DNA of 33,058 nucleotides, taken from IMG/VR virus record IMGVR_UViG_3300024255_001162, positions 1 to 33,058 of that record. One strand, 5' to 3'. This document shows, in pieces, positions 1 through 33,058 of this stretch. This DNA comes from a virus. The position numbers were made by a program, and so were the translations under genes. Each line of letters opens with the position of its first letter. The first letter of the stretch is position 1. Under the pieces are notes generated by a model. It saw only the letters and a program-made list of their open reading frames with translations, was not told the DNA's origin and made no database searches.

Positions 1-193
1 TTGCGGCTAAGAATCCAAAGAACACACTCCATATTGTAAACAGTACTAACATAAAGTAAGTCTGTAAACTTGGATCTTTAATTACACTTAACGGATTGTA
101 TCTCACATCCATTACACGTCTCCAGCAATTTACAAGAGCCATTACAGTTCTTCTGAATAGACTTGGCTTTTTCATCATTGGTTCTATTTTCAT
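1..193 (-). CDS. Small membrane protein, 3' end outside window
   Basis: The visible 64 residues begin MKIEPMMKKPSLFRR, are basic at the N-terminus, and run into a hydrophobic segment (about residues 47-64, FMLVLFTIWSVFFGFLAA) that looks like a transmembrane helix cut by the window edge. The start at 193 is chosen because AAGGAG lies about 8 nt upstream; the neighbouring ATG at 198 hits a stop after two codons. It follows the 35-codon ORF by one base and is probably the next gene of the operon that begins at the sliding clamp. A basic, cytoplasmic N-terminus followed by a helix suggests an inner-membrane protein. I do not recognise the family, and no function can be assigned. Confidence 0.7.
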   Translation of the reverse strand, partial: MKIEPMMKKPSLFRRTVMALVNCWRRVMDVRYNPLSVIKDPSLQTYFMLVLFTIWSVFFGFLAA

Positions 194-194
194 T

Positions 195-302
195 TCATTC
201 TCCTTCTAATCTAACTCTAATATATTCTTTAATAACGTGCAAACCGTATGCTAACCAAGTTACTACGATTAGGCTAAAGAATAACAACTTTATTTCTACC
301 AC
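195..302 (-). CDS. Possible 35-aa single-helix membrane protein
   Basis: A short frame starting with GTG at 302 overlaps the end of the DUF481 gene by 7 nt and stops 1 nt before the ATG at 193. The product starts MVEIKLLFFSLIVVTWLAYG and has one hydrophobic helix (about residues 5-24) followed by a charged tail rich in K, R and E. The tight packing and the transmembrane-plus-charged-tail pattern fit a real phage microprotein. There is no good ribosome-binding site upstream of the GTG, so it would depend on translational coupling. A TTG at codon 6 is an alternative start. No family recognised. Confidence 0.45.
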   Translation of the reverse strand: MVEIKLLFFSLIVVTWLAYGLHVIKEYIRVRLEGE

Positions 303-964
303 TTAATACCTATTGTAACACCTAAAATATTATTGTCAATCGGATCTTCCGTATAGGTATTTGTTATGCCTAAAACTAAACCATTATCAAAGTTGTAATT
401 CAATGACGTCTCATTCCTAACATAGTCTTCTGCTTCGTCACCGAACTCAACCAAATACTTGTTGGTAAAGTTCACTTTGTCAGACAGTTTATAGAAAAAC
501 CATAAACTGTTTCTATAAATTATTTCATCTACTAAGTCACTAGTTAAGTAACCTATTGAAAACTCATTACTTGCTTTAAATTTTTCAGTTCTCAATAACT
601 TGTAACCATAACCAAGTGCCATACTGATTCTTTGTTCATCTGTTCTAAACTTGTCTATATCATATGTAGATGTGCTGACTACATAATGCTTAGGAGCAAA
701 GGCATAAATTAATTTATGATTGAGGTATAACTCATTAGTACTTTCAACATCACTTTGTGTTTGATACATATAGTCTACTTCTAATGCTCTTTGCCAGTTG
801 CCTTTTTCTGTTGAACTGTCATACGCAATTTTAAATGTTGCATCATCACTGTTTACAAAAGTGCCTCCAATTTTAGCACTACCACTTGCATAAAGGTTAA
901 CAGACAGTACTAATAATCCAACTGTTATTAACAAAAATAAAACTACTCTTTTGATGTTGCTCAT
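296..964 (-). CDS. DUF481-like outer-membrane beta-barrel protein
   Basis: The 222-aa product has a clear Sec signal peptide (about residues 1-28: basic SNIKRVV start, long hydrophobic core, cleavage near LYASG). After it come alternating polar/hydrophobic strands with many Tyr, Asn and Thr residues, such as ALEVDYMYQTQSDVES and EFSIGYLTSDL. It ends in a terminal aromatic residue (GIKW), as expected for a barrel inserted by the BAM complex. The pattern resembles DUF481 (YdiY-type, salt-induced outer-membrane) proteins; the family call is from memory of that pattern. It is in the same operon as the clamp and DpdA-like genes, 1 nt from the Api92-like gene, so it is probably made early. A role in altering the host surface, for example superinfection exclusion, is inference. 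Confidence 0.65.
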   Translation of the reverse strand: MSNIKRVVLFLLITVGLLVLSVNLYASGSAKIGGTFVNSDDATFKIAYDSSTEKGNWQRALEVDYMYQTQSDVESTNELYLNHKLIYAFAPKHYVVSTSTYDIDKFRTDEQRISMALGYGYKLLRTEKFKASNEFSIGYLTSDLVDEIIYRNSLWFFYKLSDKVNFTNKYLVEFGDEAEDYVRNETSLNYNFDNGLVLGITNTYTEDPIDNNILGVTIGIKW

Positions 965-965
965 A

Positions 966-1499
966 TTATTCCAAGTGTTCCTTTTCTATTGGTTCTAAAT
1001 CTTCTGCTGTTTCTAGCACAAATTCCTCTTCTTCTGCCGCCCATTCTAGCCTACTTTCTAATATACCAAATGCTTCATTTAATTCTATTCCATCTGGGTC
1101 CATTATCCAATAATCATCACTCTTATCTGAGATTGTAATACTTTCATCTAATGTGCCTGCAAAATCCATTGATGGTTCATAATACATCAAGTCTGCACTA
1201 AAGTCTGGATTGTTATCTAGGAATGTTCTAATTGCTTCTGTAGGTGGACTCCAAGCACTCTGAAAGTTACCAGTTAAATGTGCGTGGTCTGGACCATCAG
1301 GATCAAATTCAAAATATTGTACTTCTTCTTCGCTAATTTCCCACTTAGTACCCCAAGTGTTTACTGCTACATTGTAGTCCCATTCTCCAATAGGACAAAG
1401 TGTTTCTAGCATACCTACATCTGAAAAACTTTTTTGTAACTTTTTAAGTTCCTCTGCAGGACCTTCAATGTGTATGTGATTATCGCACCAATTAGGCAT
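966..1499 (-). CDS. Api92-like (DUF1281) ferredoxin-fold protein
   Basis: The 177-aa protein opens with MPNWCDNHIHIEGP, the hallmark start of the Api92/DUF1281 family (MPNWCxNxxxIxG) of phage and plasmid proteins with a ferredoxin-like fold. A second typical element is NFQSAWSPPTEAIRTF (about residues 78-93). The C-terminal third is very acidic (runs of E and D around EWAAEEEEFVLETAEDLEP). Its start overlaps the upstream 72-aa gene by 8 nt and it stops 1 nt before the DUF481 gene, so it is an operon member. The biochemical role of this family is not known to me; the family assignment rests mainly on the N-terminal signature. Confidence 0.75.
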   Translation of the reverse strand: MPNWCDNHIHIEGPAEELKKLQKSFSDVGMLETLCPIGEWDYNVAVNTWGTKWEISEEEVQYFEFDPDGPDHAHLTGNFQSAWSPPTEAIRTFLDNNPDFSADLMYYEPSMDFAGTLDESITISDKSDDYWIMDPDGIELNEAFGILESRLEWAAEEEEFVLETAEDLEPIEKEHLE

Positions 1500-1710
1500 A
1501 TTTTTCTCCTATCATATTTTCCAAATTACCTGCTTCACTTTCTGCTTGGTCAATATCTTGAAAGTTCCACTCAGCAAGTCCACAGTCGTTACAATCATAC
1601 CCTACTTCAGTTTCAGTTGGCCCACTACTTTTACAGTCGTGCCACCAAAATTGTAACTTATCATTTATTATACCAGAATTCTTGGCAGAAGTCAAGTCCT
1701 TATTTAACAA
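1492..1710 (-). CDS. Small hypothetical protein with Cys pairs
   Basis: This 72-aa product overlaps the gene before it by 11 nt and the gene after it by 8 nt, which supports real translation. It contains WWHDCKSSG (about residues 22-30) and YDCNDCGLAEW (about 38-48). The CxxC pair and the upstream H-x-C could bind zinc as a small ribbon. The rest is acidic and probably helical. I do not recognise a family and propose no function. Confidence 0.6.
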   Translation of the reverse strand: MLNKDLTSAKNSGIINDKLQFWWHDCKSSGPTETEVGYDCNDCGLAEWNFQDIDQAESEAGNLENMIGEKYA

Positions 1711-2221
1711 CTTTGTCTCCTACATATTCAGAAAAGTCTGTATATGTTTCTCTACTTCTTAAATCGTGTAAACTATGACACCAAACACCACTGTTACTTC
1801 CTTTAAAATGTTTGTCATCTAGTTTAACAGTTGCGTTATAGTTGTGTTGGTTTATATGCGGTATAGGTACACTAATCATACTAATAAACTTACTATGCTC
1901 ATTCCAACTTGTTTGTAACATTTCCTCTGCATACTTTACATTAAAATCCAATGTTACCCAATAACCGTATGCCAATAAGTCCAAAATAGTCTTATTCCAT
2001 TCTAACCAATCATCTCGTTCTTTAGGTTCAAAACAATAACCACAACCCAAGTAAACGTGATTGACGTTATACTTTTTAGCACGTTTGTCAATATCTTTTG
2101 CAGTTTGGCACCCAACAACAAATAAAGTATCAACACCCTTTAATGGAGTATTTTCAACTTCTACGCCTGTGAAGTATGTTGGGTTTTCGCCAAAGTCTTT
2201 TCTACCATCTATTGTTGCCAT
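1700..2221 (-). CDS. Conserved marine T4-like phage hypothetical protein
   Basis: The 173-aa protein begins MATIDGRKDFGENPTYFTG and contains DTLFVVGCQTAKDI (about residues 31-44), HVYLGCGYCF (about 55-64) and a conserved-looking end, NATVKLDDKHF and GVWCHSLHDL. From memory, proteins with this start and the VPIPHIN...YNATVKLDD...GVWxHSLH pattern are common hypotheticals in marine T4-like phages; that is recollection, not a search. Strand-helix alternation suggests an alpha/beta fold. ATG at 2221 has GAGG about 10 nt upstream. It overlaps the dehydrogenase gene by 13 nt and lies in the DpdA-like operon, so it might share that pathway, but nothing in the sequence shows this. Confidence 0.75.
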   Translation of the reverse strand: MATIDGRKDFGENPTYFTGVEVENTPLKGVDTLFVVGCQTAKDIDKRAKKYNVNHVYLGCGYCFEPKERDDWLEWNKTILDLLAYGYWVTLDFNVKYAEEMLQTSWNEHSKFISMISVPIPHINQHNYNATVKLDDKHFKGSNSGVWCHSLHDLRSRETYTDFSEYVGDKVVK

Positions 2222-3153
2222 TTTATATAACCTCGTGAATATGTTTTCTTTCTGTCATTTGCATCTGTAAATGCTAATTCTAATTCTGTATCTCTGTCGT
2301 ATTCTGTTGTCCAAAGTGTGTTAGTGTTAATTATTCCATCTCTAACAAGTTCAACACCTAACACCATTGCGTCTATAAAGTTTGCATCTCTAGGACTAGG
2401 AAATAATATTTTTTGATTTTCCCATAACATTTTGCTAGTATCAACACTTAATTTATCTGTTTTTTCTGCACATATTAAATGTATACCATTTGGTTTTAAC
2501 ATTGTATATTCGTTAATGTATTTAGGTTCTGAACTAATATCAAATACTGCATCAAATATAAAATTACCATTATCTAAATCTGACTGTTTAAGAAATGTAC
2601 ACTTTGTTTTATTCCAAAACTTTTTATTACTGCTACCTATTACGTAGACGTGTGGCTTACTAGGGAGTGCATACTCTAATGTTTTGTAAACTACCTGTGC
2701 TAAAAAGCCAGTACCTATAATTAAATATTTCTTTCTTTTGAAAAATGTTTTAGGTTGTCCCATAAACATTCTCAAATAATTATCTACTATATTAATACCA
2801 CAAGCAACTGGCTCTATGATATATTTAGGATCTGCTTCAGGTACTTTAACATAAGTACCATATTTTGCAATATACTCATCTGCAAAACCAGGCTCTCCTC
2901 TGGTAGCAACATAATCACCTACTTTAAAAGGTAGTTCAGGATTCGCAACTTCTGTAATAACACCTAAGCATTCGTGTCCTTGTATTTCTTTTGGTAGTGT
3001 AGTAAATGTACCATTATACATAGCAACATCACTTCTACAAACTCCTGTGTAAATACTTTTAACTTTAACATCGTCGCCTGTTAATTCTGGTAAATCGTAT
3101 GTAGTGTGATTAATATCTTGGTTACCAGTAGTATAAAATAATCTATTAGTCAT
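2209..3153 (-). CDS. Zinc-type alcohol dehydrogenase family (MDR) oxidoreductase
   Basis: The 314-aa protein belongs to the medium-chain dehydrogenase/reductase superfamily. Catalytic-zinc residues are visible: C39 in GVCRSD, H60-E61 in GHECLG and E114 in IIEPVACG. The NAD(P)-binding Rossmann turn is IIGTGFLAQ (about residues 145-153). The GroES-like N-domain shows the usual FKVGDYVA. The four-cysteine structural-zinc lobe is absent, and TRGEPGFADEYI stands in its place, as in some sugar and polyol dehydrogenases. At 314 aa it is somewhat shorter than the usual 340-380. It overlaps the Gfo/Idh gene by 8 nt, so the two oxidoreductases are probably made together. The substrate is unknown; a polyol, a sugar or a modified-base precursor are possibilities. 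Confidence 0.85.
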   Translation of the reverse strand: MTNRLFYTTGNQDINHTTYDLPELTGDDVKVKSIYTGVCRSDVAMYNGTFTTLPKEIQGHECLGVITEVANPELPFKVGDYVATRGEPGFADEYIAKYGTYVKVPEADPKYIIEPVACGINIVDNYLRMFMGQPKTFFKRKKYLIIGTGFLAQVVYKTLEYALPSKPHVYVIGSSNKKFWNKTKCTFLKQSDLDNGNFIFDAVFDISSEPKYINEYTMLKPNGIHLICAEKTDKLSVDTSKMLWENQKILFPSPRDANFIDAMVLGVELVRDGIINTNTLWTTEYDRDTELELAFTDANDRKKTYSRGYIKWQQ

Positions 3154-4048
3154 TCTCTTTATATTCCTCTAACTGTTTGTGTATCCATACATCAATTTGT
3201 TGATGCCACTCATATGGATCGTTTGGTGCTTCTTGTAGCATTGTGCCGTATGCTTCATTTGGACATAATCCAAAGGGCCATCTAAGACTAGAACCATCTG
3301 CAAAATTAAGATTAATAGATTGGTCATCTATGCCTTCTTTCCAACTTGCTTGTATAGTAATAGGTATGTTGTTTAAACTATAAATGTCTACAGCCTTGTC
3401 GCAGACGTCGTATACGCCATCTTCTTTGTATACGCCATATGCAGTACCACTTATATTTTCTAAGTTCCATTTTTGTACCTTCCAACTTGAAAAACGTTCA
3501 AACTGATTAGGCTCTTCATCAAATAAATGTAACATAAAACAGTAAAGATGTGGAAATAAATCGTGTGCAACTCCTCCCCAAGCAAACTTACTGTTTGTAC
3601 TCCAGTTACCTGGATTAGGTATTCTGTCTTTGTTTAACCAATTTATAGTAACATCTGTGACATCATACTGCCCTGAAAACTCATCTAGTATTCCATAAGT
3701 GTCTCTATACAAATTATTCTTTACTAACATTATTTTGCTGTTAGGAAATCTATCTATAGCATCTTGCCAGTCTTGGGCACTAGGCAAACCAGGCTTCTCT
3801 ACAAAAATATTTGTAACACCTGCTTCGCCTAATTGATTTAATAATTCTAAATGGGTGTAATTAGGAGTGCAAATTACTGCCAATTCAAAATCATTATTTG
3901 AAATTGCATCATCTAAGTCCTCATAATCAGGATTAGTAAGAACATTGTGCTTGTCAACAGTTACAACATCATACCCAACCTTTTTCAGTTGTGGTAAGTA
4001 TACGTTATAACCTATGCCGCCAAGTCCTACTAATACTGCTTTAGGCAT
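3146..4048 (-). CDS. Gfo/Idh/MocA-family oxidoreductase
   Basis: The 300-aa product starts with a Rossmann fold, VLVGLGGIGYNVYLPQL (G8, G10, G13), then the family's AVICTPNYTH (about residues 57-66) and the signature FVEKPG (E84-K85-P86). This identifies an NAD(P)-dependent dehydrogenase or reductase acting on a sugar or related carbonyl compound. The C-terminal substrate domain begins near residue 115 and includes GGVAHDLFPHLYCFM, placing a histidine where this family often has its catalytic one. It overlaps both neighbours by 8 nt, so it is co-translated with the DpdA-like protein and the MDR dehydrogenase. The substrate cannot be read from sequence. Confidence 0.85.
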   Translation of the reverse strand: MPKAVLVGLGGIGYNVYLPQLKKVGYDVVTVDKHNVLTNPDYEDLDDAISNNDFELAVICTPNYTHLELLNQLGEAGVTNIFVEKPGLPSAQDWQDAIDRFPNSKIMLVKNNLYRDTYGILDEFSGQYDVTDVTINWLNKDRIPNPGNWSTNSKFAWGGVAHDLFPHLYCFMLHLFDEEPNQFERFSSWKVQKWNLENISGTAYGVYKEDGVYDVCDKAVDIYSLNNIPITIQASWKEGIDDQSINLNFADGSSLRWPFGLCPNEAYGTMLQEAPNDPYEWHQQIDVWIHKQLEEYKEND

Positions 4049-5558
4049 TTTTAAACTCTGCCTCCAGGTTTGCTAACACTTCATCATTTTCATCAAATGA
4101 ATTATCATCTGCTTCTGTAACTTCTTCCTCAAATAAACTTTGGAATAATTTGTTATTGCCATCTTTATGAGGATTATTGTTTAGTGCTTCTAAGAATAAT
4201 GTTGCTTCGTCGAGTAGTCCGTGTGGATCTTCACTAGCAAAAAGTTCTTGTACAAAAGTATTAAAGTATAGAATGTTTCTAGGAACCCATTGACTAAACT
4301 CTTTACTTTTATCACTTCTTTTAACTCTTTCCCAATTTCTCCAATCTGGTTGATACTCTTGTGTTTCTATTACTGCTAATTGATTTGCTCGTTGTACTGC
4401 TCTAATGTGCATATAAACATTGTGTATCATTAAAATACCATATGTAAAACTATCCCAACTTGTTTTACCTTCTTTACCAATTTTGTTTAACATACCTGGC
4501 TTATACCAGTTTACATCTTTTACTTTTGTTCTAAGACCAACTGGACTTTCAAACGGAAACGGTAAGTCTCCAATGTTTTCATTGTTAAGTTTGTTGTCAA
4601 AACACTTGTCCATTAAGTAACTTTGCCTGTCTGCACTTAAAATAGTTTGCGAGTAAACTAAACCGTTTGCACTACTGATAAATGGACTTGCACTATCAAA
4701 ACTAATTGTAATATTAGGATTAATTTTTCTAAGTTCTCTTTGAATTATAGTAAACATTACTGCCCAATCTAACTTACTTGTACCAAGATAATGTATCCAA
4801 TCTTTACCTTCAATATTGCCATCATCTCTCATTACAATAAGACGTTTAAGACACATCTTCATATCTCTCATATGATTACCACCCATTGCCCATCCTTCAA
4901 ATGGATAGTCTTTTACTGCGTCATACCATATACTAGCATCTTCCCAATGTGTGCCTTGCAGTACATTTAAGAATTTTGTTTTGCCTTGTCTGTGTTGTAC
5001 AAAGAAATCATTGTTATGTAATGTACATTTTAAACATTCATCAAAGTCTTTGAGTCCTGTGCGTTCCCTTAGTTCAGGCTTACTTGCCCAACTAGGTACA
5101 TCAAGTGTCATACTCCAGTCTGCTGTATGCTCTAACCAGTTTAGAATTTTATGTCTTGTTTTGTCAGCATCTCCTTTGTATCCAGGATCGCCTGGTTTCT
5201 CAAAAAAGTTCTCCCAGTCAAATTTAATAACACCTTTACCAATTTGGAAACCGCCTGAGTCTCCTAGTATCATAGTGTTATCTCTATCACGGTCCTGAAT
5301 AATGTATTCTAACTTCTTGCTTTTCTCCATATCGAGATAGGCGTGTCCTGCCGAATACAATCCCATATTATATTTGAAATAACCTTTGTCTGCGTCTAAA
5401 AAGTTTAGACCTTCAAAGCCGTGTTCGAAGCCTTCTGGAATCCTGCCATCAGGGATATAGCCTTCTATGTGTTTACATCTGCCTAGTAGTTCTGTGTAGA
5501 ACCCACTAATAGCAGGCAAATAGACTGCAAAATCACCTCTATGTTTGGATAAATCCAT
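4041..5558 (-). CDS. dpdA: TGT/DpdA-like 7-deazaguanine transglycosylase
   Basis: The 505-aa protein shows the tRNA-guanine transglycosylase barrel signature in order: ILGDSGGFQ (D100, the general-base position in TGT), TLDVPSW (151-157), NVLQGTHWED (198-207), GWAMGGNHM (222-230), HYLGTSKLDW (256-265) and SFDSASPFISSANG (286-299). In the last motif D288 aligns with the nucleophile in TGT's FDCVxPTRxARxG. The region after residue 310 has only one cysteine, so the CxCxxC...H zinc site of tRNA-modifying enzymes is missing. The extended, non-TGT C-terminus and the phage context fit DpdA, which inserts 7-deazaguanines into DNA. It sits 1 nt after gp45 and overlaps two oxidoreductases. AAGGAG precedes the ATG. 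Action on RNA is not excluded. Confidence 0.72.
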   Translation of the reverse strand: MDLSKHRGDFAVYLPAISGFYTELLGRCKHIEGYIPDGRIPEGFEHGFEGLNFLDADKGYFKYNMGLYSAGHAYLDMEKSKKLEYIIQDRDRDNTMILGDSGGFQIGKGVIKFDWENFFEKPGDPGYKGDADKTRHKILNWLEHTADWSMTLDVPSWASKPELRERTGLKDFDECLKCTLHNNDFFVQHRQGKTKFLNVLQGTHWEDASIWYDAVKDYPFEGWAMGGNHMRDMKMCLKRLIVMRDDGNIEGKDWIHYLGTSKLDWAVMFTIIQRELRKINPNITISFDSASPFISSANGLVYSQTILSADRQSYLMDKCFDNKLNNENIGDLPFPFESPVGLRTKVKDVNWYKPGMLNKIGKEGKTSWDSFTYGILMIHNVYMHIRAVQRANQLAVIETQEYQPDWRNWERVKRSDKSKEFSQWVPRNILYFNTFVQELFASEDPHGLLDEATLFLEALNNNPHKDGNNKLFQSLFEEEVTEADDNSFDENDEVLANLEAEFKNA

Positions 5559-5559
5559 T

Positions 5560-6303
5560 TTAACTCCTTGCTGGTAAGATGTATGTATATGCTCCTATAC
5601 CACTATCGATATCGATTTGCATTGCTCCTGCTTCACTGAAACTTACTACACAATTACTGCTATCACTTAATCTAAGTATAGTAATAACTTTAGATAGTTC
5701 CCAACTCCAAGTGCCTTTGAGGTCACCTTCGACATTGTCGTTTACTGGGATCTTAGAACTGTCACCATTTGGTTGTCCTATAATAAAGTGTAGTAAACCA
5801 TCTTCTACTTTAGGTGTAAAACTGTTTTCATACACACCTAAAATGTTGTTAAAGAAGCCTAAATCTTTTAAGTTCTTTTGACTAGGTACGAAACTGACGT
5901 CCCAATCAACATCTCTCATTTTAACGTCTTTTAACTGCTGGTTAACTACATCTGCTAACATAAAGCGGTACTTTGCATTATGCCCTTCTGCACTTTTAAA
6001 CTCGACTTCAACTGGAATATCTTCTCCATTTCTTTCTTGTTTATTAATACTAACAGTTGCATCGTCACTATCAAAGCCTGGAAACTTTAGTAGTCCATCA
6101 ATAACTGTCATTCTACTTAATCCTATTGTTGCGTCAATAAAGTCGCTAATTGGATTATGTAACTTACCCTGTATGATGACGGTTTTATCTTGGTCCATAG
6201 CAGAAATTGTTGTTTCTGTGTCTGTTCCAGATACCTTCACCATTTCAACAAATCCTAATGCGTGGGTATGCTTTAGGATGTCTTTAAAAATATCTTTTAT
6301 CAT
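5560..6303 (-). CDS. 45: DNA polymerase sliding clamp (gp45-like)
   Basis: The 247-aa protein resembles the T4 gp45 processivity clamp (about 228 aa), which forms a ring around DNA and tethers gp43. In T4 it also activates late transcription. Supporting features are the length, the repeated clamp-type strand pattern (for example VEVEFKSAEGHNAKYRFMLA), and an ending IGAYTYILPARS that resembles the gp45 C-terminus. The gene lies directly downstream of gp43 behind its own promoter (6327-6355), with AGGAG before the ATG, and heads the operon containing the DpdA-like gene. Confidence comes from position plus fold-like pattern rather than a single catalytic motif. Confidence 0.82.
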   Translation of the reverse strand: MIKDIFKDILKHTHALGFVEMVKVSGTDTETTISAMDQDKTVIIQGKLHNPISDFIDATIGLSRMTVIDGLLKFPGFDSDDATVSINKQERNGEDIPVEVEFKSAEGHNAKYRFMLADVVNQQLKDVKMRDVDWDVSFVPSQKNLKDLGFFNNILGVYENSFTPKVEDGLLHFIIGQPNGDSSKIPVNDNVEGDLKGTWSWELSKVITILRLSDSSNCVVSFSEAGAMQIDIDSGIGAYTYILPARS

Positions 6304-6326
6304 TAGTTCACTCCTGTAATTTAGAT

Positions 6327-6355
6327 ATTATACATTTATTATTTAGAAAAGTCAA
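6327..6355 (-). promoter_or_regulatory. Sigma70-type promoter before gp45
   Basis: Reading the minus strand, TTGACT (6355-6350), a 17-nt spacer and a perfect TATAAT (6332-6327) lie 24 nt before the gp45 ATG, in the short gap after gp43. This should allow host RNA polymerase to transcribe gp45 and the DpdA-like operon independently of gp43. Confidence 0.85.
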
Positions 6356-6374
6356 TGTCTTTTCCCCCATAATT

Positions 6375-9077
6375 TTAGTCTGAGAATGAGAATAAATCGT
6401 GAAACGTATTACTAGTCTGCATTTGACTAAAGTCCCACTTCAACACATTCAATAAATTGTGTACCTTTTTGTCGACTACTTTCTTTTCCATTTCATCTTC
6501 GTCGAAAGGTAACTTCTTAAACCAATCAGGTAATTGCAATTCATCTGTTGGATATGCAATACTGCTGAATCCCATATTGTTTGATTTTAACTGACATACA
6601 ACAACTTTCATACCGTCAGTAATTTTCATACTGTAATTGTCTGAATTAGCCAGTAGCATATTATTCCAGTTGATACTTGCTCTAACGTGTCCTGGAATAG
6701 TTGCTTTCTTTTTCTTTTTACCATCTTCTTTTAGTGCTTCTAACCTAAACAAAGACTGGCTATTTCCTGGCGTTTGTACTGTTTTATTGTATACTTCTGT
6801 ATATGTAGTTAAGTTATTAACACGTTTAGGCATACCCTTACTCCAAGGATCCATACCTTTAAATCCTTCTTTGAATATTCTAATGTGTCCCATTATGGTT
6901 TTCTCATCTCCACCATCTAGAGTTTTAGCAAGTATATCTTCTAAGAAGTCTTGTACAAACTCTGGAGTATCTGACCTTTTAATATCGAGACCCATAATCT
7001 TAAGTTTTCCACCTTCTGGTTTCCATCCTTCTAAGTCTAATACATTAATAGCATATCTTTTTTTAGTAATAAACAATCCTGCTCTACCAACTACTTCTCT
7101 ACCTGCTTTAATAACTTCGCCTTGATGTAAAGGCACGTTAAAGTCATTCTTCATAAAGTTAGGAAAACTTTTACTAACTGTATCTGATACAGAATCATAC
7201 AACTCTGTTGCCATTTCTAAATCCATTTGTGTGCCTTCGGGCAATGCTGGTGCGGCTGAGAAATACACAGAGTCAGTATCACCATATATAATTGTTTTGC
7301 CTTGATGATTATACTCGCCTGTAAGCAGTCTATTTGTTTCTGCACCCATATGACGTGTAATACGTCTACCTGTAAGTGTAGTACTCTGACCTATTCTCAT
7401 ATCAAAGAATCTACAACCTGCATTTAGAATCGCTCCATATAAACTGTTCAAGTTAATCTTTTTGACTAACTGACGTTTATCATAGAATGCAATTTGTTCT
7501 GGATCTGTTTGTTCTTTTTTCTTAGCCTGTAAATCTTGTCTTTCTGAATACCAACGTTCAAGTAGTCCTGGAACTATGCCTTGAACATCAGTTCTAAACA
7601 AAGTGCCATTAGCACTCAAACACCAAGGTTGATTGCTGTTAAATACTAAATTGTAAACGTCAGCACCAGTTACTTCACTGCTTGAACCATCTTCCATATC
7701 TATTATAATAGGTCTTGTAACATCTTTTTGCATAACAAGTTCATACTCATTACTACCAAACTTACCTAACCAAGCATCAGCAAAACTTTTGCCTTCAATC
7801 ATTATTTTGTCGTTTATTTCTTTTTCAGTGTGGACTGGTCTTAGTTGACCTACTACTGTTTCAGGAGCCATATTCAGTGCCCTAAACACACTAGGATACA
7901 GACTGTTTAAGTCCATACTGCCTACCCAATCGTGTAAACCTTTTTGTGGGAAAGCAACAAAGGCACCTGCCGCCTGTGTGTTCTCTTGCCTTTCTCTTAT
8001 TCTATCTGGAACAACCATACCACGCCTATGTGCTTCATTGATAATTGCTTGTTCAGTTGTTGCCACAGCACCCATTGTGGTTGGAAGTAATACAGTATTG
8101 TCGTGTGCAATAGTGTTTGCTAAATCAATAAACTGTAATTTGTCATCAATCTTTTTCAACAACATTGTATCCTGAATGTTATATTCTAAAAACAGTTCAA
8201 AGTCGTGATTATAAAGTCTATCTAAACTTCCTTCATACGGAACTTTCTTTTCATCGACTTCCATTTCACCAATAAAGTCTAACCTATAACTGTGTCGCTC
8301 TTCATAGTTATATTTTCTATAAAGTTCCAAATAGTCCAAATGTACTCTACCAATCAAATCATATGTTTCAGTTTCTCTTCCGTGATTTATATACTTTCTT
8401 TCTTTAGGCAACATATCCCACAAACACATTTTTCTTGTTTCGCTTTTGCCTAAAACTTTGATTATGCGATTTATTGTGTAAGGAATATCATAACCTTCTG
8501 AATTCCAACCACTTAATATATCTGCATCTTCTATTAGTACTAAGAACTTCTGTAACAATTCTTTTTCATCTTTACATATAATTGTGTTACCCACTTTGTC
8601 TGCAATTTTATTTGCTTGTTCGCTGTCTAACGTCTTTGGAGCAACTGCTAAACAAACTATAGCATCACACCAGTTTAACACAACGGCTACCGCTGTGATG
8701 GGCATAAATGCGTCTTGTGGGGAACTATATCCTCTCTCGGGGTCAAAGTCTACCTCGATATCAAAGAATGCAGTATGTAGTTTTGGTGCTTCAACACCTT
8801 GATAATGGTCAGAAATGACCCTATTGATTGGACGTAAATCACTTTCAAAAAGTTTTTTGCCTCTACTAAATGCTATGTTCTTTTGAAAGTCTTTGTGAGT
8901 TGAACAGGTAATTTTACTTACAGAATCACCGTATATGCTTTTGTATTTTCCTTTGGGATCTTCTGCGTAAAAATAGTATCTAGCCGGATGTTCTACATAT
9001 TTACGTTTGCCATCTATTCGCTCTACAACATTTACCTTGTTCTTTTGTTTGTCGTAATACGCATCCACGTAACTCAT
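6375..9077 (-). CDS. 43: Family B DNA polymerase with 3'-5' exonuclease (gp43)
   Basis: The 900-aa replicative polymerase matches T4 gp43 (898 aa) in length and motif order. Exonuclease: ExoI FFDIEVD (D106, E108), ExoII WNSEGYDIPY (N192, D197), ExoIII LEYNIQDTM (Y299, D303), all intact, so proofreading should work. Polymerase: motif A MDLNSLYPSV (D389), motif B KKINLNSLYGA (about 540-550) and motif C YGDTDSVY (about 597-604). The basic KKRYA element lies about 695. The last residues (FHDLFSFSD) resemble the clamp-binding C-terminal peptide of T4-type polymerases. ATG at 9077 has GGAG 7 nt upstream and a consensus promoter at 9132-9160. The gene is complete, with no intein or split as seen in some relatives. 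Confidence 0.98.
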   Translation of the reverse strand: MSYVDAYYDKQKNKVNVVERIDGKRKYVEHPARYYFYAEDPKGKYKSIYGDSVSKITCSTHKDFQKNIAFSRGKKLFESDLRPINRVISDHYQGVEAPKLHTAFFDIEVDFDPERGYSSPQDAFMPITAVAVVLNWCDAIVCLAVAPKTLDSEQANKIADKVGNTIICKDEKELLQKFLVLIEDADILSGWNSEGYDIPYTINRIIKVLGKSETRKMCLWDMLPKERKYINHGRETETYDLIGRVHLDYLELYRKYNYEERHSYRLDFIGEMEVDEKKVPYEGSLDRLYNHDFELFLEYNIQDTMLLKKIDDKLQFIDLANTIAHDNTVLLPTTMGAVATTEQAIINEAHRRGMVVPDRIRERQENTQAAGAFVAFPQKGLHDWVGSMDLNSLYPSVFRALNMAPETVVGQLRPVHTEKEINDKIMIEGKSFADAWLGKFGSNEYELVMQKDVTRPIIIDMEDGSSSEVTGADVYNLVFNSNQPWCLSANGTLFRTDVQGIVPGLLERWYSERQDLQAKKKEQTDPEQIAFYDKRQLVKKINLNSLYGAILNAGCRFFDMRIGQSTTLTGRRITRHMGAETNRLLTGEYNHQGKTIIYGDTDSVYFSAAPALPEGTQMDLEMATELYDSVSDTVSKSFPNFMKNDFNVPLHQGEVIKAGREVVGRAGLFITKKRYAINVLDLEGWKPEGGKLKIMGLDIKRSDTPEFVQDFLEDILAKTLDGGDEKTIMGHIRIFKEGFKGMDPWSKGMPKRVNNLTTYTEVYNKTVQTPGNSQSLFRLEALKEDGKKKKKATIPGHVRASINWNNMLLANSDNYSMKITDGMKVVVCQLKSNNMGFSSIAYPTDELQLPDWFKKLPFDEDEMEKKVVDKKVHNLLNVLKWDFSQMQTSNTFHDLFSFSD

Positions 9078-9131
9078 ATATCAACTCCGAGCACCACTTC
9101 AGGCTGGCACAATACCAAATATTAAAAATTA

Positions 9132-9160
9132 ATTATAGCAAAAACTTTGACTGATGTCAA
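9132..9160 (-). promoter_or_regulatory. Perfect consensus sigma70 promoter before gp43
   Basis: On the minus strand TTGACA (9160-9155), a 17-nt spacer ending in an extended TGC, and TATAAT (9137-9132) give the ideal host promoter. The -35 box is half of an inverted repeat, TTGAC-ATCA-GTCAA (9160-9147), a possible operator. The promoter begins right after the stop of the dsbA-like gene. Confidence 0.9.
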
Positions 9161-9424
9161 TTATAATGTTTTGCCAACTACTTCTAAGATAGTTTCAAGT
9201 TCATCAAACTTATCTCTTTCTGTTCCTAAGGAAGCCTTGTGGGCAACTCTAATCGCTTTGTTTAGTGTACCTGCATTTAGGTCCATTTCTTCTGCGATTG
9301 CTTTGACTGTATCACGAAGTCCTTCTTTGAGGGCGTCCATTTCGAAATGAACTTGCATACCTTCATTGACTAATTTCTTTAGCCTTGCGACTTCTTCTTG
9401 ATTAAATGTTTTGTTAAATGCCAT
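9161..9424 (-). CDS. dsbA: DsbA-like dsDNA-binding late-transcription protein
   Basis: The 87-aa protein matches T4 DsbA (89 aa) in size, charge pattern and layout. A helical N-terminus is followed by LRDTVKAIAEEMDLNAGTLN, corresponding to T4's IKDIRIRAKDELGVDGKMFN. The end, RDKFDELETILEVV, resembles T4's RDVFEAETEEVVELYD. T4 DsbA binds DNA at late promoters and assists late transcription. Here it lies immediately upstream of gp43 with its own early-type promoter (9462-9490) and GGGAG before the ATG. The many NATAAATA sites in this window give it plausible targets. The match is by eye against remembered T4 sequence, so moderate confidence. Confidence 0.7.
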   Translation of the reverse strand: MAFNKTFNQEEVARLKKLVNEGMQVHFEMDALKEGLRDTVKAIAEEMDLNAGTLNKAIRVAHKASLGTERDKFDELETILEVVGKTL

Positions 9425-9461
9425 TTATTTCTCCCTGTGTATGTAATTATCTGTTTAGACT

Positions 9462-9490
9462 ATTATATAGTCTAAGAATTGGTAAGTCAA
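9462..9490 (-). promoter_or_regulatory. Sigma70-type promoter before dsbA
   Basis: Minus-strand TTGACT (9490-9485), a 17-nt spacer and TATAAT (9467-9462), ending 38 nt before the dsbA-like ATG. It is nearly the same as the gp45 promoter. Confidence 0.85.
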
Positions 9491-9499
9491 TGGATTTTT

Positions 9500-9802
9500 T
9501 TAAACTGTGGTACTTGCTTCAAATTCGAAGTCAAGTTCTGGAAATTCTTCTAGTAACTCTTCAGAAATATCGTTACCTTCGTTTGATGAAATATCGTCCT
9601 GTAGTAGTATCTCGTATGCAAACAAATCCTCTTCTTGATAAACTAATACGTCAAATTTATCTTCTTCTCCATCGGATACTTGCATCATCTTTTTTGTGTC
9701 TGCAAGACTGTTTACAACATTAAAAAACTTTGTAATGTCAGACCCAGCCAATTTCTCTTTGGTTATGAGTCTGCAAAAGTTCTTTATAAACTTGTCTTCC
9801 AT
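9500..9802 (-). CDS. Acidic hypothetical protein
   Basis: The 100-aa product has a basic helical N-terminus (MEDKFIKNFCRLITKEKL) and a strongly acidic C-terminal half (NDISEELLEEFPELDFEFEA). It follows the EF-hand membrane protein gene after 5 nt, with only a weak AAAGG upstream. I considered T4 gp33 because of size, position next to dsbA and the acidic tail. The LDFEFEA ending is not gp33's clamp-binding LDFLL terminus, however, so no name is given. An adaptor that contacts RNA polymerase or the clamp would fit the acidic tail, but that is a guess. Confidence 0.65.
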   Translation of the reverse strand: MEDKFIKNFCRLITKEKLAGSDITKFFNVVNSLADTKKMMQVSDGEEDKFDVLVYQEEDLFAYEILLQDDISSNEGNDISEELLEEFPELDFEFEASTTV

Positions 9803-9807
9803 TACAA

Positions 9808-10134
9808 TTACTTACCTTTACTAAATGCCTGAGCACCAAAGAACGCGGCAACAATACCTGCAACTGCTACAAAGTATGTAGCCGCCATATCGCCTAGTAT
9901 TTTACTTGCTGATTCTAATCCAAACAATACTGCTAATACCACTGCAAATGGATATAAAAGCATACCGCTTAGTGCAAACCAAGCCATACTTCTTTGTGCA
10001 TCACGCATTGCGTCTAAATCTTCTAGTTCTTTTCTTTTAAATTCTAAGTACATTGCTTCTTCTTGTTTTGAAACTTTTCCATCTCCGTTTGTATCAGCCG
10101 GATGGTGTACTGCTGTTTTTGTCTCTTCTGCCAT
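9808..10134 (-). CDS. EF-hand membrane protein, possible holin
   Basis: The 108-aa protein carries a canonical calcium-binding EF-hand loop, DTNGDGKVSKQE (residues 14-25, with ligands D14, N16, D18, S22 and E25). A charged helix follows (EFKRKELEDLDAMRDAQR). Then come two hydrophobic helices (about 50-70, WFALSGMLLYPFAVVLAVLF, and 83-103, MAATYFVAVAGIVAAFFGAQ) and a short basic tail, SKGK. Two helices with a basic tail is a holin-like topology, and no other holin candidate was seen despite the lysozyme and spanins here. It is downstream of a structural gene under late control, with AGGAG before the ATG. The EF-hand is clear; holin function is only inferred from size and topology. Confidence 0.8.
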   Translation of the reverse strand: MAEETKTAVHHPADTNGDGKVSKQEEAMYLEFKRKELEDLDAMRDAQRSMAWFALSGMLLYPFAVVLAVLFGLESASKILGDMAATYFVAVAGIVAAFFGAQAFSKGK

Positions 10135-10146
10135 TATGTTCTCCTA

Positions 10147-11244
10147 CTAACTTATGACTGCTCTGTCTGTCATTCGACGCCAGTTAGTGCCATCGCTAAA
10201 TGCCATTACTGATCCTCCTGACTCGTTGGACACATAAATCATATGTCCTGTGTATGCAGATGCACTAGGTACTCCTGCTACTTGATATTGTGGGAACTCA
10301 ACTGGTCCGCCACTTGTTTCGACTACACCGTAATCACTATTTACTAATGCTACGACTGAGTCAGCAACTCCACCATAGTCAACACTATCTGTTGCTGTTG
10401 ATGTAATTGCACCATAATCACTTACGGTTTCAAATAAAATTGATGATGTTGTTCCACCAACTGTTAGTTTGGCTTCTGCTTCATCGTATGTGAAAGATCC
10501 ACTACTACCTAATGCACCACTGTCATTGTATTGAATTTGAGTGTTACTACCTGCTGGAGTAATACTAGGTGTAGCAAATGTTACTGTACCACTACCATTT
10601 GTTGTTAATACTTGGTTAGCACTACCATCTGATTGTGGCATTGTGTAAGTACCATTAACAATTAATGTATTTGCTTTAACAACATTGGGTGCACCGTTTG
10701 GTGCTATACTTCCTGTTACATTACCACTTAGGTTACCAATTAATGCACCAGCACTAAATGTTTCACCATTTACAGTCCACTCACCTTCGCCTTCGTCCCA
10801 ACGAAAGAAAACATTACCTTCGTTTCCTCTGTTTACAAGTATTCCAGCATTGGCTGTCGCCGCCGTATCACTTGCTAAATCACTGTTTAAAACAATTTCA
10901 TTGTCAGCAATATTAAGTGTTTCAGTATTAACTACTGTTTGCGTACCATTTACAGTTAAGTTTCCTGTAATAGTTACTCCTGCTCCGAATGTTACATCAC
11001 TGCTTAGTGTGGAAGATATTCTATTATCAACAACTGAAGTATTAGTTACATCAGTCCAAGCACCTGCTCCTGTTCTAATTGCAAGTCTTTGATTGTTTTT
11101 GTCAAACCATACATCACCAGCGGCTACTGTATATGATCCTGCTGGATCCGAAGTACCACTATATAAACCAGAACCTCTATTAGATAAACCTAATCTAAAT
11201 TCAGTTTTGCTAGTACCTTTTAAATTTCTAAAAATGTCTGACAT
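10147..11244 (-). CDS. Tail-fibre-like virion appendage protein
   Basis: The 365-aa protein is low in charge and rich in G, S, T, N and V, typical of beta-structured fibres. Residues about 88-160 (VTITGNLTVNGTQTVVNTET, then NVFFRWDEGEGEW) form a module also found in the 548-aa protein at 13399. The end, MIYVSNESGGSVMAFSDGTNWRRMTDR, is a common C-terminal cap of phage appendages. DYGA/DYGV repeats occur near 276-310. It has its own late promoter (11271-11278). Role: probably part of the tail fibre or another exposed structure; receptor binding is inferred. Confidence 0.8.
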   Translation of the reverse strand: MSDIFRNLKGTSKTEFRLGLSNRGSGLYSGTSDPAGSYTVAAGDVWFDKNNQRLAIRTGAGAWTDVTNTSVVDNRISSTLSSDVTFGAGVTITGNLTVNGTQTVVNTETLNIADNEIVLNSDLASDTAATANAGILVNRGNEGNVFFRWDEGEGEWTVNGETFSAGALIGNLSGNVTGSIAPNGAPNVVKANTLIVNGTYTMPQSDGSANQVLTTNGSGTVTFATPSITPAGSNTQIQYNDSGALGSSGSFTYDEAEAKLTVGGTTSSILFETVSDYGAITSTATDSVDYGGVADSVVALVNSDYGVVETSGGPVEFPQYQVAGVPSASAYTGHMIYVSNESGGSVMAFSDGTNWRRMTDRAVIS

Positions 11245-11270
11245 AAACTTAAACCTTTCATATGTTTAAG

Positions 11271-11278
11271 TATTTATC
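11271..11278 (-). promoter_or_regulatory. T4-type late promoter
   Basis: Minus-strand GATAAATACTT, matching the T4 late consensus TATAAATA with its downstream CT, about 27 nt before the 365-aa appendage gene. The predicted leader is about 20 nt and contains AAAGG. Confidence 0.75.
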
Positions 11279-11294
11279 TTCTAGACGATTGTAA

Positions 11295-12041
11295 TTAGTT
11301 GATAGTAATCCTATTAAGAATTGTTTCTTTTGCTTTGGTCCTATCGTTAGTTCTGTGCTCTTTGCAATACCCAGAAACATTGTATTTGTTGTTTACAGCA
11401 AGGTCTTCTGAACTAAAAAACTTAATAATATTCTTATCAAGTGTGCCTACATACAACCAACTTTGTGTTCTGTGTATGTATTTTCTCATAACAAGTTCTA
11501 CATTTTCAAAACTATTTCTTTCATACAAAGTGCCTACAAATTCACTGTCTGAAGCAATTTCTTTTTCCATTTTTTCAGTTTCTTTGAACTTTAAGGCGTT
11601 TTTATAGATTAAAGGCAAACTGGAAACCACACCAATATCAGGATAACTTATAAATTCTTCCTTGATAAGTTTAAGAATTTTTTGCTCAAAATCACTAAGA
11701 GTACCTTTCATTCCTTTAATAAGCAATCCTTTAAAAAACTTAATCTGTTGTGATGTATTGTCAGCATCTTCTTGATTAGAGTCAATATCTAAATTGTTGA
11801 TAAATTCTAATACTTGCTCAGGATGTTTCTTGCCTACCCCTACAATATGTCTAACAATAACAACATTAGGTAGTTTTTTTACTGCTTCGCCTTCAGCAAT
11901 AATGTGAGGGACGTCTGCTGTTTTTACATAACCATTTTTACGAAAAACTGCATTAGCAACCACAAGTAAGTCAGTAAAGTTAAATTTACTATTACTTTTA
12001 AACTTTGGATTTTTACTATCTATTGTTCTAACTTCTATCAT
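11295..12041 (-). CDS. Hypothetical protein, 248 aa
   Basis: The frame extends back to an ATG at 12083, but I prefer the ATG at 12041 (MIEVRTIDSKNPKF). It has GGAG 6 nt upstream and starts 8 nt after the HAD gene stops, whereas the earlier start would overlap that gene by 34 nt. The product is lysine-rich with long helices (FKGLLIKGMKGTLSDFEQKILKLIKEEF). It ends SGYCKEHRTNDRTKAKETIL, a basic Cys/His-containing tail. It contains FTDLLVVANAVFRKNGYVKTADVPHII near the N-terminus. I do not recognise the family. Being coupled to a nucleotidase-like HAD gene behind an early promoter suggests a middle or early metabolic or nucleic-acid role, but this is unproven. Confidence 0.75.
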   Translation of the reverse strand: MIEVRTIDSKNPKFKSNSKFNFTDLLVVANAVFRKNGYVKTADVPHIIAEGEAVKKLPNVVIVRHIVGVGKKHPEQVLEFINNLDIDSNQEDADNTSQQIKFFKGLLIKGMKGTLSDFEQKILKLIKEEFISYPDIGVVSSLPLIYKNALKFKETEKMEKEIASDSEFVGTLYERNSFENVELVMRKYIHRTQSWLYVGTLDKNIIKFFSSEDLAVNNKYNVSGYCKEHRTNDRTKAKETILNRITIN

Positions 12042-12049
12042 ACCTACTC

Positions 12050-12640
12050 CTACTGTGTGATTAAATCGTAAATTTCTTGCCAATTAACAACTACATTTGC
12101 ATTACCAGTGTAGTCCATATTATGACCGTGTTCTATTAAAATACCTTCTAAACCTGCATCTATACCTGCATTAAGATTCTCTGGTTTGTCTTCAATCCAG
12201 TAGTTACCTTTATACTTTGCACCATATTCTGCAAGTATTTCATCTTTATCAGCACCTGTATCTAAACACACAACTTCTATAAATGCATCTCCAAATAACT
12301 TTTTAAGATTTCTTTCTCTTAATTCTTTTGCATAAGGATCTAAACTTAAACTAGTAATTGCTATGAACTTGTATTGATGTTGTTCGTGTAATTTCTTAAC
12401 AAAGTATTGTGCATCACGAAGTGGAGGAAGGAATCCTATTGCCGCACTTTCATTAAACACTTTTACCATTTGGGAACCTTGCTCTTTGCTTATACCATAA
12501 CGGTCACCAACATTATACATTGTTTTGTATCCTTCCACAGTTGAATGTCCGTGATGTTCCATCCAAACTGAAAAGCCTTCTTCCCAATCTAAGACCACAC
12601 CATCGCAGTCTGTCAATATTATCTTATCTTTATTAATCAT
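12050..12640 (-). CDS. HAD-family phosphatase (5'-nucleotidase-like)
   Basis: The 196-aa protein has all HAD-superfamily motifs: motif I ILTDCDGVVLDW (nucleophile D11, acid D13), motif II FIAITSLSLD (about residues 92-101), a lysine in the ADKDEIL stretch, and motif III NYWIEDKPENLNAG. The cap is helical and inserted after motif I. Size and the DxDGV-LDW and EDKPEN forms resemble 5'(3')-deoxyribonucleotidase-type HADs found in phages, which could recycle nucleotides during replication. The exact substrate cannot be told. An early-type promoter lies at 12664-12691, with AGGTAGGT as a weak ribosome site. Confidence 0.85.
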   Translation of the reverse strand: MINKDKIILTDCDGVVLDWEEGFSVWMEHHGHSTVEGYKTMYNVGDRYGISKEQGSQMVKVFNESAAIGFLPPLRDAQYFVKKLHEQHQYKFIAITSLSLDPYAKELRERNLKKLFGDAFIEVVCLDTGADKDEILAEYGAKYKGNYWIEDKPENLNAGIDAGLEGILIEHGHNMDYTGNANVVVNWQEIYDLITQ

Positions 12641-12663
12641 ATTTTTACCTACCTACATAACTA

Positions 12664-12691
12664 ATTATACAGAAATATTCAGAAAAGTCAA
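12664..12691 (-). promoter_or_regulatory. Sigma70-type promoter before HAD gene
   Basis: Minus-strand TTGACT (12691-12686), a 16-nt spacer and TATAAT (12669-12664), 24 nt upstream of the HAD ATG. It is the same family as the gp45 and dsbA promoters. It is divergent to the late site at 12711. Confidence 0.8.
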
Positions 12692-12710
12692 GTGTTTTTG
12701 GAACAATTTG

Positions 12711-12718
12711 CATAAATA
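12711..12718 (+). promoter_or_regulatory. T4-type late promoter, plus strand
   Basis: Plus-strand CATAAATACTT matches the late consensus. It would drive a leader of about 100 nt and the 40-aa ORF at 12826. It is back-to-back with the sigma70 promoter at 12664-12691. Confidence 0.6.
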
Positions 12719-12763
12719 CTTCTGTAACATAATTGTAACATAAACTTAACACAGAAGTTACAG
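12718..12763 (+). other. Leader with competing inverted repeats
   Basis: In the predicted 5' leader, ACTTCTGT (12718-12725) can pair with ACAGAAGT (12751-12758). Overlapping this, CTGTAAC (12722-12728) can pair with GTTACAG (12757-12763). The two pairings exclude each other. A further palindrome, TCCTTAAAGGA, follows near 12765-12775. This suggests a structured, perhaps switching, leader, but no known RNA family is recognised. The rest of 12776-12825 shows only the ribosome-binding site. Confidence 0.35.
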
Positions 12764-12825
12764 GTCCTTAAAGGATAAAGTAATTGTTAAAATGTTTCAT
12801 TATGTTCATCAAACAGGAGAATAAA

Positions 12826-12948
12826 ATGGCGAAGTCCTTAGGAATAGTAGCCAGTGCAACTCATCGAATGGCATTGGACTACTATAAAAAATTTGATACA
12901 ATGATGAAGGCTGGCTCTTTATATAGAGTGGCTAACAGATGTTTCTAA
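12826..12948 (+). CDS. 40-aa hypothetical protein on the opposite strand
   Basis: A 40-codon ORF starts MAKSLGIVASATHRM and ends LYRVANRCF. AGGAG lies 7 nt before the ATG. It is preceded by a late-type promoter and a structured leader and followed 20 nt later by a terminator hairpin, so it forms a complete small transcription unit. The product is basic and mostly helical, with the middle DYYKKFDTMMKAGSLYR. It is convergent with the riboswitch-linked 54-aa gene and shares its terminator. No family recognised. Confidence 0.65.
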   Translation: MAKSLGIVASATHRMALDYYKKFDTMMKAGSLYRVANRCF

Positions 12949-12967
12949 ACTAGAAATAAAAATCAAT

Positions 12968-12995
12968 AAAAAAGGGAGCAAATGCTCCCTTTATT
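12968..12995. terminator. Bidirectional intrinsic terminator
   Basis: Stem GGGAGC (12974-12979) and GCTCCC (12984-12989) with loop AAAT, extended by three A-T pairs. On the minus strand it is followed by six T; on the plus strand by TTTATTGT. It lies between the convergent 40-aa and 54-aa genes and can end both transcripts, more strongly the minus one. Confidence 0.88.
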
Positions 12996-12998
12996 GTC

Positions 12999-13163
12999 TT
13001 AAGGATAGAAAGGATTATCTGTTATGTAATCAGGTAACTCAGATTTTCTCTTAGAGTTAATGACCATACGAGGAAAGAATTTTTCCTGTAAATCAGATTT
13101 TCTTTTTTCTCTTCTTAAGGCTAGTTTGACTGCACGTTTAATTTGTGCGTTTTGATTAGTCAT
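12999..13163 (-). CDS. 54-aa basic protein under tandem glutamine riboswitches
   Basis: The ORF begins MTNQNAQIKRAVKLALRREK and ends ELPDYITDNPFYP. It has 13 K/R against 6 D/E (net about +7), with a helical basic first half and a proline/aromatic tail. ATG at 13163 follows GGAG by 5 nt. The leader holds two glnA-type glutamine aptamers, the nearer ending about 12 nt before the ribosome site. A terminator follows the stop, so it is the only gene in its transcript. In cyanobacteria, glutamine riboswitches control small basic glutamine-synthetase inactivating factors (GifB), and a similar nitrogen-control role here is an attractive inference. I see no clear sequence match to those factors. Confidence 0.8.
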   Translation of the reverse strand: MTNQNAQIKRAVKLALRREKRKSDLQEKFFPRMVINSKRKSELPDYITDNPFYP

Positions 13164-13185
13164 ATCATCTCCTTTTACAAAGATG

Positions 13186-13246
13186 CGTTCCTTCGGTCTA
13201 ATTACCTACTTCCGTCGTCGCTCTACATTTAGAGTGGCGATGAACG
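13186..13246 (-). promoter_or_regulatory. Glutamine (glnA) riboswitch, proximal aptamer
   Basis: Read on the minus strand, the 61 nt form a three-stem junction. P1 is CGTTC (13246-13242) with GAACG (13190-13186). P2 is CTCTA-AATG-TAGAG, lengthened by TCG/CGA across a bulge. P3 is GGT...ACC (13206-13195). The junction strands read GACGGAAGTAG and CCGAAGGAACGC, which match the conserved core of the glnA RNA (glutamine-I riboswitch) as I remember it. It lies next to the ribosome-binding site at 13169-13174, so control of translation is likely. Confidence 0.88.
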
Positions 13247-13255
13247 AGTTCAGTA

Positions 13256-13311
13256 CGTTCCTTCGTCTTTTGACTACTTCCGTTCACTGCTACATTTAGA
13301 GTGAATGAACG
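13256..13311 (-). promoter_or_regulatory. Glutamine (glnA) riboswitch, distal aptamer
   Basis: A second copy of the same fold, 9 nt upstream of the proximal one. P1 is CGTTC (13311-13307) with GAACG (13260-13256). P2 is TTCACT-CTA-AATG-TAG-C-AGTGAA. P3 is GTC-AAAA-GAC (13274-13265). GGAAGTAG (13281-13274) and GAAGGAACG are identical to the other copy, while P2 and P3 differ in sequence but keep pairing (GTC/GAC against GGT/ACC). That is covariation supporting the structure. Tandem glnA aptamers are known in bacteria. Confidence 0.86.
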
Positions 13312-13313
13312 AG

Positions 13314-13329
13314 TGTAACTTGCGTTACA
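13314..13329 (-). other. 5'-end hairpin with GNRA tetraloop
   Basis: Minus-strand TGTAAC-GCAA-GTTACA is a perfect 6-bp stem with a GCAA loop. It starts about 5 nt after the late promoter box, so it should lie at or within 2 nt of the 5' end of the riboswitch transcript, where it may protect against decay. Confidence 0.7.
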
Positions 13330-13333
13330 TTAA

Positions 13334-13341
13334 TATTTATC
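13334..13341 (-). promoter_or_regulatory. T4-type late promoter for riboswitch transcript
   Basis: Minus-strand GATAAATA directly after the T-run of the upstream terminator. The predicted start near 13328 gives a leader of about 165 nt containing the GNRA hairpin and both glutamine aptamers. Confidence 0.75.
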
Positions 13342-13369
13342 AAAAAAAAGCACTCCGAAGAGTGCTTTT
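13342..13369 (-). terminator. Intrinsic terminator with UUCG loop
   Basis: Minus-strand stem GCACTC-TTCG-GAGTGC with four flanking A-T pairs, followed by eight T. The C(UUCG)G tetraloop is especially stable. It ends the transcript of the 548-aa appendage gene (stop at 13399) and insulates the riboswitch unit. Confidence 0.93.
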
Positions 13370-13398
13370 AAGTTTTTACTTTATGTACTAACTAAGTA

Positions 13399-15045
13399 TT
13401 ATACAAATTTGTATTCTACTTGTGCGTTCACAACTCCACCTGTTGGTGTAGCCGCTGTTGAACCATTTGCTTGAACAAATGCAACTTGAATCGCCGCGTT
13501 CTTAGTTAATGCCGCAGAGTAATCAATATCGATAACGTATGTACCAACTGCAACATCATTTTCTGTTGCCGCCGCTAATGTGTTACCAGCACCTGCATTG
13601 TCTTTAACCAACATACCTGCTACTGATCCACCACTTACTTCTGTTGAAACGTTAAGGATAACTCTACTTGCGTAATAAGTTCTTCCTGATACGTTAGGTA
13701 CTGTACCAATGTTAAAAGTAGAGTCACTGCTGTCTGCTGTGAAACTTGCTCTTAATAAAAGTCCATCACCAGCATTATTGGCAACGTAATCTACAACTGC
13801 CGCTGAAGTTGGGATAGTTGTATCATTATCGTTGTTACTAATTCCGTCTGCTTCATCAACAAACTTAGTTACTGCAATAGTCTCACCACTGTCTGTTAAA
13901 GTACCAAATGATACTATACCAGTAGCAGTAATATTAGTAGCACCTGTTATAGCACCTGAATTAATACTTGCTGTACCGTCTGTTAAAGTTGTTGAAGTAA
14001 CACTAGTTAAACCAGTTATGGTTGTGTCTAGGTCTACAGTTACTTGGTCGCCACTTACTGTTGAAGTAAGGTTTGAACCACCTGTAACAACTAATGTATC
14101 ACCGGCATCAATTGCTGATGTAGTTGAGCCATCACTTACTGTCCAAGTTGTGCTAATAGCCGCTTCGCCAGCCGCTGTTAAACGTCCTTGTTGGTCAACT
14201 GTAAATGTTGGGATAGCAGTTGTACTACCATAACTCGCTGGAGTTACTGCTGTGTCATCTAGATCGACAGTAATTGTCTGTCCTGATGCTGTAGTAGTAA
14301 TACCTGTGTCACCTGCAATAGTAATAGACTGACTGTCCATATTAACTGTTCCAGTTCCACTGTCACCTGCTATACCTAAGTCATCGTCAATATCTAATGC
14401 ATCGACGTATGCTTTTAAGTTTGTATTCGCTGTATCAACGTATGCTTTAACAGATTGCTGTGAAGGCAATTTGTTTGCGGCGTTATCCGCAAATGCATCG
14501 TCGTCTACGAAAGTCATTGATAAAGTTCCATCATTAAATGATGTACCTTTGACTTCTGCCGCTTCGAAATCTGCGGCTGTTAGTGTTAAAGCACCTGTAC
14601 TAGATCCTGTAAAGGTTCCTGTAGCCGCTCTAACTTTATCTTCTGATTCGTCCCATCCAATAAACACGTTATTGCTATCACCACGTTCGATAACTAAACC
14701 AACATCGTTCGCTGGCGTACCAGTTGTTCCTGTTGCTAGTTCTAATAATGAATCTGCGATAGTTGTGTTCGTTGATGAAACAGTAGTTGTACTACCATTG
14801 ACTGTTAAGTCCCCTGTGATTGTCGCGTCACCGGCAATGCTAATCGCACTCGCTGTGATATCATTTGATAAAAGTGTACCTTGTACGTCTACGTTAGCCG
14901 CTCTAACTGCCGCTAATGTTGATCCGTCTGACTCATAGAATTCAAATCTAGTGTTACCACTTGACCATTTCGTTCTACCACCGCTTTTACCTAATTGTAC
15001 GTCATCACCGATTCCCTTTAGTCCAAAATTCTTGACATCGGCCAT
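13399..15045 (-). CDS. Tail-fibre-like virion structural protein, 548 aa
   Basis: The protein is rich in T, S, A, G, V and D and nearly free of Cys and Trp, as expected for extended beta-structure. Residues about 70-140 (ATITGDLTVNGSTTTVSSTN, then NVFIGWDESEDKV) share a module with the 365-aa protein at 10147. Later come repeated strands such as ITATGIVSFGTLTDSGETIAVTKFV. The C-terminal domain (about 430-548) is globular, ending NAQVEYKFV. It begins MADVKNFGLKGIGDDVQLGK, has GGAG before its ATG, a late promoter at 15153-15160 and a strong terminator at 13342-13369, so it is transcribed alone. Exact position in the virion is unknown. Confidence 0.8.
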   Translation of the reverse strand: MADVKNFGLKGIGDDVQLGKSGGRTKWSSGNTRFEFYESDGSTLAAVRAANVDVQGTLLSNDITASAISIAGDATITGDLTVNGSTTTVSSTNTTIADSLLELATGTTGTPANDVGLVIERGDSNNVFIGWDESEDKVRAATGTFTGSSTGALTLTAADFEAAEVKGTSFNDGTLSMTFVDDDAFADNAANKLPSQQSVKAYVDTANTNLKAYVDALDIDDDLGIAGDSGTGTVNMDSQSITIAGDTGITTTASGQTITVDLDDTAVTPASYGSTTAIPTFTVDQQGRLTAAGEAAISTTWTVSDGSTTSAIDAGDTLVVTGGSNLTSTVSGDQVTVDLDTTITGLTSVTSTTLTDGTASINSGAITGATNITATGIVSFGTLTDSGETIAVTKFVDEADGISNNDNDTTIPTSAAVVDYVANNAGDGLLLRASFTADSSDSTFNIGTVPNVSGRTYYASRVILNVSTEVSGGSVAGMLVKDNAGAGNTLAAATENDVAVGTYVIDIDYSAALTKNAAIQVAFVQANGSTAATPTGGVVNAQVEYKFV

Positions 15046-15189
15046 TTTATTTTCTCCAATTAATTGTTTTTTTGCCTACATTTGAGGCAATTATAATTTT
15101 ACTATATAGTATTAGTTAAACTAATAATTTGTGTTCTGTGTATTGTTCTTAATATTTATCTTATTTTAGGATAATTGCGTGATTCCGCT
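15046..15189 (-). promoter_or_regulatory. Late promoter and palindrome-rich leader
   Basis: The late box GATAAATA is at 15160-15153. The leader of about 100 nt before the 548-aa gene is unusually long. It holds three inverted repeats: TATTAGTT-A-AACTAATA (15110-15126 on the plus strand), ACTATATAGT (15101-15110) and TTGCCT...AGGCAA (15072-15090). They could stabilise the mRNA or tune translation. GGAG lies before the ATG. No known RNA family was recognised. Confidence 0.6.
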
Positions 15190-17235
15190 TTAGATATACG
15201 TTACTTTGACAGTAACATTTCCGCCGGTTGCGGAGAAATGAGTACATTTTGCTTTGAGTTGTAACTCGTCTGTTTCGCCTGATGGATACAAGTATTCTGG
15301 ATTTGATAAGAACGTTCCTGCTTCTTCTAAATCAAACTCATTAGCACCTGCTATTAAGTCTGGATCTGCTGTAGTACCTACTTCTATAATAGGTGTTCCG
15401 CCTGATTGTCCTGTAAAGATTGTGTGTACTTCTACACTGACACTTTGTATTTTACCACCTGGTGATATATTACCTAGTGCTGTTGTACTACTGGTACCAA
15501 AGCCTCCAATTGGTGCTGTAAACGTTGTAGTGAGCGTCTGTGCGTCTGTGTTAGCACTATCCTCATCGGATATCTTAACCCATCCACTTCCATCATACAA
15601 GTACAATGCCCATTCACCAACACCGTTGTCTAACACATAAGCCTGGTCTCCAGTTGCGGCTGTACCTGCCGCGTCTCTACTAGAAATGTTATTATATACT
15701 GTAACTGTTGCTTGACGTATACCTTGCTCTATGTTTACTGCTATAGGATAAGATCCTGTGTGCGAACTGAATATACCAACGTCACCTGTGAATGCACCAC
15801 TGTTATCATACAGCAATATTTCACCACCATCACTTCTTGTAAGTTTTAGTTTTTGAGCAGTACTGGCTGATGTTAATGCAACTAAACCAGATGTATTAGC
15901 ACTACCGCCCACAAATGGATTACCATTTTTATCACTAGTAATAGGATAAATGTTAATTGCATTACCGTTTGCTTCTGTGAGACTGAAACCTGCTCCTGAA
16001 CCTGTGCCAATTGCTGTTGCTGTTAGATTAGGTATATTTGCGGCATTAATATCTGTAACAAAATCTTCTGCTAGTGCAATACCTGTAAAACTTGCGGCTT
16101 GACCCGCTGTTGTTGTAGTAAATGTAATTGTTGTATTACCACTGCCACTTGATACATTGGCTTGTGGAGCCGATCCACCATCAACATAACTACCAATAAC
16201 ACCATAACTCAATCCACCTGCGGCTGTTGACGCCGTAACAGTTGTTGCATCAACTACTGTACTTGCTGTAACACTTGTCGCTGAGGTTTGAGCATTAAGA
16301 CCACTTTGAATTGTAGTAATATTAGCACCTGTGCTAAAAGTAATATCTATATTGTTCACGGCTACATTAGCCGAACCACTTAAAGTAGGATTACCAACTG
16401 AGCCTGTTGCTGTGCTAGGTACAGCATCTTTAATTTTTAAAAATACAACTTTGCCTGTATCAGTAGTTGTTAAATCACCATCTGTATCTGCATAAATGTA
16501 ACTACCTGCAGTACCTGGTAGTGCTGGATTAAAGTCAATAACTTTGTTAAATGGTTGTACAATAAACTGATTAGGTCCTGGGCCTGCTTCTGTAACAATA
16601 CCAAATGTCTTACTTAAATTTAAACTGTTTGCTTTGACGTATGATCCATCGGATGCAACTGCAATCACATCTGATTTTGCAAAGCCGTGCGATGTTTTGT
16701 CTAAAACGTAATTGTGTTGTGGATTTAGATATTGGAATCTTCCCATTACATTTGGATAAAAACTGTAACTTGCTATGGTGTCTGGGAATGGATCTAACAT
16801 AGGTAAGCCATCTTCGTTGATATTGAACACAACTGCATCACCATTACCGAATACTCCAGTTCCACCTGAACTGTTAAAAGTATTGTATCTTAACCAGTCT
16901 TCAACTTCACAAGTGACTGAACTTGATGTCTTCGAACTAATACCAATAATTTTTAAACACTTACCACCTGTAACGTCTGCTATCCAATCGCCTACTGTGA
17001 CATCTAATCCATTATACTGAAAATCATCTCTGGTTAAGTGAGAACCGTGTGTGGTTGCTGTAACAGACATTGTGACCGTCCACTTATAAAACTTGGGAGA
17101 ACTACCACTTTGCCACCATCTATCGCCTGCACCATCATTGTGAGGCCAATATGTTGTGCCAGTAACATTAGTTACTGATACACTTAGAACTTTTGGGGGT
17201 ATGTTTAATCCTATTCCACTAGTCTTGTATGTCAT
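15190..17235 (-). CDS. Large virion structural (appendage) protein, 681 aa
   Basis: The product begins MTYKTSGIGLNIPPKVLSVS and has an aromatic-rich N-terminal region (HNDGAGDRWWQSG, LRYNTFNSSGG). A long, low-charge Ser/Thr/Ala/Gly stretch follows (about 275-420, for example SVTASTVVDATTVTASTAAG). Then come DGSGWVKISDEDSANTDAQT and a C-terminal beta domain (about 580-681). This composition is typical of phage baseplate or fibre-associated proteins. It starts 4 nt after the 1363-aa fibre gene with no clear ribosome site, so it is probably translationally coupled to it. No enzymatic motif is seen. Confidence 0.75.
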   Translation of the reverse strand: MTYKTSGIGLNIPPKVLSVSVTNVTGTTYWPHNDGAGDRWWQSGSSPKFYKWTVTMSVTATTHGSHLTRDDFQYNGLDVTVGDWIADVTGGKCLKIIGISSKTSSSVTCEVEDWLRYNTFNSSGGTGVFGNGDAVVFNINEDGLPMLDPFPDTIASYSFYPNVMGRFQYLNPQHNYVLDKTSHGFAKSDVIAVASDGSYVKANSLNLSKTFGIVTEAGPGPNQFIVQPFNKVIDFNPALPGTAGSYIYADTDGDLTTTDTGKVVFLKIKDAVPSTATGSVGNPTLSGSANVAVNNIDITFSTGANITTIQSGLNAQTSATSVTASTVVDATTVTASTAAGGLSYGVIGSYVDGGSAPQANVSSGSGNTTITFTTTTAGQAASFTGIALAEDFVTDINAANIPNLTATAIGTGSGAGFSLTEANGNAINIYPITSDKNGNPFVGGSANTSGLVALTSASTAQKLKLTRSDGGEILLYDNSGAFTGDVGIFSSHTGSYPIAVNIEQGIRQATVTVYNNISSRDAAGTAATGDQAYVLDNGVGEWALYLYDGSGWVKISDEDSANTDAQTLTTTFTAPIGGFGTSSTTALGNISPGGKIQSVSVEVHTIFTGQSGGTPIIEVGTTADPDLIAGANEFDLEEAGTFLSNPEYLYPSGETDELQLKAKCTHFSATGGNVTVKVTYI

Positions 17236-17239
17236 TCGC

Positions 17240-20200
17240 TTAGTCGCCCATTATAAATCTAACCCAGGTATGCGAAGCAACCGCAGGTTGACCAAAGCCA
17301 CCTGGATCTCTTTGTCCACCTGTATTGGTTAAATTAACATTAATTGTAATGGTCGTACTACTGAAGTCTGTGAATGCTGTAGGAGATCCTGCTGATCCGT
17401 TACCTGCCACTTGGGCTCTGTTGTTTTGGTCACAATGAGTAACATAGTATTTGTTATTCTGTGCATCGTAACCATATAATACAATACTTAGTGGTGGTTG
17501 GTCATAACCTGTAAAGTCTACAGTAGCATCATATCCACTAAAAATAATACTGCTAATACCTGCAGAAACGTTTGCGTTACCCGACACACTATTATCACCT
17601 GAATTATAATCTACTCTAAATTCTTCATAATGTGTTGCTCTGGTAACACTACCACCGCCACCACCGGATTGGTCAACCCAACTTAGTCCGCCACTACCGT
17701 CTGTTTTTAAAACTTGGTCTGCATCACCATCATTGTTTGGTAATGTTAAAGTATAACTTGCCGCCGCACTATGTGGTGGTCCTTTAATTGTTATACCGTG
17801 TGAGTTATTCTCACAATTTAATTTAAACTGTCCTGCACCTTTTGTAGCATTACCTTTGAATACTACAACACCTGATCCGTTTGGATCTAAATCTATATCG
17901 CCGTTGCTTGTGGAAACAATGTCTTGTCCATTAACATCTAATGATCCGCCTAACTGTGGAGTAGTATCATCTACTACATCAGACATACTACCACCGCCAC
18001 CTGACTGTGCTACCCAGGCGTAGTCCGATCCATTCCAACTTAATACATAACCACTTGTTGGGTTACTTTGATTTAGATGTGCATCTACGTCTGCATTATC
18101 GTAATTACCTGCTACTAATAAACTTGTTAAGTCAACATTACCTGATTGTCCTGTTAAACTAATTACGTTGCCACTTATTGTTAAGTCTTGTGCATCGGTA
18201 TCTGTTTTACTGTATGGTGCCAACATAGTAGTTAAATCTACTGTGTCATCGTTACCACTGATTGTTATTACATTACCTGAAGCACTTAATGTTTGTAGAG
18301 CACCATCGGCTCCTGCTGGTCCTGTAGCACCTGTATTACCTGTTGGGCCTGTTGGTCCTACTGGTCCTCTAACATTACCTGCTGTAAGTACTGTTGAGTT
18401 GCTTAGTGTTAAAGTTAAATTATCGCCTGATAATGCCGCACTACTTACACTAACACCAGTTGCACCTTGTGATCCAGTTGGTCCTGCTACAGTACTATCT
18501 GCACCATCGGCTCCATCTGATCCTGCTGGTCCAGTTGCACCTACATTACCCTGTGGTCCTTGAATACCTTGTGGGCCTACTGGTCCTCTAACGTTTCCTA
18601 AATCTTGTACAGAACTGTTTGAATATGTTATAGTTAAATTACTGCTTACTAATGCTGTTGATGTAATGCCTATACCTGTTGTACCAGTTGTTCCTGTATC
18701 TCCTTGTGGTCCTTGAGCACCTGTGGCTCCTGTATTACCCTGTGGACCTGTTGCACCTACTCCACTTAAATCTAATGTAGTGCCATCGTATGTTAGGTCA
18801 CTACCACTTAATGCTATAGTAGGTCTGCTTGTTAAATCGTTAAATAATCCACTTGTTGCCACAGTGGCTAGTGAACTTGTATTAGCCTTAGTGGCTATTG
18901 AATTTGTTATTGTGGTTGCAAAGTTTGGATCGTCACCTAGTGCCGCCGCTAATTCGTTTAAGGTATCTAATGTTGCTGGAGCACTATCTGTAATTGCCGC
19001 TACAATAGTAGCCTGCGTTGCATAACCTTGTGCTGTTAAATAGGTACCTACATCACTATCACCATAACTGGCTGTTTGAGCAACCCAAGAGTAATCACTT
19101 CCATTCCAACTTAACACATAACCGCTTGTCGGATTGCTTTGATTCAAGTGAGTGTCAACATCTGTATTTGTATAATTACCTGATACTAACAAACTTGTTA
19201 AATCAACGTTACCGCTTTGTCCTGTCAGGCTAATTGTGTTTCCACTAATTGATAAAACCTGAGCATCAACATTATCTAATAAACTGCTTAAATCAACACT
19301 ATTACCACCTGAAATACTTAAACTTTGTGTTCCTGCATCAAATGTTAAAGCCTGAGCATCTGTTTGTGCTATCCAATCATAGTCTGAACCATTCCAACTT
19401 AATACTTCGCCTGATGCCGCAGTACTTTGATTTAGATGTGTATTAATACCTGCATCTAATCCTGCTGTTGTTTGGTAACCTGTTAAGTCTGCTGGAGCAA
19501 AAGTAAATGCACCAGTACTGTTATCGTATGCTAAAGATCCGCCACCACTTGCACTTGCTGTGGTAACACTTAAATTTGATAGTGCTATACCACCTGATTG
19601 TGCAACCCAGGCATAATCACTGCCATTCCAACTTAATACTTGACTAGCACTTGCACCACTTTGGTTTAAATGAGTATTAACATCTGCATCAGTATATCCT
19701 GCATTACTTACCCAAGCATAGTCTGAACCGTTCCAACTTAATACATATCCTGAAGTTGGGTTACTTTGATTTAAGTGAGAGTCAACATCTGTATTGGTGT
19801 AACTACCTGAACTATTAAATGTAACACTATCATTGCCTGCATCTGTGGTAATTGTCATACCAGTACCAGCAACAAATGTTACTGTGTCTGCTGATGCATC
19901 TGCAACAACTGTTGTTTGACCACTTACTGCAATATTTTTAAATGCTTCACTGGCTCCACCTCCATCACCGCCACCTGAGTTGGTGATTGTGATAGTGTCA
20001 GTTCCTTCATCGGTTGTTAGTTGAATGCCTGAGCCTGCCGCAAATGTAAGTCCGTCTGAACTACTGTCAGCACTAATTGTATTTTGTCCACTTACAAAAA
20101 CGTGTTTGAACGCATTCTGCGGTGTAGCAGTACTATCAATTGTTAGTGTTTTAGTTCCAGCATTTATTGTTGCTGTGATATCATTTCCGCCTGTAATTGT

Positions 20201-21331
20201 AAACACATCATTTGTGTTTGCCGCGGACGCCGTGTTTGTGCCGTCTGTAAGCCTTACAAATGAATTAGTTTGTGTTGCCCCACTCACTAATGCGTTTGCT
20301 TCTGCTTTACTATAGACACCTAAATTTGTTCTTGCCACTCCGGCATCACTAAGACCACTTAGGTTACTGGCGTTTGTTGCCAATCCTAAAATGTAACTGT
20401 CATCTAAAGTAGTACCGTTAATGTTGTTATATATTTGAATGGCTGTATCAGCCTGTCCTTTGAAGTAATTTGCGTGTACTTCATAAAATTGTCTTGTAGT
20501 TGAACCTATATCGTAAGTGTTAGTTACGTCAGGTACACTTGTTTGGTCTAGTCTAACTGTTTTTGCTAATATGCCTGCTTCTGTGAAACTAGGTACTGTG
20601 ATTGTTTTCCAATGTACAACACCGTTACCATATGTTGCAAGTACTTGGTCACTTGTACCGTCTGCTGTTGGCATTGTGAAACTGTTACCAATTTTTAATG
20701 CACCAGCACCAGTAATTTCTAAGTCTGGATTTGTTGTTAAACTGCCTTGAGCATAAAATTCAATATTAGTATTACTTCTTAGTTGGATATGTCCATCTGA
20801 ATTTTGTGCTGTGGATAATATAAGTCCGTGTGCTGATGTTAATTCAACATCAACTAAATCGTTCGAACCTAATCTAAATCTTGTATGTCCGTCAAAGGAC
20901 GTTGAATCACTATAAGTACCATAACTGTTACTGCTCTGTACACCTATAAACCCTGCAACATTGGCATTTGCTCCGTAGTTTTGTCCTTGTGCTACAAATA
21001 CGTTTCCGTTATTATTGTGTAGTTGAAAAGGAGCAGTGGGTGAATATTGTGTGGCATTAACTTTGATTAAGCCATTTGCTACATCTTCTGTTACTGTGGT
21101 ATTTGTGCCTGGGGCAATATTTTTAAACTTAAGAACTGAACCGTCTTTTTCTTTAAAAACTCCAACGCCTGACGCACCAACATTGCTGGCACTAGCCACT
21201 GCCGCATTGGCGTTTGAACTTAAACTGTCTTGGGCAACGAAAATGCCTGTTGACCCATCATATACTAGTATCTGGTTATCCGAGATACTATCTATATTAA
21301 AGGTTATTTGGTCTCCTGTAATATTTGGCAT
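17240..21331 (-). CDS. Giant tail-fibre-like protein with collagen-like repeats
   Basis: The 1363-aa protein is modular. The N-terminus (MPNITGDQITFNIDSISDNQ) and early region resemble other marine phage fibres. Five copies of a module, HLNQSNPTSGYVLSWNGSDY, occur between about residues 510 and 1110. Three collagen-like Gly-X-Y runs lie near 857-886, 909-955 and 983-1009, for example GPVGPQGIQGPQGNVGATGP. The C-terminal 130 residues are aromatic and probably globular (FRVDYNSGDNSVS, ending TWVRFIMGD). Collagen-like runs in phage fibres form trimeric stalks; receptor binding by the C-terminal tip is inferred. It has a late promoter at 21360-21367 and TAGGA before the ATG. Confidence 0.85.
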   Translation of the reverse strand: MPNITGDQITFNIDSISDNQILVYDGSTGIFVAQDSLSSNANAAVASASNVGASGVGVFKEKDGSVLKFKNIAPGTNTTVTEDVANGLIKVNATQYSPTAPFQLHNNNGNVFVAQGQNYGANANVAGFIGVQSSNSYGTYSDSTSFDGHTRFRLGSNDLVDVELTSAHGLILSTAQNSDGHIQLRSNTNIEFYAQGSLTTNPDLEITGAGALKIGNSFTMPTADGTSDQVLATYGNGVVHWKTITVPSFTEAGILAKTVRLDQTSVPDVTNTYDIGSTTRQFYEVHANYFKGQADTAIQIYNNINGTTLDDSYILGLATNASNLSGLSDAGVARTNLGVYSKAEANALVSGATQTNSFVRLTDGTNTASAANTNDVFTITGGNDITATINAGTKTLTIDSTATPQNAFKHVFVSGQNTISADSSSDGLTFAAGSGIQLTTDEGTDTITITNSGGGDGGGASEAFKNIAVSGQTTVVADASADTVTFVAGTGMTITTDAGNDSVTFNSSGSYTNTDVDSHLNQSNPTSGYVLSWNGSDYAWVSNAGYTDADVNTHLNQSGASASQVLSWNGSDYAWVAQSGGIALSNLSVTTASASGGGSLAYDNSTGAFTFAPADLTGYQTTAGLDAGINTHLNQSTAASGEVLSWNGSDYDWIAQTDAQALTFDAGTQSLSISGGNSVDLSSLLDNVDAQVLSISGNTISLTGQSGNVDLTSLLVSGNYTNTDVDTHLNQSNPTSGYVLSWNGSDYSWVAQTASYGDSDVGTYLTAQGYATQATIVAAITDSAPATLDTLNELAAALGDDPNFATTITNSIATKANTSSLATVATSGLFNDLTSRPTIALSGSDLTYDGTTLDLSGVGATGPQGNTGATGAQGPQGDTGTTGTTGIGITSTALVSSNLTITYSNSSVQDLGNVRGPVGPQGIQGPQGNVGATGPAGSDGADGADSTVAGPTGSQGATGVSVSSAALSGDNLTLTLSNSTVLTAGNVRGPVGPTGPTGNTGATGPAGADGALQTLSASGNVITISGNDDTVDLTTMLAPYSKTDTDAQDLTISGNVISLTGQSGNVDLTSLLVAGNYDNADVDAHLNQSNPTSGYVLSWNGSDYAWVAQSGGGGSMSDVVDDTTPQLGGSLDVNGQDIVSTSNGDIDLDPNGSGVVVFKGNATKGAGQFKLNCENNSHGITIKGPPHSAAASYTLTLPNNDGDADQVLKTDGSGGLSWVDQSGGGGGSVTRATHYEEFRVDYNSGDNSVSGNANVSAGISSIIFSGYDATVDFTGYDQPPLSIVLYGYDAQNNKYYVTHCDQNNRAQVAGNGSAGSPTAFTDFSSTTITINVNLTNTGGQRDPGGFGQPAVASHTWVRFIMGD
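18001..19795 (-). repeat. Five dispersed copies of a fibre module
   Basis: Within the giant fibre gene, about 85 nt encoding D(V/I)xxHLNQS...VLSWNGSDYxWV recur at roughly 18001-18090, 19065-19165, 19365-19450, 19603-19690 and 19707-19795. Copies are nearly identical in protein but differ at silent DNA sites, so they are old or selected against perfect repeats. Such repeats allow recombination that changes fibre length. Confidence 0.8.
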
Positions 21332-21359
21332 AAAAAATCCTATAGTAATACTTAATAAC

Positions 21360-21367
21360 TATTTATC
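21360..21367 (-). promoter_or_regulatory. T4-type late promoter for fibre genes
   Basis: Minus-strand GATAAATA about 29 nt before the 1363-aa fibre start. It probably drives the 1363-aa and 681-aa genes together. Confidence 0.75.
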
Positions 21368-21391
21368 TTCTAATGCTTTAAAGGAAATATT

Positions 21392-21769
21392 TTAATTGTT
21401 CAATAAGACTCTGCCAATCGCCCCATAAGCCACGTCATATGTTGAACCATCGCCTAATGTTGACCTATCCAATATTACTCTTAGGTAAACATAGTTACCT
21501 GTGAAAGTATATGCTTCTGAAAGTGTAACTCCAGTTGTGCCTGTTACAGGTTTGGTTATTTCTCTAATAGTAAACCAATCTGTTTCTGCAGGATTTAAAC
21601 TTAATGTGCCTTGAATTTTTAGTGTGCCTCTAAAGGCGGAGTAATTTACTGCAACGGTGTGAATACCGTCAGTATAGCCGTAGTAACTATCTGCTTTTAC
21701 TTTTGCACCTGTTTTGTTCATCTCTGAACCGGTGTTTCCTAAAATTTCTACTGAATATCGTGCTGGCAT
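21392..21769 (-). CDS. Small virion-associated beta protein
   Basis: The 125-aa protein starts MPARYSVEILGNTGSEM and shows a repeated strand pattern. FRGTLKIQGTLSLNPAETDW and YTFTGNYVYLRVILDRSTLG suggest a beta-sandwich of the kind that decorates or connects phage tails. It lies just before the giant fibre gene and has its own late box at 21775-21782, only 5 nt before the ATG, with no ribosome site possible between them. It may therefore be translated from a leaderless mRNA. An internal Met17 start is possible but has a weak ribosome site. Role is inferred from context. Confidence 0.7.
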   Translation of the reverse strand: MPARYSVEILGNTGSEMNKTGAKVKADSYYGYTDGIHTVAVNYSAFRGTLKIQGTLSLNPAETDWFTIREITKPVTGTTGVTLSEAYTFTGNYVYLRVILDRSTLGDGSTYDVAYGAIGRVLLNN

Positions 21770-21774
21770 ACAAG

Positions 21775-21782
21775 TATTTATC
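21775..21782 (-). promoter_or_regulatory. T4-type late promoter abutting a start codon
   Basis: Minus-strand GATAAATACTTGTATG: the late box ends 5 nt before the ATG of the 125-aa gene, so the transcript would start at or next to the start codon. Confidence 0.65.
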
Positions 21783-21786
21783 TAAC

Positions 21787-22257
21787 TTATACTTTCTCGA
21801 GACGTTCCATTAAACGTTCAGCACGGTTAGTAACTTGTTTGTGCCATCTTGAATCTCTACCTTCTACTGCGGCAGTTTTCCAATCTTCTTCGATAATTGC
21901 GGCGTGCATTTTCTTAAACTTACTAAGTCTTGTTCTACCCATATTGAACATCATATTAACCAAGATTTGCTGGACTTCGTCTGGTAAGTCTCCAAATACC
22001 CCTTCTTCGTATAGCAACTCACATTCACTAATTGCTGTGTCAAGGTCTTTTTCAAAACACTCTTTGACTCTTTCTTCGTCAACTGGTGTTCCAACTTCTT
22101 GTCCGTATTCCGGATCTGACTCGAGGACGAGATGGCCGACACCAAATGTTGGATACCCGAGGTGGTCCAAGTAGATTTCATTTACTACTCCTTCGTCAAT
22201 TTTTAACTGTTCAAAAACTGCTTCTCTATCTAGTTTTGTATCTTTTCCAAAAAACAT
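21787..22257 (-). CDS. T4-type lysozyme (GH24 endolysin)
   Basis: The 156-aa enzyme aligns with T4 lysozyme (164 aa). The catalytic triad is present: E22 in KIDEGVV, D31 in YLDHLGYPTFGVGH, and T37 in the same stretch, followed by GVGHL. The later helices VNMMFNMGRTRLSKF and SRWHKQVTNRAERL correspond to T4's INMVFQMGETGVAGF and SRWYNQTPNRAKRV. It hydrolyses the peptidoglycan glycan strand. There is no signal peptide, so export would need a holin. Its ATG overlaps the stop of the preceding gene (TAATG), giving translational coupling in an operon that starts at dnaJ. It could instead be a virion-associated lysozyme; size and lack of fusion domains favour a lysis enzyme. Confidence 0.93.
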   Translation of the reverse strand: MFFGKDTKLDREAVFEQLKIDEGVVNEIYLDHLGYPTFGVGHLVLESDPEYGQEVGTPVDEERVKECFEKDLDTAISECELLYEEGVFGDLPDEVQQILVNMMFNMGRTRLSKFKKMHAAIIEEDWKTAAVEGRDSRWHKQVTNRAERLMERLEKV

Positions 22258-22988
22258 TATTTCTCCTTAAAATCTGTGTATAGGACAGCCTTTGTTACTG
22301 ACTTTACTTTTGGGCCTAAACTTAAAGTAACTATTCCTAAATCTTTTTTATTATCTACATATAGAATTCTTTTTGTTCGCCAGCCTCTATAAGTGTCAGC
22401 AAAGTATTCTTTCTTACCGCATCTACCACCTAATCTTTTTAGACAAGAGGCAAATTTCTGTTTGCTAAGTTCTGAACTATCTGAACGCCTTGAATAGTAT
22501 TCTGGTGTGAATTCTATTTTATATCTATATTTATTCAACCATAGGTTAGGACGCAATGCAACATCGGTATCTTGTAGTACATCTGCTTCTAATTCCTCTC
22601 TGGGTCCACAAACACGTTTAATGAATCTATAAAAATGTTCTACAAAATCCTTAAGGTGGTCTGCTTCAGTAAACCATATAGTTCTATCTTTTTCCCATCG
22701 TTGTCTAAAAACATCGTGTCCGTGTTTAAACCAATACTCGCTATCTGAACTTCTTATTTCATTTAAAAATTTAGCAATTTTATGATGTATAGTGGTTAAT
22801 GTATGGTCTTCATTTTGATTTAGGAAAGTATCAAAATCTCCTTCTTCCTCACCTGTAATACTGTTTATTACAATTCTACTGCCGTCTATAACAACTTTAT
22901 AAGGATAATGCCCGTACTCCTTTTTATACATAGGCTCTACTGGAATAGAGTTTAAAACAAATCCCAATGGTTTAATTTGGCTAGACAA
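22257..22988 (-). CDS. Hypothetical protein, 243 aa
   Basis: The frame starts with TTG at 22988, supported by GGAGA about 10 nt upstream inside the end of clpA. No ATG is available near. The protein is charged and aromatic (YWFKHGHDVFRQRWEKD, EFTPEYYSRRSDSSELSKQK) with a basic Cys-containing segment, SCLKRLGGRCGKKEYF (about 181-196). It overlaps clpA by 8 nt and lysozyme by 1 nt. I do not recognise a family. Its fixed place between ClpA and lysozyme hints at a role in virion maturation or protein handling, but nothing direct supports that. Confidence 0.75.
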   Translation of the reverse strand: MSSQIKPLGFVLNSIPVEPMYKKEYGHYPYKVVIDGSRIVINSITGEEEGDFDTFLNQNEDHTLTTIHHKIAKFLNEIRSSDSEYWFKHGHDVFRQRWEKDRTIWFTEADHLKDFVEHFYRFIKRVCGPREELEADVLQDTDVALRPNLWLNKYRYKIEFTPEYYSRRSDSSELSKQKFASCLKRLGGRCGKKEYFADTYRGWRTKRILYVDNKKDLGIVTLSLGPKVKSVTKAVLYTDFKEK

Positions 22989-25143
22989 CTACAAAATCTC
23001 CGTCTCTATAATCTATGACGAAGTCTTTGTGTTCTGCTTCTTCGTAAATAATCTTTTTACTTAAAGGCTTCTTAACCTTTTCTTCGAACACTCTTTTAAG
23101 GGGTCTAGCACCCATTGTAGGCTCGTATCCTGCTTTGGCTAGTTCCTCTGTAGCAAGTGGAGTAAAAACAATTCTAATGTCTTTATCGTTGCCCTGTAGC
23201 AGTTCATTTGTCTCATCTATAAGCCTGTCTATAATCATATACATTTGATCCATACCCAGTTTATTAAACTTGACTACTGAATCTATTCTGTTTCTAAACT
23301 CTGGAGTAAAGAAAGTTTTAACTGCTTTAACATCTGTATCTTTCTTCTTTTGTTCTCCAAAACCTACTTTGAGTTTTTCTGCATCAGCGGCACCTAAGTT
23401 ACTTGTCATTAGCAATATCGCATTATTAAAGGAAACTGTTTTACCTGTACTACCTGTAAGTCTACCGTCGTCCATTATTTGTAACAACACATTTAATACT
23501 TCTGGTGCGGCTTTTTCTACTTCATCTAGTAGCAATACACAATTAGGATGCTTCTCTACTTCAGCAAGTAAAAGTCCTTGTCCTAGTTCACCTTCTGCGT
23601 GACCTACATATCCTGGAGGAGCACCAATCAATTTACTTACACTATGCCTTTCCATATACTCTGACATATCAAATCTTACCAACTCAACATCTAGACACTC
23701 TGAAAGTCGTTTTGCTGTTTCTGTTTTACCAACACCAGTTGGGCCTACTAATAAGAAACTACCAATGGGTTTATCGTGTTCCCTTAGTCCTGCTTTGCTA
23801 ACAAGTATGCTTTCTACCATCTTATCTATTGCATCATCTTGTCCAAACACTTTGTCTTTTATTCTAGCATCTAATGTTTTATAACTGTCTTTCTGTGATA
23901 CATCTAACATATCTTTACTTACTTTTGATATTTTAGCAACTTGCTGAAATACATTTTCCATAGACACATTAGGTACTTTATCTAATTTACTAACTGCACC
24001 TGCTTGGTCTAGTACATCAATTGCTTTGTCTGGCAATGCTTTGTTTTTGATATATTGCTCTGATAGTGTAACAATCTTTTCTATAGTGCCTTCATCATAC
24101 ATCACACCGTGGTAGTCTTCAAAGAGAGGTTGCAATCCTTTACACACTTCAATGGTGTCTGGAATATTCATTGCTTCAACTTCTAATCTTTGGAATCTAC
24201 GCATTAATGCTCTGTCTTTTTCAAAACTGTTTGCAAATTCATCTGGAGTAGTTGCACCAATAGTTTGAAGTTTGCCTTTGCCCAGTACTGGCTTTAAAAT
24301 ATTAGCAACATCTAAACTGCTACTTCCTGCACTACCGGCACCCATAATCTGATGTATCTCATCTATAAACAATATAACATCATCTCTGCCTTCTAATCCT
24401 TCCAGCACATTCTTCATACGTTCTTCAAAGTCGCCTCTAAACTTAGTACCAGCAACCATTGAGCCAATGTCTAAATTGTAAACTTGTTTGCCTTGTAATG
24501 CTTCAGGTATATCCTTGTTTACAATTCTGTAAGCAATACCTTCTGCAATAGCAGTTTTACCTGTGCCTGGTTCTCCAACTAACACACAATTATTTTTCTT
24601 ACGTCTAGCAAGTACTTCTACTACTTCTCTGACTTCTTCGTGTCTGCCAATTAGCGGATCAACACCGCCGTCTATAACTTCTTGATTTAAGTTTTTGAGG
24701 AAACTTGCATCTAGTTCGCCGTTAGCATCTTCACTAACAACTGCATTTACTAGTACTGTTCTGTTTACATTATTTGCTTGTAGGAAATAACTTGCTTGGC
24801 TTTCTTTTTCACTACACAAACTGATTAATACATCTAGTTCTGTAATTTCTTCTCTGCCTGTGAATACAACTTGCGTAAATGCTCTTTGTAAAACTCTTTC
24901 TACAGATGTTGTGGGTCTAGGTGTGCCTGTACTGCCGCCTTCACTTTTAAGTCCGTTATAGTCAGTGTTGTTTAAATATTCTTCTAAATCAGAGTCTAAT
25001 GTTTTTAGGTCACCGCCAACACCAAGGCATAACTGCCTAACCTGTTCATTTTTTAAAAGTATAAACAGAACGTGTTCCAACGTGACATATTCGTGTCCCC
25101 TGTTAGATGCTTCTGTACTTGCTGATGATACTATATGCTCCAT
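22981..25143 (-). CDS. clpA: ClpA-like AAA+ unfoldase
   Basis: The 720-aa protein has the full ClpA plan: a Clp N-domain (about 1-140, with HEYVTLEHVLFILL), D1 with Walker A GEPGTGKT (190-197) and Walker B LFIDEIH (258-264), and D2 with GPTGVGKT (467-474) and LLLDEVEK (537-544). It lacks the long ClpB coiled-coil insert. In D2, KVGFGEQ (592-598) sits where ClpA has its IGL loop that docks on ClpP, just before FFTPEFRNRID, so ClpP binding is plausible. It unfolds proteins with ATP. Phage use could be redirecting host proteolysis or helping assembly. It follows dnaJ after 22 nt. All catalytic motifs are intact, so it should be active. Confidence 0.93.
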   Translation of the reverse strand: MEHIVSSASTEASNRGHEYVTLEHVLFILLKNEQVRQLCLGVGGDLKTLDSDLEEYLNNTDYNGLKSEGGSTGTPRPTTSVERVLQRAFTQVVFTGREEITELDVLISLCSEKESQASYFLQANNVNRTVLVNAVVSEDANGELDASFLKNLNQEVIDGGVDPLIGRHEEVREVVEVLARRKKNNCVLVGEPGTGKTAIAEGIAYRIVNKDIPEALQGKQVYNLDIGSMVAGTKFRGDFEERMKNVLEGLEGRDDVILFIDEIHQIMGAGSAGSSSLDVANILKPVLGKGKLQTIGATTPDEFANSFEKDRALMRRFQRLEVEAMNIPDTIEVCKGLQPLFEDYHGVMYDEGTIEKIVTLSEQYIKNKALPDKAIDVLDQAGAVSKLDKVPNVSMENVFQQVAKISKVSKDMLDVSQKDSYKTLDARIKDKVFGQDDAIDKMVESILVSKAGLREHDKPIGSFLLVGPTGVGKTETAKRLSECLDVELVRFDMSEYMERHSVSKLIGAPPGYVGHAEGELGQGLLLAEVEKHPNCVLLLDEVEKAAPEVLNVLLQIMDDGRLTGSTGKTVSFNNAILLMTSNLGAADAEKLKVGFGEQKKKDTDVKAVKTFFTPEFRNRIDSVVKFNKLGMDQMYMIIDRLIDETNELLQGNDKDIRIVFTPLATEELAKAGYEPTMGARPLKRVFEEKVKKPLSKKIIYEEAEHKDFVIDYRDGDFVVV

Positions 25144-25165
25144 ACTACTATTTAATTCCTTAAGG

Positions 25166-25939
25166 TTATTTGTATTCTTTAAACTGATTTCTATACTGTT
25201 CTAGTATTTCTCTTTGCTCTTGAGTGACGTTTTTAGGTATAGTAATATTTGCTATAATGTACAAATCACCTACTCTACCGTTTTGTGGATTTACAAATCC
25301 TTTTTGCGATAATCTTATTCTAGAATCGTGTTGTGTACCGGCTGGTACTTTGACTTCATAAACTTTGTTATCTAGATTTCTAATTTCTATTTTCCCACCC
25401 AGTATAGCATCTATTACATCTACACTCATTCTAGCATATAAATCATCGCCATCTCTAACAAAAGTGTCTGAACGTCTATAAGTAATTTGTACTAACAAAT
25501 CACCACCTGGCTTAAACTCTGGAAAGTTTAGACTTGCACCGTGTGGGAATCCTTGTGGTATATTAAGTTCTAATTCTTGTCCATCTACATTTATACTTTT
25601 AGTACAACCCAAATATGCTTCTTGTATATCTATTTGTACTGTTATCTGAAAACGTTGTCTGTAGTTTCTTTGTTGACCTCTGCCACCGAATATATCATTA
25701 AATGCATCACCAAATATATCACTGAATGGATTACCTCCTCCACCGAATGGACTAGGGTTATCATATGCTTGTTTCTTTTGTGGATCACTGACTGTATCGT
25801 ATGCTTCTTGGATCTTTTTGAACTGTTCAGCATCACCACCTTTGTCAGGATGATGCTTACTCGCAAGTTTGCGATATGCTTTCTTTATCTCCTGTGGAGT
25901 GGCATTTTTAGATATGCCTAGAGTTTGATAGTGATCCAT
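25166..25939 (-). CDS. dnaJ: DnaJ/CbpA-type J-domain co-chaperone
   Basis: The 257-aa protein has a J-domain (1-60) with the HPD motif (H30-P31-D32), which stimulates DnaK ATPase. A short Gly/Phe region follows (about 66-88, [14 protein letters not shown]). Two C-terminal substrate-binding beta domains carry [13 protein letters not shown] and LPQGF-like [12 protein letters not shown]. The CxxCxGxG zinc repeats are absent, so it is a CbpA-type (class B) protein, shorter than bacterial CbpA (about 306 aa). It leads an operon with clpA behind a consensus promoter, suggesting the phage supplies its own folding and unfolding helpers while using the host DnaK. Confidence 0.93.
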
Positions 25940-25945
25940 TGGTTT

Positions 25946-25974
25946 ATTATAGCAACTAATTTATGAAATGTCAA
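25946..25974 (-). promoter_or_regulatory. Perfect consensus sigma70 promoter before dnaJ
   Basis: Minus-strand TTGACA (25974-25969), a 17-nt spacer ending TGC, and TATAAT (25951-25946), just 7 nt before the dnaJ ATG. The -35 box overlaps the end of the methyltransferase gene. Transcription starting about 7 nt after the -10 would give an almost leaderless dnaJ mRNA. Confidence 0.85.
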
Positions 25975-26675
25975 GAATCGTATTTCTCTGATTGATCCAT
26001 AACATTATGCCAACTGTAAGTAAGTTTACCATTCTTAATCATACTGTCTAATATTTTTTGAGGTTTAAATTCTCCATACGTCAAACCCCAATAGTTAGTA
26101 TGCTGAATTACTGGCAAGTGATACAGTATATAATCTATGTTTACTGCTACATTTTTTTTAATTAATACTAATTGATGATTGCCTAAAATAAGTTTACGCC
26201 AGTTTAAGTTGTCTCTTATAAAAGCATCGACGCCTTCTGTTACTTCGGGCCATACTGAATTCATATAATCGTCTATAACAATAATCTCTTCTGTGATTTT
26301 GCTAAACTTTCTTAATGTGTTAAGTGTTGCACCTGACGTTTTATCTGCATCTAAGTGTGTAAGTTTATATTTCGTTAAATCCTTTGGCTTTAATTCATCT
26401 GTAGATTTATCAACAAATGTTATCTTTTTATAATCGTCTTCTAGCAATTGATCCAATATTGCTTCTTTGGTCCAACCTTGTTGCCAATTGTCAACGATTG
26501 TGACATTATCTGAAAAATCTAACATAGGAAACGTACTGCCTCCGGCACCTGCACCCACATCACACATTGATTCGTTTTTGTAATTTCTAATCAAACAAAA
26601 GTATATAAACCAGTCAACACCTGTTTTTCCTGGTCTATTAATTTTATTTTGTAGTTGTAGATTAGTATACTTCAT
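25971..26675 (-). CDS. Class I SAM-dependent methyltransferase-like protein
   Basis: The 234-aa protein has a motif I-like glycine loop, MCDVGAGAGGST (about 37-48), an acidic strand end, VTIVDNW, then THLDADKTSG (about 106-115) and IIVIDDY (about 131-137). It also has VWPEVTEGVDAFI. The HxDADK...IDDY...GV arrangement resembles the Methyltransf_24 or macrocin-O-methyltransferase type, where the acidic residues bind a metal. The substrate could be a sugar, small molecule or protein. It is the last gene of the late spanin operon, and its end overlaps the dnaJ promoter. No ribosome site is obvious, since the 24-nt gap is A/T-rich. Confidence 0.75.
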   Translation of the reverse strand: MKYTNLQLQNKINRPGKTGVDWFIYFCLIRNYKNESMCDVGAGAGGSTFPMLDFSDNVTIVDNWQQGWTKEAILDQLLEDDYKKITFVDKSTDELKPKDLTKYKLTHLDADKTSGATLNTLRKFSKITEEIIVIDDYMNSVWPEVTEGVDAFIRDNLNWRKLILGNHQLVLIKKNVAVNIDYILYHLPVIQHTNYWGLTYGEFKPQKILDSMIKNGKLTYSWHNVMDQSEKYDS

Positions 26676-26699
26676 ATACTATACTTATTTAAAAAAATA

Positions 26700-27149
26700 C
26701 TAATCTTTAGTAGAATTGAAGTCCACTGGTTTGAATTCTGTATCTGTAAAAGTTTTAGAATCATCTCCGGCTTTTGCTTGTGATTTAGGCTCGTAATATT
26801 CTTTGTATGCTTTTAGTTGTGCTACTAATCTAACAATTTGATTTCTAAGTTGTACGTTGTTTCTTTGTAGTAATTCATAATCTTCATCTGTTAAAGAAAA
26901 CAACACAGGGTCAATGTTTGCTTTTTTAAGTTCTGCAAACACTTCTTCTTGATTGCCTTCAGTAATAATTTTCCAATTTATTTGTTCTAATACTACTACT
27001 GGAGGAAGTTCTAAGTCTAACTTAACACGTTCTATCTCAGTTGTCATTACCTGTAGACCTTTTGTTGTGCTACACCCACTAATAAGGAACGTAATTAGGA
27101 TTGGCAATATTAGGGCATTCTGCATTAATTTGCGATTTCTTAGTTGCAT
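26700..27149 (-). CDS. Outer-membrane spanin lipoprotein (o-spanin, Rz1-like)
   Basis: The 149-aa product has a lipoprotein signal: MQNALILPILITFLISGCST with lipobox ISGC and lipidated Cys26. The mature part has a long helix (LLQRNNVQLRNQIVRLVAQLKAYKEYY) and a polar tail. Its start lies 71 nt inside the 3' end of the i-spanin gene in another frame, the classic Rz/Rz1 overlap. The o-spanin joins the i-spanin across the periplasm and fuses inner and outer membranes in the last lysis step. Met9 (27125) is an alternative start, leaving a signal of ordinary length. It is longer than lambda Rz1 but within the range of T4-like spanins. Confidence 0.82.
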   Translation of the reverse strand: MQLRNRKLMQNALILPILITFLISGCSTTKGLQVMTTEIERVKLDLELPPVVVLEQINWKIITEGNQEEVFAELKKANIDPVLFSLTDEDYELLQRNNVQLRNQIVRLVAQLKAYKEYYEPKSQAKAGDDSKTFTDTEFKPVDFNSTKD

Positions 27150-27564
27150 TTAATTCCTCCTCTGTTAGTGGTGAGCCTTGTGCTATTTCAAAACACCTTG
27201 CTCTTTGTTTTTCTCTTCTGCCTTCTATGATCTGTATACTTTTAGGTTTGTTTACAGCCAGGTTACCGATGTCTCTTCGTTCCCCTGAAGCATTTACTTT
27301 GTTAAATTTTTCATTAGCAACATTTAAATCTCCTACGAGTTTTTCATTTTTTGCTAATAACTCTTTATTAATATCTCTAATTTGTGCAATATCTTTAAGT
27401 TGCTGTTCAATTACTGCTTGTTGTTGTGCAACTGCACCTTCAAGTTTTTGATTGTTTAATGTCAAAATTTCGTTCTCCGATTTGAGATGTTGGACGTACA
27501 TAAGTCCCCCCATTGCACCGAGGACTGCTATACCCATTATGATTAATTTAAGTTGACTGAACAT
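27079..27564 (-). CDS. Inner-membrane spanin (i-spanin, Rz-like)
   Basis: The 161-aa protein has an N-terminal membrane anchor (about 5-24, LKLIIMGIAVLGAMGGLMYV) and then a long periplasmic coiled coil (about 25-95, SENEILTLNNQKLEGAVAQQ onward). The C-terminal region carries two cysteines (ARCFEI, AECPNI) that may form disulfides. The topology, size and overlap with a lipoprotein gene identify it as the i-spanin partner. It overlaps the acyl-carrier-like gene by 17 nt. It belongs to the late operon that starts at 29056, as expected for lysis genes. Confidence 0.82.
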   Translation of the reverse strand: MFSQLKLIIMGIAVLGAMGGLMYVQHLKSENEILTLNNQKLEGAVAQQQAVIEQQLKDIAQIRDINKELLAKNEKLVGDLNVANEKFNKVNASGERRDIGNLAVNKPKSIQIIEGRREKQRARCFEIAQGSPLTEEELNATKKSQINAECPNIANPNYVPY

Positions 27565-27775
27565 TGGACTCTACTAATTTAATAAGGTCGCCCACAGTCT
27601 TAATATCTAGAATTGCTTCTTCGTCTAAAGAAATGTTTAGTTTTTCATCTAATATAATGCTGACTTCAACTAAGTCGTATTCATCTGCATTTAGTTCGTC
27701 TACAAGATTTGTATTATCTTCAAATGTTTTATCACCGAAATGGTCTTTTAAAACTTCTAGTACTGTGTCTCTCAT
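27548..27775 (-). CDS. Acyl carrier protein-like, lacking the attachment serine
   Basis: The 75-aa acidic protein matches acyl carrier proteins (about 77 aa) along its length: VLEVLKDHFGD, LVDELNADEYDLVEVSIILD, LDEEAILDIKTVGDLIKLV. In a functional ACP the central motif is GADSLDxVE, whose Ser carries 4'-phosphopantetheine. Here the codons read Ala-Asp-Glu-Tyr-Asp, so the Ser is Glu and the prosthetic group cannot attach. It may be a structural adaptor, a decoy for host fatty-acid or lipid A enzymes, or a regulator. It lies between the 254-aa protein (ATGA overlap of 4 nt) and the i-spanin. Confidence 0.82.
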   Translation of the reverse strand: MRDTVLEVLKDHFGDKTFEDNTNLVDELNADEYDLVEVSIILDEKLNISLDEEAILDIKTVGDLIKLVESNVQST

Positions 27776-28536
27776 TTTCTTCTCAAGGTTAATATGTTAT
27801 TGGAACCAGTTTTACTTATTGCTACAACATCTGTGCTAAGTTTGTTAACAGACCAATGCCTGCCCAAACTGTGTTGAAGTTTATTATCTTCTATGCTGTT
27901 TACTAATATTGGTTTTTGTGCATACTCGTCTAAGACTTCTTTACCAAAGTTAAGCATTTCAAATTTTTGTACACCGTTTGAAGATGAGAATTCTAAAATT
28001 TTATTTTCTATTCCTAACTTGTTTATATAACTGTCTTTTATAAAGTTTACTACATCTAGTTTTTCTTGTTCCACTTTTTTACTTTCCTGTGCTTTTGTAA
28101 ATTCTTCTTTGGTCATATATTGTGACGGATCTTGTATAATAAATGAACCTAATGCTGGATCACTAATACTGTATGACTCTTCTGCAAAATAACTTTTAAC
28201 CTTGTAGTTGTTTAACCCTACTAAGTTTTCAATATCTTCTACTATGCCTTTTAACTTATCCATAAAATCTTCATCTCTTTTCATTTCAATAAAAATTAAA
28301 TGATGACCGTCATCATCTGGATTTGGAGATGTTTCAACATCTAGTGTTTCGTATGCACCTGTCTCAATAAATTGTGTTAAATCTTCTGCTGGTGCTTTTT
28401 CTGTCATATAGAAAGCAGTAACAATAACATCTTTTGCTTCGCCTGTCTTTGGGTTAAATTCGTCTATACTAATCTTGGGGACTACTAAATCTTTTAAGTC
28501 ACCGTTTTGTAAAGAATATCTACTGTCCAATGGCAC
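27772..28536 (-). CDS. Conserved phage protein, 254 aa, possible virion component
   Basis: Start is GTG at 28536 with AAGGAG 6 nt upstream, inside the end of the preceding gene (17-nt overlap). The protein begins MPLDSRYSLQNGDLKDLVVP and is acidic and mixed alpha/beta. A helical middle (about 145-170, KEEFTKAQESKKVEQEKLDV) divides two domains. The end, ALGRHWSVN-like LGRHWSVNKLSTDVVAISK, looks like a beta domain. I recall similar genes paired with the next one (183-aa type) in marine T4-like phages, but cannot name a function. A late promoter controls the operon, favouring an assembly or structural role. Confidence 0.75.
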   Translation of the reverse strand: MPLDSRYSLQNGDLKDLVVPKISIDEFNPKTGEAKDVIVTAFYMTEKAPAEDLTQFIETGAYETLDVETSPNPDDDGHHLIFIEMKRDEDFMDKLKGIVEDIENLVGLNNYKVKSYFAEESYSISDPALGSFIIQDPSQYMTKEEFTKAQESKKVEQEKLDVVNFIKDSYINKLGIENKILEFSSSNGVQKFEMLNFGKEVLDEYAQKPILVNSIEDNKLQHSLGRHWSVNKLSTDVVAISKTGSNNILTLRRK

Positions 28537-29056
28537 CTGTATCTCCTTGTGGTTCTATAGTATCTTCTAATGCTGGAATATCATCTGCTCCAACGGCTTG
28601 GCTCATTGAATACTGAATAATATCTTCTTTGGTATCTTGAATAAACTTACGTGGCATCCTAATTTTTACTAACCAAATAGGACTTTCGTCAATCTTGCTT
28701 CTTCTAAAAATTCTACCATTTCGTGTAACTGTTTCAAAATCTTCAGGTGTTTTAACACGCCTTGCAGATTTAAATACATCTTCTGTCCACTCAATTTTAC
28801 AATCTTTTAACAGTAGTCTTTGTACAGCATCTGGGTCTGGCATAGACTTTTTATCATACATCAATGTAACGTCTACCCAATACCTGGATGTGTTTGGTCC
28901 TTCTACTACAATACCTTTGCTCCAGTTCTTGTAAGCATATAGATTAATTTTATCTAACACATCTTCGAACTCAATTAAAAGGTCTAACATTTTGTTATCT
29001 TCGTGCAAGTTTTTTACAGTATTGTTTAATAATAAAGTGTTGTATTCTTTAGGCAT
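28520..29056 (-). CDS. Conserved phage protein, 178 aa
   Basis: The frame opens at 29071, but I choose ATG 29056 (MPKEYNTLLLNNTVKNL). GGAG lies 9 nt upstream, whereas the 29071 ATG directly abuts the late promoter box and has no ribosome site. The protein contains FEDVLDKINLYAYKNWSKGI, RYWVDVTLMYDKKSMPDP and WLVKIRMPRKFIQD, and ends with an acidic and Gly-rich tail. It is the first gene of the late operon that includes the spanins. It resembles a conserved hypothetical of marine T4-like phages from memory. A structural or assembly role is inferred from late control only. Confidence 0.75.
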   Translation of the reverse strand: MPKEYNTLLLNNTVKNLHEDNKMLDLLIEFEDVLDKINLYAYKNWSKGIVVEGPNTSRYWVDVTLMYDKKSMPDPDAVQRLLLKDCKIEWTEDVFKSARRVKTPEDFETVTRNGRIFRRSKIDESPIWLVKIRMPRKFIQDTKEDIIQYSMSQAVGADDIPALEDTIEPQGDTGAIGQ

Positions 29057-29074
29057 AAGTTTTATCTCCATAAG

Positions 29075-29082
29075 TATTTATC
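29075..29082 (-). promoter_or_regulatory. T4-type late promoter for spanin operon
   Basis: Minus-strand GATAAATACTT, 18 nt before the preferred start at 29056. It drives the operon 29056-25971 (two conserved proteins, ACP-like, spanins, methyltransferase). Confidence 0.75.
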
Positions 29083-29118
29083 TGTTTTTAACAGTAGTGT
29101 TAAATGACACGGAAAAGA

Positions 29119-29126
29119 AATAAATA
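29119..29126 (+). promoter_or_regulatory. Possible late promoter for phoH leader
   Basis: Plus-strand AATAAATA, same form as the box at 31526-31533. It is divergent to the late promoter at 29075-29082. The predicted transcript begins near 29132 and meets a terminator at 29183-29218 before phoH. Confidence 0.45.
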
Positions 29127-29182
29127 ATATTGTAGTGCAAAATATTAACATTACAGTTTGTAAACACACAAATTTCTTAATA

Positions 29183-29218
29183 ACCGTGGAGAGAGACGCC
29201 TTTCTTTACGGTTTTTTT
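29183..29218 (+). terminator. Intrinsic terminator in front of phoH
   Basis: ACCGTGGAGAGAG (29183-29195), loop ACGC, CTTTCTTTACGGT (29200-29212): 13 pairs including three G-U, followed by seven T. Because of the G-U pairs it folds properly only as plus-strand RNA. It lies 24 nt before the phoH ATG, so it either attenuates phoH or ends a short RNA from about 29132. The rest of 29083-29182 shows no convincing ORF. Confidence 0.85.
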
Positions 29219-29241
29219 ATGGCGAAACAAAGGAGATTATT

Positions 29242-30003
29242 ATGTCCAGAAAATCACGCAAGAACAGAGAATTCAAAAAAAGAGTTCGTAAATTTTATAA
29301 CCAAGGAGATACTTTAAGTATGCAAAATTATAACCACGTAGCATTATCGACAGCGAATGTCGTAGTAGTGCCAAAAACAATTACCCAAGATAAGTTAGTA
29401 GCAGATATACAAGACACGGCAAAAGACATCGTGTTAGCAATTGGACCTGCGGGAACGGGTAAAACGTATTTGGCGACAAAGAGTGCTATCAAGGCGTTTG
29501 TGTCCAAGGAAGTTAGTAAAATAGTGATTACGAGACCAGCAGTCTCCGTAGATGAGCAACACGGATTCTTACCAGGCAATCTGGTAGAGAAAATGGCTCC
29601 GTGGACCAGACCAATATTCGATGTGTTCGAAGAACATTTCAATCTAAAAGAAATTGAATATATGCTAGAGATGGGCAAAATAGAAGTTGCACCATTGGCA
29701 TATATGAGAGGTAGAACTTTTAAAAACACATTTATTATTGCTGATGAGATGCAGAATGCAACACCTTCTCAATTTAAAATGCTTATGACAAGAATAGGTA
29801 ACGGTAGTAAAATGATTGTTACTGGTGACTTAGAACAGCACGACAGAGGTTTTGAACAAAATGGTTTAAAAGACTTTTGTAATAGATTAAGAGGTTCAGC
29901 AACAAATAAGATTAGTTTGATTGAATTTGATGCTAGAGATATTAAACGACACCCTGTGATAGAAGATGTGCTTAGTCTGTATCACACAGAAGTCGTAGAA
30001 TAA
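29242..30003 (+). CDS. phoH: PhoH-like ATPase
   Basis: The 253-aa protein has a PhoH-family P-loop, GPAGTGKTYLA (about 69-79), the ITRPAVSVDEQHGFLPG block (about 98-114), Walker B FIIADEMQNATPSQFKMLMTRIG (about 149-171), and MIVTGDLEQHDR. These are the full PhoH signature of a cytoplasmic ATPase, often linked to RNA metabolism; its role in phage is not settled. The N-terminal 20 residues are very basic (SRKSRKNREFKKRVRKF), suggesting nucleic-acid contact. ATG 29242 has AAGGAG 7 nt upstream, better than the later Met27. It is one of the few plus-strand genes here. Its 3' end overlaps the minus-strand 71-aa gene by 32 nt. Confidence 0.95.
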   Translation: MSRKSRKNREFKKRVRKFYNQGDTLSMQNYNHVALSTANVVVVPKTITQDKLVADIQDTAKDIVLAIGPAGTGKTYLATKSAIKAFVSKEVSKIVITRPAVSVDEQHGFLPGNLVEKMAPWTRPIFDVFEEHFNLKEIEYMLEMGKIEVAPLAYMRGRTFKNTFIIADEMQNATPSQFKMLMTRIGNGSKMIVTGDLEQHDRGFEQNGLKDFCNRLRGSATNKISLIEFDARDIKRHPVIEDVLSLYHTEVVE

Positions 30004-30187
30004 TATCACTTACAGGACGTACTTGATGTTGCTCTAAGTCGTATAGTTCGCTCATACGATCCACAGCACTTTTGATAGCCACTAAAGGCTCACTTTTGTT
30101 TTGCTTGATGTGGCTATGTACAAACCCTAATGGTTTAAACTCAGGTTCTGTACTTATTATTTCTTTTGCTATTGCTTCTAAATCCAT
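29972..30187 (-). CDS. Small hypothetical protein, 71 aa
   Basis: The product is MDLEAIAKEIISTEPEFKPL followed by GFVHSHIKQNKSEPL, helical, and ending SDIILRLLCDTD. It overlaps phoH tail-to-tail by 32 nt. A late box, CATAAATA, ends 7 nt before the ATG with no ribosome site, like the 125-aa gene, so expression may be leaderless. Support is the promoter position and an open frame with sensible composition. No family recognised. Confidence 0.6.
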   Translation of the reverse strand: MDLEAIAKEIISTEPEFKPLGFVHSHIKQNKSEPLVAIKSAVDRMSELYDLEQHQVRPVSDIILRLLCDTD

Positions 30188-30194
30188 TGTGTAG

Positions 30195-30202
30195 TATTTA
30201 TG
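30195..30202 (-). promoter_or_regulatory. T4-type late promoter abutting a start codon
   Basis: Minus-strand CATAAATACT, 7 nt before the 71-aa ATG. A weaker plus-strand match (GCTAAATACTT, 30208-30215) lies 7 nt before the hydroxylase ATG on the other strand. Confidence 0.55.
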
Positions 30203-30222
30203 TGGTGGCTAAATACTTGGGA

Positions 30223-30768
30223 ATGATAAAAGAACTCAATAACAATATAGACTGTGATAAGATAGTAGAAGCATACAAACTTATAGAAGACAAGTTTGAT
30301 TTATCTAATCCTTTTCCAGCAGTAAGTATAACCAGTTTAGATGGTGAAGATGATTGGACATACTCCACACAAAAAACTGCTGACTTGTCTGTACAAGAGT
30401 CACAACTCAACGTACTAAACAAAAGTCTTAAAGGAACTTATTACGAAGATTTAATTTCACAATATCCAGAGTATTACAGATGGAGAGTATTGTGTATTCC
30501 GGGCAAACGTATATACAATGTACATCAAGATTCAAAGCCTAATCAAGGCAATGTGTCAAACATAAGAGTACATATACCTATGGTTACAAATGAACAATGT
30601 TTCTTTCAATTTTGGAATGGTAGACCTGAAGCAAATACACAAAGTATTGTTAGGTCATATCATATGGAAGTTGGGAAGGCATATGAAGTTAATACTTCAA
30701 ATTATCATTCTGCTGTGAATTTTGGTACTGAGTTTAGATACCACTTGATAGGTGTGAAATACGTTTAA
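30223..30768 (+). CDS. Aspartyl/asparaginyl beta-hydroxylase-like 2OG-Fe(II) oxygenase
   Basis: I start at ATG 30223 (MIKELNNNIDCDK, 181 aa). An in-frame TTG at 30166 would add residues that overlap the divergent 71-aa gene and look non-coding. The catalytic core is clear: IYNVHQDSKPNQG with iron ligands H101 and D103, IRVHIPMVTNEQCFFQF, then NYHSAVNFGTEFRYHLIG with ligand H162 and the 2-oxoglutarate arginine R172. The HxD...RxHIP...HxxxN...RxH order matches the Asp/Asn/Pro hydroxylase fold (PF05118 type). It would hydroxylate a protein side chain or amino acid using 2-oxoglutarate and oxygen. It converges with sufE, overlapping by 35 nt. Confidence 0.85.
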   Translation: MIKELNNNIDCDKIVEAYKLIEDKFDLSNPFPAVSITSLDGEDDWTYSTQKTADLSVQESQLNVLNKSLKGTYYEDLISQYPEYYRWRVLCIPGKRIYNVHQDSKPNQGNVSNIRVHIPMVTNEQCFFQFWNGRPEANTQSIVRSYHMEVGKAYEVNTSNYHSAVNFGTEFRYHLIGVKYV

Positions 30769-31123
30769 AAGCAGACTCCAAACCTGTTTGTCTTTGCATA
30801 GTAATCTTATTCCCAAAAGGCAATTGACTCATAAAAACGTCAAAGTCATTTTCATTAAAAACTTTTTCATCTTGAAATCTTACTAGCAAAATATGTAGTA
30901 GTCCTCCTACTAATTTGCTTTCTGTAAAGAATGTAAACCGTTTAGATATTTCATCTTTGTAACACCAAACTTTACTTTGACAGCCATACACTCTGTATTC
31001 GTCTGTACATCTAGTTTGGTCAAACTGAGGAAGACAATCTGACAAACTCATTATAAATTCGTACTTGTCTAAATCTTCCTCTAATATTTCTAACGTGTCT
31101 TTGATTTCTTCGAAGTTATTCAC
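30734..31123 (-). CDS. sufE: SufE-like sulfur-acceptor protein
   Basis: The 129-aa protein matches SufE (138 aa in E. coli). KYEFIMSLSDCLPQFDQTRC corresponds to SufE's RYExLIELGRKLPPL. The sulfur-accepting cysteine C48 is in EYRVYGCQSKVW, matching ENRVPGCQSQVW. The end, MQRQTGLESAFKRI, resembles SufE's PSRSNGLxAMxxRI. SufE takes sulfane sulfur from SufS and delivers it for Fe-S cluster assembly. No SufS or scaffold gene is in the window, so it would act with host partners. Its start overlaps the upstream 71-aa gene by 8 nt. Confidence 0.92.
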   Translation of the reverse strand: MNNFEEIKDTLEILEEDLDKYEFIMSLSDCLPQFDQTRCTDEYRVYGCQSKVWCYKDEISKRFTFFTESKLVGGLLHILLVRFQDEKVFNENDFDVFMSQLPFGNKITMQRQTGLESAFKRISHLSSGI

Positions 31124-31331
31124 TGTTGGCGTTTTTATCCACCCATACTATTTCAATGCCCCTACGTGCTAATTCGTTACGGCATTTCTGCTTGATTTTA
31201 GGCTTTTGCCCGTTGTTAATATATTCTATTAATTCTTCTTTGGAAGTATTCTTAATATAAAAGTTTCGTGTAACAACTGTTTGTGTACCACGTGCTACTG
31301 TTTTTTGTGTTGCTGAAAATTTTGTTGGCAT
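31116..31331 (-). CDS. Conserved small marine phage protein, 71 aa
   Basis: The protein begins MPTKFSATQKTVARGTQ and contains NFYIKNTSKEELIEYINNGQ and KQKCRNELARRGIEIVW. From memory, nearly identical IKNTSKEELIEYIN...KxKCRNELxRRG proteins occur in many marine T4-like phages, with unknown function. It is basic and compact, so nucleic-acid binding is possible. GGGAG lies before the ATG. It overlaps sufE by 8 nt and follows the 56-aa gene by 2 nt, forming a three-gene unit. Confidence 0.8.
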   Translation of the reverse strand: MPTKFSATQKTVARGTQTVVTRNFYIKNTSKEELIEYINNGQKPKIKQKCRNELARRGIEIVWVDKNANSE

Positions 31332-31333
31332 AG

Positions 31334-31504
31334 TTATCTCCCTTGTCCTCTATTAATTGCCATAGAGCGTTTTTTACTTTTGTTCATAGTAGACATTGCA
31401 ATTTTTACTCTGCGTCCTCTACCACCAACACCAGTCGAAGAACACTTTCTTCCGTTGCCGTTAATTAATGATTTGTTTACCTTTCTTCTACTTGCTTTTG
31501 CCAT
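31334..31504 (-). CDS. Very basic 56-aa protein
   Basis: An ORF begins MAKASRRKVNKSLINGNG and ends RSMAINRGQGR. It has about 16 K/R and no D/E at all, with a Gly-rich middle (GVGGRGRRVK). AAGGAG precedes the ATG and a late box (AATAAATA) lies 22 nt upstream. Its stop is 2 nt before the next ATG. Such composition suggests DNA or RNA binding, for example a small packaged or nucleoid protein. No family recognised. Confidence 0.8.
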   Translation of the reverse strand: MAKASRRKVNKSLINGNGRKCSSTGVGGRGRRVKIAMSTMNKSKKRSMAINRGQGR

Positions 31505-31525
31505 TTTGCTCCTTGGTTGATGTTA

Positions 31526-31533
31526 TATTTATT
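31526..31533 (-). promoter_or_regulatory. T4-type late promoter
   Basis: Minus-strand AATAAATA overlapping the stop of the UDP-glucose dehydrogenase gene by 2 nt and 22 nt before the 56-aa ATG. It probably gives late expression of the 56-aa, 71-aa and sufE genes. Confidence 0.6.
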
Positions 31534-32347
31534 ATTCGTCTCTTAAATTGTTATTAGTTTTGATTGCCTTTTCTAGTAATTTTAGTTCTGCTTTTAACAT
31601 TTTAGAATAGTGCAATAATGCTTTTGTGTCTTTTGGAAAACAATGTCCTCCAAATCCATATTTGCCATCAGGGCCTGGTACTTTCATATGACTGTTACCC
31701 ATACGTGGATCTCTAGTCAACATATCTGTGAACTGGTCCCAACTGGCTCTTGCACCACTTACATTATAAAGTTTTTCTAATTCATTAAACCAAATAACTT
31801 TAGTTGCCAACCAACTGTTAATAGTATACTTTATAAGACTTGCTGTGATTAAATCTACTTTAAAAGTAGGAACAACTTTTACGTTGCTGTGTCTATGATA
31901 TATTTTTTCAACAAAATCACAATCTTTCCATTTACCACCTAGCACTTGCATATTTGGATTTATAAAATCATCCAGTGCATTTGCTTCTGTGAGAAACTCT
32001 GGGTTATAAACTATACGCAATTTAAAGTCCTTTTTAAACGTAGTTAAGTGATGTGGTGTAATAGTACTCTTTATCACAACAACGCCTTTATACGACTCCT
32101 TATGCAGTCCAGCGAGTACTTGTTGTACTATGCTGACATCTACATCATATTGGTCATCACGTTTCGGAGTAGGCACACATACAAAAAGGAGTGGTGGATC
32201 AAAGTCATTGACAAGTTTATCAATTGTGTTGTCCTCTGAAATTTTAGGATCCACCACGAACTGTTTAACGGTGTCAGTATTAAACCCATTGGCTACTGCA
32301 CCGCCTACGAAACCTTTTCCTATTATACCTATCTTAACATCTGTCAT
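31532..32347 (-). CDS. ugd: UDP-glucose 6-dehydrogenase family protein, short form
   Basis: The 271-aa protein has the family's NAD-binding start, VKIGIIGKGFVGGAVA (5-20), then VCVPTP (56-61), VIKSTITP (91-98), YNPEFLTEANALDDF (114-128) and SLIKYTINSWLATKVIWFNEL (170-190). The catalytic motif is GFGGHCFPKD with C236. These are the residues needed for the two-step oxidation of a UDP-sugar to its acid. Typical family members are 390-450 aa. Here the frame stops about 35 residues after the catalytic Cys, so the C-terminal nucleotide-sugar domain is missing. It may work as a compact form, perhaps modifying host surface sugars. It overlaps the upstream membrane-protein gene by 4 nt. Confidence 0.9.
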   Translation of the reverse strand: MTDVKIGIIGKGFVGGAVANGFNTDTVKQFVVDPKISEDNTIDKLVNDFDPPLLFVCVPTPKRDDQYDVDVSIVQQVLAGLHKESYKGVVVIKSTITPHHLTTFKKDFKLRIVYNPEFLTEANALDDFINPNMQVLGGKWKDCDFVEKIYHRHSNVKVVPTFKVDLITASLIKYTINSWLATKVIWFNELEKLYNVSGARASWDQFTDMLTRDPRMGNSHMKVPGPDGKYGFGGHCFPKDTKALLHYSKMLKAELKLLEKAIKTNNNLRDE

Positions 32348-32721
32348 TTAAATAACTCCGCTAAGTTCATTAATACTGCCGTTCCTGTGATAGCACTACC
32401 TATCATAATTGCTTTATCATTCCAACATTGACCAACATATACCCAAGCGATACTGCTGAGTGCGTAGGCTACTTTGCCTTCTGTCATAAACCCAGCACTC
32501 TGTAAAAATACACCTGTTACTGCTAACACCGTTGCTAACCATTTGATATAACTGTCTAAGCCTCCTGTTGGTGTACTAGGAGAAAATATATCTACTTGCT
32601 CTTGTGCTTCTGCTAATTCTTCTTTGAGTCTCTGACGTTCAGCATTTAAGTCACGTGCAAGTTGTCCTGCTTTGCTTGTGGTATCAAGTGTTTTTACTTG
32701 TTCTTTAAATGACTTTTCCAT
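32344..32721 (-). CDS. Coiled-coil membrane protein, 125 aa
   Basis: Residues about 1-45 form a charged coiled coil (LARDLNAERQRLKEELAEAQ). From about 57 come three hydrophobic helices (YIKWLATVLAVTGVFLQSAG, VAYALSSIAWVYVGQCW, AIMIGSAITGTAVLMNLAEL). The membrane part is related to the next protein upstream (101 aa): both have (S/D)xYxKW, then W-x-x-x-G-x-x-W-x-D-x-A-x-x-x. They probably arose by tandem duplication and may form a hetero-oligomer. Function is unknown. A1-nt overlap with the upstream gene and 4-nt overlap with ugd place it in one operon. Confidence 0.8.
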   Translation of the reverse strand: MEKSFKEQVKTLDTTSKAGQLARDLNAERQRLKEELAEAQEQVDIFSPSTPTGGLDSYIKWLATVLAVTGVFLQSAGFMTEGKVAYALSSIAWVYVGQCWNDKAIMIGSAITGTAVLMNLAELFK

Positions 32722-33026
32722 TATATCATATACTCAGTAATAATTGTTCTAATAAACAATACAATACCGACACCATTAAGTAATATTAATGCTCGGTCCT
32801 TCCATAACAAACCAACAATCATCCAACCGGTTACACCTATAAGACTTAATACTGTATCAAGTAATTGTAAATATGCTGGTTCTGGAATACCTCTGATGCT
32901 CATACTCGCAAGTATAAAGCAACTTGCTGTCCATTTAACATACCAACTAAGATCTTGCTTTGGCGTAGCACTTTTCTGAATACGTTTGCTATTCTTAATT
33001 TCGTCTGGATGAAAGTCGTTTGTCAT
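32721..33026 (-). CDS. Membrane protein, 101 aa, paralogue of neighbour
   Basis: A short polar start (MTNDFHPDEIKNSKRIQK) leads into SWYVKWTASCFILASMSIRG, then LSLIGVTGWMIVGLLWKDRA and ILLNGVGIVLFIRTIITEYM, which are three membrane helices. The helices and the WxxxGxxWxDxA motif align with the 125-aa protein next door, which differs in having an N-terminal coiled coil. It is first in the operon with ugd, with a promoter -10 at 33034-33039. No family recognised. Together with ugd it may act at the cell envelope, but this is inference. Confidence 0.8.
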   Translation of the reverse strand: MTNDFHPDEIKNSKRIQKSATPKQDLSWYVKWTASCFILASMSIRGIPEPAYLQLLDTVLSLIGVTGWMIVGLLWKDRALILLNGVGIVLFIRTIITEYMI

Positions 33027-33033
33027 AATCGTT

Positions 33034-33039
33034 ATTATA
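33034..33039 (-). promoter_or_regulatory. Promoter -10 box, -35 beyond window edge
   Basis: Minus-strand TATAAT 7 nt before the 101-aa ATG. With a 17-nt spacer the -35 would begin at 33057, and the last two bases (CA on the minus strand) fit the end of TTGACA. It is therefore probably a sixth consensus early promoter. Confidence 0.6.
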
Positions 33040-33058
33040 CAGTAAAAATATGTTTATG

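Follow-up and report, generated by a model that had tools for sequence, protein, structure and literature searches.

Conserved acidic residues at the phosphopantetheine serine position of an acyl-carrier-protein-like gene in a predicted phage lysis cassette

An acyl carrier protein (ACP)-like gene of a marine phage encodes glutamate at the position of the serine that normally receives phosphopantetheine, and every relative found at the same locus encodes glutamate or aspartate there. The gene was analyzed in its whole context, a stretch of 33,058 nucleotides (the IMG/VR virus record IMGVR_UViG_3300024255_001162), hereafter called the window. At the level of sequence, it is established that the attachment chemistry has been lost and that the fold and the recognition residues have been kept. 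The protein has the predicted ACP fold, lacks the chemical feature by which functional ACPs are defined, and is nevertheless conserved in a lysis cassette. We propose that the protein probably acts by binding host or phage proteins and not by carrying fatty acids.

The gene, its motif, and its neighbors

The open reading frame comprises 75 codons on the minus strand; over the same interval, the plus strand is interrupted by many stop codons (Table 1). The codons GAT GAA TAC encode Asp31-Glu32-Tyr33, whose counterpart in E. coli AcpP is Asp35-Ser36-Leu37; the DSL motif does read DEY, as a preliminary description made from the DNA letters had stated. The residue after the attachment place is Tyr or Phe in these phage proteins, versus Leu in AcpP.

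Several profile searches point to an ACP. PHROG 5934, annotated "acyl carrier protein," matches the window protein at 2e-6, while the NCBIfam models PRK08172 (3e-9) and TIGR00517 (1.1e-6) match it below their cut-offs. The Pfam PP-binding match (7.8e-4; 20.1 bits) falls just below the cut-off of 20.8 bits, which a relative, L003, clears with 29.3 bits. An AlphaFold2 model built from three sequences (mean pLDDT, 84.6) is predicted to adopt the four-helix ACP fold, and the PDB matches listed by Foldseek for this model are ACPs, with TM(query) values of about 0.75 to 0.87. The earlier claim of a well-kept ACP fold agrees with the model and its structural matches. A tblastn search with the protein gave weak ACP matches and nothing more, and megablast found no close named phage. 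Comparison of the window and L003 copies (dN of 0.164 and dS of 0.605 by NG86; one pair) indicates that the gene is under purifying selection. Such selection, together with retention of the same locus in 28 other contigs, argues that the reading frame is not due to chance.

Table 1. Features of the window discussed in the text
Feature	Coordinates	Strand	Evidence
Ser-less ACP-like gene (75 aa)	27548..27775	-	Profile searches, AlphaFold2/Foldseek, same-locus relatives
GAA codon, Glu32 at the phosphopantetheine serine place (E. coli Ser36)	27680..27682	-	
Virion structural (neck/head) protein, gp188-like of phage PA5oct, upstream	27772..28536	-	PHROG 13138, 1.9e-25; tblastn matches in jumbo phages, PA5oct included
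Virion structural protein, gp189-like of phage PA5oct	28520..29071	-	PHROG 12928, 1.1e-38; tblastn
i-spanin (Rz-like)	27079..27564	-	PHROG 739, 5.8e-10
o-spanin (Rz1-like lipoprotein), overlaps i-spanin gene	26700..27149	-	PHROG 812, 3.8e-7
PhoH-like ATPase, conserved flank, opposite strand	29242..30003	+	Locus layout
DnaJ-like chaperone, conserved flank	25166..25939	-	Locus layout
ClpA-like ATPase, conserved flank	22981..25143	-	Locus layout
T4-type lysozyme	21787..22257	-	PF00959, 2.6e-9
SufE homologue	30734..31123	-	PF02657, 1.4e-17

The gene is tightly packed between its neighbors. Its start overlaps the gp188-like gene by 4 nt, and the i-spanin gene begins 17 nt inside it. Spanins therefore do adjoin the ACP gene, as the preliminary description had noted, and from the neighbors we infer that it belongs to a late operon. 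The proteins encoded beside it match those of jumbo myoviruses, and PhoH (on the opposite strand), gp189, gp188, DnaJ, and ClpA come in the same order as in Pseudomonas phage PA5oct. In the window, the interval from gp188 to DnaJ holds ACP, i-spanin, o-spanin, and a 234-aa protein. An ACP orthologue was sought in PA5oct, Phosso, RaK2, and Atu_ph07, as well as in seven more distant environmental relatives, and no convincing match was found in any of them. In two environmental relatives, L012 and L013, the gene order places spanins in the equivalent position without an ACP.

Other features of these contigs were recorded along the way. L012 encodes a phage translation initiation factor IF-1 (L012:7325-7543; 3.2e-23) directly before the i-spanin, the place occupied by ACP in the window. 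An IscU gene (NifU_N, 3e-40) lies at L115:4175-4594 on the minus strand, and phage IscU adjoins the o-spanin in relatives. The window itself carries a tandem pair of glutamine riboswitch aptamers (13182-13313, minus strand), each over the gathering score, and a 505-aa protein (4041-5558, minus strand) that by eye resembles tRNA-guanine transglycosylase/DpdA, with a GDSGGFQ stretch and no Pfam match.

Acidic residues and gene order in same-locus relatives

Among the first three relatives, the motif was DEY in two and DEF in one. For a wider sample, IMG/VR was searched with a natural alignment of the C-terminal part alone, which starts past the Ser position and is therefore blind to the residue there. 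This search returned 29 loci, of which 28 share the gene order of the window, namely, PhoH, gp189, gp188, ACP, and i-spanin, with o-spanin, DnaJ, and ClpA where the contig allows. At the Ser place, Glu occurs in 17 of the 28 and Asp in 11, with no Ser and no other residue. The 29th locus, L255, has other neighbors and the motif DSLD.

The preliminary description had suggested that homologues be collected to see whether Glu is conserved, and had reasoned that Ser in them would imply a sequencing error or a single decayed copy. What is kept is an acidic residue, in the form of either Glu or Asp, and Ser did not occur. A sequencing error or lone decayed copy is ruled out by the 28 same-locus relatives. 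Modification of a nearby Ser had been raised as well, but no replacement Ser is conserved near the motif: the position of the window's nearest downstream Ser is occupied by Ser, Ala, or Thr in the relatives.

The codons at the Ser place are GAA in 11 relatives, GAG in 6, GAC in 8, and GAT in 3, so that both synonymous changes and exchanges between Glu and Asp have taken place. With the Ser-place column left out of the tree, at least 5 Glu/Asp changes are required within the same-locus clade, and even near-identical proteins can differ at this position (Glu in L231 and Asp in L235). This interchange implies that an acidic side chain is required but that Glu itself is not, and, in these sequences, the acceptance of Asp for Glu points to charge as the feature kept. 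All 19 distinct sequences keep the helix II equivalents of E. coli Asp35, Asp38, and Glu41 unchanged. The helix II acids E47/E48 and D56 are partly kept in the sister group, and so not every ACP partner need bind.

The surroundings of the gene are equally regular. In the 28 relatives, ACP lies between a neck/structural gene or an endolysin on one side and the Rz/Rz1 spanins on the other; an i-spanin follows it without exception, and in half of the loci (14/28) the ACP stop codon overlaps the i-spanin start codon by 1 nt. In the larger sister group, an endolysin (PHROG 315, 6.6e-50) is followed by ACP, i-spanin (PHROG 739), and o-spanin (PHROG 812). Of 25 sister-group loci, 20 have a recognized endolysin upstream in the cassette, in some cases separated from ACP by a small ORF; 2 of the others are cut by contig ends, and 3 have another ORF at the endolysin place. 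In the window's own group, the lysozyme gene is elsewhere and not before ACP. Judged by gene order, the conserved place of the ACP gene is inside the lysis cassette.

Ser-less ACPs beyond the window phage

As read from motifs, the change from Ser to an acidic residue belongs to a wider class of phage ACPs. Among Ackermannviridae ACPs, Glu was present in the first five that were read and in 9 of 9 recovered by the blind C-terminal search; 270 phage records match the Ackermannviridae ACP, and the residue was read in a subset of them. An ACP-like domain at the N terminus of rIIB in some Aeromonas phages carries Glu in ZPAH1 (L042:780-1732) and Asp in CC2 (L049) and AS-zj (L050). A search with the Glu motif returned 40 IMG/VR loci in several genome contexts, and 18 bacterial loci have the Glu form, some of them fused to large proteins.

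Nevertheless, most other phage ACPs keep Ser: a census of 80 AcpP-like loci, collected with patterns that leave out the Ser position, counted 77 with Ser, 2 with Glu, and 1 with Ala. Glu/Asp ACPs are thus the less common kind and have become fixed in particular lineages. On the best tree, 9 Ser/acidic changes are needed, while a single acidic clade has an AU p of 0.48 (85 columns, with few supported forks). We do not claim many independent origins of Glu, since the best tree suggests several and one origin is not rejected.

Several loci are of interest in their own right. In one phage (L093:2980-3553), a Ser-ACP gene comes immediately after a Glu-ACP gene, an apparent pair of uncharged and chargeable forms. 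In another phage group (L094-L096), a Glu-ACP with the motif DEFD is encoded between virion structural and tail-sheath genes. Two more phage ACPs are Ser-less: that of Vibrio phage 277E43-1 (L037:795-1328) has Asn in place of Ser, and that of L148 has Ala. Bacterial Glu-ACPs (L220, L213, L219, L216, and L211) take several forms: an RHS-repeat-like protein of Sphingobacterium bears a pair of nearly identical copies at its C terminus, a 902-aa gammaproteobacterial protein encoded two genes before a TIR-like protein has one close to its C terminus, and a Lachnospiraceae protein encoded near a dynamin-like GTPase has one as its C-terminal domain (neighbors named by eye). There are also single-domain bacterial Glu-ACPs with signal-peptide-like starts.

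If Glu holds across the 270 Ackermannviridae-type records, annotation of these proteins under fatty-acid metabolism is probably misleading. Cultured phages share the acidic change, which makes the question testable now.

Possible functions and likeness to known systems

Recognition residues that are kept around an attachment site that is always acidic argue for a selected, non-carrier function through protein contacts. The sequences make a nonchargeable protein that works by interaction likely. The preliminary description had suggested a decoy, an adaptor, or a regulator of host lipid enzymes. The loss of Ser from a protein that keeps its fold and recognition residues favors such roles over decay; a lipid-enzyme target, such as PlsB, is the least certain step and is one that we infer. 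Few bacterial proteins are more abundant than ACP, which is a hub with many partners. If the protein is indeed a dedicated nonchargeable phage ACP, it would serve this hub as a natural adaptor or inhibit it competitively, and it could be used directly to find out on which ACP partner phage replication or lysis depends.

Our preferred explanation, put forward tentatively, is that the protein is a never-charged ACP mimic, made at lysis, that blocks host enzymes of envelope lipid synthesis. Holo-ACP carries a phosphodiester at exactly the Ser atom in question, and Glu or Asp in place of a modified Ser commonly mimics phosphate, albeit imperfectly. By analogy, the acidic residue may be a phosphate mimic of holo-ACP. 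The protein would have no thiol and no acyl chain, its Glu or Asp side chain would sit at the phosphate position of a phosphopantetheine arm, and partners would, on account of this residue, see it as holo-ACP. Because the genes overlap, it would probably be translated along with the spanins at lysis time. It would then occupy the ACP docking site of envelope enzymes that use acyl-ACP, with PlsB as the first candidate and LpxA/LpxD as others, and a halt in the supply of phospholipid or lipid A would favor failure of the outer membrane when the spanins act.

Precedent comes from E. coli: when apo-ACP is in excess, glycerol-3-phosphate acyltransferase is strongly inhibited and the cells cease to grow (Keating et al. 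1995, as covered in the review PMC3896788). A phage ACP that stays uncharged and is produced at lysis could therefore shut down envelope lipid synthesis. The case against a holo-ACP mimic acting on lipid enzymes is that apo-ACP is not bound by SpoT (PMC3896788) and that an S36T ACP loses IscS (PMC13343975); several known partners thus want the arm. Also, the order of genes in the cassette may stem from compact late transcription instead of a common function. A broader form of the explanation, which we regard as more doubtful, is that phages use widespread uncharged ACPs with an acidic "phosphate mimic" to take host ACP docking sites and that one lineage built these into its lysis cassette as an envelope-weakening step beside endolysin and spanins.

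The strict i-spanin neighborhood in all 28 relatives, with its frequent overlaps, could instead reflect a partner in lysis itself, that is, a small acidic adaptor of ACP fold that binds i-spanin or endolysin and controls folding, timing, or localization. A Ser-type ACP that adjoins a spanin in Serratia phage BF, the fusion of an acidic ACP domain to the lysis-inhibition protein rIIB in Aeromonas phages, and the occurrence of bacterial Glu-ACPs as fused modules would all suit such an adaptor. We consider it unlikely, however, given that Ackermannviridae Glu-ACPs adjoin a vWA-domain protein and not spanins, that those of L094-L096 lie among virion genes, and that the window ACP has no signal sequence, whereas the soluble part of the i-spanin is periplasmic. 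If the protein were a minor part of the neck or tail, or helped in its assembly, this would account for the position in L094-L096 and for the virion structural genes upstream of ACP. ACP peptides have been detected by mass spectrometry in Eneladusvirus phages (PMC7760394) and in Sajous1, a Vi01-like phage (PMC10892097). Yet the Sajous1 evidence is a single peptide count, virion preparations are contaminated by abundant soluble proteins, and related jumbo phages have the same structural genes without ACP; a virion role therefore seems improbable to us.

Redirection of host sulfur or Fe-S assembly, by docking on IscS (or SufS) in concert with a phage SufE or IscU, has a similarly low standing. 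SufE is encoded in the window, in its three nearest relatives, and in one more contig, and IscU is encoded in four others; this gives 9 of 22 contigs, which are fragments. Asp35 and Asp38, whose equivalents are invariant in the same-locus phage ACPs, mediate binding of E. coli ACP to IscS, but the arm-less S36T ACP lost that binding (PMC13343975). Moreover, 13 of the 22 contigs, fragments as they are, have neither gene, and where SufE or IscU genes do occur, they lie outside the ACP operon. Even less probable is a divalent-cation site in which Glu or Asp joins Asp35 and Asp38 and stabilizes a repurposed helical bundle without partner mimicry. The position is flanked by two invariant Asp residues and accepts both acids, as such a site would allow, but the kept recognition helix and the lysis neighborhood would be left unexplained. 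Finally, loss of the catalytic residue is what drift of a horizontally acquired ACP after loss of function would produce, but we find this very hard to credit in view of purifying selection, intact reading frames and predicted structure, and 28 same-locus relatives with acidic residues only.

The mimic that we favor can be set beside several known proteins. Bacterial AcpP (PF00550, TIGR00517) is alike in length, in predicted four-helix fold (TM of about 0.8), in the D35/D38/E41 equivalents, and in net charge (-14 for the window protein versus -15 for E. coli AcpP); it differs in keeping Ser, whereas the phage protein, with Glu or Asp, is predicted not to be phosphopantetheinylated by the normal route. 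No description of a conserved acidic substitution in ACPs was found in the open-licence literature searched. The Ackermannviridae ACPs (Ag3 gp126, Det7 gp45, and those of Kuttervirus and relatives) share the change from Ser to Glu, in a GGDELD motif, and open-licence papers on these phages yielded no comment on it. In contrast to the window protein, they are about 107 to 113 aa long with an N-terminal extension, have Leu after Glu, and are encoded beside a vWA-domain gene outside a spanin cassette.

The Eneladusvirus ACPs (Serratia phage BF gp158 and those of Erwinia SNUABM phages) are likewise jumbo-phage ACPs encoded directly before an Rz-like spanin, an arrangement that has already been noted, along with ACP in mass spectrometry of phage proteins (PMC7760394). 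Serratia phage BF gp158, however, keeps Ser (DSLD), is longer, and has another genome position. The rIIB domain of Aeromonas phages ZPAH1, CC2, and AS-zj likewise has the acidic residue but is fused to rIIB and is not a free protein. A likeness in proposed action is to E. coli apo-ACP as an inhibitor of growth and PlsB, in which an uncharged ACP would occupy acyl-ACP sites, although that is an overproduced host protein and not a dedicated phage product.
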